Origin: Chitinophaga deserti
GTDB lineage: Bacteria > Bacteroidota > Bacteroidia > Chitinophagales > Chitinophagaceae
NCBI RefSeq assembly: GCF_003149455.1
Contig: NZ_QFFK01000005.1
Coordinates: forward strand, 248,001 to 312,000
Length of the DNA: 64,000 nt
Reading direction: 5' to 3'
The position numbers and the translations under genes were made by a program. Shown here piece after piece: positions 1 through 64,000 of the stretch. Under the pieces are notes generated by a model. That model ran no database searches, was not told the origin of the DNA, and saw nothing but the letters and a program-made list of their open reading frames with translations. Position 1 is the first letter of the stretch. The number at the start of each line of letters is the position of its first letter.

Positions 1-1
1 C

Positions 2-397
2 GAATACATCCCCCAGCGCCCGCCGATCGTTATGATCAGCAGACTCGTAGAAGCGGGAGAAAAGAACATCCGCACCGAGCTTGATGTGGCGGCGGATAAC
101 GTGTTTGTGGAAAATGGCACGCTTATGGCACCCGGGCTCGTGGAAAACATAGCACAAACCGCAGCGGCCAGAGTAGGGTTTCTTGCAAAAAGAGACAATG
201 TACCTGTACCGCTCGGCTTTATCGGAGCAATTCAAAATTTAGAAATACTCGAACTCCCGCCGGCGGGAGCTACTTTACAGACAGAAATCCTTATTACCCA
301 TGAACTCTTCAACGCCACTGTGGTACAAGGTTCCGTTCAGCTGAACGGTCGTACCCTGGCGAAATGTGATATGAAAATCTTCATAGCCAATAAATAA
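2..397 (+). CDS. 3-hydroxyacyl-ACP dehydratase-like hot-dog protein (5' truncated)
   Basis: The reading frame is open from base 2 and continues upstream, so the gene is cut by the window edge. The visible N-terminal part reads EYIPQRPPIVMISRL, which matches the IPQRPP-MVM start of small FabZ/ApeP-like dehydratases, so the ATG at 32 is internal. The segment with LMAPGLVENIAQTAAA fits the central helix of a hot-dog fold. In aryl polyene clusters this type of protein removes water from the 3-hydroxyacyl-ACP in each elongation cycle to form the conjugated double bonds. It is the first visible gene of the pigment operon, 16 bases before the next gene. A second dehydratase is encoded at 10203. The family is clear; the exact substrate is inferred from context. 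Confidence 0.8.
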   Translation, partial: EYIPQRPPIVMISRLVEAGEKNIRTELDVAADNVFVENGTLMAPGLVENIAQTAAARVGFLAKRDNVPVPLGFIGAIQNLEILELPPAGATLQTEILITHELFNATVVQGSVQLNGRTLAKCDMKIFIANK

Positions 398-413
398 AAA
401 AACAAGAGTTACC

Positions 414-1067
414 ATGAAACTGAAAAATCTCGCATTGCCCCTGATCGCTTTCGCCCTAAGCGCATCTTCGGCAATTGCCCAAAGCAGCAAAGACGTATTT
501 GATCCTGAAGTAAAATTAACCTGGATCGGCCTCGACTGGACCAAAACCCGCATTGTTGGGGATGCAGCCGCCAAGGCAGATCAAATTGTGGACAAAAACT
601 TTGTAGAAGTGAACCAGAAAGTGGTAAACGAATACAAAAAATTCGACGTGGCAAAAGCTTTCCGCCGCAGCGAAGTAAGCACTGATATTGGACCGGTTAA
701 TAAAAGAACCACCAAAATTGATGCAGACAACCTGCTGTCCGACAACTCTGACGATTACCAGCACCTGAAACCTGAAGATATCACCACCCTCGTTAAAGGG
801 TTCGATTTCAACGGTAAAACAGGCATTGGCATCGTTTGGTTCGTGGAAGGTATAAACAAAACCAAGAAGGAACTTTCCGCTTATGTAACCCTGGTGGACA
901 TGAAAGCGAAGAAAGTACTTTTCACCGAGCGTATGACTGGTAAGATGGGAGGTAAATTCGGCATGGCATTCGGCTATGCGAATATGTACCTTTCCGGCGT
1001 GAAATCCATCCTTGACGACATCGAGAAAGACAAGTACAAGGAATGGAAATCCAGCTACGGCGGATAA
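414..1067 (+). CDS. Secreted protein of unknown function in the flexirubin operon
   Basis: The 217-residue product begins with a clear signal peptide (MKLKNLALPLIAFALSASSA, cleavage near AIAQ), so it is exported to the periplasm. The mature part is rich in Lys and Asp. It contains GIGIVWFVEGINKTKKELSA and later VTLVDMKAKKVLFTERMTG, which look like beta-strand pairs. I do not recognise the family. Its place between a dehydratase gene and a thioesterase gene of the same operon suggests a role in handling or placing the pigment in the envelope, but this rests only on position. The ATG at 414 gives the signal peptide directly and is the preferred start. Confidence 0.75.
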   Translation: MKLKNLALPLIAFALSASSAIAQSSKDVFDPEVKLTWIGLDWTKTRIVGDAAAKADQIVDKNFVEVNQKVVNEYKKFDVAKAFRRSEVSTDIGPVNKRTTKIDADNLLSDNSDDYQHLKPEDITTLVKGFDFNGKTGIGIVWFVEGINKTKKELSAYVTLVDMKAKKVLFTERMTGKMGGKFGMAFGYANMYLSGVKSILDDIEKDKYKEWKSSYGG

Positions 1068-1094
1068 TTTAGATGACAATTTTTAAACTTATAC

Positions 1095-1520
1095 ATGCAA
1101 CCTGTATTGAGCGAAAAGGCGGAAGTGCTTGTCCGGTTTAATGAAGCAGACCCGTTGGGCATAGTGTGGCACGGCAATTACATCCGGTATTTCGAAGATG
1201 GCAGGGAAGCCTTCGGCGCGAAATACAGGTTGCGTTATCTCGACATTTTCGCACAGGGATTCACAGTTCCTGTGGTGAATGTGGAATGCAATTACAAACG
1301 GCCATTGCGCTACGGCGACCGTGTGCTGGTGGAAACACGTTATGTGCCCACCGATGCTGCGAAGATCCGTTTTGAATACACATTATACAACGCCGAAACC
1401 CGCGAAGTGGTTTGCACGGGTGCTTCTGTGCAGGTATTCCTCGACAAGGAAGCCGATATCCTGCAACTGACCGTTCCGTTGTTTTTCGCGGAATGGAAAA
1501 AAGAGTGGGGGCTGTCATGA
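1095..1520 (+). CDS. Acyl-CoA/acyl-ACP thioesterase, YbgC/4HBT type
   Basis: This 141-residue hot-dog protein carries the 4-hydroxybenzoyl-CoA thioesterase signature: VRFNEADPLGIVWHGNYIRYFEDGREAF near residues 11-40, where Asp18 (in EADPLG) is the usual catalytic acid. It would hydrolyse an aryl or acyl thioester, either releasing the polyene chain or editing mis-primed ACPs. Thioesterases of this type occur in aryl polyene clusters. Its last four bases overlap the next gene's start (ATGA), a sign of translational coupling. Family assignment is firm; whether the substrate is CoA- or ACP-bound is not visible. Confidence 0.85.
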   Translation: MQPVLSEKAEVLVRFNEADPLGIVWHGNYIRYFEDGREAFGAKYRLRYLDIFAQGFTVPVVNVECNYKRPLRYGDRVLVETRYVPTDAAKIRFEYTLYNAETREVVCTGASVQVFLDKEADILQLTVPLFFAEWKKEWGLS

Positions 1521-2653
1521 CGAAGGTATATGTTGCTGCTGAGAACATTGTATCACCCCTGGGGCTTACTGCACCGGCTAACTTTGAGCGGCTACTTGCC
1601 GGAGAAAGCGGTATCCGCCGCCAGCCCGGAGGTTTCTACGCTTCTGCCATGCCCGATGAGCTGCTCCGGCAGCCTGTACTTGCAGCAGGGCTGGAAGGGA
1701 ATACCCGGTTCGAACAGCTGTTGTGCCTGAGTATTTCTGATGCACTCTCACGTACGAAAGTGCCCATTGGCGATTCGCGTACTGCTTTCATCCTGTCTAC
1801 CACCAAAGGCAATATTGCCTTGCTGGAGCAGGGTAAAGCCGGTTCTGCAGACGCTTCCATGCTGCTGCATGCTACCGCTGCCCGCATTGCCGGGATAGTT
1901 GGGGCAGCGGCTAAACCTATTGTGGTAAGCAATGCCTGTATTTCAGGCCTCCTTGCCATTCTGATCGCCCAGCGCCTCATCCGTGCCGGGCAATACGACC
2001 ATGCCGTTGTTTGCGGAGCCGATGAGCTCACGCGCTTCGTGTTGTCGGGCTTCCAGTCGTTCCAGGCCGTTTCCGACGAGCCCTGCCGCCCTTTCGATGC
2101 TGCACGTAAAGGAGTGACTTTAGGGGAAGGTGCCGCAACGGTCGTCTTAACAAAGGATACAACATTGTTGCCGGAAGGTGAATCCGTCCTCCTGGGCGAA
2201 GGCGCTTCCAGTAACGATGCCAATCATATTTCCGGTCCATCGAGGACGGGTGCGGAACTGGCTTCTGCACTCACTTCCGCTATGCGCCGGAGCCGCCTGG
2301 AGCCCGCGGATATTGGGTTCGTTTCGGCGCACGGTACCGCCACGCTGTACAACGATGAAATGGAAGCCAATGCTTTCCATCTTTCGGGATTGCTGCAGGT
2401 ACCGGTTAACAGTCTTAAAGGCAATTATGGTCATACTCTTGGTGCGGCCGGTCTTATTGAGACAGTTGCCGGTATTTATGCCATGAAACATGGTGTAGTG
2501 TTACCAACCGCCGGCTTTGAATCATCCGGAATCAGCCATCCATTGATGGTGAGCAGTCATTTGGAAAAACGCCCTATGCAGCATTTTCTCAAAACCACAT
2601 CAGGTTTCGGGGGATGCAATGCTGCTATGGTGTTTAGCAAAGTGACATTGTAA
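1517..2653 (+). CDS. Beta-ketoacyl-ACP synthase (complete active site)
   Basis: This 378-residue condensing enzyme has the full KAS I/II triad: Cys141 in SNACISG, His272 in SAHGTATLYNDE and His306 in NYGHTLGAAG. It should extend an ACP-bound chain with malonyl-ACP. The frame is open from 1412, but ATG 1517 is chosen because it overlaps the preceding stop as ATGA and gives a normal KAS N terminus (MTKVYVAAENIVSPLG). The window holds one other intact ketosynthase (5902) and two inactive relatives (5020, 7161), so KS/chain-length-factor pairs are likely. Which partner it uses cannot be read from the sequence. Confidence 0.9.
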   Translation: MTKVYVAAENIVSPLGLTAPANFERLLAGESGIRRQPGGFYASAMPDELLRQPVLAAGLEGNTRFEQLLCLSISDALSRTKVPIGDSRTAFILSTTKGNIALLEQGKAGSADASMLLHATAARIAGIVGAAAKPIVVSNACISGLLAILIAQRLIRAGQYDHAVVCGADELTRFVLSGFQSFQAVSDEPCRPFDAARKGVTLGEGAATVVLTKDTTLLPEGESVLLGEGASSNDANHISGPSRTGAELASALTSAMRRSRLEPADIGFVSAHGTATLYNDEMEANAFHLSGLLQVPVNSLKGNYGHTLGAAGLIETVAGIYAMKHGVVLPTAGFESSGISHPLMVSSHLEKRPMQHFLKTTSGFGGCNAAMVFSKVTL

Positions 2654-2678
2654 ACGAATTAAAACAAGCAGATCACGC

Positions 2679-3746
2679 ATGAACTTTTTTACGAAGGAAA
2701 CGAAAACCGCATTACAGGCGAAGGAGCAGGCCCTCTGGCTGGCTTTTGCACCCATCGCTTTCCAGGCCTCCAAGGCGCTGAGAGATATGGGCGTCCTCAA
2801 AGCCGTATCCGACACAGGCATGCAGGGAGCCACCATCGAGGAAATCCTCGAGCATGTTAAACTGTCGCGCTACTCCCTCCGCGTTTTGCTGGAAGCTGGC
2901 CTCGGCTTGGATATGCTGCTCGTTAACGAAAAACGTTACACGCTCACCAAAACCGGTTTCTTCATCCTCAACGATCCTCTTACCCGTATCAATATGGACT
3001 TCTCGCACGATGTGTGCTATAAGGCCATGTATCACCTGCAGGACAGCCTGGAAGAAGGGCGTCCGGCGGGATTACAGGAACTGGGCCCTTGGGAAACAAT
3101 TTACCAGGGTCTTTCCATCCTGCCCGAACCTGCCCGCACCAGCTGGTTCAACTTCGATCACTACTATTCCGACCTCGCTTTCCCCAGCGTGCTTCCCATC
3201 GTATTCGAGCATAAGCCCAGGAAGCTGCTCGATATTGGTGGTAATACCGGTAAATGGTCCATGGCATGCGCAAACTATGATCCGGATGTACACGTGACCA
3301 TCATGGATCTGCCCGTGCAGGTAAATGTGGCGCGCCAGAATATTGAAGCAGCAGGCCTGCAGGACCGTGTATCCTTCTTCGAAACGAATATTCTTGATGA
3401 AAGCCTCCCGTTCGCGAAAGGCTTCGATGTGATCTGGATGAGCCAGTTCCTGGATTGCTTCTCAGAAGAGCAGATCATCAGCATCCTCCGCCGTTGCCGC
3501 GAAGCACTTAACGATGGCGGAAGTGTGTATATCCTCGAGCCTTTCTGGAACAAACAGCAATTTAAATCTGCCGCGTTCTGCCTCCAGCAAACGTCGCTTT
3601 ACTTTACCGCCATCGCCAACGGCAACAGCCAGATGTACCATACAGACGAGTTTTATGCCTGTATCCGTGCAGCCGGTATGGAAGTGGTGATGGAAAACAA
3701 TAACGTAGGGCTCAGTTATACGCTGCTGCGCTGCGTGAAAGCATAA
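2679..3746 (+). CDS. SAM-dependent O-methyltransferase
   Basis: The 355-residue protein has the layout of small-molecule O-methyltransferases. A helical N-terminal winged-helix/dimerisation region (residues about 15-100, with ALRDMGVLKAV and YSLRVLLEAGLGLDML) is followed by a Rossmann SAM domain with LLDIGGNTGKWS near residue 184, an acidic loop VTIMDLP, and a late FDVIWMSQFLDCFSEEQ segment. It probably methylates the phenolic head group or a carboxyl of the polyene; methylated heads are known for flexirubin-type and aryl polyene pigments. It lies 25 bases after the ketosynthase and 20 before the halogenase-like gene. Confidence 0.85.
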   Translation: MNFFTKETKTALQAKEQALWLAFAPIAFQASKALRDMGVLKAVSDTGMQGATIEEILEHVKLSRYSLRVLLEAGLGLDMLLVNEKRYTLTKTGFFILNDPLTRINMDFSHDVCYKAMYHLQDSLEEGRPAGLQELGPWETIYQGLSILPEPARTSWFNFDHYYSDLAFPSVLPIVFEHKPRKLLDIGGNTGKWSMACANYDPDVHVTIMDLPVQVNVARQNIEAAGLQDRVSFFETNILDESLPFAKGFDVIWMSQFLDCFSEEQIISILRRCREALNDGGSVYILEPFWNKQQFKSAAFCLQQTSLYFTAIANGNSQMYHTDEFYACIRAAGMEVVMENNNVGLSYTLLRCVKA

Positions 3747-3766
3747 GCAATTAAAAACCCTTCCAT

Positions 3767-5020
3767 ATGCAAACTGAAAAGGTGGATGTATTAGTGATTG
3801 GCGCCGGTCCCTCCGGTACGGTAGCCGCATCCATAATCAACAAGGCCGGCTATTCAGTAAAGATTGTAGAAAAACTGAAGTTCCCCCGTTTTGTTATTGG
3901 CGAGAGCCTTTTACCCCGATGCATGGATGCACTTACAGAAGCCGGCTTCATTGACGCCATTTCTGAAAAAGGTTTCCAGAAGAAATTTGGAGCAAAGTTT
4001 GTCAAACAGGGCAAAATTTGCGACTTCACCTTTGCAGATCAGCACACCGCCGGATGGCAATGGACATGGCAGGTAACCCGTGCCGATTTCGACCATACCC
4101 TGGCCCAGACAGTAGAGAAGATGGGCGTTCCGGTGGAATATGAGACCACCGTAACCGGCATCGTTTTTAACGGCTCCGATTCCGTTACCACAGTAGAAGA
4201 TGTGAACGGAAACAAGAAACAAATCGAAGCCCGCTTTATAGTTGACGGCAGCGGCTATGGCCGTGTGATCCCCAAACTGTTTAACCTCGAGAAAGAATCT
4301 GTTTTACAACCCCGCAAAGCATTATTCGCCCATACGAATGACGTTCGCCGTTCTATGGCCGACGAACCTAACCGCATCACTGCAGTTGTGCATGAGAAAG
4401 GCGTATGGATCTGGATCATCCCCTTCTCAACCGGAGTAACTTCCGTAGGGTTTGTGGGTGAGCCTTCCTTCCACGACCGCTTCTCCGGAACGCCTGAAGA
4501 AATGTTCCGCGCCATGCTGGCCTCAGAACCTTACACTGCCGAGCGCTTCAAAGATGTGGAGTTGGTTTTCGAACCACGTAAACTGGAAGCCTGGAGTGCA
4601 ACCACCGATAAATTCTATGGCGAAGGATTTGTGCTCACCGGTAACGTGACCGAGTTCCTGGACCCGATTTTCTCTTCCGGCGTTACACTGGCCACAGTTT
4701 CTGCCCAAACGGCAGCTAAACTGGTGATCCGCAAACTACAGGGGGAGAACGTTGACTGGCAGAAGGACTATATGGAGCCTACCATGCAGGGCGTGAACGT
4801 ATTCCGTTCCTATGTAATGGCCTGGTACGAAGGTACGCTCGATACTATCTTCTTCTCCAAAAATCCCGATCCCCTGATCAAACAGCAGATATGTTCCGTT
4901 TTGGCAGGATATGTGTGGGATCAATCGAACCCCTACGTGAAACAGCATGAGACTGAGCTGAAAAGGCTGGCCCGGCTGATTGATCTTACGGAAAAATTAA
5001 ACGGGGGATCCGGCAACTAA
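3767..5020 (+). CDS. Flavin-dependent halogenase-like monooxygenase
   Basis: The 417-residue protein starts with an FAD-binding Rossmann motif GAGPSG (residues 12-17) followed by PRFVIGESLLPR, typical of flavin halogenases and related oxygenases. The halogenase signature WxWxIP is present as WIWIIP at residues 214-219, which normally shuts down ordinary monooxygenation. Chlorinated flexirubins are known from related bacteria, so chlorination of the aryl head or the resorcinol is a reasonable role; ring hydroxylation is the alternative. The stop codon overlaps the next start by one base (TAATG). Family 0.9, halogenase activity about 0.6. Confidence 0.85.
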   Translation: MQTEKVDVLVIGAGPSGTVAASIINKAGYSVKIVEKLKFPRFVIGESLLPRCMDALTEAGFIDAISEKGFQKKFGAKFVKQGKICDFTFADQHTAGWQWTWQVTRADFDHTLAQTVEKMGVPVEYETTVTGIVFNGSDSVTTVEDVNGNKKQIEARFIVDGSGYGRVIPKLFNLEKESVLQPRKALFAHTNDVRRSMADEPNRITAVVHEKGVWIWIIPFSTGVTSVGFVGEPSFHDRFSGTPEEMFRAMLASEPYTAERFKDVELVFEPRKLEAWSATTDKFYGEGFVLTGNVTEFLDPIFSSGVTLATVSAQTAAKLVIRKLQGENVDWQKDYMEPTMQGVNVFRSYVMAWYEGTLDTIFFSKNPDPLIKQQICSVLAGYVWDQSNPYVKQHETELKRLARLIDLTEKLNGGSGN

Positions 5021-5640
5021 TGAGCCAGCAGGGCATATATATCAACGCAACATGTATTATCCGCCATCATTCGGTGGATAGGAACGGGCAACCCGTATAC
5101 GCGCATGAAGTGCCTCAGGCCGACCTGCAGGACTTCCTCCGCGGGCTGTACGACCGGTTTAGCGGACAATATCCCAAGTTCCATAAAATGGACCTGCTGT
5201 CGAAGCTGGGATGGGCGGCTACGGAAATACTCCTGCAGGATATGCCCATGGATCAATATACTCCCGAAGATACCGGCGTAATACTCGCCAATGCAAGCAG
5301 CAGCCTGGATACGGACGAGAAGTATTTCGACACTGTGCAGGAGATTGCCAGTCCGGCGTTGTTTGTATACACGCTCCCCAATATCGTAATTGGAGAGATC
5401 AGCATCCGACACAAGTTTAAAGGTGAGAATGCCTTTTTCGTAGCAGAGCGGTTCGATATACCATTTGTAACCGGTTATGCGGCGCAACTGCTGGAAAGCG
5501 GTGCCGTAAAAGCCGTTGTTTGCGGATGGGTAGAACAGTATCACGCCAGCCACGAAGCGGCATTTTACCTGATGGAAACAGCCCCGCGAGGCATGGCATT
5601 GCCATACAGCGCGGAAACAGCAGAAAAATTGTACAGATAA
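5020..5640 (+). CDS. Half-length ketosynthase-like protein without catalytic Cys
   Basis: At 206 residues this protein covers only the N-terminal half of a thiolase-fold ketosynthase. The region PEDTGVILANASSSLDTD and the later SPALFVYTLPNIVIGEIS align with the usual substrate-cleft strands. Where the nucleophile Cys should sit, the sequence reads VAERFDIPFVTGYAAQLLESG, with an Arg at the expected position in a hand alignment. No His motifs follow because the C-terminal half is missing. It cannot condense by itself; it may be a chain-length or docking partner for one of the intact ketosynthases. The gene is coupled to its neighbour upstream and lies two bases before the ACP gene. Confidence 0.7.
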   Translation: MSQQGIYINATCIIRHHSVDRNGQPVYAHEVPQADLQDFLRGLYDRFSGQYPKFHKMDLLSKLGWAATEILLQDMPMDQYTPEDTGVILANASSSLDTDEKYFDTVQEIASPALFVYTLPNIVIGEISIRHKFKGENAFFVAERFDIPFVTGYAAQLLESGAVKAVVCGWVEQYHASHEAAFYLMETAPRGMALPYSAETAEKLYR

Positions 5641-5641
5641 T

Positions 5642-5905
5642 ATGGAAAAGTTGATGCAGGATCTGAAAGTACAGATCATTCAACAGTTGAATTTGCAGGA
5701 AGTGAAACCTGAAGACATTGGTGATGACCAGCCCCTTTTCAAAGAAGGCCTTGGGCTCGACAGCATTGATGCATTGGAGCTGATTGTTTTGCTGCAGCAG
5801 TATCATAACATCCGCATTGCCAAGCCTGAAGACGGACCGAATATTTTCTATTCCATCCGTACCATGGCAGAATACATCACCGCAGAGAAAGCGAAGCAGG
5901 CATGA
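5642..5905 (+). CDS. Acyl carrier protein
   Basis: A short acidic 87-residue protein with the carrier motif GLDSIDALEL; Ser41 is the phosphopantetheine attachment site. It carries the growing polyene. AcpS encoded at 18824 in the same operon is the likely activating enzyme. It is the only ACP seen in the window, while characterised aryl polyene clusters often have two, so a second may be upstream of the left edge. Its stop overlaps the start of the next ketosynthase (ATGATGA). Confidence 0.95.
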   Translation: MEKLMQDLKVQIIQQLNLQEVKPEDIGDDQPLFKEGLGLDSIDALELIVLLQQYHNIRIAKPEDGPNIFYSIRTMAEYITAEKAKQA

Positions 5906-7098
5906 TGACGGGAAGCGTATGGATAGCAGGCGGCGGCGTCATTTCCGGCATCGGCCGGAACCTGGGAGAGTGCGTGGCTTCATTTGAAGCGATGCAGCCG
6001 GGCATGGCGTATATGCAGCACCTGCATTCTGCGCATGCTCAAACATTTCCTGTGGTGGAAGTGAAAGCCGGTAACGATGAACTGGCGGCTATCGCCGGAA
6101 TGCCTGCACACTGGAGCCGTACAGCCCTCCTCAGCCGTATTGCCGCGCAGGAAGCCTGGGAAGCCTCTGGTTTGGGAGATATCAGGCAATACCGTACAGG
6201 CTTCGTTTCTGCCAACACCGTTGGCGGTATGGATAAAACGGAGGAATTCATGGAAGCCTTCCTTACAGGCTCCTCCAAAGGGAAGCTGCGGCAGGTAGTG
6301 CATCATGAGTGTGGCGCAGTAACGGAACTGGTAGCCGATGCCATGGGGGTACGTCATCATGTATCCACCATCAGCACGGCCTGTTCTTCAGGTGCTAATG
6401 CACTCATGTATGGTGCCCGTATGATCCGTGCCGGGATGCTGGATGTGGTGATAGCCGGAGGCACAGACGCATTGACGCGCTTTACGCTCAATGGTTTCAA
6501 TACCCTCATGATCCTCGATCAGCAGCAATGCCGCCCATTCGATGATACCCGTACCGGACTAAACCTGGGCGAAGGCGCCGGTTATGTGGTACTGGTGTCA
6601 GACGCCGTGGCGAAGGAAATTAGACCATGGTGCCGCCTTTCAGGATTCGCCAATGCCAACGATGCCTATCATCAGACGGCTTCATCGCCCGACGGGATTG
6701 GTAATTTCATGGCTATGAAAGCCGCACTGGAAATGGGCGGATTACAGCCTGAAGATATCGGTTACATCAACCTGCATGGTACCGGAACGCAGAATAATGA
6801 CAGCTCGGAAGGTCTGGCTATTTCAAGATTGTTTGCTGGCGGGGTGCCGCCCGCAAGCTCTACCAAGAGCTTCACCGGGCACACACTGGGAGCCAGCGGA
6901 GGTATAGAAGCAGTATTTTCTGCGCTGGCCCTTCGCGATGGTATCATTTATCCCAACGCCAATTTCTCAGTTCAGATGCGTGAGCTGGCCTTTTCGCCTG
7001 TTACTGCATTTTCAAGAGGCAACAATCTGCGGAACGTGATGTCTAACTCGTTCGGGTTCGGTGGTAATTGTTCCAGCCTGGTTTTTTCAAAGGAATAA
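5902..7098 (+). CDS. Beta-ketoacyl-ACP synthase II-like
   Basis: This 398-residue condensing enzyme has a textbook active site: Cys161 in STACSSGANAL, His292 in LHGTGTQNNDSSE and His327 in SFTGHTLGASGG. It also shows the GLNLGEGAGYVVL loop common to FabF-like enzymes. It probably performs the iterative chain extension, with the inactive protein encoded at 7161 as its chain-length factor by analogy with KS/CLF heterodimers of aryl polyene and type II polyketide systems. Two start codons in tandem (5902 and 5905) are possible; 5902 gives overlap with the ACP gene. Confidence 0.92.
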   Translation: MMTGSVWIAGGGVISGIGRNLGECVASFEAMQPGMAYMQHLHSAHAQTFPVVEVKAGNDELAAIAGMPAHWSRTALLSRIAAQEAWEASGLGDIRQYRTGFVSANTVGGMDKTEEFMEAFLTGSSKGKLRQVVHHECGAVTELVADAMGVRHHVSTISTACSSGANALMYGARMIRAGMLDVVIAGGTDALTRFTLNGFNTLMILDQQQCRPFDDTRTGLNLGEGAGYVVLVSDAVAKEIRPWCRLSGFANANDAYHQTASSPDGIGNFMAMKAALEMGGLQPEDIGYINLHGTGTQNNDSSEGLAISRLFAGGVPPASSTKSFTGHTLGASGGIEAVFSALALRDGIIYPNANFSVQMRELAFSPVTAFSRGNNLRNVMSNSFGFGGNCSSLVFSKE

Positions 7099-7160
7099 CA
7101 TATGAAACGAAGCATATGCGGAGTTCCTTACCGGCAAAAATGTCAACTAAGAAATAACGG

Positions 7161-8210
7161 ATGAAAGCATTCATACAAGGAGCAGGGTGCGTATCTGCAC
7201 AGGATAGCAACGTTTTTCCGGGCGAAGTCCGGAATTACGAAGGCGACCGCCTGCCCGTGGCCGACCCGGATTATAAACAGTGGATCGATATCAAACAGAT
7301 CCGCCGGATGGGCCGTGCCATTAAAATGGGCGTTGCGGCTTCCCACATGAGCCTCGAAAGCGCGGGGATCAAAAATCCCGATGCAATCATCATGGGTACC
7401 GCTTACGGATGCCTCGCTGATACAGGCGTTTTCCTGCAGAAGCTCGTTACCCAGCAGGAAGATATGCTCACCCCCACTGCTTTCATTCAAAGCACACACA
7501 ATACCGTAGCCGGGCAGATCGCATTGCTGCTGGGATGCCACGCTTACAATAATACTTTCGTTCACGGGGCATTCTCATTGGAGAACGCCCTGCAGGATAG
7601 TTTGCTGCTGCTGGCTGAAGATCCTTCACGTAACATCCTTGCCGGTGCTACTGATGAGATCACGGATTATTCACATACTATATTACGCCGCTTCGGCCTG
7701 TATAAAAACGCCCATACTTCAGAGTTGCTCCAATCACAATCGCAGGGCACCATGGCAGGGGAGGGCGCGGCATTTTTTGTACTGTCTGCCGGCAAAGGAG
7801 AGCATTCCATCGCACAACTGACCGCGGTAGACATGCTGTACCGGCCTGCCAGTGAAGCGGAAACTGCGGAACACATTCGTGCGTTCCTGCAGCGCAACGG
7901 TCTTCAGCCTGCCGATGTGAGCCTCCTGCTCACCGGGCGCAATGGAGATACCACAAACGACCGGTATTACGAGACTGTGGAGCAATCCATGTTCAGTAAC
8001 ACCCCTGTTGCCGCATTCAAGCATTTCTGCGGAGAATATCCTACTGCCGCAGCTTTTGGCGTATGGTTGGCTGCCGGAAGCCTCCGGCGTGGAAGTATTC
8101 CTGAAGAAGCAATGGTGAAAGGCCAGCCCCCGGTGCAACCGGAGCGCATCCTTATCTGGAATCATCATCACGCAAAACATCACTCACTCATCTTATTGGA
8201 GAAATGCTGA
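7161..8210 (+). CDS. Ketosynthase-like chain-length factor (inactive)
   Basis: The 349-residue protein has the ketosynthase fold but has lost every catalytic residue. The nucleophile region reads NTFVHGAFSLENALQDSL, with Ala at the Cys position; the HGTGT region has become LLTGRNGDTTNDRY; and the GHTLGASG region has become KHFCGEYPTAAAFG. Loss of the Cys with a retained fold is the mark of chain-length factors that pair with an active KS. It follows the KS gene by 62 bases. The next gene starts inside its last codons (7-base overlap). The partner and chain length are inferred. Confidence 0.85.
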   Translation: MKAFIQGAGCVSAQDSNVFPGEVRNYEGDRLPVADPDYKQWIDIKQIRRMGRAIKMGVAASHMSLESAGIKNPDAIIMGTAYGCLADTGVFLQKLVTQQEDMLTPTAFIQSTHNTVAGQIALLLGCHAYNNTFVHGAFSLENALQDSLLLLAEDPSRNILAGATDEITDYSHTILRRFGLYKNAHTSELLQSQSQGTMAGEGAAFFVLSAGKGEHSIAQLTAVDMLYRPASEAETAEHIRAFLQRNGLQPADVSLLLTGRNGDTTNDRYYETVEQSMFSNTPVAAFKHFCGEYPTAAAFGVWLAAGSLRRGSIPEEAMVKGQPPVQPERILIWNHHHAKHHSLILLEKC

Positions 8211-8977
8211 GGCTTTTAGTCATAGCAGGCGCAGTGGCCGCTCTTGGCGTCATCATTGCGGTATATGGCGGATGGGAAGCAACACCCCTCTGGATGGTGC
8301 TGTTACCCGTTATCATTGCAACCGGATTCGCAGCATGGGGTGCAGTTAATGTCAGGTCTAATTACTTCGTACGTACCCACAGTAAAGGAAAGAGTACTGA
8401 TAAATCGGTCTCACTTTCTTTCGACGACGGGCCGGTTACTTCATTTACTCCCCAGATCCTGGATATCCTCGCACAGTTCGACGTAAAGGCTGCATTTTTT
8501 TGCATAGGCCACCGCGTGGAACAGGAGCCTGGCATCATGAAAAGGATCACGGCGGAAGGGCACCTGGTGGGTAACCATAGTTTTTCCCACAGCCCGATGT
8601 TTGACCTGCAGCATTCTTCTGCCATGCGTACCGATCTGACAAAAGCTAATGAGGCTATTAAATCCGCAACGGGCCTGCAACCAAAACTATTCCGCCCTCC
8701 GTATGGGGTTACCAATCCCATGCTCGCCCGTGCGATCAGGAAAAGTAAACTGATTGCCGTGGGTTGGAGCATCCGCTCGTTTGATACCGTTATCAAAGAC
8801 GAAGACAAGCTGTTCGAGCGTGTAACAAAGAAGATCGAAGCGGGAGACATTTTCCTGTTCCATGATACCTGCGCGGCCACAGTGAAGATTTTACCCGCCC
8901 TGATCAAGCAGTTGAAAAGAGACGGGTTTGCCATCAGGCGATTGGATGAACTATTAAATATTCCGGCTTATGCGTAG
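8204..8977 (+). CDS. Membrane-anchored polysaccharide deacetylase (NodB fold)
   Basis: Two hydrophobic segments (residues about 3-22 and 28-46) anchor the 257-residue protein. The catalytic domain has the NodB motifs in order: SFDDGP near residue 73, HSFSHS near 125 with the metal-binding His pair, RPPYG near 164, and a late LFHDTCAATVKILP. The family removes N- or O-acetyl groups from polysaccharides in the periplasm. Such genes recur in flexirubin-type clusters without a proven task; here it could trim an acyl group from the pigment or modify the cell wall. It overlaps both neighbours by 7-8 bases. Confidence 0.88.
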   Translation: MLRLLVIAGAVAALGVIIAVYGGWEATPLWMVLLPVIIATGFAAWGAVNVRSNYFVRTHSKGKSTDKSVSLSFDDGPVTSFTPQILDILAQFDVKAAFFCIGHRVEQEPGIMKRITAEGHLVGNHSFSHSPMFDLQHSSAMRTDLTKANEAIKSATGLQPKLFRPPYGVTNPMLARAIRKSKLIAVGWSIRSFDTVIKDEDKLFERVTKKIEAGDIFLFHDTCAATVKILPALIKQLKRDGFAIRRLDELLNIPAYA

Positions 8978-9602
8978 ATGGATAATTATGATCGCGGCGT
9001 GTTGCCTTGCTTTGCAGGCTGTTGCACAAAACGGGTTTAAACCGGTCTCCAACCTGGAGCAGTTTAAACAACAATTTGCGCGGACTGCCCAGCAGACACA
9101 GTCGATCAAAAGTGATTTTGTGCAGGAGAAGCATCTCAGCCTGTTGTCTGACAAGATCACCAGCAAAGGTAAATTCTGGTTTAAGAAAGATAACCGTGTG
9201 CGGATGGAGTACCAGTCGCCCACCTACTATCTCATGATTATTAACGGGAAGAATGTTCGTATCAAAGATTCCCGTTCCGATAAAAGCATTTCTACCGGCG
9301 GTAATAAGCTGTTTGAACAGATCAGCCGCATAACGGCCGATTGTGTGCAGGGGAATGTGCTGAACAACAGGGATTTTACGGCTAAAGTACTGGAAAGCGA
9401 TAAGCAATACCTGCTGCAGCTGACGCCAGTTGCCAAAAGCATGAAGGAATTCTTTTCCACTATCGAGCTGCTGGTAGATAAGAAAGACCTTGGTGTAACG
9501 AAGATAGTAATGCACGAAGCCTCTGGTGACCGTACTGAAATGATATTCACTAAAAAAGAACTGAACGCCGCTATTCCGGATGAGATGTTTGCTGTTAAAT
9601 AG
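8970..9602 (+). CDS. LolA-like outer-membrane lipoprotein carrier
   Basis: A signal peptide (MRRWIIMIAACCLALQAVAQ) leads into a LolA/LolB-like half-barrel: FARTAQQTQSIKSDFVQEKHLSLLSDKITSKGKFWFKKDNRVRMEY, then SPTYYLMIINGKNVRIKD. The family shuttles hydrophobic acyl-bearing molecules across the periplasm. Aryl polyene clusters encode such a protein next to an MMPL exporter, and here it probably carries the pigment from that exporter to the outer membrane. The length of 210 residues is normal. Its end overlaps the following lipoprotein gene by 23 bases, so the two are probably made together. Confidence 0.87.
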   Translation: MRRWIIMIAACCLALQAVAQNGFKPVSNLEQFKQQFARTAQQTQSIKSDFVQEKHLSLLSDKITSKGKFWFKKDNRVRMEYQSPTYYLMIINGKNVRIKDSRSDKSISTGGNKLFEQISRITADCVQGNVLNNRDFTAKVLESDKQYLLQLTPVAKSMKEFFSTIELLVDKKDLGVTKIVMHEASGDRTEMIFTKKELNAAIPDEMFAVK

Positions 9603-10203
9603 CTTGCTGCTGCTGGGCCTCGCGTCCTGCAGTTCGGCCTACAAAGGGCTGCAGCGCACGGAAGGCGATGCGGGAGCCTGTCTGCAACGGTTTCGGCCGC
9701 AGATAGATTCCCCGGTTTTGTATAGCACCCAGGTGGATGTTCTGCAGCACCATTTATCCGGACTATTGTATTTCAGGCCAATGGATAACGGAAGCATGCG
9801 GGTGTTGTTTATGAGTGAAATGGGAATGAAGTTCTTCGATTTCGAGTTTACCAAAGGCGGAGAGTTCATTAAGCATTACATGTTGCCGAAAATGGATAAG
9901 AAAGCAGTGGTAAAAACGCTGCGGAAGGATTTTGATATGGTGCTCATGCGCCGCGATCCTGCAACGGCAGTCACATACACCTGGAACGGACTCCGTTATA
10001 CCGCATTCAGCCTGCCGAAAGGGAAGATTTATTATATCACAGATGAGGCATGTACGGAACTGGTGCGTGTGGAAAATGGATCTCGCCGCAAGCCTGTGGT
10101 GGAAGCCACACTCCGGGCATACCGTAATGGCGTGCCGGATAGTATCGATATCAGGCATCATGCCGTCAAATTCAACATTTCATTACAACGCGTAGAAAAA
10201 TAA
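9580..10203 (+). CDS. Lipoprotein, possible outer-membrane acceptor of the pigment
   Basis: The 207-residue protein has a lipoprotein signal with lipobox LASC (Cys17). The body contains HHLSGLLYFRPMDNGSMRVLFMSEMGMKFFDFEFTKGGEF, a beta-rich pattern like LolB or the DUF3261 lipoproteins of aryl polyene clusters. Coupled to the LolA-like gene, it may be the outer-membrane acceptor that takes the polyene from the carrier. The DUF3261 resemblance is from memory of the family pattern and would need a profile search. Its stop shares one base with the next start (TAATG). Confidence 0.7.
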   Translation: MRCLLLNSLLLLGLASCSSAYKGLQRTEGDAGACLQRFRPQIDSPVLYSTQVDVLQHHLSGLLYFRPMDNGSMRVLFMSEMGMKFFDFEFTKGGEFIKHYMLPKMDKKAVVKTLRKDFDMVLMRRDPATAVTYTWNGLRYTAFSLPKGKIYYITDEACTELVRVENGSRRKPVVEATLRAYRNGVPDSIDIRHHAVKFNISLQRVEK

Positions 10204-10565
10204 TGTTAGCAGGAAAATTTTATACCGTGGTTTCGCAGGAACAGCCTGCAGAACAATCCGTTCACACACAGATTGAGTGGAACGGAGCGCATCCAATTTT
10301 TGAAGGCCATTTCCCCGGACAGCCTGTGGTGCCGGGTGTGTGCCAGATGCAAACCATTCAGGAGCTGCTTTCCGCTTCCATCGGGAAAAAACTGATGGTG
10401 GAAAAAGTGGGCAATATGAAGTTCCTCAATATGATCGACCCCCGCGTTAACCCGCAGGTGACCGTGGAAATCAGTTATACGGTGGAAGAAGGAGGATATA
10501 AAACGACAGCGGTCATCAAACATGAAGGCACCACTTTCCTGAAGTTTCAGGGACGGTTTAAGTAA
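10203..10565 (+). CDS. 3-hydroxyacyl-ACP dehydratase, FabZ-like
   Basis: The 120-residue hot-dog protein has the FabZ-type catalytic segment HPIFEGHFPGQPVVPGVCQMQ, in which the His of GHFPG is the general base. The usual Glu/Asp on the central helix appears to be Gln (CQMQTIQEL), as in several ApeI-like dehydratases. Together with the dehydratase at the left edge it would install the conjugated double bonds, one per elongation round. Two dehydratases that act as a pair are known from aryl polyene synthesis. It lies two bases before the glycosyltransferase-like gene. Confidence 0.87.
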   Translation: MLAGKFYTVVSQEQPAEQSVHTQIEWNGAHPIFEGHFPGQPVVPGVCQMQTIQELLSASIGKKLMVEKVGNMKFLNMIDPRVNPQVTVEISYTVEEGGYKTTAVIKHEGTTFLKFQGRFK

Positions 10566-10567
10566 TA

Positions 10568-11767
10568 ATGGAGCAGCAAGGCACATACGATTTACAGTTC
10601 AGGGAACGCAATGTTTGCGTGCTGATACCCACCTACAACAACGCAGGCACTCTCGGGGCCGTGCTGGAACAGGTGCTGAAGTACACGCAACAGGTGATTG
10701 TAGTGAACGACGGGTCTACTGACCATACTGCTGCCGTGCTGGAGCAATTCCCGCAGGTAAACGTATTGTCTTACCTGCCCAATCGCGGCAAAGGCATCGC
10801 GCTGCGGCGGGGATTCCGGTATGCTACTGAACAGGGTTATGATTTCGCTATCACCATGGATGCAGACGGACAGCATTACGCCAGCGACCTCATCACTTTC
10901 CTTGAAAAGGCCGACCGCAGCGATCCGGCTATTCTCATTGGTGCGCGTAACCTGCACCAGGAAAACATGCCCGGGAAAAACACCTTTGCCAACAAGTTTT
11001 CCAATTTCTGGTTTTACGTGGAAACCGGGCTGAAAGGGCCCGATACGCAGTCGGGGTACCGGCTGTATCCGCTTTTTGCTATGAAAGGGATGCGTTTTGC
11101 CTGTACGAAGTATGAGTTTGAGATCGAAGTACTGGTACGCAGCAGCTGGAAGGGTATCCGGATAGGATGGGAGCCGGTGGGCGTGTATTATCCTCCTGCA
11201 GAAGAACGGGTTTCGCATTTCAGGCCATTCCGCGATTTTTCCCGGATCAGCGTGCTGAATACAGTATTAGTAACGATCGCGTTTTTGTATATACACCCCC
11301 GCAATTTCTTACGGTTCATTTTTTCGAAAGACGGGTTGCGGTACATCTGGCGGGAGCAATTGCTGGCTGCCGGTGAAAGCAATGGGAGAAAGGCTGCCTC
11401 GGTAGGGTTTGGCGTGTTTATGGGGATTTTCCCGGTATGGGGCTTTCAGATGCTTATTGCCGTGGTGATCGCCGCTTTGCTGCGGCTGAATAAAGCCCTG
11501 GTGCTTATCTCATCCAACATCAGTATCCCGCCTATGATCCCCTTCATACTGCTGGGGAGTATGTTTATGGGGCGCTTTTTTGTGGCGGAAGACACTACCT
11601 GGCTGATTTTCAGTAAAAACATTACGTTCGAAGATGTGCAACAGCATCTTTTTCAATACATAACGGGCAGTATTACGCTGGCCGGGGTAGCGGGGCTGGT
11701 AGCAGGACTCGTTACCTATGCAGCGTTATCGGTATTCCGGCGAAAGCGGGCCGCGGCGCAAACCTAA
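10568..11767 (+). CDS. GT2 glycosyltransferase fused to DUF2062 membrane domain
   Basis: Residues about 15-240 form a family 2 glycosyltransferase of the dolichol-phosphate mannosyltransferase type: LIPTYNNAGTL, VVNDGSTDHT near residue 42, and TMDADGQH near 95 for nucleotide-sugar and metal binding. From about residue 265 a DUF2062 domain follows, with several membrane helices (FGVFMGIFPVWGFQMLIAVVIAALL, IPPMIPFILLGSMFMG). It probably glycosylates a lipid or the pigment at the inner membrane. GT2 genes occur in aryl polyene clusters. The fusion to DUF2062 is known in Bacteroidetes. The gene is 10 bases before the exporter. Confidence 0.88.
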   Translation: MEQQGTYDLQFRERNVCVLIPTYNNAGTLGAVLEQVLKYTQQVIVVNDGSTDHTAAVLEQFPQVNVLSYLPNRGKGIALRRGFRYATEQGYDFAITMDADGQHYASDLITFLEKADRSDPAILIGARNLHQENMPGKNTFANKFSNFWFYVETGLKGPDTQSGYRLYPLFAMKGMRFACTKYEFEIEVLVRSSWKGIRIGWEPVGVYYPPAEERVSHFRPFRDFSRISVLNTVLVTIAFLYIHPRNFLRFIFSKDGLRYIWREQLLAAGESNGRKAASVGFGVFMGIFPVWGFQMLIAVVIAALLRLNKALVLISSNISIPPMIPFILLGSMFMGRFFVAEDTTWLIFSKNITFEDVQQHLFQYITGSITLAGVAGLVAGLVTYAALSVFRRKRAAAQT

Positions 11768-11776
11768 AAATGATTC

Positions 11777-14700
11777 ATGGGCACCTTTTTTATATCGATC
11801 TACAATTTCTTTAACGCCCGTAAATGGCTGCTCTGGCTGTTTACGGCTTTCCTTTTTTTATCAGCCGGCTTCTTTGCCTCAAAAGTGAAGCTGGAAGAAG
11901 ATATTACGCGTATCCTGCCGCAGGATCCCAAGATCGACCGTCTCAACCAGTTCCTCCGCAATTCCAAATTCGCGGATAAACTGGCGGTGATCATTTCGCA
12001 GAAAGACAGTACCGCAACCGCCAATCCCGACAGTCTTACCCTCGCCGCGGAACAACTTTACACCGGGCTGCAACAACCGGCTATTGGCCAGTACATCACT
12101 ACGGTAACAGGCAAAATGGAAGATACGCTCCTGTTCAGCCTGCTGGGCCGGGTTCAGGCCAACCTGCCTTTGTTCCTAGAAGAAAAAGATTACAAAACAC
12201 TGGATTCACTTGTGATGCCTGCCCGTGTGGCCGGTACCATGGAATCGAATTACAATACCCTGATCTCTCCGGCGGGCATGGTATTGAAGAAGTCCATTGC
12301 CGCAGACCCGCTGGGTATTACCTGGATCGGGATGAAGAAGCTGCAACAGCTCCAGGCCGATGACGCCTGGACGCTCTACGACGGCTACCTCATGAGCAAA
12401 GACCAGCGCAATATCCTGGTTCTCATTACTCCGAAAAATAGTCCCAATAAAACTGACATCAATAAGCGGTTCCTCGGTGAGCTGGATGTGCTGATAGATT
12501 CCGTTTCCACTGCCAACCCTTCCGCTTCAATCACTTACTTCGGGGCAACGGCCGTGGCAGTGGGGAATGCAGTGCAGCTCCGGCAGGACACGATGCTCAC
12601 TCAGGGCATTACCGTACTGTTGCTCATCGTACTTATCGCCGTATTTTTCCGGCGGAAGCGTGCACCACTGCTGGTAATGATGCCTGTGGTGTTCGGGGGG
12701 CTTTTCTCCCTCGCAATGGTTTGGTGGATACAGGGTGGCATTTCAGTGATTGCACTGGGTGCGGGCTGTGTGGTATTGGGAGTAGCGGTGAATTATTCTC
12801 TTCACGTTTTCAACCATTACCGGCATCTGCCAGACATCCGACTTGTACTGAAAGATCTTGCCATGCCCATGACGGTGGGCAGCTTCACAACAGTTGGCGG
12901 CTTCTTCTGCCTGCAATTTGTGAAATCGCCCATGTTGCAGGACGTTGGTCTTTTTGCTGCCTTCAGCCTCATTGGAGCGTCCCTGTTTTCGCTTATCATT
13001 CTCCCGCATTTTATCGTATTGGGCAAGGCGCCTGCGAAGGATGTGCATGTTAAGCATAATATCATCGACCGTCTTTCCGGGTGGCGTCCCGAGCGCAATA
13101 AATGGCTGGTATACGGGATACTGGCGCTTACCGTAGTTTTCTTCTTCACAGCACAGCGCGTCCGTTTCGAGAGCGATATGATGAAGATGAACTTCATGCC
13201 CGGCAAACTGAAGGAAGCAGAAGCAAAGCTCAACCGCCTCAATGATTATACCGCGCAAACAGTGTACATGCTTTCCGAAGGCGCCAGTCTTAACGAGGCC
13301 CTCGAAAGGCGTGCGGCGGCAGATACTGCGTTAAGCAGGCTCCTGGCTGGTGGTGCGCTGAAGAAGGCAAGCGGGCCGGGCGGACTGCTACTCTCCGAAG
13401 CTGAGCAAAAAGAACGCATCGATCGCTGGAAACAATACTGGACACCGCAAGCCATAACCTCCGTCATGACATCATTAAGGCAGGAAGGAGCGAAATACGG
13501 CTTCAAACCGGAAGCATTCAGCAGGTTCCAGGAACTGATCTCTCAGGAGTATTCCGTTACCACTCCCGAAACCTCACCCCTGATGGACCTCCCTGCTGTC
13601 AGCGACTTTGTAACACTGCAAAACGGAAGCGCTTCGCTGTCAGGTATTTTAAAAGTAGACCCCTCACGTAAGGAAGAAGTATATGCAGCACTCGATGCAT
13701 TGCCCGGTACAGCGGTAATTGATAAGCAATACACAGCCAACCGGCTGGCCGTCATCATCCGGGATGAGTTCAATACAATCGCCTGGATGACTTCTGCACT
13801 TGTATTCTTTGCCCTCCTGTTGTCTTACGGACGAATAGAACTGGCACTGATCACGTTCATTCCCATGGCTATCAGCTGGGTATGGATACTGGGGATTATG
13901 GGGATGTTTGGGATACCATTTAATATCGTTAATATCATCCTTTCCACCTTCATATTCGGTTTAGGGGATGATTACAGCATCTTTACCATGGATGGACTGC
14001 TGCAGGAGTATAAAACCGGCAGCAAACATCTTCCGTCTTTCAAATCATCCATATTTTTCTCTGCTATAACTACCATATTGGGGCTGGGCGTACTCATCTT
14101 CGCACAGCATCCTTCCCTGAAATCTATTGCACTGATTGCCGTGATAGGTATCTTATGCGTAGTGGTTACTTCACAGGTTCTCATTCCTTTCTTCTTCAAT
14201 TTCCTGATTACGAACCGCGTCAGTAAAAATCAGCGCCCGCCGTGGACGCTCTGGAGCTGGTCGAAGTCAATGTTTTCTTTCATCTACTTCGCGTTTGGCG
14301 CATTGGTGCTTACGATGATCGGAACCATCATTATCAGATGGAATCCGTTCAATAAAGAAAAGGGTAAAAAGATATATCATAAACTGCTTTCGAAATGTAC
14401 ATGGAGTGTTCTGCATGTAATGGGGAATACGAAGAAGGTGACGATGAATGAAGCGAAGGAGGATTTTATAAAGCCTGCCGTCATCATCAGCAACCATCAA
14501 TCGTTCCTCGATATCCTCATGTCTACGTCCATGCATCCGAATGTGGTGCTGCTTACGAACCAATGGGTATACAATTCCCCTGTGTTCGGGCAGGTCGTGA
14601 AAATGGCGGATTACTATCCCGTTGCGGAAGGTGCGGAGGAGGGTATTGATCACCTGCGTAACCGTGTGGAGCATGGTTATTCCATTGTAGTGTACCCCGA

Positions 14701-15646
14701 AGGCACGCGCTCGAAGGATACGAGTATCAAACGCTTCCACAAGGGCGCGTTTTACCTGGCGGAAGAACTGAAGCTCGATATTATACCTGCTGTGATCCAT
14801 GGAACTGCCTATTGCATGTCTAAAGGAGATTTCCTGTTGAAAGACGGTACCATGACAATGCAGATACTCCCACGCATTAAGTATGGGGATCCTGCATGGG
14901 GGGAGGGGTATGCTGCCCGCACCAAATCAGTTAGCCGGTATTTCCGCGAAGCATACCGCCAGCTGGCCGAATCTATCGAAACACCAGCCTATTACCGCGA
15001 ACAGCTCATCTATCAGTATATTTACAAAGGCCCCGTGCTGGAATGGTATATGCGCATCAAAACTAAGATGGAGCGCAATTACGAAGATTTCCACCGGGTG
15101 TTGCCTGAAAAAGGAGATATCATGGACATTGGCTGCGGATACGGATTTATGAGTTATATGCTTCATTTTGTAGCACCGGGTCGCAATATGCTCGGGGTAG
15201 ATTATGACGCAGATAAAATTGCCGTGGCGCAACATAGCTACATCCGTAACGAACAGGTACAGTTCCGCGCGGCCGATATCACACAATACGAAATTCCGGA
15301 AAAAGACGCCTACGTGATGCTGGATGTACTGCACTATCTGCAGCCGGATCAGCAGGCGGATCTCATCCGCAGGTGTATGGACAAAATCCGGCCCGGTGGC
15401 ATCATCATCGTGCGCGATGGCGACTCCGCAATGGAAAAGAAACACCGTGGTACAAAGCTGACCGAATTATTCAGCACGCGCCTGCTCGGGTTCAATAAAA
15501 CTGCCAATCATCCCTTATCCTTCTTTTCATCCGCTACCCTGCGCCAAACTGTGGAAAGCCATGGCGGTACCATGGAACGGATCGATCAGACGAAATTTAC
15601 CTCCAATGTTGTTTTCATCATCAGAAAGTGTGAAGCGAATGCATAA
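11777..15646 (+). CDS. MMPL/RND exporter fused to PlsC acyltransferase and methyltransferase
   Basis: A 1289-residue three-part protein. Residues about 1-830 are an MMPL/RND exporter with two sets of membrane helices around large periplasmic loops (first helix near 17-33; helix clusters near 275-400 and 660-830). Residues about 890-1080 are a lysophospholipid-type acyltransferase with the HX4D motif NHQSFLD (His907, Asp912) and YPEGTRS near 975. Residues about 1100-1285 are a SAM methyltransferase with MDIGCGYGFM near 1116 and a VDYD acidic loop. In aryl polyene clusters these functions are separate genes, so one chain here would couple export, acylation and methylation. The end overlaps the next gene by 8 bases. 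No frameshift is seen. Confidence 0.9.
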   Translation: MGTFFISIYNFFNARKWLLWLFTAFLFLSAGFFASKVKLEEDITRILPQDPKIDRLNQFLRNSKFADKLAVIISQKDSTATANPDSLTLAAEQLYTGLQQPAIGQYITTVTGKMEDTLLFSLLGRVQANLPLFLEEKDYKTLDSLVMPARVAGTMESNYNTLISPAGMVLKKSIAADPLGITWIGMKKLQQLQADDAWTLYDGYLMSKDQRNILVLITPKNSPNKTDINKRFLGELDVLIDSVSTANPSASITYFGATAVAVGNAVQLRQDTMLTQGITVLLLIVLIAVFFRRKRAPLLVMMPVVFGGLFSLAMVWWIQGGISVIALGAGCVVLGVAVNYSLHVFNHYRHLPDIRLVLKDLAMPMTVGSFTTVGGFFCLQFVKSPMLQDVGLFAAFSLIGASLFSLIILPHFIVLGKAPAKDVHVKHNIIDRLSGWRPERNKWLVYGILALTVVFFFTAQRVRFESDMMKMNFMPGKLKEAEAKLNRLNDYTAQTVYMLSEGASLNEALERRAAADTALSRLLAGGALKKASGPGGLLLSEAEQKERIDRWKQYWTPQAITSVMTSLRQEGAKYGFKPEAFSRFQELISQEYSVTTPETSPLMDLPAVSDFVTLQNGSASLSGILKVDPSRKEEVYAALDALPGTAVIDKQYTANRLAVIIRDEFNTIAWMTSALVFFALLLSYGRIELALITFIPMAISWVWILGIMGMFGIPFNIVNIILSTFIFGLGDDYSIFTMDGLLQEYKTGSKHLPSFKSSIFFSAITTILGLGVLIFAQHPSLKSIALIAVIGILCVVVTSQVLIPFFFNFLITNRVSKNQRPPWTLWSWSKSMFSFIYFAFGALVLTMIGTIIIRWNPFNKEKGKKIYHKLLSKCTWSVLHVMGNTKKVTMNEAKEDFIKPAVIISNHQSFLDILMSTSMHPNVVLLTNQWVYNSPVFGQVVKMADYYPVAEGAEEGIDHLRNRVEHGYSIVVYPEGTRSKDTSIKRFHKGAFYLAEELKLDIIPAVIHGTAYCMSKGDFLLKDGTMTMQILPRIKYGDPAWGEGYAARTKSVSRYFREAYRQLAESIETPAYYREQLIYQYIYKGPVLEWYMRIKTKMERNYEDFHRVLPEKGDIMDIGCGYGFMSYMLHFVAPGRNMLGVDYDADKIAVAQHSYIRNEQVQFRAADITQYEIPEKDAYVMLDVLHYLQPDQQADLIRRCMDKIRPGGIIIVRDGDSAMEKKHRGTKLTELFSTRLLGFNKTANHPLSFFSSATLRQTVESHGGTMERIDQTKFTSNVVFIIRKCEANA

Positions 15647-17147
15647 CTACGATGTAGTCATAGCCGGAAGCGGTCTTGGTGGCCTGGTTTGCGGAGCGAT
15701 CCTCAGCAAGAATGGCTTCCGTGTGCTGGTGCTTGAAAAAAATAAACAGCTGGGCGGATGCCTGCAAACTTTCAGCCGCGATAAAACCATCTTCGACTCA
15801 GGCGTGCATTATGTGGGCGGACTGGAGCCGGGACAGAACCTTTACCAGGTATTCCAGTACCTCGGTATCATGGATAAACTGAAGCTGAAACGGCTGGACA
15901 TGGATTGCTTCGATCGTATCGCTTTCGCGGACGATCCTAAAGAGTATAAAATGGCGCAGGGCTACGAAGGCTTTGTGCAAAACCTGTTGCAGGACTTCCC
16001 CGGCGAAGAAAAAGCACTGCGCGAGTATTGTGACATGCTGCGGAACATCTGTGCCAAATTCCCGCTATATAACCTGCGGATGGGCGAATTCGGGGAGAAG
16101 GAAAGTGTATTGGGGATGGATGCCGCCGCCTTTATAGACGGGCTGAGCAGTAACCGCAAGCTCACACAGGTGCTGGCTGCCAATAGTTCGCTCTACGCCG
16201 GCGTGCGGGGTAAAACACCCATGTATGTACATGCCCTCGTATTGAACAGCTATATCGAAAGCTCGTGGAAATGCCTGAACGGCGGTTCACAGATCGGGAA
16301 ATGGCTCACCCGCGTAATCATGGAAAACGGCGGCACCCTGCTGAAACATAAAGAGGTGAAGCGCATCGTTGCCGAAGGGCACGAAGTGCAATACGTGGAA
16401 ACTGCCGATGGAGAAAGATATTCCGGGAAGAATTATATCTCCAACATCCACCCGGCCAATACGCTGGATATGCTGGAGAGTGATGTAATCCGGCAGGCAT
16501 ACCGCAGCCGCATCAAGAATCTGGAAAATGGAAATGGTGCGCTGATGGTTAACGCTGTGCTGAAGCCGGGTTACTTCCCGCACATGAACTACAATTTCTA
16601 TTATCATGATGTGGATGATGTATGGTGCGGGCACGACTATACCAGTGAATCGTGGCCATACAACTACTCTATGTTCATCACTCCGGATACGAAAGACCAG
16701 CGTTTTGCTAACGGACTCTCAATTCTCGCATATATGAACATCAGCGAGCTGGAGCCCTGGAAGGATACGTTTAATACAGTATTGAATGAATCATCGCGCG
16801 GTGCGGATTATGAAGCATTCAAGAAAGAGAAGGCGGAAAGATTGCTGGATGTGGTGGAGCGCCGCTTCCCCGTACTCCGGCAGTGTATCCAGAGCTATAC
16901 AGTGGCTACCCCACTTTCTTTCCGTGATTACATCGGTACTTCAGACGGATCGATGTATGGTGTGCTGAAAGACTGCAACGATCCGCTGCGTACTTTCATC
17001 AGCGCCCGCACAAAACTGAATAACCTGTTCCTTACCGGGCAGAACCTTAACCTGCACGGCATCCTGGGTGTTACTATGACTGCTCTGCTTACCTGCGGGG
17101 AATTACTGGATATGGAAAAACTTTTGCACGAGATAAACGAGGCGTAA
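15639..17147 (+). CDS. Phytoene desaturase/CrtISO-like FAD oxidoreductase
   Basis: The product begins MHNYDVVIAGSGLGGLVCGAIL, where GSGLGG (residues 10-15) binds FAD, followed by VLEKNKQLGGCLQTF, typical of carotenoid desaturases, isomerases and retinol saturases. The C-terminal NLFLTGQNLNLHGILGVTMTAL is the second FAD contact of this family. The frame is open upstream to 15561, but ATG 15639 is preferred because it starts right before the Rossmann strand and overlaps the preceding stop by 8 bases. The length of 502 residues is normal. It could desaturate, isomerise or saturate bonds of the polyene chain; which one is not visible. Confidence 0.88.
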   Translation: MHNYDVVIAGSGLGGLVCGAILSKNGFRVLVLEKNKQLGGCLQTFSRDKTIFDSGVHYVGGLEPGQNLYQVFQYLGIMDKLKLKRLDMDCFDRIAFADDPKEYKMAQGYEGFVQNLLQDFPGEEKALREYCDMLRNICAKFPLYNLRMGEFGEKESVLGMDAAAFIDGLSSNRKLTQVLAANSSLYAGVRGKTPMYVHALVLNSYIESSWKCLNGGSQIGKWLTRVIMENGGTLLKHKEVKRIVAEGHEVQYVETADGERYSGKNYISNIHPANTLDMLESDVIRQAYRSRIKNLENGNGALMVNAVLKPGYFPHMNYNFYYHDVDDVWCGHDYTSESWPYNYSMFITPDTKDQRFANGLSILAYMNISELEPWKDTFNTVLNESSRGADYEAFKKEKAERLLDVVERRFPVLRQCIQSYTVATPLSFRDYIGTSDGSMYGVLKDCNDPLRTFISARTKLNNLFLTGQNLNLHGILGVTMTALLTCGELLDMEKLLHEINEA

Positions 17148-17150
17148 ACA

Positions 17151-18827
17151 ATGGCAAAGAAGAAGAGCATCTGGAGGAGAATAGGGCGAATCCTGCTATA
17201 TATAGTTGGATTCTTTGTGCTGCTGTTTGCAGGTTTATTTATTTACCTCTGGAGTGTGGCGCGCATGCAGCCGCCAGCTGTAGCGGATCAGAGCAGCCTG
17301 CAATGGCAACGGAAGCAGCTGGATTCATCGGCGTATACACTTGGCAACAACTGGTTCCGCAAAAGTAAAAGCGGGCTGTATGAAATGTATGTGGAAGGCA
17401 AGCCTTTCGAAAGAGGGGTGGTATATGGAAAACTAGCGGAAGAACTGGTACAGCGCCAGGAAGATCATTTCGTGGAGCAAATAGGGAAGATGATCCCTTC
17501 CCGTTCGTACCAGCATTTCCTGAAATACCTCATCGGCTGGTTCAACCGGAATATGGACAAGCACGTCCCGGAAGAATATAAGGAAGAGATCTACGGTGTT
17601 TCCTTCTCAGCCTCGCCAAACTATGGATTCATCGGCACCAATTACCAGCGTATCATGAACTACCATGCCGCGCACGACATCGGGCACGCATTGCAGAACC
17701 TGGCGCTGGTGGGATGTACCTCTTTCGGTACCTGGAACGACCGGTCGGAAGACAGCTCCCTCATTATTGGCCGGAACTTCGATTTTTATGTAGGAGATAA
17801 ATTCGCGGAAGACAAGATTGTAGCCTTTTACCGCCCGGAGCAGGGCCATCCCTTTATGATGGTAACCTGGGGCGGATTTACCGGCGTGGTTTCCGGGATG
17901 AATATGAAAGGGTTGACCGTAACCATTAACGCTGCCAAAAGTGAGCTTCCTTCGGGTTCAGCCACACCGGTATCGCTGGTGGCGCGGGAAATACTGCAGT
18001 ATGCAGGTAATATTCAGGAAGCATATGCTATTGCTGCCAGAAGAAAAATGTTCGTTAGCGAATCGTTCCTCATCGGTTCCGCGGCAGACAACCGGGCGGC
18101 TATTATCGAGAAAACACCCGACAGTCTTGCTCTCTACGATCCCCGTGGCAACGAGATATCCTGCGCTAACCATTTCCAGAGCCAGTCACTCGGGGCCTCC
18201 GAAGCCAACAGGGAGCAACTTGCCGGCAGCGCTTCGCCTTACCGTTACAAACGCCTGCAGGAACTGCTGGCAAGGAACGGGAAGAACAGTGTGGCCAAAA
18301 CAGTATCTATCCTCCGCGATCAGCGCGGGCTGAATGATGCCGATATCGGGATGGGGAATGAGAAAGCCCTCAATCAACTGATCGCCCATCATGCCATCGT
18401 CTTCAAACCAAAAGAACTGAAAGTCTGGATATCCGCAGCCCCCTGGCAACTCGGGGAGTTCGTGGCATATGATCTCAATAAGGTTTTCGCCATGAAAGGC
18501 CTCTCGTCTGATCATGAAATCTGCGACAGCAGTACTATCATCCCCCGCGATTCCTTCCTGCTTACAGACAACTATCGTAAATTCACGGACTTCCGCCGCC
18601 TGAAACTCGCTGTTATGGATGGGGAGGAAATTGATGTGAAGCGCATCACTGCTGATAATCCAAACTATTATCACGCATGGGTGCTGGCAGGAGATTACCT
18701 GTTTAAACGGAAGCAGTTCAGCGAAGCGAAGCAATATTACCAGCAGGCGCTCACGAAAGAGATAGCCACCGTTCCTGAAAAGGAGCATATCCTGCGCCAG
18801 ATTGAACAATGCAATAAACTCAAATGA
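17151..18827 (+). CDS. Membrane-anchored C45-type Ntn acyltransferase/hydrolase with TPR tail
   Basis: A basic N terminus and one membrane helix (residues about 9-33) anchor a 558-residue protein. Its central part matches the C45 family (acyl-CoA:6-aminopenicillanic acid acyltransferase-like): VGCTSFGTWNDRSEDSSLIIGRNFDF, where Cys189 would become the N-terminal nucleophile after self-cleavage, then GFTGVVSGMNMKGLTVTINAA. A single TPR-like repeat ends the protein (YYHAWVLAGDYLFKRKQFSEAKQYYQQAL). These enzymes form or cleave amide and ester bonds. As flexirubins are esters of an aryl polyene acid with a dialkylresorcinol, this is a candidate for making that ester. That role is inference. Confidence 0.83.
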   Translation: MAKKKSIWRRIGRILLYIVGFFVLLFAGLFIYLWSVARMQPPAVADQSSLQWQRKQLDSSAYTLGNNWFRKSKSGLYEMYVEGKPFERGVVYGKLAEELVQRQEDHFVEQIGKMIPSRSYQHFLKYLIGWFNRNMDKHVPEEYKEEIYGVSFSASPNYGFIGTNYQRIMNYHAAHDIGHALQNLALVGCTSFGTWNDRSEDSSLIIGRNFDFYVGDKFAEDKIVAFYRPEQGHPFMMVTWGGFTGVVSGMNMKGLTVTINAAKSELPSGSATPVSLVAREILQYAGNIQEAYAIAARRKMFVSESFLIGSAADNRAAIIEKTPDSLALYDPRGNEISCANHFQSQSLGASEANREQLAGSASPYRYKRLQELLARNGKNSVAKTVSILRDQRGLNDADIGMGNEKALNQLIAHHAIVFKPKELKVWISAAPWQLGEFVAYDLNKVFAMKGLSSDHEICDSSTIIPRDSFLLTDNYRKFTDFRRLKLAVMDGEEIDVKRITADNPNYYHAWVLAGDYLFKRKQFSEAKQYYQQALTKEIATVPEKEHILRQIEQCNKLK

Positions 18828-19186
18828 CAGGCCTCGGAACAGATATAGTGGAAGTAGACCGCATTGCGGACAAGATCGGAAAGAATCAGGGCTTCCGCGA
18901 GCTGGTGTTTACACCACTCGAGATCGCGTATTGTGAAAAACAGGCCGGTAAATACGAAAGCTACGCCGCCCGCTTTGCTGCCAAGGAAGCCTTCCTGAAG
19001 GCACTGGGTACGGGATGGGGTGGTAGTGGTATCAATTTCAACGAAATAGAAGTGCGGAATAACGAGGCCGGCAAACCTGAGCTGTTCCTCATCGGCAACG
19101 CCGCACCGCTCATGGAAGGCATGCAGGTATTGCTGTCGCTTTCGCATGTGAAAACCATAGCCATGGCCACCGTGGTCATCCTTTAA
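18824..19186 (+). CDS. acpS: Holo-ACP synthase (AcpS-type phosphopantetheinyl transferase)
   Basis: This 120-residue protein carries both AcpS signatures: GLGTDIVEVDRI at the N terminus, with the magnesium-binding Asp7, and ARFAAKEAFLKALG in the middle, with the second metal ligand Glu. It transfers phosphopantetheine from CoA to Ser41 of the operon's ACP. The start overlaps the previous stop (ATGA). A dedicated AcpS in a flexirubin-type cluster is expected; whether it is also the cell's only copy for fatty-acid ACP cannot be judged from this window. Confidence 0.93.
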   Translation: MTGLGTDIVEVDRIADKIGKNQGFRELVFTPLEIAYCEKQAGKYESYAARFAAKEAFLKALGTGWGGSGINFNEIEVRNNEAGKPELFLIGNAAPLMEGMQVLLSLSHVKTIAMATVVIL

Positions 19187-19197
19187 CAGTCAGATTT

Positions 19198-20490
19198 ATG
19201 TACATACCAGACATAGAATTGCAGTCGCCCGCCGCCATCCGGCAGTTTCAGCACAAGGAGCTTCAGCACCTGGTGGGCTATCTCCGCCAGTTTTCCCCCT
19301 TTTACCGGGAATGGTTCGCCACGCACAATATCGATACCGATGCCATCCGCTCCCTCGACGATCTGGCCGGCCTGCCCACTGTTTCCAAAGAAGATCTGCA
19401 GCAGCGCAACTGGGATTTTCTCTGCGTGGATAAAAGCAAGATTGCGGAATATACCTCCACCTCCGGTACCCTGGGCCGCCCTGTGATAATTCCGTTAACA
19501 GATAAAGATCTTAACCGCCTCAGCTATAATGAGTTCATTTCTTTCAGCTGTGCCGGTGGTACTGATGAAGATATTTACCAGCTCATGCTCACCCTCGACC
19601 GGCAATTTATGGCCGGAATGGCGTACTACAACGGTATCCGCAAGCTGGGTGCAGGCGTGCTGCGTGTGGGGCCGGGCGTGCCTTCCCTGCAATGGGAAAA
19701 CATCAAACGTATAGAGCCTACCGTGATCGTTGCCGTGCCTTCGTTTATCCTTAAACTCATCGCTTTCGCGGAAGAGCATGGTATTGATATCAATGCTTCT
19801 TCCATTAAGAAAGCCGTCTGCATCGGGGAAAACATCCGCAATACGGATTTCTCTTACAACGTGCTGGGTAAGAAGATCACGGATAAATGGAAAATAGACC
19901 TCTTCTCCACATACGCATCCACGGAGATGCAAACCGCCTTCACCGAATGCCGCCAGGGCAGGGGAGGGCACCATCATCCCGAACTATTGATCGTGGAACT
20001 GCTCGATGAGCAGGACCGTCCTGTGCCTCCAGGCGCTCCCGGTGAAGTGACCATCACTACACTGGGGGTGGAAGCCATGCCCCTGCTGCGTTATAAGACA
20101 GGTGACATTTGCCAGTATGATGCAACACCCTGCAGCTGCGGGCGGCAAACGCTCCGCCTTTCCCCGGTTATCGGCCGGAGGAAGCAGATGATCAAGTATA
20201 AAGGCACCACATTATATCCGCCTGCATTATACGACCTGCTGAGCGATATGGAAGATGTGAAAGAGTTTGTAGTGGAAGTGTTCTCCAACGAAATCGGTAC
20301 GGATGAAATACTCCTGCACCTCCACCCCCGCGAAGAGTCGGAAGACGGCGACCGCAGGATCAAGTCTTATCTCCAGGCCAAGCTCCGTGTAATACCGCAG
20401 GTACGTTACTGTGCCATGCAGGAAATCATGCGGATGCAGATGCCGGAAGGCAGCCGCAAGCCCGTCAAGTTTATTGATAACAGGAAATAG
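19198..20490 (+). CDS. Phenylacetate-CoA ligase-like adenylating enzyme
   Basis: The 430-residue protein belongs to the PaaK branch of adenylate-forming enzymes: YTSTSGTLGRPVIIPLT (residues about 84-100) is the phosphate-binding loop, FSTYASTEMQTAF the adenine-site motif, LLRYKTGDICQYD the ribose-binding aspartate segment, and VIGRRKQMIKYKGTTLYP the hinge. Two Cys (CSCGRQ) near residue 307 suggest the metal site found in many PaaK proteins. It probably activates 4-coumarate or a related aryl acid, the known starter of flexirubin in Chitinophaga, for loading on CoA or ACP. It is the last gene of the pigment operon; only one base separates its stop from the opposite-strand gene. Confidence 0.88.
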   Translation: MYIPDIELQSPAAIRQFQHKELQHLVGYLRQFSPFYREWFATHNIDTDAIRSLDDLAGLPTVSKEDLQQRNWDFLCVDKSKIAEYTSTSGTLGRPVIIPLTDKDLNRLSYNEFISFSCAGGTDEDIYQLMLTLDRQFMAGMAYYNGIRKLGAGVLRVGPGVPSLQWENIKRIEPTVIVAVPSFILKLIAFAEEHGIDINASSIKKAVCIGENIRNTDFSYNVLGKKITDKWKIDLFSTYASTEMQTAFTECRQGRGGHHHPELLIVELLDEQDRPVPPGAPGEVTITTLGVEAMPLLRYKTGDICQYDATPCSCGRQTLRLSPVIGRRKQMIKYKGTTLYPPALYDLLSDMEDVKEFVVEVFSNEIGTDEILLHLHPREESEDGDRRIKSYLQAKLRVIPQVRYCAMQEIMRMQMPEGSRKPVKFIDNRK

Positions 20491-20491
20491 A

Positions 20492-20980
20492 TCAGAAGGT
20501 GAAAGCTGTTGCGGAAGCGGGGTTGTCCAGCTTGGTACTCTGCCGGCGGTCATTCACGATCACATGAATCATGTGGCTCTGTGTTTCATGCTCGGCATAC
20601 AGGATATCGTTTCTGATATCCAGTTTGCGGAAGGGAGCCAGCGGTGTGCATTCAAGAAAACACCAGGTTGCATCTTCCGAAATTTCATATCCCATATAGC
20701 GGAGAGATAACGGTTTGCCGTCGGCCGTCAGGAACAGGTGCTGGCGGAGGTAGCGGGCTACGAGGGAGTCTGCCGCGGTACGGTCTTTCGGTTTAATGAT
20801 ATCCAGCGGCTGTCCCGAACGCTTTTTCAGGGCATTCTCCAGATCGTCGGAGAAGATGCGGCAGCTGACTTCCAGAGACTTACGGGGAGCATTATACCTT
20901 ACTTCCGTGACACTCATGTAAAAAGGATGTACTGCGCTGATGAACGCAGGCAGCCACCATTTAAAAAGCAATACTCCCAT
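20492..20980 (-). CDS. DUF6702-like exported protein
   Basis: The 162-residue product has a hydrophobic start (MGVLLFKWWLPAFISAV) and then HPFYMSVTEVRYNAPRKSLEVSCRIFSDDLENALKKRSG, the pattern I associate with DUF6702 of Bacteroidetes, plus YLRQHLFLTADGKPLSLRYMGYE. It is probably exported or membrane-attached; no function is established. It diverges from a HupE-like gene by 69 bases and converges with the adenylating gene. In other Bacteroidetes, genes of this type are often beside HupE and M1 peptidase genes, as here. The name rests on pattern memory. Confidence 0.7.
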   Translation of the reverse strand: MGVLLFKWWLPAFISAVHPFYMSVTEVRYNAPRKSLEVSCRIFSDDLENALKKRSGQPLDIIKPKDRTAADSLVARYLRQHLFLTADGKPLSLRYMGYEISEDATWCFLECTPLAPFRKLDIRNDILYAEHETQSHMIHVIVNDRRQSTKLDNPASATAFTF

Positions 20981-21049
20981 CGGCCCTAAAAAATTTTGAT
21001 ATTTACCGTCAACTGATTATCATTACGAAGTTACACAAAAATCTATGCC

Positions 21050-21640
21050 ATGCAGGAGTTCAGCATGTATTTCGAAGAAGGCTGGCAACATATCGCTGAT
21101 CTTGGAGGATACGACCACATTTTGTTTATCATGGCGCTTTGTGCAGTGTATCTGATGAACGACTGGAAGAAAGTACTGATCCTTGTGACGGCTTTTACGG
21201 TGGGGCATTCCATCACACTGGCGCTGAGCGTTCTCAATATTGTACGTGTTTCTACTGACCTGATTGAGTTTCTGATTCCCGTGACCATTGTGATCACTGC
21301 GCTGGGAAATGCACTCAGGGGAGGGAAAGAGCCGGGGCGTGTGCAATGGAATTATTTCCTGGCGCTGTTTTTCGGCCTCATTCACGGACTGGGCTTTTCC
21401 AATTACCTCCGCAGTATGCTCGGCACACAATCCGACATCGTGCAGCCGTTGCTGGCATTTAACCTGGGGCTGGAATTCGGGCAACTGATTATCGTAACCA
21501 TCATACTCATCCTTTCCCAGCTGATCATTCAGATCGGGAAAGTATCCCGCCGCGACTGGACTATCTTTTTGTCTGCCGCGATATTCGGTGTAGCATTTGT
21601 GATGAGCATAGAAAGAATTGGCATTTTACTGGAAAAATAA
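21050..21640 (+). CDS. HupE/UreJ-like membrane protein
   Basis: This 196-residue protein is mostly membrane helix. Motifs of the HupE/UreJ family are visible: GGYDHILFIMALCAVYL near residue 19, VTAFTVGHSITLALSVL near 46 with conserved His, and FFGLIHGLGFSNYL near 106. The family is linked with metal, often nickel, handling in other bacteria, yet the Bacteroidetes versions lie away from hydrogenase or urease genes and their substrate is unknown. Six bases separate it from the M1 peptidase gene, so they are probably cotranscribed. Confidence 0.85.
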   Translation: MQEFSMYFEEGWQHIADLGGYDHILFIMALCAVYLMNDWKKVLILVTAFTVGHSITLALSVLNIVRVSTDLIEFLIPVTIVITALGNALRGGKEPGRVQWNYFLALFFGLIHGLGFSNYLRSMLGTQSDIVQPLLAFNLGLEFGQLIIVTIILILSQLIIQIGKVSRRDWTIFLSAAIFGVAFVMSIERIGILLEK

Positions 21641-21646
21641 ATCGAG

Positions 21647-23968
21647 ATGAAACTTCGCTCCATTTTAGGAAGTATCCTGGTAGCGGCCCCGCTGGTGACC
21701 CTGGCGCAAAACCCCGGCTCTAACCACGGTAACCGCTTCGAACAGCTGGGCTACCTGCTCACTGATCCCAACATGTACCGTTCCGCTTCCGGGGTTCCCG
21801 GGCCTAAATACTGGCAGCAGCGGGCGGATTATGACATTACCGCTGAGCTGGACGAGGTGGCCAGGAAGCTGACGGGCTCGGAAACCGTTACCTACTACAA
21901 TAATTCTCCCGACCCGCTCACCTACATCTGGCTGCAGCTGGATGAGAATGAGCACGACCCGAAAAGCGACAACAACAGCTTCGACGGCAGCACCATGAAG
22001 GATAAAATGAGCAGCGGGGCTATTAACCGCCTGCTGGGCATGGAGCAGGGGCATGGTGTAAATATCACGAAAGTGACGGATGCCGCTGGCAAACCGCTTC
22101 AATATACCATCAACCAGACCATGATGCGCATTGAGGTGCCACAAACGCTGGCTCCGGGCGCCAAAATCGTCTTCAAAGTGGATTGGTGGTATAAGATCCC
22201 CAATCGCATGACGCTCGGCGGAAGGGGCGGATATGAGCATTTTCCGGCCGATGGCAATGATCTGTATACCATGGCACAGTGGTACCCCCGCCTGGCCGTG
22301 TATTCAGACTTCCAGGGCTGGCAGAACAAACAGTTTACCGGCCGCGGCGAGTTTGCCCTCACTTTCGGCAACTTCAAAGTGAAAATGACCGTTCCGGCAG
22401 ATCATGTGGTAGGTGCTACCGGTGAATGCCGCAACTATAAGGAAATGCTGACCCCTGCACAGTTCCAACGCTGGCAGCAGGCCCAGAAAGCGAAGGAGCC
22501 CCTCGAAATAGTGACCCTCGCCGAGGTTCAGTCCGCCATGAAAAGCAAATCTGACCGTAAGAAAACATGGATATACGAAGCCACCAACGTACGCGACTTC
22601 GCATGGGTGGCATCCCGCAGGATCGTGTGGGACGGTATGGGCGTGGATATTGAAGGGAAGCACGTAATGGCCATGAGCTACTACGGCCCCGAAGCCTATC
22701 CGCTTTACCGCCGTTATTCCACCAAAGTAGTAGCGCATACGCTGCGTTCCTATTCAAATCATACAATCCCGTACCCCTATCCCGCCGCTATTTCCGTAGA
22801 AGCAGCCAACGGTATGGAGTACCCTATGATCTGTTTCAACTACGGCCGTGCGGAAGCAGATGGCACCTACAGTGAATCCACCAAGAACGGGATGATCGGT
22901 GTGATCATCCATGAAGTGGGCCACAACTTCTTCCCCATGATCGTGAACTCCGACGAAAGGCAGTGGACCTGGATGGATGAAGGGCTGAACACCTTCTGCC
23001 AGTTCATGGCAGAGCAGGAGTGGGACAGCAAATTCCCTTCCCGCCGTGGTCCTGCACACCACATCGTGGAGTACATGAGCATGCCGAAAGATAAGCTGGA
23101 GCCTGTGATGAGCAATTCCGAGAACATCATCATGTTTGGCCCCAACGCTTATGCCAAGCCTGCCACAGCGCTGAACATCCTCCGCGAAACCGTTATGGGC
23201 CGCGAGCTGTTCGATTACGCTTTCCGTGAATACGCCCGCCGCTGGGCCTTTAAACACCCCACTCCCGCAGATTTCTTCCGTACAATGGAAGATGCCTCTG
23301 CTGTAGACCTGGACTGGTTCTGGCGCGGATGGTTCTTCGGCACCGAACCCGTAGATATTGCCATTGACAGTGTAAAATGGTACCGGATGGATACGAAAGA
23401 CCCTGCCGTAAGCAATAAAGCTGCAGAAGATGCCGCGAACCATGAAAACACACATATTGCTCAAACCCGGAATAAAGAACAGGGGGTAAAGTATGTGGTG
23501 GATCAGGATACCAGTCTGCAGGACTTCTACAGCAAATGGGACCGCTACGCCGTTACACCCGGCCAGGCTGCCGCATACCAGCAATTGCAGGCCTCCCTTT
23601 CCCCGGAGGAAAAGCGGCTCTTCGAAAGCAAAAAGAACTTTTACGAAGTAACCTTCAAAAATATCGGGGGTAACGTTATGCCTATTATCGTAGAATGGAC
23701 TTTTGCCGATGGTACAAAGGAAGTGGACAGAATTTCCGCATACATCTGGCGGCACGACGAGCAGCAGGTGACCAAAGTATTTGCAAAAGATAAGCAGGTG
23801 GTGGCCATCCGGCTCGATCCTTACCGCGAAACTGCTGATATCGAGGAAAGTAATAACAGCTGGCCCCGCCAGGCCACGCCTTCGCGGTTCGAACTGTTTA
23901 AGGCAGAGCGCGCTGCGCGCGGTACTTCTACCGGAGGTAACCCCATGCAGCAGGCAGTACGGCAATAA
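21647..23968 (+). CDS. M1 family zinc aminopeptidase
   Basis: The 773-residue protein begins with a signal peptide (MKLRSILGSILVAAPLVTLAQ). A beta-rich N domain is followed by the gluzincin site HEVGH (His422 to His426) with the third ligand Glu445 in WMDEGLN, exactly 18 residues after the motif as in M1 enzymes. The substrate-recognition motif GAMEN is replaced by NGMEYP, common in the Bacteroidetes branch. It would trim peptides in the periplasm or at the outer membrane. A strong hairpin terminator follows at 23991. Confidence 0.9.
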   Translation: MKLRSILGSILVAAPLVTLAQNPGSNHGNRFEQLGYLLTDPNMYRSASGVPGPKYWQQRADYDITAELDEVARKLTGSETVTYYNNSPDPLTYIWLQLDENEHDPKSDNNSFDGSTMKDKMSSGAINRLLGMEQGHGVNITKVTDAAGKPLQYTINQTMMRIEVPQTLAPGAKIVFKVDWWYKIPNRMTLGGRGGYEHFPADGNDLYTMAQWYPRLAVYSDFQGWQNKQFTGRGEFALTFGNFKVKMTVPADHVVGATGECRNYKEMLTPAQFQRWQQAQKAKEPLEIVTLAEVQSAMKSKSDRKKTWIYEATNVRDFAWVASRRIVWDGMGVDIEGKHVMAMSYYGPEAYPLYRRYSTKVVAHTLRSYSNHTIPYPYPAAISVEAANGMEYPMICFNYGRAEADGTYSESTKNGMIGVIIHEVGHNFFPMIVNSDERQWTWMDEGLNTFCQFMAEQEWDSKFPSRRGPAHHIVEYMSMPKDKLEPVMSNSENIIMFGPNAYAKPATALNILRETVMGRELFDYAFREYARRWAFKHPTPADFFRTMEDASAVDLDWFWRGWFFGTEPVDIAIDSVKWYRMDTKDPAVSNKAAEDAANHENTHIAQTRNKEQGVKYVVDQDTSLQDFYSKWDRYAVTPGQAAAYQQLQASLSPEEKRLFESKKNFYEVTFKNIGGNVMPIIVEWTFADGTKEVDRISAYIWRHDEQQVTKVFAKDKQVVAIRLDPYRETADIEESNNSWPRQATPSRFELFKAERAARGTSTGGNPMQQAVRQ

Positions 23969-23990
23969 CAGGAATAAAAGATATTCTATC

Positions 23991-24018
23991 AGCCCCGGCG
24001 TTATGCCGGGGCTTTTTT
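23991..24018 (+). terminator. Intrinsic terminator after the M1 peptidase gene
   Basis: A perfect 9-bp stem (AGCCCCGGC / GCCGGGGCT) with a five-base loop is followed by a run of six T. It ends the HupE-M1 transcript 23 bases after the stop codon. Confidence 0.9.
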
Positions 24019-24044
24019 AGCCCTAAACCTTTTGCCCCTGCCTG

Positions 24045-24219
24045 AGTGCTCTCTGAGTGCTTGAAAGTGCATGGAAAGTGCATGCTGAGTGCTCTCTAAG
24101 TGCTTGAAGAGTGCTTGTTAAGTGCTTAAAACCCTTTTAAAGAGCCGTACATCTTATCTGGACGTTAACTTGATCTTATCTTCACCTTAACTTGATATAG
24201 CTTAAAACTGCTTTAAAGG
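24045..24219. repeat. Degenerate 11-bp tandem array (AGTGC words, then TTAACTTGA words)
   Basis: Eight AGTGC words start at 24045, 24056, 24066, 24077, 24088, 24099, 24110 and 24121, so the step is 11 bases except one of 10. The same phase continues through 24132, 24143, 24154 (TTATCTGGACG), 24165 (TTAACTTGATC), 24176 (TTATCTTCACC), 24187 (TTAACTTGATA), 24198 and 24209. The array thus holds about 16 units whose sequence drifts from one word to another while the register holds. It fills the 216-base gap between two terminators and encodes no protein. The function is unknown. Confidence 0.85.
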
Positions 24220-24234
24220 CAATGTTTAAAATAG

Positions 24235-24262
24235 AAAAGGTGCGGGAAACCGCACCTTTTTG
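24235..24262. terminator. Bidirectional hairpin terminator
   Basis: AAAAGGTGCGG and CCGCACCTTTT form an 11-bp stem with a GAAA loop. The A run on one side and T run on the other let it work on both strands. It lies 27 bases beyond the stop of the minus-strand gene that ends at 24289. Confidence 0.85.
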
Positions 24263-24288
24263 CTTTTGGTAAACAGTGAACAAGGGGT

Positions 24289-24849
24289 TTACAATTTCGA
24301 AATAAGTTGCAACGTCTTCAGGTCAAACAAATGGATTTCATCCTTGTCAGTTTTATCGTGTTTGCCGTTGTTGTTGGTATCGTAGTACCCCGTAACCACA
24401 ATAGCGCCCGTTTCCCGGTGGATCGTCCAGAATGAAGAGAAGAACTTGTCGTCCGTGAGCTGCGTTTTCTTCTGTCCGTCAGTAGAAAGTACGATCAGCT
24501 GCACCGGATCGTTCCAGTCAATCCTTTTGTTGTTATCCAGATTTACAGTTTGGGCTGTAAGGAGGATGAGGTTGATGCCTAAAGTATCCAGCTTTACCTG
24601 TTCCCAATCCCGGAGGTAGGCGGTTTTCGGAAAATCGACCCGGTTGGCCTTTCCGGTTTTGGTATTGATGAAAAGCAGGTGCTCACCATGGGAAACGCCC
24701 ATTTTACCCACATTATCGAGGCTGGTAAGCACATATTCGGTACCTGTTAAGGGCACTAGTTTACTGAAACTGATGTAGTTATGCTTGTCTTGTGCTACGG
24801 CTCCCGCAGCGGTAAGCAGCAGGCAGAGTACAGGGATCATGTTTTTCAT
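24289..24849 (-). CDS. Secreted protein of unknown function
   Basis: The 186-residue product has a signal peptide (MKNMIPVLCLLLTAAGAVAQ). The mature part has repeated beta-strand pairs (ISFSKLVPLTGTEYVLTSLDN, HLLFINTKTGKANRVDFPK, LIVLSTDGQKKTQLTDDKFFSSFWTIHRETGAIVVTGYYDTNNNGKHDKTD), which resemble blades of a beta propeller such as TolB-like proteins. The DTNNNGKHDKTDKDE segment resembles a calcium-binding loop. It is monocistronic, between a terminator and a repeat-rich gap. I do not recognise the family. Confidence 0.72.
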   Translation of the reverse strand: MKNMIPVLCLLLTAAGAVAQDKHNYISFSKLVPLTGTEYVLTSLDNVGKMGVSHGEHLLFINTKTGKANRVDFPKTAYLRDWEQVKLDTLGINLILLTAQTVNLDNNKRIDWNDPVQLIVLSTDGQKKTQLTDDKFFSSFWTIHRETGAIVVTGYYDTNNNGKHDKTDKDEIHLFDLKTLQLISKL

Positions 24850-24943
24850 TGATAGTCAGTTTTAGGATGGAAAAAAACTGCGATGTCGATGGAAAGACGA
24901 CCGGGAGAGGTAAAAGTTGCAAGGAAAGTTTGTCTGGGGTAAT

Positions 24944-25078
24944 GTCAAACCTGCTGACACCCTCCTGCCATCCTTCAGTGATCCTTCAGTGGTGGTATAG
25001 GTTTGAGGGTGTTTGACTGAAGGATCACTGAAGGTTCACTGAAGGATTACTGAAGGATTACTGAACAATTAATGATGA
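24944..25078. repeat. Hairpin repeat unit 1 built from 11-bp CTGAAGGATCA words
   Basis: The left arm has two ATCCTTCAGTG words at 24970 and 24981. The right arm has CTGAAGGATCA-type words at 25017, 25028, 25039, 25050 and 25061, each step exactly 11 bases. Bases 24972-24990 and 25016-25034 form a perfect 19-bp inverted repeat with a 25-base loop. The left flank is GTCAAAC (24944) and a 20-mer starting CTGACACCCTCC (24954). The unit lies in the 572-base gap between the genes that end and start at 24849 and 25422; no gene is seen in this gap. Confidence 0.85.
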
Positions 25079-25245
25079 GTCAAACGGGTTGACGGTTTTA
25101 TCATACCTACTGACATCCTGCTGCCATCCTCCATCCATCCTCCATCCATGTCCAGCCACAGCAAGGGTTTGATGAAGGTTGGATGGAGGATGGATGAAGG
25201 TTTGATGAAGGATCGATGAAGAAAGGGGGAGGTTCGATGAACAAA
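25079..25245. repeat. Hairpin repeat unit 2 built from 11-bp GATGAAGGTTT words
   Basis: This unit repeats the plan of unit 1 with other words. GTCAAAC recurs at 25079 and the 20-mer recurs at 25110 with 18 of 20 bases identical. The left arm has CATCC words stepping by 11 (25114, 25125, 25136, 25147, the last degenerate) and the right arm has GATG words at 25171, 25182, 25193, 25204 and 25215. Bases 25132-25148 and 25180-25196 form a perfect 17-bp inverted repeat. The remaining 25246-25421 shows no structure I can support. Confidence 0.85.
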
Positions 25246-25421
25246 AGTCGCTTCATCCCAGGGTTTACGCATGCTCGTCCCAGGTTTCAGGCAATGACGT
25301 CACAAACTTTTATATCGTGTGCTGCATTCCCCTACTTTTGAATGGTTGGTATCGGATTGGTAGAAACGAGTAGGGCCGGCTCTGTTAGAGCAGGCCCTGT
25401 AAAAGGAAGTTAGCGCAGTAT

Positions 25422-25613
25422 TCAGGTGGCGCCGTCTTTTTTGTCTTTGTTCTTTTTTTTGTCGCGGCCGGCATCGCGGAGGGCTTTGGCGATGATCCAT
25501 TCCAGCTGTCCGTTTACGCTGCGGAATTCATCGGCAGCCCAGCGCTCGAGGGCTTCATAAGTGGCGCCGTCGAGCCGCAGTACAAAAGACTTCTTTTGTT
25601 CTTTTTCGGCCAT
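25422..25613 (-). CDS. Ribbon-helix-helix (Arc-like) DNA-binding protein
   Basis: A 63-residue protein with a ribbon strand [39 protein letters not shown], the Arc/MetJ pattern: a beta strand that reads the major groove, then two helices with the NGQLEWII turn. A lysine-rich tail follows. It lies three bases after the SPFH gene and must be cotranscribed with it. Such pairs are common in Bacteroidetes. A 17-base palindrome on the operon's promoter (26508) is a possible binding site, which would make the pair self-regulated; this is inferred. Confidence 0.82.
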
Positions 25614-25616
25614 GGA

Positions 25617-26486
25617 TTACGAATATAAAGATCCTGTATTGAGAACGGGCGTAGCTGATTTTTCACCACAGAGCACTACCATGAGGTTGCTGACCATGGC
25701 GGCTTTACGTTCTTCATCGAGGGTTACGAGTTGTTTGCGGGAAAGCTGTTCCAGTGCCATTTCCACCATGCCTACAGCACCTTCCACGATCTTGGAGCGT
25801 GCGGCAACTATAGCAGTAGCCTGCTGGCGTTGCAGCATGGCGCCGGCAATTTCAGGGGCATATGCAAGGTGACTGATACGTGCTTCGCGAACGGTGATCC
25901 CTGCAGCGAAGAGGCGCTCATTCAGCTCCTGCTCCAGCAGCTCGTTCACTTTTTCCCCGCCATCACGCAGGGTGATTTCGGCGGTTTCGTCTTCCATCTG
26001 CTCGTAAGGGCAACTGGTAGCCAGGTGGCGCACGGCGGCTTCGCTTTGTATCTGCACATATTGCTGGTAGCCTTCCACTTCAAATAAAGCTTTATAGGTA
26101 TCACTCACCTGCCAAACGATTACTGCGGCAATTTCGATGGGGTTCCCCATTTTATCGTTCACCTTCAGCGTTTGACCGTTCAGGTTATTGGCGCGGAGGG
26201 AAATGCGCTGGGAACGGTACAGGGGATTGATCCACAGGAGCCCGTTTTGCTTCACGCTGCCCACATAACTGCCGAAGAAGGTGAGCACCCGGGCATGGTT
26301 GGGATTTACGATCATGATGCCTTTAACGACGAAAATAAACGCGATACCCAAAATAGCTGCCATGATCCGGAAACCGCTGCTTTCGGACTGAATACCGGCA
26401 ATAAGGCAGTAACCACCGGCCAGGACAATGATGATGGCAAGGATGAATGCTAAGTAGCCGGATACCGGCGTAGAGACTTTTTCCAT
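25617..26486 (-). CDS. SPFH/band-7 domain membrane protein
   Basis: Two membrane helices (residues about 10-30 and 39-58) precede an SPFH domain: [72 protein letters not shown] and later [51 protein letters not shown], the coiled-coil region after the band-7 fold. The 289-residue length is normal. SPFH proteins form ring-shaped membrane scaffolds that organise proteases and lipids. The gene leads a two-gene operon with the Arc-like regulator. Confidence 0.9.
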
Positions 26487-26507
26487 GGTACGAGGTTTAT
26501 TTATTGT

Positions 26508-26531
26508 GATATCATTTTGATATCAAATCTA
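26508..26531 (-). promoter_or_regulatory. Promoter -7 box with overlapping palindrome upstream of the SPFH gene
   Basis: On the minus strand TAGATTTG (26524-26531) fits the Bacteroidetes -7 consensus TAnnTTTG. It is directly followed by GATATCA-AAA-TGATATC (26508-26524), a perfect 7-bp inverted repeat sharing one base with the box and covering the expected transcription start. A protein bound here would block transcription. The start codon is 22 bases further on. No clear -33 TTG is seen. Confidence 0.6.
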
Positions 26532-26612
26532 AGGGATTAAATTCAGATTTCCATATGGGTGTGTAAAAAGAACATGAAGGGGCGGTGGGAAAAAATGCAG
26601 CGGGAAAAAATG

Positions 26613-26641
26613 TTTGAAAGTGTGGGAGATTTACTATTTTG
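26613..26641 (+). promoter_or_regulatory. Possible promoter of the ECF sigma/FecR/susCD operon
   Basis: TTTG at 26613-26616 and TATTTTG at 26635-26641 are separated by 18 bases and precede the sigma gene by 92 bases. The -7 element is one base shorter than TAnnTTTG, so this is only a candidate. Confidence 0.35.
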
Positions 26642-26733
26642 CCCAAGAGGTTAACCGGATTTGACACGTTAGAAGAATAGAAAGAATTACAGCTAAGCCA
26701 AAATCGATCGCATTTTATCAACCGAAATTTTTT

Positions 26734-27318
26734 ATGTACCAAAGCTATTCAGACGAGCAATTGTTATCCCTTTTGCGCAATGGCGACGTAGCGGCGTTTA
26801 ACGCTATCTACGACCGGTACAGCAGGCCGTTGTACCTGTACATACTCAGCAAAACGGACAGGGGGGAAACCAGCAAGGATGTACTCCAGGATCTCTTTAC
26901 CACCTTATGGGAAAAGCGCACCCGGCTGGATGTATTGCAATCGCTCCGGTCTTACCTCTACCAGAGCGTGCGTCACAAAATCATTGACCTGTACCGTAAA
27001 GACCTGACGTACCGCAAATACCTGCAGCAACTCATAGAGCATTTCGATGCACAGCCCCATAACATCTCCGAAACATACGATTACAAGGCCAAGGCCGCCG
27101 AGGTTTTTGAAGCCATCAACCGCCTGCCGGAAAAGATGAAAGAGATCTTTATGCTCAGCAGGTTCGAGAACCTCAGTATTGAGCAGATCGCCTCCAGGCT
27201 GGAGCTTTCGCAGCAAACCGTTAAGAATCAGATATCCAAAGCCCTGAAAATCCTCCGCACGCATTACACGCAAACCGATCTGCTGACCGTGGCGGTAGTG
27301 CTTTCCATCCTCCCTTAA
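26734..27318 (+). CDS. ECF sigma-70 factor, FecI-like
   Basis: The 194-residue protein has sigma region 2 (FNAIYDRYSRPLYLYILSKTDRGETSKDVLQDLFTTLWEKR) and region 4 (INRLPEKMKEIFMLSRFENLSIEQIASRLELSQQTVKNQISKALKIL) with its helix-turn-helix. This is the Bacteroidetes ECF type that pairs with FecR-type anti-sigma factors. Followed by fecR (76 bases), an STN-bearing susC and susD, it would be released when the transporter senses its ligand and then transcribe the operon. Confidence 0.93.
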   Translation: MYQSYSDEQLLSLLRNGDVAAFNAIYDRYSRPLYLYILSKTDRGETSKDVLQDLFTTLWEKRTRLDVLQSLRSYLYQSVRHKIIDLYRKDLTYRKYLQQLIEHFDAQPHNISETYDYKAKAAEVFEAINRLPEKMKEIFMLSRFENLSIEQIASRLELSQQTVKNQISKALKILRTHYTQTDLLTVAVVLSILP

Positions 27319-27394
27319 AAAAATCTTTCCTTCCGATGGTACTTTTTTTTAGCCGGTGCGACTTACCTGTATCACCAACTAAAAAACGATCGCC

Positions 27395-28426
27395 GTGGAA
27401 ATTGATCAGATCCGAAAAGTCCTGGAACGGTATACGCAGGGTAAATGCACCGAGGAAGAAGTGCGCATCATCGAGCAGTGGTTTGCCAGTGTAAACCGGC
27501 ACCGCAACGCGATGATACAGGAAGAGTTTCTGCAGGAGCAGCTGGAAGATGTGAAGATGCGCCTGCAGGACCATATAGCCACATCCGGGGCTCCTGTAAT
27601 TCCCATGCGGCCACGGCGCTGGCGTACCTGGGCCATTTCCGGTGCAGCCGCCCTGATGGCAGGAGCCATCGCTGTTTCCTTCCTTTACAAACCAACGCCT
27701 GCTGATCATCCACAGAACCCGGTCCATACGGCGGTACAATCTCCTGTGGCTAAAACCAACCGTGTAGTGCGCAACGGGTATGTTGAGCTATCCACGGCGA
27801 AAGGGGCTACCGAAAAGATTGTACTTGCTGATGGCTCCACGGTGAACCTCAATGCCGGCTCCCGGCTGCGTTATCCTGTAAGTTTCAGCGGTCCCGACCG
27901 CAGTATATATCTCGAAGAAGGCGAGGCTTTCTTTAAAGTGGCGGAAGATCCCCGCCATCCGTTCATCGTTCACTGCAACGGTGTTGCCACCACTGCACTG
28001 GGAACTTCCTTTAACATCCGCTCCTATTCCCGCGAGCAGCGCATCACCGTGGCGTTGCTGACAGGTAAAGTGAAAGTGGGCCAGGCCAACCAGCAGGATG
28101 CGGTGATTCTGTTGCCAAGCGAACGGCTCAGTATCGACCGGAATTCGATGGAAGCCGCCAAGTCTACTTTCGAAAGAGAAGATGATATCGTAGGGTGGAA
28201 GCATGGCATACTTGCGTTCAGGGACGCCTCATACAGCGAAGTTGCCACAGAGCTTGAAAACCGTTATAACGTAACGATGGTGAATGAAACGGGGAATGCC
28301 GACTGGACGTATACCGGCTCTTTCAGAGATGAGAGCCTGCAGGAGATTGTTGAAACTATTTGTCAAATTAAAAACATCAGCTACACACTGAAAAACGACA
28401 CTATTTTCCTTACCCGCAAAAACTAG
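27395..28426 (+). CDS. FecR-type anti-sigma factor
   Basis: The start is GTG at 27395. The 343-residue product has a cytosolic N-terminal sigma-binding part, a membrane helix (WAISGAAALMAGAIAVSFLY, residues about 70-90), a periplasmic FecR domain (GYVELSTAKGATEKIVLADGSTVNLNAGSRLRYP through HPFIVHCNGVATTALGTSFNIRSY) and a C-terminal DUF4974-like domain (YSEVATELENRYNVTMV, TGSFRDESLQEIVETICQ). It holds the sigma factor until the STN domain of the adjacent SusC signals across the periplasm. A two-base gap to a short ATG spacing leads directly into susC. Confidence 0.92.
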   Translation: MEIDQIRKVLERYTQGKCTEEEVRIIEQWFASVNRHRNAMIQEEFLQEQLEDVKMRLQDHIATSGAPVIPMRPRRWRTWAISGAAALMAGAIAVSFLYKPTPADHPQNPVHTAVQSPVAKTNRVVRNGYVELSTAKGATEKIVLADGSTVNLNAGSRLRYPVSFSGPDRSIYLEEGEAFFKVAEDPRHPFIVHCNGVATTALGTSFNIRSYSREQRITVALLTGKVKVGQANQQDAVILLPSERLSIDRNSMEAAKSTFEREDDIVGWKHGILAFRDASYSEVATELENRYNVTMVNETGNADWTYTGSFRDESLQEIVETICQIKNISYTLKNDTIFLTRKN

Positions 28427-28430
28427 ATGT

Positions 28431-31400
28431 ATGAAAAAATGCCTACACCTTGTGTTATTGGCAGGTCTTGCGATGGCCATCGCACTGGCGGCTCCTTACA
28501 CCGCCAGTGCTCGTGCCGAGTCGCAGGGTACCCGAAACATCAGTATCACCATCCAGGTCAAGAACAAGAACATGGAGGAGGTGTTTACTGAAATTGCCGC
28601 TAAGACAGGTCTCAGTTTCCATTACGACAAATCCGATCTGAACCTCCGGAAGAAGATCAACCTGAACTGCGTAAAGCTGCCTTTGGAAGAGGTGCTGAAC
28701 CAGCTCACGGAACAAACCGGACTGAAATTTACGAGAAAAAACAATAAGATTATTGTAAACCTGGAACAGGCTGCCACAGGCATTATAGCTGTTCCCGGCA
28801 AAGCGGGCGAAGAAGCCCGGGCGGACAAGGAGATCCGCGGAACGGTAAAGGACGCCAACGGTAACCCGCTGCCCGGGGTCACCGTTGTGATCAAAGGCAC
28901 CAACAAAGGCACCCAAACCGTAGGGAACGGCGGCTACACCGTTAGCGCAAACCCCGGCGATGTGCTCGTATTCCGCTTCCTCGGCTTTACCGCTCAGGAA
29001 GTAACCGTGGGCAGCGGCGATGTATATGATATTGTTTTAGAGGAAAATACACGGGCTCTCAATGAAATCGTAGTTACCGCCCTCGGCGTGCAGCGTAAAT
29101 CCAAAGAACTTGCCTACGCCACTCAACAACTCAATAACGACGATCTCTCCCGCGTAAAAGACGCGAACGTGATCAACAGTCTTGCCGGCAAGGCTGCAGG
29201 CGTTACCATCAACCGCAGCGCTTCCGGCCTCGGAGGTACCGCCCGCGTAATTATGCGCGGCAATAAATCTACCCGCGAAAATCAGCCGCTGTACGTGATA
29301 GACGGGGTGCCTATGGCAAATTTTTCTCCCTCGCAACCCGCAAATGCATACGGCCAATCCGGTGATATTCAATCTGGTGCAGGGCGCGATGGCGGCGATG
29401 GTATTTCCAACATCAACCCTGACGATATCGAGACGATCAACATCCTGAAAGGAGCTTCGGCCGCCGCTCAATACGGCAGCCAGGCCGCCAACGGTGTGAT
29501 CGTAATTACTACCAAACGCGGCCGTGCAGGCAGAATGCGCATAGATTACTCCTCGGATTATACCATGGAGAAAGTGATGCTGTTGCCCGAACTGCAGTTC
29601 CGGTACGGCCAGTCGGTAGACCCCGGTTCAGGTAACCCCCTTTCTTCCAGCTGGGGCGCCAAAACCAATGCTACAGACCATGTGAAAGGATTCTTCAATA
29701 CCGGCGGCACCTGGACGAACGGCCTTTCCGTTAGCGGAGGCAACGAAATCGCTCAGTCTTATTTCTCCTATTCCAACACCAGCAGCAAAGGCGTTATGCC
29801 CACCAGCCGCTTTAACCGCCACACCTTTAACTTCCGCGAAACACTGAAGCTGCTGAACGACAAGCTGACCCTCGATGCAAATATCACCTTCATCAAACAG
29901 GGGGCACGCAACAGGCCTGTAAGCGGACTTTACTTCAACCCGCTCACCAGCGTTTACATGTTCCCCCGCGGGCTCAATTTCCAGAAGTATAAAGACGAGT
30001 TTGAAGTGTTCTCCCTCAAGAGGAACATGATGACGCAGAACTGGTGGAACATCAACACCGATCTCGATCAGCCCGGAGAAGAAATTCTGGCCAACCCTTA
30101 CTGGATCCTGAACCGTAACGTTCGGGAAGAAGAACGCTACCGCGGCATGGCTTCGCTCGCTATTAAGTACCAGTTGCTCAGCTGGCTGTCTGTTCAGGCA
30201 CGCGGTAACTTCGACCGTTCTTACGACGAATACGAAATGCGTATCAACGCCAGCACCCACCTTTCTCAGGCGGCGCGCAACGGCCGGTACACGCTGGAGA
30301 AAGAATTCAATACCCAGCTGTATGGCGATCTGATCTTCAGTTACAACAAAGAGCTTAGCAAAGACCTGAAGCTTTCCGGTATCGTAGGCGGCAGCATCAC
30401 GGATTTCCGTACCCGCGACCGTGTGCTTAACGATAACAACGTAGGCCCGCTGGACGGGTTGTTCTCTCCCAATATTTTTCAGCTTGCCAACATAGATCCT
30501 GCAGCCATGACGGTGCAGCAGGGGGTAGACCGTAAGCAGGTGCAGGCCCTTTTCGGCAGTGCAAACCTGGGTTTCAAGGATTATATCTTCCTCGATCTCA
30601 CCGGGCGTAACGACTGGTCGAGCACCTTCGCTTACACCCCTACCATGAAGAGCGGTTACTTTTATTATTCTGCCGGTCTTACCGCTGTACTCAGCGAAAT
30701 GGTGAAATTGCCTGAGGCGATGAGCTTCGCCAAACTACGCCTCTCTTATGCCAAGGTGGGTAACGACCTGCCTGCGTATATCAGCCGGCCTGCCACTTAC
30801 AACTACCGTATTCTGGGTGGTGTGAAGCAGCTGAGCTTTAATAACCGGGTGCCTCATCCCAAAACTTACCTTCAGCCGGAAGACAACCGCTCTTTCGAAG
30901 CCGGACTCGAAATGCGTTTCGTGAACGACCGCATCGGGGTAGATCTTACCTGGTATAAGAACAATAACTACCGTCAGTATGTAGAGATTCAGGCCCCTCC
31001 GGGTTCGAAATACTCGCTCTACTACCTCAACCTTGGTAACATCCGTAACACAGGTATTGAGGCCATGCTGACGCTCGTACCCGTTAAAACGCGCGATTTT
31101 ACCTGGACATCCAATATCAACCTTGCTCATAATAAGAACAAGGTGGTAAAACTCTCCGATCCTAACCTTGTGGAGAAGTCGGTAATCTTCCGCCTGACCG
31201 AACCCGGTTCCAACATGTACGCTTCCGCAGTGGAAGAAGGCGGACAGTGGGGGGATATCTACACCCAGGCAGTGGTGAAACGCAATGCCGCCGGGCAGAT
31301 AGTGCTGGGCAGCAATAACCGTATCCAGGATTCTACCAACTCCGGTATCCTGTATGCAGGCAGCCCCAACCCGAACTTTACGCTGGGATGGAACAATAAG

Positions 31401-31889
31401 CTCGACTACAAAGGCTTTAGCCTGACCTTCCTCTTCGATGGCCGCTTCGGTGGTAAAGTGATGAGCATGACGCAATCCGTACTGGATGCGGCAGGTGTGA
31501 GTGAAGCCAGTGCAGCAGCACGTGATGCAGGTGGTATCAGGCTGGAGAACGCAATCGATAAAGACGGAAAACCTTACACCGGCCTGTACGATGCAAGGCA
31601 GTACTATGAAGATATCGGTGGCCGTAATGGTAATGGTGATATGTATATGTACGATGCCACAGCGATCCGCCTGCGGGAGCTGGCCATCAGTTACCAGGTG
31701 CCGCTGAAAGGCAAGATCGTCCGCAATCTGCGTCTCGGCCTTATCGGCAGAAACCTGTTTTTCCTGAAGCGCGATGCGCCATTTGATCCGGAAGTATCAG
31801 CAGGGGGCGATAACCGCCTGCAGGGTATAGACATCTTTGGCCTGCCTGCCACCCGCAGCTTTGGTGCAAGCCTGAAACTGGGACTTTGA
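28431..31889 (+). CDS. SusC/RagA TonB-dependent transporter with STN signalling domain
   Basis: The 1152-residue outer-membrane transporter has a signal peptide, then an STN domain (residues about 36-112: IQVKNKNMEEVFTEIAAKTGLSFHYDKSDLNLRKKINLN) that contacts the anti-sigma factor, a carboxypeptidase-regulatory-like beta sandwich (GTVKDANGNPLPGVTVVIKGTNKGT), a TonB plug (AAQYGSQAANGVIVITTKRG) and a 22-strand barrel ending in SFGASLKLGL. It imports an oligomer with SusD as lid. Only this one of the three SusC proteins here has STN, matching its FecI/FecR neighbours. The substrate is unknown. Confidence 0.95.
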   Translation: MKKCLHLVLLAGLAMAIALAAPYTASARAESQGTRNISITIQVKNKNMEEVFTEIAAKTGLSFHYDKSDLNLRKKINLNCVKLPLEEVLNQLTEQTGLKFTRKNNKIIVNLEQAATGIIAVPGKAGEEARADKEIRGTVKDANGNPLPGVTVVIKGTNKGTQTVGNGGYTVSANPGDVLVFRFLGFTAQEVTVGSGDVYDIVLEENTRALNEIVVTALGVQRKSKELAYATQQLNNDDLSRVKDANVINSLAGKAAGVTINRSASGLGGTARVIMRGNKSTRENQPLYVIDGVPMANFSPSQPANAYGQSGDIQSGAGRDGGDGISNINPDDIETINILKGASAAAQYGSQAANGVIVITTKRGRAGRMRIDYSSDYTMEKVMLLPELQFRYGQSVDPGSGNPLSSSWGAKTNATDHVKGFFNTGGTWTNGLSVSGGNEIAQSYFSYSNTSSKGVMPTSRFNRHTFNFRETLKLLNDKLTLDANITFIKQGARNRPVSGLYFNPLTSVYMFPRGLNFQKYKDEFEVFSLKRNMMTQNWWNINTDLDQPGEEILANPYWILNRNVREEERYRGMASLAIKYQLLSWLSVQARGNFDRSYDEYEMRINASTHLSQAARNGRYTLEKEFNTQLYGDLIFSYNKELSKDLKLSGIVGGSITDFRTRDRVLNDNNVGPLDGLFSPNIFQLANIDPAAMTVQQGVDRKQVQALFGSANLGFKDYIFLDLTGRNDWSSTFAYTPTMKSGYFYYSAGLTAVLSEMVKLPEAMSFAKLRLSYAKVGNDLPAYISRPATYNYRILGGVKQLSFNNRVPHPKTYLQPEDNRSFEAGLEMRFVNDRIGVDLTWYKNNNYRQYVEIQAPPGSKYSLYYLNLGNIRNTGIEAMLTLVPVKTRDFTWTSNINLAHNKNKVVKLSDPNLVEKSVIFRLTEPGSNMYASAVEEGGQWGDIYTQAVVKRNAAGQIVLGSNNRIQDSTNSGILYAGSPNPNFTLGWNNKLDYKGFSLTFLFDGRFGGKVMSMTQSVLDAAGVSEASAAARDAGGIRLENAIDKDGKPYTGLYDARQYYEDIGGRNGNGDMYMYDATAIRLRELAISYQVPLKGKIVRNLRLGLIGRNLFFLKRDAPFDPEVSAGGDNRLQGIDIFGLPATRSFGASLKLGL

Positions 31890-31916
31890 TCTCCGTAACC
31901 TAAAAAAGAAAAGAAA

Positions 31917-33551
31917 ATGAAATCGTTCAAACATATCATTTCCAGACCGGCAGCACTCACCGGCATCGCGGCCCTTCTCACGATGGTCGCCTGTACCAAG
32001 GGGTTCGAAGATCTGAACAAAAATCCCTATGGTGTTTCCGAAGAGGAGCTGAAATGGGACTACCAGCACATTGGTGAGCCCTTCAAGCAAATTCAGCGGA
32101 GTATCTATGTCAGCAACCCTACCTGGGTATATCAGGTACAGCAGAACCTTATGGCGGATATCTTCTCCGGGTACATGACACCGCCTAACCCATTCGGTAA
32201 CCTCAACAATAACAACAACACCTATAATCTGCAGGATGGCTGGAACGTGACCCTCTGGGGCTGCGCTTACGGCTCTTTTACACCTTCGTCCGAAAGCTCC
32301 GTAATGCCCGTGTGCGATTATGTGGAGAACCTGACGAAAGCAGATAACCAGGGCTTTTATGCATGGTCTAAAATTCTGAAAGTGCTTACCATGCACCGGA
32401 TTGCGGATACTTACGGCCCTATTATTTACACCAAGTACGGTAAGGTGAATGCTGACGGCAGCGTGGATTATGATTCCCAGAAAGATGCGTATTACGCTTT
32501 CTTCGCGGATCTGACGGAAGCTGTTACCATCCTTGCTAAGTTGCAGGCAGACGGTGCGCCACAGTCATTCACGAAGTTCGACTTGTCGCCCTACGCCGGT
32601 AACTATGGTAAATGGGCGAAACTGGCGAATACTTTAAGGCTGCGCCTGGCCATCCGGATAGCTGCGGCTGATCCCGGTAAGGCGAAAACGGAAGGCGAAG
32701 CTGCGCTGGCACATCCGATTGGCCTGCTTAGCGCCACTGAAGATGATTTCAACATTAACGTAACCCCGGTGGACCACCCGCTTTTCAGTATTTCCGCAGG
32801 CTGGAAAGATACGCGGATGGCGGCTCCCATGGAATCGATCCTGAAAGGGTATGCTGATCCCCGCCTCGCGAAATTCTTCGCTACCTCCACCGAATTCCCG
32901 GGCGAGTATAAAGGCATCCGGCAGGGCGTAGCCATGGCAGGAAAGGAGATATATGAAAACTTCTCCGCACTGAACCCCGACCTGCTTTCTAACCGCAGGA
33001 TCCAGTTCATGACGGCTGCAGAAGCATGGTTCCTCAAAGCTGAGGCTGCCCTTAATAAATGGGCGGGCGCCGGCAATGCAAGGACCAACTATGAGAAAGG
33101 TGTGGAAACCTCATTTGCACAGCATGGTGTATCTGGTAAGTATGCAGATTACATTCAGGATAATACCAGCACGGCTGCGCCTTATGTGGATCCGAAAAAC
33201 GCTGCCAACAACATTCCTGCAGGTAACCCATGGCTGAGCAAAATCACTATCAAATGGGACGATGTGGCTACAGATGAAAAGAACCTGGAGCGCATCATCA
33301 CCCAGAAATGGATTGCGCTGTTCCCGGAAGGGCAGGAGGCCTGGACGGAATTCCGCCGCACCGGATACCCGAAGCTTTTCCCGGTAATGATTAACAACAG
33401 CGGAGGAAAAATCTCCACAACGGAGTTCATCCGCCGCGTAAACTTCGTGAATACGGAGTATGAAACGAACCCGAAAGGAGTTCAGAAAGCAATAACCTTA
33501 CTAGGTGGCCCCGATAACGGCGGCACCCGCCTCTGGTGGGACAAGCCATAG
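31917..33551 (+). CDS. SusD/RagB-like surface lipoprotein
   Basis: The 544-residue protein has a lipoprotein signal with lipobox MVAC (residues about 22-25), then TKGFEDLNKNPYG and TPR-like helices (FYAWSKILKVLTMHRIADTYGPIIYTKYG). It matches the SusD-like nutrient-binding lipoproteins of the PF12741/PF12771 type. It caps the SusC barrel and helps bind the substrate. The end NGGTRLWWDKP resembles the GRVWWDKK ends of the two other SusD proteins in the window. A hairpin terminator follows at 33586. Confidence 0.93.
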   Translation: MKSFKHIISRPAALTGIAALLTMVACTKGFEDLNKNPYGVSEEELKWDYQHIGEPFKQIQRSIYVSNPTWVYQVQQNLMADIFSGYMTPPNPFGNLNNNNNTYNLQDGWNVTLWGCAYGSFTPSSESSVMPVCDYVENLTKADNQGFYAWSKILKVLTMHRIADTYGPIIYTKYGKVNADGSVDYDSQKDAYYAFFADLTEAVTILAKLQADGAPQSFTKFDLSPYAGNYGKWAKLANTLRLRLAIRIAAADPGKAKTEGEAALAHPIGLLSATEDDFNINVTPVDHPLFSISAGWKDTRMAAPMESILKGYADPRLAKFFATSTEFPGEYKGIRQGVAMAGKEIYENFSALNPDLLSNRRIQFMTAAEAWFLKAEAALNKWAGAGNARTNYEKGVETSFAQHGVSGKYADYIQDNTSTAAPYVDPKNAANNIPAGNPWLSKITIKWDDVATDEKNLERIITQKWIALFPEGQEAWTEFRRTGYPKLFPVMINNSGGKISTTEFIRRVNFVNTEYETNPKGVQKAITLLGGPDNGGTRLWWDKP

Positions 33552-33585
33552 CAATAAATAGACATAGCTCATCTTAAGAATGACC

Positions 33586-33615
33586 GGCCGGCCCATTTGG
33601 GCCGGCCTTTCTTTT
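33586..33615 (+). terminator. Terminator of the first susCD operon
   Basis: GGCCGGCCC and GGGCCGGCC form a perfect 9-bp stem with an ATTT loop, followed by TTTCTTTT. It lies 34 bases after the susD stop. Confidence 0.9.
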
Positions 33616-33616
33616 A

Positions 33617-33629
33617 CTAAAACGTTTAG
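33617..33629. promoter_or_regulatory. Orphan CTAAAACGTTTAG operator-like site
   Basis: A 13-base near-palindrome that matches the LacI-type sites at 36074 and 43811 less one central base. It lies just after a terminator and 96 bases from the end of araC, not at a visible promoter, so its role is unclear. Confidence 0.4.
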
Positions 33630-33724
33630 CTGGGAGATTTATACCGGGCAATAAGCTGCCTGCCGCGCCGGCAGGGCGGATATGAAGGGAGGTAAGGGAA
33701 GGATAGTAAATAAAGAGAATGCGA

Positions 33725-34603
33725 TCAGAGTGCTTCTTTCAGACGTAGTTCGTTCTTGTACTCTTTCGGAGTTTTTCCTACGATTTCCTTGAAAAAGCGG
33801 TTGAAATTGGAAAGGTTCTTAAACCCGCAGCTGTAGGCGATTTCGGCGATAGACCAGTCTTCCTCAGTAAGCCTTTTACAGGCATGGCCGATGCGTACCT
33901 CGTTCAGGAACTGCACAAACGATTTTTTGGTACGGTTCTTAAAGAAGCGGCAAAACGACTGAGGGGATAGGTTGGTGATGCTGGCAACGTCCTGCAGGGA
34001 AATTTCTTTCGAGAAATTGTTCATGACATACTTGAATACCTCGTCGATCTTGTGGTTGTCTTTCACATTGTAAGCATGCGAATAACCGGTGGAGGCAAGG
34101 TAATAGTAGTCTTTCGTCTCGGAAAGTGTTTTAAGGATTTCAAGCAGGGAAATGATCCGTTCGAGACCTTCTTTGCGGGGAAGGGCAAGAATCTCGTCTT
34201 TCAGCTTCTCCTGTGTACTGCCGATGATTTTCATACCACGTTGGGCGCGGTGGAAGAGATCGGTAAGCGCTTTGGTTTCCGGAAGGCCATAGAATTTGTC
34301 GCCAAAGATGTCTTTGGGAAAATAGATCACGACGGAACGGGCTTTGAGCGACTCGTCGTTGCGGTGGTATGCCTCGTCGTTGTACCAAACGTGTGGTATG
34401 TTCGGACCGAGGAATACCATATCGCCTACGTCGAAGCTTTCGATGCTGTCTCCCACGATGCGCTTCCCCTGGCTTTCAGTTACATAAACCAGCTCGCATT
34501 CCGGGTGGAAATGGAATGGTGTGTTGAAATAGGGATCGCACCGCTCGATGATGGTGATCTGATTGTCGGCAAAGGCCCCCACTTTAATGAGAATGGGTTT
34601 CAT
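33725..34603 (-). CDS. AraC-family transcriptional regulator
   Basis: The 292-residue protein has an N-terminal cupin sensor domain (NTPFHFHPECELVYVTESQGKRIVGDSIESFDVGDMVFLGPNIPHVWY) and a C-terminal pair of helix-turn-helix motifs (ISLQDVASITNLSPQSFCRFFKNRTKKSFVQFLNEVRI and WSIAEIAYSCGFKNLSNFNRFFKEIVGKTPKEYK). The cupin would bind a sugar or other small effector. It is convergent with susD1 and divergent from lacI, so it may control either uptake locus. On the minus strand the 5' region has TAATTTG (34673-34679) as a possible -7 box. Confidence 0.92.
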   Translation of the reverse strand: MKPILIKVGAFADNQITIIERCDPYFNTPFHFHPECELVYVTESQGKRIVGDSIESFDVGDMVFLGPNIPHVWYNDEAYHRNDESLKARSVVIYFPKDIFGDKFYGLPETKALTDLFHRAQRGMKIIGSTQEKLKDEILALPRKEGLERIISLLEILKTLSETKDYYYLASTGYSHAYNVKDNHKIDEVFKYVMNNFSKEISLQDVASITNLSPQSFCRFFKNRTKKSFVQFLNEVRIGHACKRLTEEDWSIAEIAYSCGFKNLSNFNRFFKEIVGKTPKEYKNELRLKEAL

Positions 34604-34733
34604 ATTTGCTTCCTTATATGATTAAGTCCTGTGAAAAAGCAGGCAAGGTTTTTTGCCATTTTAATTTCTATTCTGGCAAATTATGAAATTTAGGTTAAAA
34701 AAATACTAGTCTAGTTCAATTTCACTGAACTTT

Positions 34734-34781
34734 TTTGTTTTGACGGAATTTGTGTAATTTGTCATTGCTAAATCGTTTGAG
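34734..34781 (+). promoter_or_regulatory. lacI promoter with a self-operator-like site
   Basis: TTTG (34734-34737) and TAATTTG (34755-34761), 17 bases apart, resemble -33 and -7 boxes. CTAAATCGTTTGAG at 34768-34781 matches 12 of 14 bases of the palindrome CTAAAACGTTTTAG and would cover the transcription start. That arrangement fits self-repression. The start codon is at 34802. Confidence 0.5.
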
Positions 34782-34801
34782 CGCATTCGCAACAACCAAA
34801 T

Positions 34802-35839
34802 ATGAAGGGGATCTCCATTAAAGATATTGCCAAACAGGCTGGCGTATCGCCAACTACGGTGTCGTTCGTGCTGAACGGCAAAGCCCGGGAAAAGAGGATC
34901 AGCGAGCAGGTAAGTAAGAAAATCCTGAAGCTGGCTGCTAAACTCAAGTACAAGCCCAACCAGCTCGCACGCGGCCTCCGTACCGGCAAAACTAAGACCA
35001 TAGGACTTATTGTAGAAGATATCGCTAACCATTTTTTCGCCAACGTTGCTAAAATAGTGGAGGAAGAAGCAGATAAATTCGGATATAAGGTGCTGTATGG
35101 CAGCACTGAAGATAACCTCACCAAAGCCCGCGGGCTGCTGGAAGTGCTGGAATACCGGCAGGTAGACGGCTATATCATTACTCCGACTCCGAACCTTGAT
35201 AAGGAAATTGAGATCCTTAAAAATAGCCGGAAGCCCATGGTACTGATGGACCGCTATCTCCCCCAGATACCGACCAATTACGTAATGGTGAACAACTTCC
35301 AGGGCGCTTACGATGCGGCTGAGTACCTGCTGAACCTGGGGTACCGCAAGATTGCATATGTATCCACCACTTCCGAACAGATACAGATGAAGGAGCGGAT
35401 TAACGGGTTTACGGCGGCTATGAAAGCGCACCGCGCGGCTTTTCCCCGGAAAATGATCAAAAAGATACCTTTCTCCGCTACTAAAGAAGAAGCAGTAGAG
35501 CAGATCATGGAATTCATCAAAGGGGCTTCCGGGTTGGATGCCATCTTCTTTGCCACCAACTACCTGGGCGTTTATGGAATCGAATCTATCAAAGATCTGG
35601 GGCTAAAAATCGGGGAAGACCTGGCGCTGATCAGCTTCGATGATCACGATCTTTTCCGCCTGCATACACCCGGTATTACCTGTGTGGCACAACCTATACA
35701 CGACATCGCGCATAACCTGGTGCAGGTATTAATGAATGAATTAAATCAGCAACAGAACCAGATCAACCAGGTTGTCTTACCCGCCACCCTTATCCGCCGG
35801 GAAAGCTGCCGAAAGCGTTCAAAGGTATTGGCAGAGTAG
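34802..35839 (+). CDS. LacI-family transcriptional regulator
   Basis: The 345-residue protein begins with the LacI helix-turn-helix ISIKDIAKQAGVSPTTVSFVLNGKAREKRIS and the hinge helix YKPNQLARGLRTGKTKTIGLIV. A periplasmic-binding-protein-like effector domain follows (ANHFFANVAKIVEEEADKFGYKVL, PMVLMDRYLPQIPTNYVMVNNFQGAYDAAEYLLNLGYRKIAYV). It sits upstream of two susCD pairs whose leaders contain CTAAAACGTTTTAG-type palindromes, typical for LacI proteins with a central CG. It is thus the likely regulator of those pairs, probably responding to a sugar. Confidence 0.93.
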   Translation: MKGISIKDIAKQAGVSPTTVSFVLNGKAREKRISEQVSKKILKLAAKLKYKPNQLARGLRTGKTKTIGLIVEDIANHFFANVAKIVEEEADKFGYKVLYGSTEDNLTKARGLLEVLEYRQVDGYIITPTPNLDKEIEILKNSRKPMVLMDRYLPQIPTNYVMVNNFQGAYDAAEYLLNLGYRKIAYVSTTSEQIQMKERINGFTAAMKAHRAAFPRKMIKKIPFSATKEEAVEQIMEFIKGASGLDAIFFATNYLGVYGIESIKDLGLKIGEDLALISFDDHDLFRLHTPGITCVAQPIHDIAHNLVQVLMNELNQQQNQINQVVLPATLIRRESCRKRSKVLAE

Positions 35840-35923
35840 GATAGTGTAACAATTACACACCAATTGGAGCGAATCGGGATCTTATCCAGTTTTAACAGCT
35901 CATAAAAAGTTGGTGTGTCTTTG

Positions 35924-35954
35924 TTGGTTTTTCTGGAAAAAAGATATAAGTTTG
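35924..35954 (+). promoter_or_regulatory. Promoter candidate P1 upstream of susC2
   Basis: TTG at 35924-35926, a 20-base spacer and TAAGTTTG at 35947-35954 fit the Bacteroidetes -33/-7 pattern fully. Transcription would start near 35960 and meet the hairpin at 36038. Confidence 0.6.
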
Positions 35955-36037
35955 AGTTGTAACAGTGAAGTCGAAAGAGACATTGAGCAGTAACAGATAG
36001 TACAACATTAATCTAACAGACATTTTGGACTTTCATG

Positions 36038-36066
36038 AAGAACCCACGTAAAGGTTCTTTTTTTAA
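36038..36066 (+). terminator. Hairpin with T tail, terminator or attenuator
   Basis: AAGAACC and GGTTCTT form a 7-bp stem with an 8-base loop followed by six further T. It lies 199 bases after lacI and between promoters P1 and P2, so it may end the lacI transcript or attenuate P1. Confidence 0.6.
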
Positions 36067-36073
36067 AAATGTA

Positions 36074-36118
36074 TCGCTAAAACGTTTTAGTGAGAAAATG
36101 TAAAAAAGCGTACATTTG
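36074..36118 (+). promoter_or_regulatory. LacI operator overlapping promoter P2 of susC2
   Basis: CTAAAACGTTTTAG at 36077-36090 is a perfect 14-bp palindrome; with three flanking bases each side (36074-36093) only one pair mismatches. Twenty bases after it TACATTTG (36111-36118) matches the -7 consensus, so the operator occupies the -33 region. Bound LacI would block P2 directly. Confidence 0.7.
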
Positions 36119-36226
36119 AGACAGATTCAACCAGGATCTATAGTATAATCCCATCCATTTTTGTGTGCGTTATGACAGAGAGAGCGTAAGAAATCCGAAT
36201 CAGTCGAGTATAATATTAATTATTCA

Positions 36227-36363
36227 GTGAACAGAATCTAGACAAAGAACAGATCGGGCATTATTTAACAGATAGTGAACAGAATTAAACAACGAACAAA
36301 TCGGGTTATTATTAATGTATTCTGTGAACAGAATCTATACAGTGAACAGTTAATAGTGAACAA
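36227..36363 (+). repeat. 48-49-bp tandem repeat with GTGAACAG words
   Basis: Copy 1 (36227-36274) and copy 2 (36275-36323) both start GTGAACAGAAT and contain GAACA-ATCGGG-TTATT elements; a third copy starts at 36324 and breaks into shorter GTGAACA words at 36342 and 36356. The region before 36227 keeps remnants of a further copy. It lies in the transcribed leader of susC2. A related GAACAGTGAACAGG stretch lies at 43919 before susC3. Confidence 0.75.
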
Positions 36364-36567
36364 TCAAAATCAACAGAATCAAATTTATTTTCAATTTATT
36401 TAATGAGGTAACAACCAGAATCAGACATTGACTTTGCAGGCGCATCCCGCATGGATGCAAGTATAACTTTATTTCCGGCAGTGAACAATTGACAGGAAGC
36501 CTTCTTATGCCCCTGCATAGCGTGTAACACCTTATACAGCAACTCACACTAACCAAAAAAATGAACA

Positions 36568-39500
36568 ATGAAAAGATCGCTGCTACTGATTGCAGTTCTT
36601 TTGGCTGTTGCGTGCCAACAAGTAAATGCGCAAGCCAAGAAGACTGTCACTGGTACGGTAAACGACGCGAAGGGCGGTTATCTCCCGGGCGTGACCGTCA
36701 GTGAAAAAGGAACAAAAAATGGCGGAGTTACCGACATGAACGGGAACTTCAACATTAAAGTAGACCCCAACGCCACCCTGGTGTTCTCTTTTGTGGGGTA
36801 TTCAAAAAAAGAAGTAGATGTTTCTTCCCGTACAACCGTTACTGTTTCACTCGAAGAGGATAACAAAGCCCTCAGTGAAGTTGTGGTTACTGGTTTCGGT
36901 CAGAAGAAATCCACCCGCAAAATCTCCTATTCCATTGCGGAAGTGAAAGGCGAAGAACTTGTTCGCGCAAACAACTCCAATCTTTTGAATGCTTTGTCCG
37001 GGAAGGTTTCCGGCGTATTCGTGAATATGGGGAACTCCGGCCCGATGTCTTCTTCCACCATCCGTATCCGCGGTAACGCCACACTGTCTGCCAACGCGCA
37101 GCCGCTCGTAGTTATCGACGGTGTGATCATGGAACCCGGTATCACCGGTGGCGACAGCTGGGGTAATTCTCAGGATTTCGGTAACCAGTACAAAAACCTG
37201 AACCCCGAAGACTATGAGAGCGTAACCATCCTGAAAGGTTCTGCTGCCAGTGCCCTCTACGGATCTCAGGCTCAGAACGGTGTGCTGCTCATCACCACCA
37301 AGAAAGGCCGCGCACAGAAAGGCCTTGGTGTAAGAGCCAGCCACACCGAAAGCTTTGATAAAGTTTATAAAACTGTTGCTACACAGAATGAATTCGGCGC
37401 TGGTATCAGTCCTACTTTCTCTAAAGATGCGAATGGTGTAGATCAGGTAGATCCCGCCAACTTCTTCTGGAGCTTTGGCCCCCGTTTCAATGGGCAGAAA
37501 GTAAAGGATATTGACGGCCGTATGATCGACTGGACAGCCAAGCCCAATAACCTTCTCGATGCATTTTCCACCGGTAAATTCGTTAATACAAACGTAGCGA
37601 TTGAAGGTGGTAGCGACCGTAACTCATTCCGTGCTTCCTACAACAATCTGTACAACACCTATATTACTCCCGGTACATGGCTGAAGCGTAACAACTTCGC
37701 CGTGCGCGCCACGCAGAAAGTTTCCACGTTCCTGAACCTGGATGCAAGCGTACAATATACCATCTCTAACAGCAAAAACCCTGTTGCACAGGGCAGCGGT
37801 AATAACCCTGTATTTGCATTGGTGTATTTCAACCCGCGTAACTACGACACCAAATACTGGATGAATAACTACCTGGACAGCACCGGTGGTGTAAGCCGTA
37901 ACGATCCCTACGGGCTGGGTTACCTCTGGTTCGACCGTGAGTATACAGACATGCGGCAGACAGAGAAAACACTCCTCGCTAACCTGGACATTACAGCCAG
38001 CATCACACCCTGGCTGAACCTGTTGGTTCGTGCCAACATCAACGATGCAAACACAGAACGCGAAACCAAAAACTGGGGCCGTGGCCTTGGATGGTCTGGT
38101 GGCGATGGCAGATATGAAGTGTTTGAAACCGGCCGCCGTAACACCCGTATTCAGGGCTTACTGTCTGCCGATAAACAACTGAATGAAGACCTGGAACTTT
38201 CCGTTTCAGTAGGTGGTGAAAGCCAGCGCTTCGAGCCGGCTAAATTTGCCCGTGCTTATACTAATGGTGGTCTCAGAACCCCCGGTCTCTTCTTCCTTGG
38301 CAACTCAATCAATGCTGTTGGTGCAGATGCAGGTATCGAAGATCCCCGGGCCTATGGTACCAGCAAACGTATTGATGCTGCTTACCTGTATGGCGACCTT
38401 ACCTACAAGGGTATGCTGACACTGAACTTCAGCGCGCGTAACGACTGGAACTCGACCCTGCTTTATCCTAAAACAGGAAAAGGCGACCATAGCTACTTCT
38501 ATCCCGGAGTAGGCCTCAGCTACATCTTTACAGAATCACTGAAAGGTGTAGATGCAATGAAATGGCTGTCTTACGGTAAACTGCGTGCCAGCTACGCACA
38601 TACCGGCCAGGGCGTAACTGCCTGGGAAACCAGCCGTGGTTACTACCGTTATCTCAATAACTACAACTGGCCCGACGGTTCATTTGCCCGTTACGGATTC
38701 GACGGCAGCACATTGGGCAGCCTGAACATCAAACCGATGACCACTAAAGAATGGGAATTTGGTGCAGATGTACGCTTCCTGAATAACCGCATTGGAGTAG
38801 ACTTCACCTGGTATAAGAAAAATACTTTCGACCAGCTGCTTCCGCTGCCAGCACCAGTTGAATCCGGTGTTAGCTCCGAGTTCATCAATGCCGGTAATAT
38901 CCAGAACAAGGGTATCGAAGTATTGCTGACACTGGTACCTTTCCGCACGAAAGATTTCGAGTGGAACGCTACTATCAACTACACCCGTAACCGCAACAAA
39001 ATCATTGAACTGGCCGATGGTGTTGCCAGCTTCCCGCTGGAAATGGCATTTGGTGCTGACATGACTTCAGTTGCCCGTCCAGGTAAAGATTACGGTACCA
39101 TTATCACTGGCTACGCTTATGCAGAATACCAGGCAAAAAATGCCGATGGTACTCCCAAGTCGCATGCCAGCAACGGTCAGAAACTGCTGAAACAAAATGG
39201 CAGCTATTACCGCCGCTCCGAAGTAGGCCAGCCCGACAAGGAACTGGGTTCCATGATGGAGAAATACCTCTTCGGTACTACTAACACCCTGCGTTACAAG
39301 AACTGGATGCTCGGCTTCCAGATCGATGGCAAGATCGGTGGCCTGATGGCTTCCGGTACGCATCAGTATGGTTCCACCAACGGTTCCCTGCTGAGCACAC
39401 TGCCCGGCCGCAGCGCAGCATTTGGTGGTCTTACCCGCAAAACATTTGATGCAAATGGTAACGTGACCGGTACTTTCGATGACGGTATTATTCCTGAAGG

Positions 39501-39924
39501 TGTATTTGCCGATGGTATCAATATCAAAGCTCCTAATGGCCAGACCTACGATGTGAGCGGCATGTCTTATAATGAAGCAGTGAAACAGGGTATCGTACAA
39601 CCTGTAAGCGCCCGCATTTATTATGCACGTCTCACGCAGTGGTCTACCGGTATCCGCGAATACTCCACTTTCGAGAACAGCTGGGTATCTCTCCGCGAGA
39701 TTACAGTAGGCTACAATCTGCCGCAAAGTTTTGCTAACAAGATGAAGGTACAGAACATGCGTCTTAGCGTAACCGGCCGTAACCTTACCTATCTGTATAA
39801 GACAACTAAAGATGACATTTTCCCTGAAGGCGGTTTCCTCAGCAACCGTAACGCAACCTTTGCCGAATACGGAGGTCTGCCTTACGTAAGAAGCTTCGGT
39901 GTTAAACTGGACGCCGCATTCTAA
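36568..39924 (+). CDS. SusC/RagA TonB-dependent transporter (second)
   Basis: The 1118-residue protein has a signal peptide (MKRSLLLIAVLLAVACQQVNAQ), a beta-sandwich domain (VTGTVNDAKGGYLPGVTVSEKGTKNGGVTDMNGNFNIKV), a TonB box-like ALSEVVVTGFG, a plug (SALYGSQAQNGVLLITTKKG) and the barrel ending VRSFGVKLDAAF. It lacks the STN domain of the first SusC, so it does not signal to an anti-sigma factor; control is probably by LacI. It is clearly paralogous to the third SusC (shared NFNIKVDPNATLVFSF/SFKINVDPSATLVFTF). SusD follows 34 bases later. Confidence 0.95.
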   Translation: MKRSLLLIAVLLAVACQQVNAQAKKTVTGTVNDAKGGYLPGVTVSEKGTKNGGVTDMNGNFNIKVDPNATLVFSFVGYSKKEVDVSSRTTVTVSLEEDNKALSEVVVTGFGQKKSTRKISYSIAEVKGEELVRANNSNLLNALSGKVSGVFVNMGNSGPMSSSTIRIRGNATLSANAQPLVVIDGVIMEPGITGGDSWGNSQDFGNQYKNLNPEDYESVTILKGSAASALYGSQAQNGVLLITTKKGRAQKGLGVRASHTESFDKVYKTVATQNEFGAGISPTFSKDANGVDQVDPANFFWSFGPRFNGQKVKDIDGRMIDWTAKPNNLLDAFSTGKFVNTNVAIEGGSDRNSFRASYNNLYNTYITPGTWLKRNNFAVRATQKVSTFLNLDASVQYTISNSKNPVAQGSGNNPVFALVYFNPRNYDTKYWMNNYLDSTGGVSRNDPYGLGYLWFDREYTDMRQTEKTLLANLDITASITPWLNLLVRANINDANTERETKNWGRGLGWSGGDGRYEVFETGRRNTRIQGLLSADKQLNEDLELSVSVGGESQRFEPAKFARAYTNGGLRTPGLFFLGNSINAVGADAGIEDPRAYGTSKRIDAAYLYGDLTYKGMLTLNFSARNDWNSTLLYPKTGKGDHSYFYPGVGLSYIFTESLKGVDAMKWLSYGKLRASYAHTGQGVTAWETSRGYYRYLNNYNWPDGSFARYGFDGSTLGSLNIKPMTTKEWEFGADVRFLNNRIGVDFTWYKKNTFDQLLPLPAPVESGVSSEFINAGNIQNKGIEVLLTLVPFRTKDFEWNATINYTRNRNKIIELADGVASFPLEMAFGADMTSVARPGKDYGTIITGYAYAEYQAKNADGTPKSHASNGQKLLKQNGSYYRRSEVGQPDKELGSMMEKYLFGTTNTLRYKNWMLGFQIDGKIGGLMASGTHQYGSTNGSLLSTLPGRSAAFGGLTRKTFDANGNVTGTFDDGIIPEGVFADGINIKAPNGQTYDVSGMSYNEAVKQGIVQPVSARIYYARLTQWSTGIREYSTFENSWVSLREITVGYNLPQSFANKMKVQNMRLSVTGRNLTYLYKTTKDDIFPEGGFLSNRNATFAEYGGLPYVRSFGVKLDAAF

Positions 39925-39958
39925 TCCGGAATAATGTTATCATCTAAAAAAGAAACAC

Positions 39959-41650
39959 ATGAAACTGAATAAAATATGGATGGCCGCGGCGATTGCAGGT
40001 ACTGTGGGCGCAACAGCGTGTAAGAAGGAAGGGTTCATTTCGTACAACACCAATCCCGGCACAATCTACAACCTGAAACCAGAAGAGCAGTTCGCCAATG
40101 GCGTGGTTGCCACCTTCGAAGCGGATTTCGAATACTTCTACGATTACTACCGCATCATGATGCCGTGGATGCAGTACCATACTCCCCAGAACGGTAATGG
40201 TAAAACGTTTATGTCTGAAGTAGGTAACTTCAACCAGCGCCGTGGATATTTCTACAGCCGCGTAGGTAACGTACTTACAGATGTACAGCAGATCATAGAC
40301 GCTATGCCCGCCGGGGAAAAGGACAAATACCAGCACGAAAGAGCGATTGCCACCATCCTGAAAGTGTATTACGCTGTATACACCACAGATATCAATGGCA
40401 GTATGCCTTACACCAATGCATTCCAGGCCCGTTATGGCGGTACTATGACCCCCACTTACGATAACCAGCAGGGATTGTATAATACTTTCGAAAACGAGCT
40501 GAAAGCTTCCATCAACACCCTCAAGACTGCATCCGGTCAGGCCTCTTACGGTAATGCCGATATGTTCTACAAAGGGGATGCCCAGTCATGGGTAAAGGCT
40601 GCAAACGCACTGCGTGTACGTATTGCCATGAGACTGATGAAGCGTGATGCCGCGAAAGCCAAATCAATAGCAACAGAGGCTTTGGCCAATGCCGGCGACA
40701 ACTTCGGCAGTAATGCCGATAACCTGGATTTCGTTACTTCTTTCGAGCACACTGGTTCAGGAAACAACTGGGATCCGACAGGAGCCATCTTCCGTGCGCC
40801 TAAAGCAATGATTGATTTCCTGTATTCCACGAACGATCCTCGGTTACGTATGATGTTCCAAAAGAACTCCTATACCCAGGAAAACTTCGATCTGGCAAAA
40901 GCGCAGGAAAAGCTGCCTCCCACTGCAGTATTCAATCCCCGCCAATATGTTGGCAGCTTTGCATCTCCTGATGCCGCTGCTGATCCTGCAAATGCTAAAT
41001 ACTACACCACCCGGACCATCCGTAAGAACGGTGCCGACCTGGTGCTGGATACCCTCAGCCGTATACAATATCGTCTCTTCTGCCCAGGATCAAATGGCGG
41101 AACCGGTAAAGTTACTTTCCCGCTGCTCACCTATGCTGAACTATGCTTCTACCGCGCAGAGCTCGCTGTACGCAGTGTAGTAGGTGCTCCCGGAGATGCG
41201 GAAGCCTGGTACGAGAAAGGGGTGAAAGCTTCCATGGCATATTACAGCCAGATCGCTAAAGACGCGGCGGTAGTAGAATTCAGCGAGGCTACCGGTGCTG
41301 AGATCGATGCAGCCTACAATGCTCCCAAAGTGAAGTGGGCAGCAGCGAATGGTCTCGAGCAGATTGCAGTGCAATCCTATATCAACTTCTTTAAACAGGC
41401 TAATGAGGGCTGGAGCGTTTACAAACGTACCGGCTACCCCAGTGCCACTTCCACCATCTTCCCCTGGGAAAGAGTGATGGCAGACGGAGTTGAGCAGGTA
41501 ATGCCACGCAGAGCGATTTTCGGTATCCCTGTATCTACAGACCGTAACTACGTTAATGCGAAAGCCGCTTATGACGACATGGCCAAAGATCCGGAATTCG
41601 GACAAGGCCCTACCGACATCCTCGGCCGCGTTTGGTGGGACAAGAAATAA
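39959..41650 (+). CDS. SusD/RagB-like lipoprotein (second)
   Basis: The 563-residue lipoprotein has its lipobox at ATAC (residues about 18-21: GTVGATACKKEGF). It shares the FEYFYDYYRIMMPWMQYH segment, the SWVKAANALRVRIAMRLMKRDAAKAKSIATEAL TPR-like helix pair and the C-terminal DILGRVWWDKK with the third SusD, which has the same length. It forms the lid of the second SusC. The substrate is unknown. Confidence 0.93.
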   Translation: MKLNKIWMAAAIAGTVGATACKKEGFISYNTNPGTIYNLKPEEQFANGVVATFEADFEYFYDYYRIMMPWMQYHTPQNGNGKTFMSEVGNFNQRRGYFYSRVGNVLTDVQQIIDAMPAGEKDKYQHERAIATILKVYYAVYTTDINGSMPYTNAFQARYGGTMTPTYDNQQGLYNTFENELKASINTLKTASGQASYGNADMFYKGDAQSWVKAANALRVRIAMRLMKRDAAKAKSIATEALANAGDNFGSNADNLDFVTSFEHTGSGNNWDPTGAIFRAPKAMIDFLYSTNDPRLRMMFQKNSYTQENFDLAKAQEKLPPTAVFNPRQYVGSFASPDAAADPANAKYYTTRTIRKNGADLVLDTLSRIQYRLFCPGSNGGTGKVTFPLLTYAELCFYRAELAVRSVVGAPGDAEAWYEKGVKASMAYYSQIAKDAAVVEFSEATGAEIDAAYNAPKVKWAAANGLEQIAVQSYINFFKQANEGWSVYKRTGYPSATSTIFPWERVMADGVEQVMPRRAIFGIPVSTDRNYVNAKAAYDDMAKDPEFGQGPTDILGRVWWDKK

Positions 41651-41665
41651 AGATTGAAATTTGAA

Positions 41666-41703
41666 GAAAAACTCCGGTTCCCATGAGCCGGGGTTTTTCT
41701 TTT
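41666..41703 (+). terminator. Terminator of the second susCD pair
   Basis: GAAAAACTCCGG pairs with CCGGGGTTTTTC (one T-G pair) around a loop including TTCCCATGAG, followed by TTTTTC. It lies 15 bases after susD2 and just before the redoxin gene. Confidence 0.8.
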
Positions 41704-41720
41704 TCTTACATTGAGAAAGG

Positions 41721-42284
41721 ATGAAATCCGGAAGCTTAATATTCTTACTGTTGTTATGTTCGGCATTCGCAAGTGCTGCTGATACCCTGCGTTTGCCGGT
41801 TGCCCGCCTGCGTACTCTGCATGGCGCAGGAGGGGAGTTTAAAGCCGGAAAGGAAGGTACCGTAGTGGTACTTCTTGCTCCGGATTGCCCCTTGTGTAAG
41901 AATTACGCTCCCGTACTCCGTGAGTTGCATACCCGTTTCCCGGGTGTGAAAGTTTATGGGATCGTACCCGGCAAAGTATATAATGCCGCAGTTGTAGCAG
42001 ATTTTGCCCGGAAATATGATATTCCTTTCCCCTTATTGCAGGACCCGGCGCTGTCAGTTACCAGATCGCTGCAGGGGATTGCAACACCTGAAGCCTTTTA
42101 TTTTGCCTCCAATGGCGCACTCGTATATCGTGGGATGATCGATAACCGGATGGTGAGCCTTGGTAAGAAACGCCGCCTGGTCACCGAAAAATTCCTGGAA
42201 GATGCAATTGCCCGCAACCGCACAGGGCTTACCGTTGTTACGCGACGTACGGAACCCATAGGTTGCCTCATCAATGACTATTAA
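41721..42284 (+). CDS. Secreted redoxin/peroxiredoxin-like protein
   Basis: The 187-residue product has a signal peptide (MKSGSLIFLLLLCSAFASA) and a thioredoxin-fold redoxin domain: GTVVVLLAPDCPLCKNYAPVLREL with the CPLC dithiol site (residues about 55-58), KVYGIVPGKVYNAAVVADFARKYDIPFPLLQDP, and the cis-Pro loop ATPEAFYFASNGALVYRG. The domain usually reduces disulfides or feeds electrons to periplasmic haem and copper proteins. It overlaps the cytochrome c/copper protein gene by 11 bases. In other bacteria these three domains can be found in one chain; here they are two genes. Confidence 0.88.
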   Translation: MKSGSLIFLLLLCSAFASAADTLRLPVARLRTLHGAGGEFKAGKEGTVVVLLAPDCPLCKNYAPVLRELHTRFPGVKVYGIVPGKVYNAAVVADFARKYDIPFPLLQDPALSVTRSLQGIATPEAFYFASNGALVYRGMIDNRMVSLGKKRRLVTEKFLEDAIARNRTGLTVVTRRTEPIGCLINDY

Positions 42285-43599
42285 GCCCGTTGTAATGATG
42301 CTCAGAAGCTGCCTCAGCCTTATGCTGCTTTTCACCTGTACGCTGCATGCCACCGCGCAGGAAGTAACCTTCAACAAGGATATAGCCCCTATTATCCACC
42401 GGAATTGTACTCCCTGCCACCGGCAGGGCGAAGCCGCACCTTTCCCGCTGGTTACTTACGATGATGTAGCCCGCCGTGCCACATTTATCCGCGAAGTAGT
42501 GGAATCAGGCTATATGCCTCCCTGGAAGCCCGATGCAGCCTATCGCAGCTTTGCACATGAAAGAAAACTAACCCCTGAAGAAATTTCACTCATCAGCCGG
42601 TGGGCACAAAGTAAAGCCCCTGAAGGCAAAGGCAGTGTAAAACCTCCAGTCTTTGTAAGCGGAACTCTATACCACCGTGCACCCGATCTCACACTCAAAA
42701 CTGATAAGCCCTTCCTCGTGAAAGGAGATAACGAAGAGCGCTTCATTGTTTTCAAAATACCTTTCGAACTGGCAGATTCCATGAATGTGGAAGCACTGGA
42801 GTTCGTTTCCAATAATAAAAAAGTAGTACACCACGCCAACTTTGCCATTCATCCTGTAGAAGAAGGTATAGATATTCGCGGTACCGCCCCGTATGTGGAT
42901 CTTTCCGGCGAAGACCGCACACAGTATGATCAATACCTGCCCTATAAAAAAAGCATGACCTATTATGGCGGATGGATCCCCGGGACTACCCTGGAATCGT
43001 ACCCTGCAGGCATGGGATGGGTGATGCCTAAACGGGGAGTGATCCTGCTCACGGTGCATTTTGCACCTTCGGGGAAAAATGAGGAAAGCATTAGCGGAGT
43101 GAACCTGTTTTTTACAAAAAAGCCCATAGCCCGGAAGGTGAAAGTGATCAGTATTGGCAGTGGCGGGGTAGGAGAGCGGGACATTGAGCCTTATTTCATG
43201 ATCCAGGCAGATTCTGTGAAAACCTTCACCGTGAAAGTAGCTACACCGGGAGATCAGAGCCTGCTGTATATCTGGCCGCATATGCACCTGCTGGGTAAGC
43301 GTTTCAAAGCCTGGGCCACTACCCCGCAGGGCGATACAGTGCGCCTGGTAGATATCCCTGACTGGGATTTTAAATGGCAGGAAATTTATCGTTTCAAAAA
43401 CCTGATTAAAGTGCCCAAAGGCTCTGTGCTTACGGTGGAAGGTACGTACGACAATACATCTAAAAACCCGAATAACCCCTTCAATCCGCCGCGGATGATC
43501 TTCGCGGATGGTGACATGAAAACCACGCAGGAGATGATGACCATGCTAATGGTATTTCTACCCTACGAGCCCGGCGATGAGCAGCTGATAATAGATTAG
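42274..43599 (+). CDS. Cytochrome c fused to copper type II monooxygenase-like domain
   Basis: After a signal peptide, the 441-residue protein has a c-type haem site CTPCH (Cys45, Cys48, His49) with a distal Met in YMPPWKP. From about residue 130 it resembles the peptidylglycine/dopamine monooxygenase fold: His186-His187 in VVHHANF, His262 in TVHFAPSG, and His336 and His338 in HMHLLGKRF, which fit the copper sites. ATG 42295 is an alternative start that still leaves a signal peptide. It may oxidise a small organic substrate in the periplasm with electrons passed from the redoxin via haem. The substrate is unknown. Confidence 0.85.
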   Translation: MTIKPVVMMLRSCLSLMLLFTCTLHATAQEVTFNKDIAPIIHRNCTPCHRQGEAAPFPLVTYDDVARRATFIREVVESGYMPPWKPDAAYRSFAHERKLTPEEISLISRWAQSKAPEGKGSVKPPVFVSGTLYHRAPDLTLKTDKPFLVKGDNEERFIVFKIPFELADSMNVEALEFVSNNKKVVHHANFAIHPVEEGIDIRGTAPYVDLSGEDRTQYDQYLPYKKSMTYYGGWIPGTTLESYPAGMGWVMPKRGVILLTVHFAPSGKNEESISGVNLFFTKKPIARKVKVISIGSGGVGERDIEPYFMIQADSVKTFTVKVATPGDQSLLYIWPHMHLLGKRFKAWATTPQGDTVRLVDIPDWDFKWQEIYRFKNLIKVPKGSVLTVEGTYDNTSKNPNNPFNPPRMIFADGDMKTTQEMMTMLMVFLPYEPGDEQLIID

Positions 43600-43810
43600 G
43601 TGTTTAAACGCATACTATTTACACATGCACTGGTATTATTTTTACCAGTGTGAAGGTCCTGTTAACCAATTATCAAAAAAAAGTTAATTTTTCTTTTGGT
43701 TGTACGGCAACTTTAACTAAGTTGCATCCGTTCGTATAGTCGAACTCAACTTGTGCGTGAAAATGAAAAGTGTCCCCTGATTTGCCACAGGTTTTTTTTA
43801 TTAGTTAAAT

Positions 43811-43825
43811 GCTAAAACGTTTTAC
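43811..43825. promoter_or_regulatory. LacI-type operator, site 1 before susC3
   Basis: GCTAAAACGTTTTAC at 43811-43825 matches 13 of 14 bases of the CTAAAACGTTTTAG palindrome found at the susC2 promoter. Confidence 0.65.
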
Positions 43826-43897
43826 TGGTAAAGGAAACAGAGAAAAAGAAAGGGGCGGGAGTGAAGAAAGCTGCACAGGTTTTTTCGGAACCATTAT

Positions 43898-43912
43898 GCT
43901 AAAACGATTTAT
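43898..43912. promoter_or_regulatory. LacI-type operator, site 2 before susC3
   Basis: GCTAAAACGATTTAT at 43898-43912 matches 12 of 14 palindrome bases. It starts 87 bases after site 1, about eight helical turns, so one repressor tetramer or two dimers could occupy the same face. Confidence 0.55.
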
Positions 43913-44187
43913 TGATTATTGAACAGTGAACAGGGTTAACCAAGCTGACTAGCCAATTTACCAGGAAGCCAACACCCTCCCATTATTATCAGCCGCATAA
44001 TTAACAGTATGTAGACCGGCTTTCCACGCCGGATGGAATTGTATTGCCATGATCGCTTGTCATGCGCTCCGGGAAAGCATTTGCGCTTCCCCTGCCGCAG
44101 ACGTCGATCAGACGATAAGGATATCTATTTTTTCATATTTCATGTTTTCTCATTCACGTATCACTCAAATTAAAATCTAAGGAAGCT

Positions 44188-47100
44188 ATGCGAAGAATTC
44201 TTCTGCTTGCCACGTTGCTGTTATGCTGCTTCGCCCCACAAGCCTGGGCGCAGCAAAAGAAAGCAGTTTCCGGCTCGGTCAAAGATGCCGCCGGCACACC
44301 GCTCCCCGGTGTAACCATCCTGGAAAAAGGTACTCCAAATGGTACCGTTACTTCCGGCGACGGGTCTTTCAAGATCAACGTCGATCCCTCTGCCACGCTG
44401 GTATTTACATTCATGGGCTACTCCAATCAGGAAGTACCCGCCTCCGCTTCGTCGTTCAACATTGTAATGAAAGACGATCAGCGCAGCCTTAACGAAGTAG
44501 TGGTTACCGCCATGGGCTTCAAGCGCGAACAGCGTAAACTTGGTTATGCCATCACCGAACTGAAAGGCGGTGAAATCGCCAAAACCAATTCCATTAACCC
44601 GGTTGCCGCCCTCCAGGGTAAAGTTGCCGGTGTGGAAATTTCCGGAGCTGCAGGCGGCCCTCAATCAGCCAGCCGTATCGTACTCCGCGGCGCTAAATCC
44701 CTCGATAATAAGGACCAGCCTATCTTTGTGGTAGATGGTACCATCTTCGAGAACGAAGTGTCTGACAACGCGGTAAACTTCGGTAACGTACTGAAGAACC
44801 TCAACCCTGACGACTTCGAAACCGTTACCGTACTGAAAGGCGCTGCCGCAACCGCACTCTATGGTTCCCGCGCCATCAACGGTGCTATCATCATCACCAC
44901 CAAGAAAGGTATTTCCCGTAAAGGCCTCGGTGTAGACTTCAGCCAAACCGTTCAGTTCGAACAGGTTTACCGCACACCCATTGCGCTGCAAAACAGCTAT
45001 GGTGCAGGTTATAACCCGTTCTTTAATAAAAACGGAAATGGTGAGAATGTTGTAGAATGGGCTGGTGCATTCAGCTTCGGTCCTAAAATGGACGGCAGCA
45101 TGGCCCGCATTATCAACGGTGATCTCGTGCCTTTCGCTTCCATGCCTAATAACTGGAAAAATACTTACCAGACCGGTAAGTACTTCAATACAAACGTTGC
45201 CGTAGAAGGTGGTAACGAAAAAGCGAACTTCCGCTTTTCCTATTCCCACCTCGACAACAACAGCGTAATGCCGAACAACGGATTTAACAGAGACGTATTC
45301 GCCCTCAAAGCTTCTGCACAGCTCTCCAAACGTCTGACTGCAGAAGCAGGTGCAACGTATTCTGCTTCCAAATCCAGCAACCCTACCCGTCAGGGCGGTG
45401 ATTATACCAACGAGAACGTAGGCCGTAAATGGATCTACATTTTCCCGCGTAACTATGATCCGGGTTACTGGCAGGCACGCTACATGGGCCCGAACCCCGG
45501 TTCCGGCGACCTGAACAGCTACCTGGGCCAATACCCCGGTGCTGACTACTGGTTCTCCCTGGAACACGACGACTGGACCCGTAAAGAGCGCCTGTTCATG
45601 GGTAACCTCTCCCTCACAGGTACTGTTACCGACTGGCTGAAACTCGTTGCCCGTGGTAACTTCTCCAACGAAGGCCGCGACGACGACCGCCGCCAGCTGG
45701 GCTGGGGTCCTAAATACTCCGGTTCACGTGGTTACTTCAGCCTTGCAGGTCAGAACAGGAACCAGTATACCCTTACAGGTATGGCCATGATCACGCCGAA
45801 GATCAACGATGATTTCACAGTTGCAGTGAACCTGGGTGGTGAAATGTGGCGTTCCGATATCGGTACTTCCTGGAGCTCTAACACAAACGGTGGTCTGCGT
45901 ATCCCCGGTATGTTCTCCCTCTCCAACAGTGTGAGCCCGGTATCTATCAATGCTTCTAAACTGGCTCCCCGTTATATCAACTCCCTGTTTTTCGCAGCGA
46001 GCTTCACTTACAAAAATGCATTCTTCCTGGATGTGACCGGCCGTAACGACTGGTCGTCCGCCCTGGTTTATATGGACGGTTCCGGAACACCTTCTTACTT
46101 CTATCCTTCTGTGAGCGGTGCATGGGAGTTCACTGAATCCTTCAAATCCAGCATCCCTTCATGGCTGACGTATGGTAAGCTCCGCGCTTCTTATGCACTG
46201 GTTGGTAAAGACATGGGAGCATGGCAAAATAACGAAGGCTATATCGCAGAAAATACCAACTGGAACGGCGCGCAGGGCCAGCCCCCGCTGACCGGTATTT
46301 ACCAGCCTGGTACACTGCCTAACCGTAACCTCGTTCCCTCTATGGCGGGATCTGTGGAAGTAGGTGCTGACGTTCGCTTCTTCAACAACCGTGTTGGTGT
46401 CGATGTTGCCTGGTATCATACCAATGTACGCGACCAGATCCTGGAACTCGCAGTTGCAAAAGAGTCCGGTGTTGAAAGACGTTTTATCAACGCTGGTAAA
46501 ATGCAGAACAAAGGTATTGAGATCGCCATCAACGGCCGCGCTATTGATAAAAAGGACTTCCAGTGGGATGTAACCCTGAACGGTAGCCGCAATACCAATA
46601 AAATTGTAGAACTGTATCCCGGTGTAAAGGAATTTATCCTTGGCAGTGATCAGGATGTGAACGTAGTTGCACAGGTAGGTTCCGCTTACGGTACCCTTGT
46701 AACTCCTTATGGTTATACTCCTTATTATGGTGCTAATGGTAAATCAAACGGTTTGCCCACGATTTCTCCCAACAACTCCGACGTTCGCTACAAATTCAAA
46801 CGTGGCAACGCAGTGGTAGGTAACATTACGCCTGATTTCAACCTTGGCCTGAGCAACAACTTCCAGTATAAAAACTGGAGCCTCGGTTTCCTCGTACAGG
46901 CTAAAATCGGTGGCGATATCTTCTCTGCTTCTCACCAATACGGTACCGGCCGTGGTACAGTGGCTTCCACTATCGAAGGCCGCGATGCCGAACACGGTGG
47001 TCTGGCCTGGACTGACTCCAAAGGCCGTAGCCGTAACGACGGTATGATCCCCAATGGTGTGTTTGAAGATGGTTATAAAGTGAAAGTGAATGGCAATGAT

Positions 47101-47475
47101 GTGGACCTGGGTGGTATGACTTACCGTGATGCTTACGACAAAGGTTATGTATCTCCGCTGAGCCCTTATGAGTATTACAGCATGGTGGGCGACTGGGGTA
47201 TTGGTATCCGCGAGGCTTCCGTATTCGATGCGTCTTATATATCACTCCGCGAAGTATCTATCGGTTATACCATGCCTGCGAAATTCGCAGAGCGCCTGAA
47301 GCTGAATAAGGTGCGCGTAATGCTGGTGGGCCGCAACCTGGCTTACCTGTACAACAAGCTGCCTGATAACATCAATCCGGAAAGCATCCGTAACAACGCT
47401 ACTTCCGCATTCTCTGAGTACGGTGGTACCCCGTTTGTCCGCAACATGGCAGCCACTATTCAACTTGGGTTCTAA
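44188..47475 (+). CDS. SusC/RagA TonB-dependent transporter (third)
   Basis: The 1095-residue protein has a signal peptide (MRRILLLATLLLCCFAPQAWAQ), a beta-sandwich domain (VSGSVKDAAGTPLPGVTILEKGTPNGTVTSGDGSFKINV), a TonB box-like SLNEVVVTAMG, a plug (TALYGSRAINGAIIITTKKG) and a barrel ending RNMAATIQLGF. No STN domain is present. It is a paralog of the second SusC and probably arose by duplication of the susCD pair. SusD3 follows after 18 bases. Confidence 0.95.
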   Translation: MRRILLLATLLLCCFAPQAWAQQKKAVSGSVKDAAGTPLPGVTILEKGTPNGTVTSGDGSFKINVDPSATLVFTFMGYSNQEVPASASSFNIVMKDDQRSLNEVVVTAMGFKREQRKLGYAITELKGGEIAKTNSINPVAALQGKVAGVEISGAAGGPQSASRIVLRGAKSLDNKDQPIFVVDGTIFENEVSDNAVNFGNVLKNLNPDDFETVTVLKGAAATALYGSRAINGAIIITTKKGISRKGLGVDFSQTVQFEQVYRTPIALQNSYGAGYNPFFNKNGNGENVVEWAGAFSFGPKMDGSMARIINGDLVPFASMPNNWKNTYQTGKYFNTNVAVEGGNEKANFRFSYSHLDNNSVMPNNGFNRDVFALKASAQLSKRLTAEAGATYSASKSSNPTRQGGDYTNENVGRKWIYIFPRNYDPGYWQARYMGPNPGSGDLNSYLGQYPGADYWFSLEHDDWTRKERLFMGNLSLTGTVTDWLKLVARGNFSNEGRDDDRRQLGWGPKYSGSRGYFSLAGQNRNQYTLTGMAMITPKINDDFTVAVNLGGEMWRSDIGTSWSSNTNGGLRIPGMFSLSNSVSPVSINASKLAPRYINSLFFAASFTYKNAFFLDVTGRNDWSSALVYMDGSGTPSYFYPSVSGAWEFTESFKSSIPSWLTYGKLRASYALVGKDMGAWQNNEGYIAENTNWNGAQGQPPLTGIYQPGTLPNRNLVPSMAGSVEVGADVRFFNNRVGVDVAWYHTNVRDQILELAVAKESGVERRFINAGKMQNKGIEIAINGRAIDKKDFQWDVTLNGSRNTNKIVELYPGVKEFILGSDQDVNVVAQVGSAYGTLVTPYGYTPYYGANGKSNGLPTISPNNSDVRYKFKRGNAVVGNITPDFNLGLSNNFQYKNWSLGFLVQAKIGGDIFSASHQYGTGRGTVASTIEGRDAEHGGLAWTDSKGRSRNDGMIPNGVFEDGYKVKVNGNDVDLGGMTYRDAYDKGYVSPLSPYEYYSMVGDWGIGIREASVFDASYISLREVSIGYTMPAKFAERLKLNKVRVMLVGRNLAYLYNKLPDNINPESIRNNATSAFSEYGGTPFVRNMAATIQLGF

Positions 47476-47493
47476 TCAACAAAAAAGTTAACA

Positions 47494-49185
47494 ATGAAAA
47501 GTTTGCATAAATTAGGCATTGGCACCCTGGCGTTGGCTACATTCGCAACCGCCTGTACCAAAGACTTTACAGATACCAATACCAATCCGAACATCAGCAA
47601 AGACATCGTTGCGTCCATGCTGCTGACCACTTCGCAGAAAGCAATGGTGGATCGTGATTTCGACTGGTTTTACGAACATTACCAGTTCCTCATGCGCTAC
47701 ATGCAGTATACCGTGAGCTATGCCGAAGGCAATAACTCCGGTATGTTCTCCAACCCGCGTGTGAATGAATATTACCATGCATTCTATACCAGCATCGGCC
47801 GTAACCTCGTTGAGATCGAGCGTATCGTGAACAACATGCAGGGTGAGGAAAAGACCCGCTGGTCGCAGGTAGCTGCAATCGCGAAAATTCACAAAGTATA
47901 CTCCGGTTTCCGTGTTATGGACGTAAACGGCAGTATTCCTTATACACAGGCGCTGACCGCCCGTTCCGAGGAAATCATGCTCCCGAAATACGATTCGCAG
48001 GAAACCCTGTTCAATGTGTTCGATGATGAGCTGAAAGCCGCTATCGCTGCACTGACTGCTACGGGTTCATTTGAATCTTACAACGCTTCTACCGATGTGT
48101 TCTATAACGGTGATGTGAAGAAATGGGCAAAAGCTGCCAACATGCTTCGCCTGAAGCTCGCCATGCGCCTTTCTAAACGCAATCCGGAAAAGCTGAAAGC
48201 CATCGTTGCAGAAGTGATGGCCAGCCCCGCAGGAGTATTCACCAGCAGCGCAGACGAATGGAAATTCGTTTCCAGCAACGACTTCGCCCGTGGAGGTAAC
48301 TGGAACGCGCAGGGTTCTGCCACCCGTGGCAGCAGAAAGCTGATCGATTTCATGTTCGATACACAGGATCCCCGCCTTGGGCTCTTCTTCAAAAAGAACG
48401 AATTCACCGAAGCTACTTTTAACCGCCTGAAAACCGGCGGAGCATTCCCGGCTACTGCGGTATACAATCCGCGTCAGTACGTTGGTTTGCCTGAAAGCCC
48501 GGATGATCGTAACCGTCCTGAATATGCCCAGCTGTTCGGTGTGAAATCCTACGAAATCACCGAAGGTGGTAAGAAAGTAACTGTAAGCGTGGATACGCTT
48601 TCCCAGTTCCAGAACCGCCTGTTCGACCTCGGTTCCGATGGTAATGGTAATGGCCAATACACGCAGCCGTTCATTTCATATGCTGAAGTTTGCTTCATCA
48701 TGTCTGAACTGGCCGTAAAAGGAATCATTACCGATGACGCTAAAGCCTGGTATGATAAAGGGGTAACTGCTTCTGTAAAGAGCTATGACGCTATGGCTAA
48801 CCTCGCCAAAATCGTTGATTACGCGGCTCCTACTGATGCTGCCATCGCAGCTTATCTGGCTCGCCCTGCTATTGCATTTACCGGTACTAACGACGAGAAA
48901 CTCGAGAAGATCGGCATCCAGCAATATCTGAACAGCTTCAAATCACCATGGGAATCATGGGGTTACTTTAAGCTGCTCGGTTATCCTAAAGTAGGCGGTA
49001 TCCTGAACCGCACTGACTTTATGGTAGGTGGTTTCCGTATGGAAACTCCGCGCCGCTGGCCGCTGCCTACTACCAACTTCAACCAGGCTAACCGCGATGC
49101 CGCGATTGCCGATATGATGAAGTCCGGTGAATATGGTAACTCGGTGGAAGATATCACCGGCCGTGTTTGGTGGGATAAAAAATAG
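47494..49185 (+). CDS. SusD/RagB-like lipoprotein (third)
   Basis: The 563-residue lipoprotein has its lipobox at ATAC (TFATACTKDFTDTNTNPN). Features shared with SusD2 are FDWFYEHYQFLMRYMQY, KWAKAANMLRLKLAMRLSKRNPEKLKAIVAEVM and the end DITGRVWWDKK. It binds substrate at the surface with the third SusC. No enzyme gene follows; a terminator and a repeat array separate it from mutS. Confidence 0.93.
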   Translation: MKSLHKLGIGTLALATFATACTKDFTDTNTNPNISKDIVASMLLTTSQKAMVDRDFDWFYEHYQFLMRYMQYTVSYAEGNNSGMFSNPRVNEYYHAFYTSIGRNLVEIERIVNNMQGEEKTRWSQVAAIAKIHKVYSGFRVMDVNGSIPYTQALTARSEEIMLPKYDSQETLFNVFDDELKAAIAALTATGSFESYNASTDVFYNGDVKKWAKAANMLRLKLAMRLSKRNPEKLKAIVAEVMASPAGVFTSSADEWKFVSSNDFARGGNWNAQGSATRGSRKLIDFMFDTQDPRLGLFFKKNEFTEATFNRLKTGGAFPATAVYNPRQYVGLPESPDDRNRPEYAQLFGVKSYEITEGGKKVTVSVDTLSQFQNRLFDLGSDGNGNGQYTQPFISYAEVCFIMSELAVKGIITDDAKAWYDKGVTASVKSYDAMANLAKIVDYAAPTDAAIAAYLARPAIAFTGTNDEKLEKIGIQQYLNSFKSPWESWGYFKLLGYPKVGGILNRTDFMVGGFRMETPRRWPLPTTNFNQANRDAAIADMMKSGEYGNSVEDITGRVWWDKK

Positions 49186-49208
49186 CCTCAGTTACGTATG
49201 ATCATAAT

Positions 49209-49243
49209 AAAAAACCTCCGGATGTATGTCCGGAGGTTTTTTT
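49209..49243. terminator. Terminator of the third susCD pair
   Basis: AAAAAACCTCCGGA and TCCGGAGGTTTTTT form a perfect 14-bp stem with a six-base loop, ending in a T run. The A and T runs on opposite sides let it work in both directions. Confidence 0.93.
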
Positions 49244-49309
49244 ATGGAAGTTTAAACTATAAGTCTTTCAATCAACTGGTAACTTTCAAAAATACCCTAT
49301 TGAATTGCG

Positions 49310-49408
49310 CTAATACCGTTTCAATGCTGTATGCATGCCACACTAATACCGCGCTAATACTACGACTATACTGTTACTATACTGTTTTAATGCGGTTACA
49401 ATACGGTT
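49310..49408. repeat. Degenerate 11-bp tandem array (CTAATACCGTT words)
   Basis: Nine units of exactly 11 bases run without a break: CTAATACCGTT (49310), TCAATGCTGTA, TGCATGCCACA, CTAATACCGCG (49343), CTAATACTACG, ACTATACTGTT (49365), ACTATACTGTT (49376), TTAATGCGGTT and ACAATACGGTT (49398). The array lies between the susD3 terminator and the end of mutS; the rest of this 311-base gap (49411-49496) shows nothing else. The small reading frame over it is not a gene. Confidence 0.85.
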
Positions 49409-49496
49409 AGAAGCACTTTTTCCCAACTTTAATATCAATTTCGCCTGTATTCATTAACTCTGATTGTGTGATAAATTAAATATTTGTGCGAAAATA

Positions 49497-52094
49497 CTAT
49501 TGTAGCAAATCTTTGATTTCGCTCAGTTTCATCAGGGCCTGCACGGGTGTGAGGCGGTTGATGTCTACTTCGGTGAGCTTATCACGGATAGCCTGGAAGG
49601 TATCGCTGTGACTGTCGAAAATGCTGAGCTGCACTTTCTGTACCGGCGCGGCAATCTGTTCCATGGGTGCTTCAATATGCTGGCTTTCCAGCTGGGAAAG
49701 GATCTCATTGGCCCGCTTTATAAGCATGGGAGGCATACCTGCAATCTTAGCCACATGTATACCGAAGCTGTGACGGCTGCCGCCGGGTGCCAGCTTGCGG
49801 AGGAAGATGATCTTATTACCTACTTCCTTATTCGTGATATGGAAATTCTTCACGCGGGAGTGGGTGTTCTCCAGCTCGTTGAGCTCATGATAGTGCGTGG
49901 CGAAAAGAGTTTTGGGCCGGTGCTCCGTCATATCATGAAGGTATTCCACAATGCTCCAGGCAATGGAAATACCGTCGTATGTACTTGTTCCCCGCCCGAT
50001 TTCATCGAGGATGATAAGGCTGCGCGGGGAAATGTTGTTGATGATACTGGCGGTTTCGTTCATCTCCACCATGAAGGTAGATTCCCCTCCGCTCAGGTTA
50101 TCACTGGCGCCTACACGGGTGAATATCTTATCTGTCAGCCCGATCTCCGCAGCAGTGGCGGGCACAAAGCTGCCCATATGCGCCATGAGGGTAATGAGCG
50201 CTGTTTGCCGCAGCAGGGCCGATTTACCCGACATGTTGGGACCGGTTAGAATGATAACCTGTTGCCCCTCGTGATCGAGGAGTATATCGTTATTGACGTA
50301 GCTGTCTCCCGGAGGCAGCCCCTGTTCAATTACAGGGTGGCGGCCTTCTTTGATATCGATATGATAGCTGTCGTTCACCACAGGCCTGCGGTATTTGAAC
50401 TGCAAAGCATTGTGGGCGAAACACAGGAGGCAGTCGATGCGGGCAAGCGCCTGCGCATTGCGCTGTACGGGCACGATGTATTCCTGCAGTTCGAGGATCA
50501 GTGCGTCGTACAGTTGTATTTCGAGCGCCATGATCTTGTCTTCCGCACCGATAATTTTCTCTTCGTATTCCTTCAGCTCCGGTGTAATGTAACGCTCGGC
50601 GTTGGCAAGGGTTTGTTTACGGATCCAGGTTTCGGGAACCTTGTTTTTATGCGTGTTGGTAACTTCGAGGTAGTAACCAAACACATTGTTGAAGGCTACT
50701 TTGAGTGAGGGTATACCGGTGGCTTCCGATTCTGCCTGCTGGATGCGGAGCAGGTATTCCTTACCGCTGGAAGCTATAGCCCGGAGGTCGTCCAGCGTGG
50801 CATCTACCCCTTCCCGGATAACGCCGCCTTTGTTGGCGAGTACGGGTGGATTGTCTGCCACCTGCTGCAGGATTCTGTCGAGGATAGGCCTGCAGGGGTC
50901 GAGCTGTTCCTGTAGCTGTCTTAACAGCGGGTCGGTGGTATCGGAAAGCAGGGCAGAGATGGTTTCCACTTCCGTCAGCGCCTTCGCCAGCTGCATCACT
51001 TCACGCGGATTGATCTTCCGCAGGGGGATTTTAGATACAAGCCTTTCCAGGTCGCCCACATTGCGGAGGTGCTGCTGGAGCTTACTGGTGAGTTCGGTTT
51101 CACGGATGAGGGTTTCCACCGCGTCGAGCCTTTCATTAATCTTTTGAATATCCCTGAGGGGAAACACGATCCAGCGTTTGAGCAGGCGCGCACCCATAGG
51201 GGTCAGCGTATGGTCGAGGGTACCGATGAGCGTTTTACCCTGTTCCACTGTGCTTTGGAGCAGTTCGAGGTTGCGGATGGTGAATCGGTCCATCCACAGG
51301 AAATCGTCCTGATCGATACGCTGGAGACTGGTGATATGCTGCAGGTTCGGATGTTCGGTGTCTTTAAGATAATGCATGGTGGCGCCTGCGGCAATGATGG
51401 CCTCGTGCATTTCCTCCACACCGAACCCTTTCAGGTTGTGTGTCTCGAAATGTTTCAGGAGGATCTCGCGGGCATAGGTACCGGTAAATATCCACTCATC
51501 GAGGTTATAGGTGTAAAACCTCGATCCAAAGGTCTGGCGGAAGTGCTTTTGTTGCTGCCGGGCGAAGATGACTTCGGCGGGGCGGAAGGATTGAAGGAGT
51601 TTATCGATGTATTCCACGCTGCCCTGGGCGATGTAGAATTCGCCCGTAGAGATGTCGAGGAAGGCTACTCCAGTAACTTCACCACCGAAGTGAACGGCCG
51701 CCAGGAAGTTGTTCTGGCTGTTTTCAAGCAGTTTGTCATTGACTGCCACGCCCGGGGTCACCATTTCGGTTACCCCGCGCTTAACGATGCCTTTCACCAT
51801 TTTAGGGTCTTCCAGCTGGTCGCACACGGCTACGCGGTGACCGGCTTTCACGAGTTTGTGGAGGTAGGTGTCCAGCGAATGGTGCGGGAAGCCGGCCAAA
51901 TCCACAAACGTGGCAGAGCCATTGGCTCTTTTGGTGAGAACAATTCCAAGGACTTTGGACGCGATTACCGCGTCTTCATTAAACGTTTCATAAAAATCTC
52001 CTACCCTAAAAAGCAGCACGGCATCCGGGTACCGAGTTTTGATGGATTTGTGCTGCATCATCAGGGGAGTTTCTTCCGATTTGCTTTTAGCCAT
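49497..52094 (-). CDS. mutS: DNA mismatch repair protein MutS
   Basis: The 865-residue protein begins with the mismatch-binding domain (TPLMMQHKSIKTRYPDAVLLFRVGDFYETFNEDA), where the Phe-x-Glu of the GDFYETF motif wedges into the mismatch. The connector, lever and clamp domains follow. The ATPase has Walker A GPNMSGKSALLRQ near residue 617, the signature SGGESTFMVEM, Walker B SLIILDEIGRGTSTYDG and the H-loop FATHYHELNEL. The length is normal. It is transcribed away from the TrmH-like gene with a -7 box only four bases before its ATG. Confidence 0.97.
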   Translation of the reverse strand: MAKSKSEETPLMMQHKSIKTRYPDAVLLFRVGDFYETFNEDAVIASKVLGIVLTKRANGSATFVDLAGFPHHSLDTYLHKLVKAGHRVAVCDQLEDPKMVKGIVKRGVTEMVTPGVAVNDKLLENSQNNFLAAVHFGGEVTGVAFLDISTGEFYIAQGSVEYIDKLLQSFRPAEVIFARQQQKHFRQTFGSRFYTYNLDEWIFTGTYAREILLKHFETHNLKGFGVEEMHEAIIAAGATMHYLKDTEHPNLQHITSLQRIDQDDFLWMDRFTIRNLELLQSTVEQGKTLIGTLDHTLTPMGARLLKRWIVFPLRDIQKINERLDAVETLIRETELTSKLQQHLRNVGDLERLVSKIPLRKINPREVMQLAKALTEVETISALLSDTTDPLLRQLQEQLDPCRPILDRILQQVADNPPVLANKGGVIREGVDATLDDLRAIASSGKEYLLRIQQAESEATGIPSLKVAFNNVFGYYLEVTNTHKNKVPETWIRKQTLANAERYITPELKEYEEKIIGAEDKIMALEIQLYDALILELQEYIVPVQRNAQALARIDCLLCFAHNALQFKYRRPVVNDSYHIDIKEGRHPVIEQGLPPGDSYVNNDILLDHEGQQVIILTGPNMSGKSALLRQTALITLMAHMGSFVPATAAEIGLTDKIFTRVGASDNLSGGESTFMVEMNETASIINNISPRSLIILDEIGRGTSTYDGISIAWSIVEYLHDMTEHRPKTLFATHYHELNELENTHSRVKNFHITNKEVGNKIIFLRKLAPGGSRHSFGIHVAKIAGMPPMLIKRANEILSQLESQHIEAPMEQIAAPVQKVQLSIFDSHSDTFQAIRDKLTEVDINRLTPVQALMKLSEIKDLLQ

Positions 52095-52098
52095 GCGG

Positions 52099-52106
52099 CA
52101 AATATA
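52099..52106 (-). promoter_or_regulatory. -7 box of mutS, four bases from the start codon
   Basis: On the minus strand TATATTTG matches TAnnTTTG and is followed by CCGC and the mutS ATG. The transcription start would fall at or near the start codon, suggesting a leaderless mRNA. No -33 TTG is clear. Confidence 0.6.
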
Positions 52107-52168
52107 GTGAGCCGGGCGCTAAGGCGGATGGAAGGTGGAAAAAATGAGGGCAATATGCCCCCTTAAAG

Positions 52169-52176
52169 TATCTTTG
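52169..52176 (+). promoter_or_regulatory. -7 box of the TrmH-like gene, four bases from the start codon
   Basis: TATCTTTG matches TAnnTTTG and is followed by CGCC and the ATG at 52181. This mirrors the mutS side. A later in-frame ATG at 52196 would leave a leader of only about 15 bases. Confidence 0.6.
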
Positions 52177-52180
52177 CGCC

Positions 52181-52717
52181 ATGCGGAAGTTACAAATGGA
52201 CGAACTGGGCCGGAAATCAGTGGCAGAATTCAAAGCGGCGGACAAGACGCCGCTGGTGGTGGTGATGGATAACGTCCGCAGCATGCATAATGTGGGTTCT
52301 GTGTTCCGTACGGCCGATGCATTCCTGCTCCAGGGTATTGTTTTATGTGGATATACCCCCGTGCCTCCGCACCGGGATATCCAGAAAACGGCCCTTGGTG
52401 CTACAGATACTGTGGAATGGCAGTATTTCCCCACAACCGTTGAGGCGGTGGAAGCCCTGCGGGCCGAAGGGTTTGCTATCATCGCCATCGAACAGGCCGC
52501 CAGCAGCGTTATGCTGAATAATTTTCAGCCAGCAGCGGGGAAGCCCCTCGCGCTGGTGTTCGGTAATGAAGTTTCAGGCGTAGACCCTGCCGTAATGCAG
52601 CTGGCCGATGGCTGTATTGAAATACCCCAGCTGGGGATGAAGCATTCCCTCAACATCTCTGTAAGTACGGGGATCGTGATCTGGGACCTGTATTGTAAAC
52701 TGACTAAAGTAAAATAG
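52181..52717 (+). CDS. TrmH/SpoU-family RNA 2'-O-methyltransferase
   Basis: The 178-residue SPOUT protein has the three family motifs: VVVMDNVRSMHNVGSVFRTADAF (residues about 27-49, with the catalytic Arg), LALVFGNEVSGVD near 125, and IEIPQLGMKHSLNISVSTGIVIWDL, which forms the SAM-binding knot. It methylates a ribose in tRNA or rRNA; the exact target is not readable. The length fits the short single-domain TrmH group. The UbiA-like gene begins three bases after its stop, so the genes up to ruvX form one operon. Confidence 0.9.
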   Translation: MRKLQMDELGRKSVAEFKAADKTPLVVVMDNVRSMHNVGSVFRTADAFLLQGIVLCGYTPVPPHRDIQKTALGATDTVEWQYFPTTVEAVEALRAEGFAIIAIEQAASSVMLNNFQPAAGKPLALVFGNEVSGVDPAVMQLADGCIEIPQLGMKHSLNISVSTGIVIWDLYCKLTKVK

Positions 52718-52720
52718 CTC

Positions 52721-53593
52721 ATGGCAACAGACACAATCCGGAATTACCTGTCGCTCGTAAAGTTCAGTCACACTATTTTCGCCATGCCGTTTGCACTGAC
52801 CGGCTTTTTCCTGGCAGTGACCTGGGCCGGCGAGCCTTTCAGCGTGAAGCTTTTATTGCTGGTAGTGCTCTGCATGGTATTTGCACGGAGTGCGGCCATG
52901 GCATTTAACCGCTGGCTGGATGCGGAAATCGACCGCCGTAATCCCCGCACGGCCAAACGCGAGATCCCCGCTGGTATAATCAGTGCCTCCAACGCCCTGT
53001 ATTTCGTGATCGGCAATGTGATCCTGTTCATGGGTACCACCTGGTTTATCAATCCCCTTTGTTTTTTCCTGTCACCCGTTGCGCTGATAGTTGTGCTGGG
53101 GTATAGTTATATGAAACGCTTTACCGCCCTGTGCCATCTCGTACTGGGCGTGGGCCTGTCGCTGGCGCCAATCGGTGCCTTCCTGGCCGTAACGGGCTAT
53201 TTCAGCCTGCTGCCGGTATTGCTGAGTGTGATGGTGCTGTGCTGGGTGAGTGGTTTCGATATAATATACAGTCTGCAGGACGAAGATTTCGACCGTTCCC
53301 AGGAGTTGCACAGCATTCCTGCCTGGCTCGGTAAGGCCGGAGCGCTCCGCTTTTCGGAAGTGCTGCACGTAATTACTGCAGGCCTGGCCGTTGCTATCGG
53401 GCTGATGGGCGACTTTCACTGGATGTACTGGATAGGGGCAGCCGTATTTATCGTTATGCTGATCATGCAACACCGGCTGGTGAAGCCCAACGACTTGTCG
53501 AAGGTCAATATTGCATTTATGACCACCAATGGTATTGCCAGTGTGGTATACGCCGTGTTTGCCATCGCAGATATGTTCATTTTCAAAAACTGA
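52721..53593 (+). CDS. UbiA-family prenyltransferase
   Basis: The 290-residue membrane protein has nine or so helices and both aspartate-rich motifs: NRWLDAEIDRRNPRTAKREIP near residue 65 (NxxxDxxxD) and SLQDEDFDRSQELHSIPAWLG near 183 (DxxxD). They bind the prenyl diphosphate through magnesium. The protein attaches a polyprenyl chain to an aromatic ring; in Bacteroidetes it most probably serves menaquinone synthesis (MqnP-like in the futalosine route, or MenA-like). The sequence alone does not decide which. Confidence 0.9.
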   Translation: MATDTIRNYLSLVKFSHTIFAMPFALTGFFLAVTWAGEPFSVKLLLLVVLCMVFARSAAMAFNRWLDAEIDRRNPRTAKREIPAGIISASNALYFVIGNVILFMGTTWFINPLCFFLSPVALIVVLGYSYMKRFTALCHLVLGVGLSLAPIGAFLAVTGYFSLLPVLLSVMVLCWVSGFDIIYSLQDEDFDRSQELHSIPAWLGKAGALRFSEVLHVITAGLAVAIGLMGDFHWMYWIGAAVFIVMLIMQHRLVKPNDLSKVNIAFMTTNGIASVVYAVFAIADMFIFKN

Positions 53594-53596
53594 CGA

Positions 53597-54010
53597 ATGC
53601 CGAGAATAATGGCCATAGATTATGGCAAGAAGAGAACCGGACTGGCGGTAACCGACCCTTTGAAGATGATTGCCAGCGGGTTAGGTACTGTTCCTTCGCA
53701 TGAGCTGATCCCGTTTTTGAAGAAATATTTCGCTGCGGAAGCGGTGGAGCTGATCGTGATTGGCATGCCCCGTAACCTGGATGGCTCAGCCACAGATGCC
53801 ACTGCGCTGGTGAAAGAGTGCATCCGCATTCTGGGAAAGCATTTCCCGGAGATGCCCGTGAAGCAGGTAGACGAACGTTTTACCTCAAAAATGGCCTTTC
53901 AGAGCATGCTGGACAGCGGGCTGAAGAAGAAGGACCGGCAACAAAAAGGGCTGGTCGATGAAATAAGCGCCACCATTATCCTGCAGGAGTACCTCCAGTT
54001 CAACGGTTGA
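53597..54010 (+). CDS. ruvX: Holliday junction resolvase-like/pre-16S rRNA nuclease RuvX (YqgF)
   Basis: The 137-residue RNase H-fold protein has the YqgF motifs: MAIDYGKKRTGLAVTDP near residues 5-21 with the catalytic Asp, VIGMPRNLDGSATDAT near 55-70, and VDERFTSKMAF near 93. The C-terminal KGLVDEISATIILQEYL supplies the last acidic residues. It trims the 5' end of 16S rRNA in E. coli. It follows the prenyltransferase gene by three bases. Confidence 0.93.
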   Translation: MPRIMAIDYGKKRTGLAVTDPLKMIASGLGTVPSHELIPFLKKYFAAEAVELIVIGMPRNLDGSATDATALVKECIRILGKHFPEMPVKQVDERFTSKMAFQSMLDSGLKKKDRQQKGLVDEISATIILQEYLQFNG

Positions 54011-54036
54011 CGGCTTGCGGGAATTTCTTAAATTTG
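54007..54036 (+). promoter_or_regulatory. Promoter of def
   Basis: TTG at 54007-54009, a 19-base spacer and TAAATTTG at 54029-54036 match the Bacteroidetes consensus. Transcription would begin near 54042, which rules against a start codon at 54015 and supports ATG 54063 for def. Confidence 0.65.
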
Positions 54037-54062
54037 CATTTTCCAACAGATTCAGTATAACA

Positions 54063-54641
54063 ATGATTTTACCAATCGTAGCCTATGGAGCCCCTGTGCT
54101 CCGGGAATTTTGTCCGGACATTACGCCCGATTACCCTAACCTGCAGCAGCTCATCGCTAATATGTGGGAAACCATGTATGCATCCAGTGGGGTAGGCCTG
54201 GCTGCGCCCCAGATCAATAAGCCGATTCGGTTATTTGTGGTAGATAGTGCCCAGATTATTGATAACCTGGAAGAAGGAGAAAAGAATGATTTTCCCGGAG
54301 ATAAGGGCATTAAGCAGGTATTTATCAATGCACATATTGTAGATACAGACGGAGACGACTGGGCATATAACGAAGGTTGCCTCAGTATTCCTAAGGTACG
54401 TGAAGATGTATACCGCCCGGAGAAGGTAACCCTGCGGTATGTAGATGAGAACTTTCAGCCGCATGAGCAAACATTTCACGGGGTAACTGCCCGCGTGATC
54501 TTCCATGAATATGATCATATAGATGGTAAACTGTTTATTGACTACCTGAAGCCCCTGAAGAAAAGGCTGATCAAAAGCCGGCTCGATGATATTTCGAAAG
54601 GGAAAGTGCGGGTGGATTATAAGATGGTTTTTCCTAAATAA
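54063..54641 (+). CDS. def: Peptide deformylase
   Basis: All three deformylase motifs are present: GVGLAAPQI (residues about 44-52), EGCLSIP near 106 and HEYDHIDGKLFID near 150, providing the Cys and two His metal ligands and the catalytic Glu. The enzyme removes the formyl group from new proteins. A TTG at 54015 would extend the frame, but ATG 54063 gives the usual MILPIVAYGAPVLRE start and lies after the predicted promoter. The 192-residue length is normal. Confidence 0.95.
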   Translation: MILPIVAYGAPVLREFCPDITPDYPNLQQLIANMWETMYASSGVGLAAPQINKPIRLFVVDSAQIIDNLEEGEKNDFPGDKGIKQVFINAHIVDTDGDDWAYNEGCLSIPKVREDVYRPEKVTLRYVDENFQPHEQTFHGVTARVIFHEYDHIDGKLFIDYLKPLKKRLIKSRLDDISKGKVRVDYKMVFPK

Positions 54642-54754
54642 TAGTGTCCTGAAAAGGGTACAAAGGTCCGGCATTAAAAAATATATTTATGCCTGATAAA
54701 TTGATATTGTAATATTTTTTATTATTTTAGGGCCACTATTTCCGAATCCAACAC

Positions 54755-55306
54755 TTGGGAACTTCTAATACATATACCGAAATTGAACTGGTGCAGGGCC
54801 TCCGCGCTCGGGACCAGCAGATATTCGGCTACCTGTACGATCATTATTCGCCAGCGCTCTACGGCGTGGTGCTGAAAGTGCTCAATGATGAAAATATTGC
54901 CAGTGATGTATTGCAGGAAGTATTTTTAAAAATCTGGCGCGGGATAGAAAAGTATGACACAGAAAAAGGGCGTCTCTTTACCTGGATGCTCAATATTGCC
55001 CGTAATACTGCCATCGATACCCTCAGATCCAAAGCGCATAAGCTCGATCAAAAAATCCATGAACTCAACAACGACGTATATCTACAAACAAGTCAGCTTG
55101 CAGTTCATCCATCCGTGGATCACCTTGGCCTCACCAAAGTGCTGGAAAAGCTGAGTAAAGAACAGCGGACGATTATTGACCTTGCCTACTATAAAGGTTG
55201 TACTCAGGAAGAAATCGCCAGAGTGCTTGATATACCTTTGGGCACCGTCAAAACGCGCATGCGCAATGCGATCATTCAATTGAGGACTATTTTAAAACAG
55301 ATGTAA
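54755..55306 (+). CDS. ECF sigma-70 factor (paired with RskA-like anti-sigma)
   Basis: The 183-residue protein has region 2 (IFGYLYDHYSPALYGVVLKVLNDENIASDVLQEVFLKIWRGIEKYD) and region 4 (LEKLSKEQRTIIDLAYYKGCTQEEIARVLDIPLGTVKTRMRNAIIQL). The start must be TTG 54755: an in-frame stop lies at 54728 and no ATG occurs before region 2 is complete. It differs from the FecI type at 26734 and resembles SigK-like factors. The anti-sigma gene follows after eight bases. Confidence 0.9.
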   Translation: MGTSNTYTEIELVQGLRARDQQIFGYLYDHYSPALYGVVLKVLNDENIASDVLQEVFLKIWRGIEKYDTEKGRLFTWMLNIARNTAIDTLRSKAHKLDQKIHELNNDVYLQTSQLAVHPSVDHLGLTKVLEKLSKEQRTIIDLAYYKGCTQEEIARVLDIPLGTVKTRMRNAIIQLRTILKQM

Positions 55307-55314
55307 TTAGCAAA

Positions 55315-56166
55315 GTGGACGTTCAACGTTACATATCATCCGGTATCATCGAAAGCTTCGTAGCCGGGCTGGCAACCGATCCTGAGGTTAGGGATCTGCA
55401 CAGCGCTATGGAGCAATCGCCGGAGCTTAGAACCGCAGTAGACGCGGTTCAGCTCGATATGGAAACTTATGTCAACCTGCAAAGCATTCAGCCGCCTGCC
55501 GGCGTGAAAGACAAGCTGTTTCTTCAGATTAATAATGACCAGTCCTCAGAAATGACGGACGTTTTGGCTGCCGGCCCGGCCCCAGCATACGAAGTAGAGG
55601 TTCCCCGCGAACGGAAACCCCTTAAACTCGTGCATCCTGCATGGAGAGTAGTAGCTGCCGCTGCCATCGTTGGGCTCATTGCCTGCGGGTATTATATCAA
55701 CCAGCAGGCCAGCCAGGATAATGAATGGAAAACTAAATATGAAGCCCTTGTCAACGAAAAGGAGACAATGCTTGCTGAACAGAAAGTTTTCCAGACCCGT
55801 ATGGAAGAAAGTGAGCATATGCTCGCTACCATCCGTACCATGAAAATGGTGCCCATGTATACCGTAACGCCTACCAGGCCCGGCCTGCTCGCTACTGTTT
55901 ATTGGGATCCCAAATCACAGGAAGTACTGCTTACTGTACATAATCTCCCTGAACCTGCGCCCGATCAGCAATACCAGCTGTGGAGCATCGTCAACGGTAA
56001 ACCTGTGGACGCCGGCGTGTTCGACATGAGCAAAGCCACCGGAGGTTTCCAGAAAATGAAAGCCGTTACCAGTGCCCAGATGTTCGCCGTCACCCTCGAA
56101 AAGAAAGGCGGTTCCCCTACACCAACACTCGCGTCCATGTTCGTGGCCGGTAAAGTGGCCGGCTGA
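55315..56166 (+). CDS. RskA-like membrane anti-sigma factor
   Basis: The GTG-started 283-residue protein has an N-terminal cytosolic part (SSGIIESFVAGLATDPEVRDLHSAMEQSPELRTAVDAVQ) typical of sigma-K anti-sigma factors, a membrane helix (WRVVAAAAIVGLIACGYYI, residues about 107-125), a coiled-coil stretch (WKTKYEALVNEKETMLAEQKVFQTRMEESEHML) and a periplasmic RskA domain with LATVYWDPKSQEVLLTVHNLPEPAPDQQYQLWSIVNGKPVDAGVFD. It should hold the adjacent sigma factor until cleaved by membrane proteases. Confidence 0.9.
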   Translation: MDVQRYISSGIIESFVAGLATDPEVRDLHSAMEQSPELRTAVDAVQLDMETYVNLQSIQPPAGVKDKLFLQINNDQSSEMTDVLAAGPAPAYEVEVPRERKPLKLVHPAWRVVAAAAIVGLIACGYYINQQASQDNEWKTKYEALVNEKETMLAEQKVFQTRMEESEHMLATIRTMKMVPMYTVTPTRPGLLATVYWDPKSQEVLLTVHNLPEPAPDQQYQLWSIVNGKPVDAGVFDMSKATGGFQKMKAVTSAQMFAVTLEKKGGSPTPTLASMFVAGKVAG

Positions 56167-56189
56167 TGCATCCCCTTCAGGCCCGATTC

Positions 56190-56222
56190 TTGCACATGCC
56201 TGACAGGAAATACTTACTTTTG
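56190..56222 (+). promoter_or_regulatory. Promoter with -7 box four bases from the next start codon
   Basis: TTG at 56190-56192 and TACTTTTG at 56215-56222 with a 22-base spacer match the consensus. AGCA then leads to the ATG at 56227, again pointing to a leaderless or nearly leaderless mRNA. Confidence 0.6.
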
Positions 56223-56226
56223 AGCA

Positions 56227-57141
56227 ATGCGAAAAATCCTCCTGATCTTACTAACCCTTCCCGCCATATCCGCTTCCGCACAGGATACCGCACGATATAA
56301 AGGCATGACCGTCAATCTCGACGAGCATGTTGTAAAAGCCAAACGTGTAGGCTTCGACGTAAACGGATTCATCCGCCGCGTAGAGGAAGACACTACTTTT
56401 TACCGCGCTTTCAAGAATCTCCGCATAGTAGGTTTCACTGCCGAAAATGATATCAGGATCACCGACCGTAAAGGCGGTAAAACAATCGCCTCCCTCGTAT
56501 CACGCACCCAACAACAGATGCAGAACGGCTGCCGCAGCATGCAGGTGCTAACCGAGAAAACTACCGGCAATTTCTACGACCGCAAAGGCGGCTACAATTA
56601 TTACACCGCCGAGCTGTACGCGAACCTGTTTTTCACGAAAGGTACTGTTTGCGGAGACGAGAGCGGCCCTGCCAAAGGAAGTCTGGCCCGCCATCGCTCA
56701 CAGCTTAAGCAGCTCATCTTCAACCCCGGAAAACCAATTACAGGGGTGCCGGTTGTTGGCAGCAAAGTAGCCGTTTTCGATCCCCATCTTATGCGGTATT
56801 ACGATTTCAGCGTCACATCACATGCACTTGCAGGTGTGGATTGCTATGTTTTTAGTGCAGTTATGAAGAAAAGCCTCAGCAGCATCGACCGTGCCGAGAT
56901 CGTGTATGATGAGCTGATTACCTGGTTTAATAAGGAAACGATGGAAATAGTTGGGCGTAAGTATTCCCTGTCTTACAAAACCCTCATTTTCGATTTCAAT
57001 GTGAAAATGAATGTGCAGATGACTAAATCCGGAGATCTCCTGCTGCCTGCTCTCATTACGTATGATGGTACCTGGAATGTACCTTTCAAGAAAAGGGAAA
57101 CGGCCGTATTTACCGCACGCTTCTCAGAATTCAAAAACTGA
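56227..57141 (+). CDS. Secreted protein of unknown function
   Basis: The 304-residue product has a signal peptide (MRKILLILLTLPAISASAQ). The mature part contains DEHVVKAKRVGFDVNGFIRRVEEDTTFYRAFKNLRIVGFTAENDI and a late VDCYVFSAVMKKSLSSIDRAEIVYDELITWFNKETMEIVGRKYSLSYKTLIFDFNVKMNVQM, a beta-rich stretch similar in style to outer-membrane lipid-handling domains. No catalytic motif is visible. It has its own promoter and is followed by a bidirectional terminator. I do not recognise the family. Confidence 0.78.
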   Translation: MRKILLILLTLPAISASAQDTARYKGMTVNLDEHVVKAKRVGFDVNGFIRRVEEDTTFYRAFKNLRIVGFTAENDIRITDRKGGKTIASLVSRTQQQMQNGCRSMQVLTEKTTGNFYDRKGGYNYYTAELYANLFFTKGTVCGDESGPAKGSLARHRSQLKQLIFNPGKPITGVPVVGSKVAVFDPHLMRYYDFSVTSHALAGVDCYVFSAVMKKSLSSIDRAEIVYDELITWFNKETMEIVGRKYSLSYKTLIFDFNVKMNVQMTKSGDLLLPALITYDGTWNVPFKKRETAVFTARFSEFKN

Positions 57142-57160
57142 TATCGCCCTCTTTCCATAA

Positions 57161-57193
57161 AAAAATCCCCCCGGTTCTGCCGGGGGGATTTTT
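57161..57193. terminator. Bidirectional terminator between convergent genes
   Basis: AAAAATCCCCCCGG and CCGGGGGGATTTTT form a perfect 14-bp stem with a TTCTG loop. It serves both the gene ending at 57141 and the minus-strand gene ending at 57211. Confidence 0.93.
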
Positions 57194-57210
57194 CATTTTA
57201 CAGCTATCTT

Positions 57211-58899
57211 TTAGCGGATGAGGGTAACGGTACCCTGCTTCCGGTAATATTTCAGGTTTGCCAGGTCTACATACTCCACGATCCATACATAAGTGCCAAC
57301 ATCGGCCGGGATGCCGTTATAAAATCCGTTCCAGGCCACCTGCGGATCTGTGGTATGGAACATGAAATTACCAATTCGGTTGTAGATACTGAGCTTATAC
57401 TGACCAATTTCACACCGGTATTTAGGCCGGAAGAAATCATTGGTACCATCCCCGTTCGGAGTAAAGCCGGTAGGGAAGTACATCACGCAATCGCAGGGAG
57501 CGAAGCTTACGCGGATAGAATCTACCGCCCTGCCGCAGGCATTTTGTGCTACAACAGCGTACCAGCCGCGGGTAGTAACGGGGAAGGTGGATACAGTGGA
57601 ACTGTCTTGCCACTTATAATTACTCCCCCCGCCAAATGGACGAAGGTTCAGTGTTTCGCCAAGGCACATGAGTGTGTCCTCACCAAGGTACACCCGGAGA
57701 GAATCCTCAAATACAACACGAATGGTATCCTGCTCTACACACCGCCCTATCTGCACCCGCACACTATAATAACCGGTTGAGTCTACGTAATAGGTAGCCT
57801 GATCGGAGCCGTCCTGCCAGCGGTAATTGCCGGTGCCATGGTCGGCAGATAGCACAAGAAAGTTGCCCTGGCAAAGGGAAGTGTCGTTACCCAGGCTAAA
57901 GTCGCGCAGGCGGCTGTATTGTACTTCGATGGTATCTATAACTGAACAGATGTTATTGATGTTAACGAACACTGAAAAATTACCGCTCCGGCGCACAGTG
58001 ATGGTGGGGGAGGTGGCACTGGTGCTCCAATCATAGGCGGTAGCGCCGGGTCGTGCCGCATTCAGCAAAATGGATTCGCCGGGGCAGAGCAGGGTATCGT
58101 TGCCAAGATTGAAAGGGTAGGGCGCTCCTGCGAAGGTGATGGTGACATCATCGGTATAATCACCGCAGCCATCTACCGTAGCGGTTACGCGATAGGTGCC
58201 TCCAGTTCCGGAAGCCACGATAGTGGGCGTTGTTTCCCCTGTACTCCAGACGTATGTGGCGTTCTGAGCCGTAGCATCGAGTGTGAAAAGTTCGCCGGTA
58301 CAAAGTGTTCGGTTAGGCCCCAGATCGATGGTTGGAATGGGGGAGATGAACAGGTTCACCGAATCTATTTCGCGGCAGCCGTTGATGGCAACGTGATAGG
58401 TAGCCATTTCTGTAGCGGTGAAAGTATTGGTGCCGGGCACGGTATCCTCAAGATAATACCATTCATAGGTAGCACCGGGTATGGCAGGAGCGGTAAGTGT
58501 GATATTGCCGCCTTCGCAGATAGTTATATTCTGAGGCCCGAGGTCGATGTTTTGTCGCGGTACAATGGTGATCGACTGTATGGAAATATCCTCTACCCCG
58601 TTGCGGTATGCTTTAAGGGTGACGGTGTAAGTGCCGGGCATTGTATACCGGTATTTGGCACCGGTGATGCGGTTACTGGAATCTTCGGTGTTTACCGGAG
58701 GGCTCACGAAATACCATTTCACGGAATCTATGCCGGTGGTATCGTCGGTGATGGTGAAAGCAACGCTGTCGTTAAGGCAGGTGGTGTTCCAGGTAAAGTT
58801 GGTGAGACGGGGGCGTGCGGCGGCGGAAAAAGATACAGCCACCAGGAGAAATAGCAGGAAGAGGTGAAGCGTCCTGAAACGGTTGAACATAGGAACCAT
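57211..58899 (-). CDS. Type IX secreted PKD-repeat surface protein with type B C-terminal domain
   Basis: The 562-residue protein has a signal peptide, a PKD-like domain (residues about 35-115) and five repeats of about 80 residues that each begin with a LGxDTxLCxGExLxLxA-like motif (for example LGNDTLLCPGESILLNA). The end, from CDCVMYFPTGFTPNGDGTNDFFRP to the last residue, is the gliding-motility-associated domain used as a type B sorting signal by the type IX system. It is probably an adhesin on the cell surface. ATG 58890 is an alternative start. A palindrome CCGCTAA-A-TTAGCGG (58904-58918) lies just upstream. Confidence 0.9.
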   Translation of the reverse strand: MVPMFNRFRTLHLFLLFLLVAVSFSAAARPRLTNFTWNTTCLNDSVAFTITDDTTGIDSVKWYFVSPPVNTEDSSNRITGAKYRYTMPGTYTVTLKAYRNGVEDISIQSITIVPRQNIDLGPQNITICEGGNITLTAPAIPGATYEWYYLEDTVPGTNTFTATEMATYHVAINGCREIDSVNLFISPIPTIDLGPNRTLCTGELFTLDATAQNATYVWSTGETTPTIVASGTGGTYRVTATVDGCGDYTDDVTITFAGAPYPFNLGNDTLLCPGESILLNAARPGATAYDWSTSATSPTITVRRSGNFSVFVNINNICSVIDTIEVQYSRLRDFSLGNDTSLCQGNFLVLSADHGTGNYRWQDGSDQATYYVDSTGYYSVRVQIGRCVEQDTIRVVFEDSLRVYLGEDTLMCLGETLNLRPFGGGSNYKWQDSSTVSTFPVTTRGWYAVVAQNACGRAVDSIRVSFAPCDCVMYFPTGFTPNGDGTNDFFRPKYRCEIGQYKLSIYNRIGNFMFHTTDPQVAWNGFYNGIPADVGTYVWIVEYVDLANLKYYRKQGTVTLIR

Positions 58900-58955
58900 G
58901 ACACCGCTAAATTAGCGGAATTTCTGATATGTAGATTGTTTTTAATAAAATAATT

Positions 58956-58984
58956 AGCCCCCGGGCTTTAAGGGCACGGGAGCT
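58956..58984 (-). terminator. Terminator after the first Mfa2-like gene
   Basis: On the minus strand AGCTCCCG and CGGGGGCT pair (one T-G) around a 13-base loop and are followed by AATTATTTTATT. It lies 22 bases past the stop of the gene ending at 59006. Confidence 0.6.
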
Positions 58985-59005
58985 GGTAATTTAAAATGAC
59001 CGGGA

Positions 59006-59971
59006 TCAAAAATCAATGACCGGGCTGGAGGCTTCCCAGATTACATTCAACTGTATATGCCATTCAGGTTTTTCTTCAGTTGGCGTAACAGACAGTGCAT
59101 TACCACTAAGAATAGTTGCTTTGTTTTTGGTGGCAGTCACATTCGGGATAACCTTCGTGTTCAGGACGGTGCCTGTTCCTCTTTCTTTAACAATTACTTT
59201 GACTTCGTAATGTGGTGCGGCAGAAGGTAAAGCATATGCTGTATAAGTATTGCCTGAGGATTTTGAGAACCGGAGATTCAAACCACCCCAGCTGGGGCTG
59301 GCGCTGTTGTAATGGAAATTATTGTGTGCTCCGAAAGCAATAACTTCAATATCCTTGTTGTCTGCTTCCAGTGCAGCGGCATCATTCACCCGTACTTCGA
59401 TTTTACTCATGTATCTGTCGAGGCTGATATTTGCCTGGGGTACTTCTCCGGAGGAAGGAACAATCAGGTCAAATTTTTTGAAGAACTGATCTTTCAGCGG
59501 ATACAGGAAATCTTGATTATCCCAATTGTAGGAGGCTCTTAAAGTTCCCAGTTCCGGACCAGATCCCATAATTTCTCCATCGCTGATAATCCTGAGAGAG
59601 TCAATAGATGCAACCATCAGAATGGTATAGCTTCCTGGTAAAAGAGTATCCTTAATTAACCCGAAATTGAGGCCGGAATTGGCAGGGGTTTGATGTTTGA
59701 GGTGTACTTTATTTCCGCTGGATTTTTCAAATGCGAAATAGTAAACATTGGAAACTTTTTCAGACAGCAGGGAGTCTCTGCCCTGGGCAGTTTGATATTT
59801 TCTTCCACCGGGAGTAGGCAGGACTTCCTGCTGCCGCAGGAAGTCTGAAACATTGAATTGAACAGCTATTTTTTTGTCAGATACAACAGAAGGCTCCTCC
59901 GGGGCAATTTCCTTCTTGCAAGCCAATAAGGCAAATCCCAGTATACAGGCTGAAAATAAAATCTGTCTCAT
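59006..59971 (-). CDS. Mfa2/FimB-like lipoprotein, copy 1
   Basis: The 321-residue lipoprotein has lipobox LLAC (Cys18) followed by KKE. Key segments are IAVQFNVSDFLRQQEVLPTPGGRK, DTLLPGSYTILMVASIDSL, LDRYMSKIEVRVNDAAALEADNKDIEVIAFG and a C-terminal WHIQLNVIWEASSPVIDF. The same order appears in the proteins encoded at 60069 and 62641. The RYMSKIEV segment fits the first-domain strand of FimB/Mfa2 fimbrial anchors of Bacteroidetes. It may be a surface anchor or minor fimbrial subunit. The family name is a moderate-confidence reading. Confidence 0.7.
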   Translation of the reverse strand: MRQILFSACILGFALLACKKEIAPEEPSVVSDKKIAVQFNVSDFLRQQEVLPTPGGRKYQTAQGRDSLLSEKVSNVYYFAFEKSSGNKVHLKHQTPANSGLNFGLIKDTLLPGSYTILMVASIDSLRIISDGEIMGSGPELGTLRASYNWDNQDFLYPLKDQFFKKFDLIVPSSGEVPQANISLDRYMSKIEVRVNDAAALEADNKDIEVIAFGAHNNFHYNSASPSWGGLNLRFSKSSGNTYTAYALPSAAPHYEVKVIVKERGTGTVLNTKVIPNVTATKNKATILSGNALSVTPTEEKPEWHIQLNVIWEASSPVIDF

Positions 59972-60022
59972 GATGATAATGTTTTTAGTGGGTGATTAAG
60001 GAATATATTTTTTAGAGGCGGG

Positions 60023-60052
60023 GTTGTTTAGTTTTGGCTTTTACTAAACAAC
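60023..60052. repeat. Perfect 10-bp inverted repeat between the two lipoprotein genes
   Basis: GTTGTTTAGT (60023-60032) and ACTAAACAAC (60043-60052) with a 10-base loop. There is no T tail in either direction, so it may be a processing or weak termination site for the gene ending at 60069. Confidence 0.55.
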
Positions 60053-60068
60053 GTTTCATATTTATTCT

Positions 60069-60995
60069 TTAAAATTCAACCACGATGTCGGAATTCCAGT
60101 CCTGGTTCAAGTGGATGTCCCAGTTGCCATTAGAGTTGGAATTAGCGCCGGTGAGGTTGCCTGAAATAATCGTACGTTGGTTGACTCCAACGGCGATATT
60201 GCTCAATGTTTTGGTGGAGATGACTGCGCCGGTTGATTTATCCTTTACCTTGATAGTAACATAGAGATCATTTTTGTTAAGAATATGACCTTCATACCGG
60301 GTTGCAGTGATGCGAGAGAGTGTGGTCATGGGCAACTCCATTTCCCACTCAGACTGAAAATTACTTACATGGAACCGATGATTCAGATTAGATACAGTTA
60401 CAACTACTTCCTGGTTATTGGCTTCCAGTGCTGCACCATCCAGCACATTCACTTCAATTTTACCAGTAGCACGGTTCAATGTTGTTCCTTCAATCACATT
60501 CGGGGCTCCGGGAGTAACAGTGAAATCAAACATTTTTGCATAAACATCACCTAGCGGAGCTAAAACACCATACTCAATGTGAGGTACCATCCACATATAA
60601 GTTCCTTCAACATAATTAACGGAGTCTTGCGCTGCAATTAGCAGAATGGTATAATTTCCTGCAGGAAGTGAATCGCGAATAGAACCAAAGGTGATGGGAT
60701 TAACATTAACAGACTGTCGGATCTGCCGGATAAAAGTATGATTGGGCTGCTGGAATACACCATAGATGATATGCGATACTTTATTAGACAGTAAAGAATC
60801 TTTTGCCTGTGGAGATGTATTCCGTGCCCCAGGCAGTGGCATCGTTTCAACTTTTTTAATGAAATCAGATACATTGACTTGAATCGGGTACTTTTCTCCG
60901 GAGGGGTAATATGTTTCTGGAGCTTCGGTTGATTGCTTTTTACATGCAAAGAAAAACAGGGCTGTTGTTGCGATGACGCAAAGGGTTTGTTTCAT
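60069..60995 (-). CDS. Mfa2/FimB-like lipoprotein, copy 2
   Basis: ATG at 60995 is chosen over the longer frame from 61073 because it gives MKQTLCVIATTALFFFACKKQ, a lipoprotein signal with Cys18. The 308-residue product shares with its neighbours IQVNVSDFIKKVETMPLPGARN, DSLPAGNYTILLIAAQDSV, LNRATGKIEVNVLDGAALEANNQEVVVTVSNL and a C-terminal WDIHLNQDWNSDIVVEF. It lies 97 bases upstream of copy 1 in the same direction. It is probably a surface or periplasmic lipoprotein of fimbria-related type; no partner fimbrillin gene is visible. Confidence 0.7.
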   Translation of the reverse strand: MKQTLCVIATTALFFFACKKQSTEAPETYYPSGEKYPIQVNVSDFIKKVETMPLPGARNTSPQAKDSLLSNKVSHIIYGVFQQPNHTFIRQIRQSVNVNPITFGSIRDSLPAGNYTILLIAAQDSVNYVEGTYMWMVPHIEYGVLAPLGDVYAKMFDFTVTPGAPNVIEGTTLNRATGKIEVNVLDGAALEANNQEVVVTVSNLNHRFHVSNFQSEWEMELPMTTLSRITATRYEGHILNKNDLYVTIKVKDKSTGAVISTKTLSNIAVGVNQRTIISGNLTGANSNSNGNWDIHLNQDWNSDIVVEF

Positions 60996-61535
60996 AAGTA
61001 TTGAATTTTTAGTGAAAAATTGTTGAGAGTAATGCATTCGATAACAACTGGGCATAACACGTCCATACCACATGCGGGCATAAGCATGGGAGTTACTGCC
61101 GACTTTGATGACCGTCAGGATTTTACTGACATCAAAGCATTAGTGCAGCAAGGAATATGTCATCAGTTTAATCGGACATTTTGCGGCGAATGTGACATAG
61201 GGCTGCATTGGGTTCGGGCGCATGCAGCGTAAAGGATTTATTTTCATTTTGAAATTGGATTAAACACAGGCAATGACAAACATGGGTATCCGGGATATTT
61301 TATTTCATGTCAATGCTAAATATTTCGTCAACCTATTAATACGAATAATTACAATAGATATTGTAGGGAAGATGAATTGTGTGGGAAATAAACTTCACGG
61401 GTTACAGTTATTAAAGGTAAATCGGTTATCATGTTGTAAAGGTAAACCGATACAACGCAACCTACCTGCGCAGTACAATATTTTGAGAAAAATTCCCGGC
61501 TATTTCGTGTAGCCGGGGGCGAGACGGAAGGGGAG
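60996..61535. other. Gap without a supported gene
   Basis: This 540-base AT-rich stretch holds the upstream region of the lipoprotein gene (no clear promoter box) and a terminator at 61487. Two small open frames on the plus strand here have no family features and are not called. Confidence 0.6.
61487..61517 (-). terminator. Terminator of the SDR gene
   Basis: On the minus strand CCCGGCTA and TAGCCGGG form a perfect 8-bp stem with a seven-base loop, followed by AATTTTTC. It lies 18 bases after the SDR stop. Confidence 0.8.
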
Positions 61536-62339
61536 TTAATCGTGTTGGAGGAAGGGAATAGTTGGAACTGTATAGTTCAATGCACTGGTAGTGCCACAAG
61601 TAATATCAAGTGTAACGCCGGTGATTTTATCCGCCCGGGAAGATGCGAGAAAAACTGCTGCATTGGCGATGTCATCCATCATAGGCATCTTCTTCAGCAT
61701 GGTGTCTGCTTCCAGCTTATGCAGGAATTCTTTCACTACATCACCTCCCTGTTCTATGGCCTCACGGAAAGGGCGGGAGTCAGGCGAACCTCCTGAACGG
61801 ATGTTTACCACACGCACACCATAAGGCCCCACTTCTGATGCGAGATTACGAGTCAGGCTTTCAACTGCACAGCATGCAGGACCAAATCCACCAACATGCG
61901 GATACCCTATACCTCCCGGCGTAGCCGTTAACGTGAGTATAACGCCGGATTGCTGCCGCATCATCGCCCGTGCAGCTGCGGTACATGTAAGAAATTCCGT
62001 TTCCATGGCTCTCCGCAGCGGCCGCAGGAAATCTTCAGGATCCATATCCGTCAGCGGCAAATCCTGCCTGTCTTCCCAGCCAATAGCATTAAATGAAATA
62101 TCAACACGTGGCAAGCCTGCCAGATGCTTTTCTATAGCCACAGCATTTAGCGCATCCACAACTGCTGTATGACACTCGCCTCCGACGGCACGAATGGCTT
62201 CCGCCTTTTTGTTCACCGAGTCCGTATTTCTGCCGGTGAGGTACAGAATGGCGCCTTCCTGTGCAAAGGCCTGCGCGATGGTTCCGCCGAGGGAGCCTCC
62301 GGCGCCATAAATCACCGCGTTTTTTCCTGATAACATCAT
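61536..62339 (-). CDS. SDR-family oxidoreductase-like protein, YxxxK replaced
   Basis: The 267-residue protein starts with the Rossmann motif AVIYGAGGSLGGTIAQAFAQEGA and has LTGRNTDSV, VDALNAVAIEKHL and NAIGWE in the positions expected for short-chain dehydrogenases. The catalytic Tyr-x-x-x-Lys, expected before AVESLTRNLASEVGPYGVRVVNIR, reads FGPAC, so both residues are missing. The SDR class is clear, but a normal hydride-transfer mechanism is doubtful. I recall relatives with the same change, so this may be a subfamily trait. It separates lipoprotein copies 2 and 3 and is unlikely to be the missing pigment ketoreductase. Confidence 0.82.
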   Translation of the reverse strand: MMLSGKNAVIYGAGGSLGGTIAQAFAQEGAILYLTGRNTDSVNKKAEAIRAVGGECHTAVVDALNAVAIEKHLAGLPRVDISFNAIGWEDRQDLPLTDMDPEDFLRPLRRAMETEFLTCTAAARAMMRQQSGVILTLTATPGGIGYPHVGGFGPACCAVESLTRNLASEVGPYGVRVVNIRSGGSPDSRPFREAIEQGGDVVKEFLHKLEADTMLKKMPMMDDIANAAVFLASSRADKITGVTLDITCGTTSALNYTVPTIPFLQHD

Positions 62340-62640
62340 GTGGGAAAATTTACCCGAACCTAGTCATATTACAGGTACCAAAAGGAGTGCATACATGACA
62401 TATTCCGGGGCCTTTTGAGACAAATAAACCGGTTTGGACTTTATATGGCTCATGCTCTAACAGCTCCTCCTTGTTCTAAATGGGTGTCTTAATCTGTTTA
62501 ATATCAATTTATTATCCACCTCCATGATGCAATCTCGATCACAATATTGATTTGATAGCACATCTTCGACATTTCTGGAATTACAGCGAAGCCGCCTCCC
62601 GGTTTTTAAACAGGAGAGACGGCCTCGTTCTTAACCGTTG
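62340..62640. other. Gap without a supported gene
   Basis: These 301 bases hold a hairpin near 62590-62623 (GCCGCCTCCC with GGAGAGACGGC, two G-T pairs on one strand) without a T tail, perhaps the 3' end of the minus-strand lipoprotein transcript. Nothing else could be supported. Confidence 0.5.
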
Positions 62641-63552
62641 TTAAAACTCCAGATCGATATCATCGTCCCATTCATCATTCAAATGAAGATCCCAGGCGGT
62701 GGGGCCGAAAAGACTACCAGTGAGGATCGTTTTGCGGTTAGGGGAAATGGTAACCCCTGGAATGGGTCTGGCCAGTACCACTTCTCCGTTTTGCTTATTC
62801 CGCACATTGATCCATACCTGGTACGACGGACTGCCGGATGGGAAAAGGAATGCTTCAAAAGTTCGTGCACCTGTACGTGGCACAAGGGAGTTGTATGGTA
62901 AGAGGTTGGGAGCAGTGCCACCGTCCCAGTAATAAAATTGCCAGGTGGGGTATATGAAGATCTCAATGTCGTAGTTCTGTTGGTAAATAGCTTCGGCGTC
63001 TTTTATGTTCAGCACCACCTTACCTACCATACGTTCCAGCTTTTGCGCATGCACGATGGCAGGAGAGTCCGGAGATACGGAATAGGCCACTGCGGCAACG
63101 AAAATATCGCCAATGGGATCGAGTACATTGTTTTCTCCCATCTCATGTCCGAATCCGCGGAGCGTTCCCAGGGTACTGTCGAACCGGAGCGGGTGGGTAT
63201 AGGCCAGAAAACGGAAGATATAGTGGCCGGGCAGCAAAGTATCCCGAATGCGGCCGAAATCCGCAGCTGGCGTAAGTGAATCTTGGTGGATGGTACTCAC
63301 CGCTATGTTATCTTTTATGGCCTGGTAAGTGATATAGTTGATTTTTCCGAGAGAAGAATCTCTTGCGGCATCAGGGCTTCGCCGCCCGCCGGGCAGGGTT
63401 TCATATTGCCGGAGAAAATCGGCCACACTGAACTGGACAGGAACAGGATCTGATTTTTGGGTAACAGGTTTTGGGCTCTCCTGCATTGCGTTTTTATGGC
63501 AAGCGGAAAAGAAAAGGAATAGCGCTAGCAGCGCAGGCTTCATTTTTTTCAT
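62641..63552 (-). CDS. Mfa2/FimB-like lipoprotein, copy 3
   Basis: The 303-residue lipoprotein has lipobox FSAC (MKKMKPALLALFLFFSACHKN). It repeats the pattern of the two other copies: VQFSVADFLRQYETLPGGRRSPDAARDSSLGKINYITYQAI, DTLLPGHYIFRFLAYTHPL, LERMVGKVVLNIKDAEAIYQQNYDIEIF and a C-terminal WDLHLNDEWDDDIDLEF. The spread of differences over the whole length suggests an old duplication. Codon 4 is also an ATG, so the start could be nine bases later. Confidence 0.7.
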   Translation of the reverse strand: MKKMKPALLALFLFFSACHKNAMQESPKPVTQKSDPVPVQFSVADFLRQYETLPGGRRSPDAARDSSLGKINYITYQAIKDNIAVSTIHQDSLTPAADFGRIRDTLLPGHYIFRFLAYTHPLRFDSTLGTLRGFGHEMGENNVLDPIGDIFVAAVAYSVSPDSPAIVHAQKLERMVGKVVLNIKDAEAIYQQNYDIEIFIYPTWQFYYWDGGTAPNLLPYNSLVPRTGARTFEAFLFPSGSPSYQVWINVRNKQNGEVVLARPIPGVTISPNRKTILTGSLFGPTAWDLHLNDEWDDDIDLEF

Positions 63553-63796
63553 GTTGTTTGCATTGAGGGTGTTATAAATGGGTTGTTGACAGCATGGTTC
63601 AATGATTCAATGCAATTCGGTAATAGGGATGTGTTCATTGTGGGTTAAAACGGGTTTGAATATACGAATGAATGAGGTAATGGGATCGCAGTACAAATAC
63701 TATCTTTAAGCCACTATTAGCGTCCCGGCGGCACCCTTCCTTTGCGGGACTTCTGTGTAATTTGCTTATTTTTAGGTCTATATTCCCTGTAACTGC

Positions 63797-64000
63797 ATGA
63801 AATTCATCCGATTCACTATCTTTTTTTATTGTTGCATTTGTTACACCACATTCCTGAATGCACAGACACGCTGTGTGGAAGTATTTCACGCGAAATATGG
63901 CGGCCCGGGAAGGGACGAAGGCCAATCCGTTGTATATACCCGAAATGGTAATGTTGTTGTGGCTGGCAATTCCAATTCCGGTGGTGCAGGGGGAACAGAT
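63797..64000 (+). CDS. Secreted protein, 3' end outside the window
   Basis: An ATG at 63797 opens a frame of 68 codons that runs off the right edge. It starts with a signal peptide (MKFIRFTIFFYCCICYTTFLNAQ) and continues VFHAKYGGPGRDEGQSVVYTRNGNVVVAGNSNSGGAGGTD. The GGxGxDEGxSVVxTxxGNxVVAGxSxS pattern is that of SBBP-like beta-propeller repeats found in secreted Bacteroidetes proteins, often with a type IX sorting domain at the far end. The end of the gene is needed to confirm this. Confidence 0.75.
   Translation, partial: MKFIRFTIFFYCCICYTTFLNAQTRCVEVFHAKYGGPGRDEGQSVVYTRNGNVVVAGNSNSGGAGGTD

Follow-up and report, generated by a model that had tools for sequence, protein, structure and literature searches.

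Background

REPs are intergenic, dispersed and palindromic sequences of 20-40 bp, which carry a GTAG or CGTC tag, often lie close together and in opposite orientation, and are found mostly in convergent or co-directional gaps, downstream of coding regions, according to the part of the published description considered here (PMC3733652). Among the Bacteroidota, BrickBuilt, a MITE of Porphyromonas gingivalis, has inverted ends around an internal tandem array; the portion of its description considered here gives its repeats as 23-nt direct repeats and its terminal inverted repeats (TIRs) as resembling those of known ISs (PMC4596501). Template switching at quasipalindromes is a mutation process and no element family, and is presented, in the section of the source that bears on this point, as both maker and mender of hairpin stems (PMC8794818).

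We analysed a 64-kb stretch of DNA, called here the window (G000:C19:248001-312000, where G000 is the source genome, a Chitinophaga judging from its named relatives), which contains two hairpin units, unit 1 and unit 2, at 24944-25245. Like REPs and BIMEs, the sequences of this class are intergenic, dispersed, palindromic and often close together, and 37 of 39 placed arrays lie in convergent or tandem gaps. They differ from REPs in that the units are about 130 bp long, the dimers are head to tail, the arms are made of swapping 11-bp words and the genome has no Y1 transposase match. Some copies resemble BrickBuilt in having inverted ends around an internal tandem array, but here the words are 11 bp long and of many kinds, the arms are inverted and TIRs are present in some copies only. 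Template switching provides a mechanism that matches both arms of a hairpin, whereas it leaves the fixed 11-bp period unexplained. No description of such repeats was found in the titles or abstract openings of the open-licence papers listed in searches for them.

The unit pair in the window

Units 1 and 2 form a head-to-tail dimer of hairpin copies (Table 1). The preliminary description of this DNA had claimed two adjacent units with long stems, and these are real: the 19-bp stem of unit 1 (24972-24990 with 25016-25034) and the 17-bp stem of unit 2 are the two longest perfect inverted repeats with loops of at most 100 in the window, and ten first-order Markov simulations of the window gave no perfect short-loop inverted repeat of 14 bp or more. 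Tandem Repeats Finder (TRF) reported periods 11, 22, 33 and 43 only. The 20-mer flank is shared as described, CTGACACCCTCCTGCCATCC in unit 1 and CTGACATCCTGCTGCCATCC in unit 2 being identical at 18 of 20 positions. Two details need correction. GTCAAAC, said to precede both units, precedes unit 1 but is replaced by ATCATAC at the corresponding place of unit 2 (25100-25106), whose nearest GTCAAAC is 21 bp further upstream (25079-25085). The words, said to differ completely, do not: the left-arm words ATCCTTCAGTG and ATCCTCCATCC have the anchor ATCCT-C in common, and 4 of their 11 letters are different, namely the last three and one inner letter.

Table 1. Features of the unit pair; positions are those of the window
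Feature	Position	Strand	Basis or remark
GTCAAAC preceding unit 1	24944..24950	+	sequence reading; GTTTTGCAAAAC at the same place in several other copies
Unit 1 frame CTGCTGACACCCTCCTGCCATCCT, itself stepped by 11 bp	24951..24974	+	pattern match G000:C19:272951-272974
Unit 1 left arm, words ATCCTTCAGTG, 19-bp perfect stem	24972..24990	+	
Unit 1 loop, 25 nt, motif common to other copies	24991..25015	+	
Unit 1 right arm, words ACTGAAGGATC, period 11, 4.5 copies	25016..25065	+	TRF
Inter-unit spacer	25066..25106	+	resembles the spacer of the A+B dimer L004/L024, by reading
Unit 2 frame CTACTGACATCCTGCTGCCATCCT	25107..25130	+	pattern match G000:C19:273107-273130
Unit 2 left arm, words ATCCTCCATCC	25124..25149	+	TRF; perfect stem 25132-25148 with 25180-25196
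Unit 2 loop, 31 nt	25149..25179	+	
Unit 2 right arm, words GATGGAGGATG / GATGAAGGTTT, period 11	25180..25221	+	TRF array start 25166
Unit 2 right end, decayed (GGTTCGATGAAC)	25222..25245	+	repeat D3

The pair is flanked on one side by a 186-aa gene without Pfam match (24289-24849, minus strand) and on the other side by the gene of a 63-aa protein (25422-25613, minus strand), which adjoins a Band 7 gene. The 63-aa protein has a weak ribbon-helix-helix (RHH) match, with 22.8 bits against a cut-off of 26, and sequence similar to its gene also occurs beside the Band 7 gene of relatives that have no units. At G059:C1:4591788-4592653 the Band 7 gene was matched as two pieces, with a stop inside the first part. 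No tRNA was found in the window.

The 11-bp arrays of the genome

The unit pair belongs to a larger class of 11-bp arrays. A lag scan of 1.6 Mb of G000 (33-bp window, at least 24 matches) gave 40 clusters at lag 11, one at lag 10, four at lag 12 and none at lags 13 and 14; at the multiples of 11 there were 27 (lag 22) and 16 clusters (lag 33). Arrays of lags 9, 12, 15, 18 and 27 were all inside genes, as were those of lags 21 and 36 except one each (lags 10, 20, 24 and 30 were not placed). About ten word families were distinguished by eye: CCTTCAGTGAT, CCTYCATCCAT, CCTTCTACCAA, ACCTTTGAGAT, AGTGCTTGTTA, TCCACCTCATC, GCTGTAATCGC, AGCCTATATTT, ACCTTATCTAT and GGGTTAAAGTA. The period hardly ever drifts to 10 or 12 bp, local slips being the exception, as in a B-family arm at L027 (G000:C20:398431-398546), where the 11-bp period gives way to a 7-bp one (GATGAAG repeated). 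The window has further arrays between converging genes, namely two at 24042-24196, with AGTGCTTGAAA and then TTAACTTGATC words, and one at 49338-49413, with ACTATACTGTT / TTACAATACGG words. Among other Chitinophaga, 111 kb from 29 genomes contained four arrays, two of which were the units of the relative G079. Sequence from other families of the order (13 genomes, 235 kb) contained no lag-11 array (the single match was a run of N), where about 6 would be expected at the density of G000.

Genes were called by our own codon-usage script. All 39 arrays with both neighbours placed were intergenic, with 23 in convergent, 14 in tandem and 2 in divergent gaps, while the sample has 50 convergent, 212 tandem and 121 divergent gaps of at least 150 bp. 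Arrays were hence present in 23/50 convergent gaps and in 16/333 others (Fisher p 2e-13, or 7e-11 with gaps of at least 50 bp), both p values being approximate because the arrays lengthen their own gaps. For the 36 genome-wide copies of families A, B and C we counted 15 convergent, 15 tandem and 5 divergent positions, one copy (L033) being unplaced; in the tandem ones the frame was antisense to both genes in 9 cases and sense in 6, and one of the divergent copies overlaps a called gene.

The preference for converging genes would suit bidirectional Rho-dependent terminators, in which C-rich words space cytosines regularly in the transcripts that arrive from each side. The rut site used by RhoTermPredict is 78 nt long, with C above G and a C every 11-13 nt, in the part of that report considered here (PMC6407284); a rho gene is present in the genome, and A and B words are, by reading, C-rich on the first-read arm from either side. 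However, C exceeded G in 14/23 array halves per side, no better than in the flanks (22/23 and 15/23), and the longest 11-nt register belonged to A alone in 11/39 arrays, to T alone in 8/39 and to C alone in 3/39. In addition, an intrinsic-terminator-like site lay between gene and array at 25/46 gene ends; for array-free convergent gaps, such a site lay anywhere in the gap at 97/160 gene ends. Since C forms no longer registers than A or T do and the C/G skew does not exceed that of the flanks, cytosine spacing of the Rho type was not supported, and we consider termination by Rho a distinctly unlikely role. The idea of arrays that replace one intrinsic terminator, from 15/23 gaps with exactly one such site before the array, was dropped as gaps with and without arrays had been counted differently.

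Placement after genes, where positive supercoils are expected, would also agree with BIME-2-like wrapping sites for gyrase at gene ends. The E. coli gyrase motif covers 130 bp, with a 36-bp centre, two 47-bp arms and a GC period of 10.75 bp, in the excerpt of the source considered here (PMC6379681), and the units are close to it in size and arm layout. Against permuted columns, however, GC phasing of whole arrays had a median p of 0.53, with 2/40 below 0.1, a measure in which folding both arms together can cancel phases; words of single arms had a median p of 0.70, with 2/12 below 0.1, and the words of units 1 and 2 had p values of 1.0 and 0.9, respectively. Phasing at about 10.75 bp in the arms was thus not above that of permuted words and was discarded; gyrase wrapping seems to us highly improbable.

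The frame and its words across Chitinophaga

The preliminary description had proposed to look for the flank elsewhere and to list the words behind it; the flank does recur, with different words. The frame CTRCTGACAYSCTNCTGCCATCCT was found in 7/79 Chitinophaga genomes (19 copies in G000, 13 in G079, 9 in G003, 6 in G012, 4 in G059, 2 in G098 and 1 in G076), the exact pattern being absent from the other 72. Judging from identical copies, G003 is probably C. barathri, G012 C. alhagiae, G098 C. sp. E66 and G079 LR632930.1. The latter is titled C. pinensis isolate 3, but it carries the arrays of G079, which is closely related to G000, and its species label may deserve a check.

We collected 64 frame copies, from which 15 of G003 and G012 were removed as duplicates (n = 49). 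Seven words follow the frame in this set: TTCAGTG (20 copies), TTCGGTG (15), TCCATCC (6), TTCATCC (4), TCCATCG (2), TCCGACG (1) and TTCGCTT (1). TTCGGTG is the word in 8/9 frame copies of C. barathri and in 6/6 of C. alhagiae. G059 adds words such as TTCGTTC, TTCAATG and TTCGCTC, and the three dimers that were read in this genome have a spacing of 130-131 bp and partner units with different words, like the pair in the window. In the source genome, unit 1 had 43 matches (E <= 0.001) and unit 2 had 55 (E <= 1), overlaps and both strands being counted. Phages, plasmids and viral contigs gave no match, the viral scan being done with the frame pattern only.

Coordination of the two arms

The covariation of the arms that the preliminary description had proposed is present in other copies. 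In the 49 copies, pairing between the two arms of the same copy averaged 19.3/22, against 15.3/22 with arms taken from other word groups, and 0/5000 permutations of the arms reached the observed pairing sum. We also fixed the register by the loop motif, using 25 distinct sequences and 500 shuffles. In this case 92.8% of cells were paired, against 80.9% in the shuffled sets, 72 cells were changed on both sides, against 28.1, and the covariation was 0.392, against 0.172 (0/500 for each of the three); the best slid register gave 0.167. The number of pairs with a change on both sides (9 against 8.2 shuffled, 184/500) and of further pair types (21 against 20.2, 208/500) showed no excess in the same 25 sequences. 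In G059, where 13 copies have other words, own arms paired at 16.9/22 in the best register, against 14.2 for arms of other groups, with a pairing sum of 220 against 201.6 for permuted arms (reached in 4/5000); in the fixed register pairing was loose, 11-16 of 19 in 10/11 scored copies, two copies having no loop motif.

Within species the picture is different. In the AGTG-type family of G000 and LR632930 (20 copies) the arm match was 399 against a permuted mean of 399.9, in C. barathri (8 copies) 151 against 152.0 and in C. alhagiae (6 copies) 104 against 106.1, with no gain in any of them: within species, neither AGTG- nor GGTG-type arms matched better than permuted ones. The B family alone exceeded permutation (237 against 229.1, 5/5000; 12 copies). 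Repair of one arm from the other is therefore not seen copy by copy: copying between arms, as suggested in the preliminary description, is plausible, with support at the level of word families and none among the AGTG-type copies of G000 and LR632930. Departures of single copies are mostly unmirrored, e.g. a right-arm GGTTC opposite a left-arm GATCC in several copies. We also swapped arms between G000 and G079, with a clear result at one locus of three: at 349k own arms paired at 20 + 18 of 22 and crossed arms at 15 + 14, while the values were 15 + 17 and 11 + 16 at 222k, and 20 + 16 and 18 + 17 in unit 2. From the within-species results, the unmirrored departures and the swapped arms, the coordination of words looks to arise with the origin of a word family, later upkeep letter by letter not being apparent. 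Coordinated change of the arms is demonstrated at the level of word families only.

Departures from pairing were counted in 31 distinct arm pairs, obtained from 67 copies by keeping those that had the loop motif and at least 13 of 19 pairs and by merging duplicates. There were 12 G-T and 16 A-C departures and 40 other mismatches. As G-T is not in excess over A-C, the matching of the arms looks to belong to DNA rather than to RNA, on small numbers. This bears on the reading of the units as RNA hairpins in 3' UTRs, kept through selection on RNA folding, for which the covarying arms would speak, as would a stem score of at least 12 in 20/40 arrays. The cut-off of 12 is the 95th percentile of 205 array-free gaps, and the count is rough, since array windows are mostly longer than background windows, the stem of C1:345.8k sits in the flank, and the imperfect hairpins of C12:241.5k and C19:222k score just 8. 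The other 20/40 arrays are below 12 and have no clear stem; for this reason copying between arms cannot explain the 11-bp period. Rfam gave no match at gathering level in the window, those over the units being to microRNA families with scores far under the cut-offs. The missing G-T excess speaks against pairing at the RNA level, and we give selection on RNA folding hardly any weight.

The same lack of a G-T excess is consistent with words that are binding sites on double-stranded DNA, each helical turn offering one site to a word-specific protein, which would spread along the helix. In the right arm the same site would then be flipped, and the arms would covary through changes in protein specificity and not through a strand that folds back. 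The dominance of the 11-bp period in arrays with and without stems agrees with this, and so does the species-wide usage of TTCGGTG. On the other hand, the many words of a single genome would demand many proteins, and the RHH-like gene, by reading, is also present at unit-free sites of relatives; we consider such sites possible, though rather less than probable.

Turnover between relatives and signs of mobility

We compared by eye the orthologous sites of G000 and G079 along a syntenic stretch that is mostly about 90-94% identical; C19:1-400k has 13 arrays, of which all but 3938 were used. The same word family was present in 7/12 (55.9k, 113.9k, 119k, 145k, 272.0k, 272.9k and 333.9k), often with a different number of words; at 333.9k one arm alone differs, by one 11-bp word. 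Other words were found in 2/12, i.e. at 222k, with ACCTTTGAGAT in G000 and ACCCATGTCTT in G079 in a similar frame, and at 349k, where the gap itself is much altered. G079 had no array at 2/12 sites (100k and 203k), and the region of 297k (window 49338-49413) is rearranged in G079, with no array in the pieces read. The first of the two arrays at window 24042-24196 is much shorter in G079. Both units of the pair are present in G079, while G006, G059 and G025 have a short gap without units at that site, although G059 has units at other sites. Separately, G000:C19:41000-53100 has many overlapping matches (64-79%) to neighbouring G079 stretches and probably consists of tandemly duplicated genes.

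Inverted ends were searched with the pattern GTTAATWTNNTATCNGA, with one mismatch allowed, which gave 23 sites in G000, while the reversed control gave 4. We examined 18 of these loci, the remaining 5 being the opposite ends of elements already covered; among the 18, L266 was centred wrongly, at the end of a contig. Precisely, 11/18 had an inverted partner of the GTTAATATNNTATC type with at most 5/17 mismatches, delimiting elements of 189, 190, 200, 200, 201, 209, 210, 210, 211, 211 and 223 bp that enclose A-, B- or related words. Their lengths step by about 11 bp, the mod-11 concentration being 0.88, against 0.81 for 10 and 0.74 for 12. A strict regular expression had given no TIR pair in the 1.6-Mb sample, whereas the looser genome-wide pattern did find pairs, and inspection by eye revealed no TIR at either end of unit 1 or of unit 2.

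No target site duplication was visible by eye at the 11 TIR elements, no clean junction was found, and no gene-bearing autonomous copy was seen, facing pairs among the 23 TIR sites being only about 0.2 kb apart. The Y1 (HUH) transposase PF01797 had no match in G000, the same search being positive in 5/14 control genomes, and mobilisation of the RAYT/IS200 type was rejected on this ground. The mobility supposed in the preliminary description is thus suggested by dispersed copies, unit-free orthologous sites and TIR-bearing copies, but has neither a transposase nor a target duplication nor a clean junction on its side. For want of these we do not file the units as REPs or MITEs; from placement and build they may be grouped with REP/BIME and MITE-like repeats.

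Discussion

The elements analysed here are about 130-220 bp long and combine a slowly changing frame (flank, loop and, in some copies, inverted ends) with arrays of 11-bp words. Their copies are dispersed, the 11-bp period is dominant, the placement is intergenic and mostly after genes, the number of words differs between copies, and word identity is coordinated between both arms across families and species. The explanation that we favour, at about an even chance of being right, is that they are non-coding elements similar to REPs, BIMEs and MITEs, in which slippage and arm-to-arm copying, both acting on DNA, renew the words, whose founders spread, and whose 11-bp period may be read on the helix by a putative protein.

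Under this explanation, slippage inside one arm would change the number of words, and a strand that folds back would allow template switching between the arms and so produce matched words. A founder with both arms rewritten could then spread as a unit and give rise to species-wide words. Slippage, template switching and the spread of founders do not explain 11 bp in all families; for this reason we suppose, more cautiously than for the other steps, that the period would be held at 11 because a putative protein may recognise one word per turn of the DNA helix.

A bolder version would make the 11-bp word the unit of a DNA-level read and write system tied to one helical turn, through a putative word-specific binding protein or a templated enzyme that extends hairpins. 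Such a system would be able to write any word, place it in both arms and propagate it; period and architecture would stay constant, and the word content would be free to drift from family to family and from species to species. We think this unlikely.

Extrapolating from the 1.6-Mb sample, this genome may have about 160 intergenic word arrays, in which a single period dominates and the content changes fast. Two questions thereby become testable in a soil genus that can be cultured: by what means bacterial palindromic repeats keep their arms matched during change, and whether a spacing of exactly one helical turn without a conserved word would define a class of chromosome-organising or transcription-ending sites.
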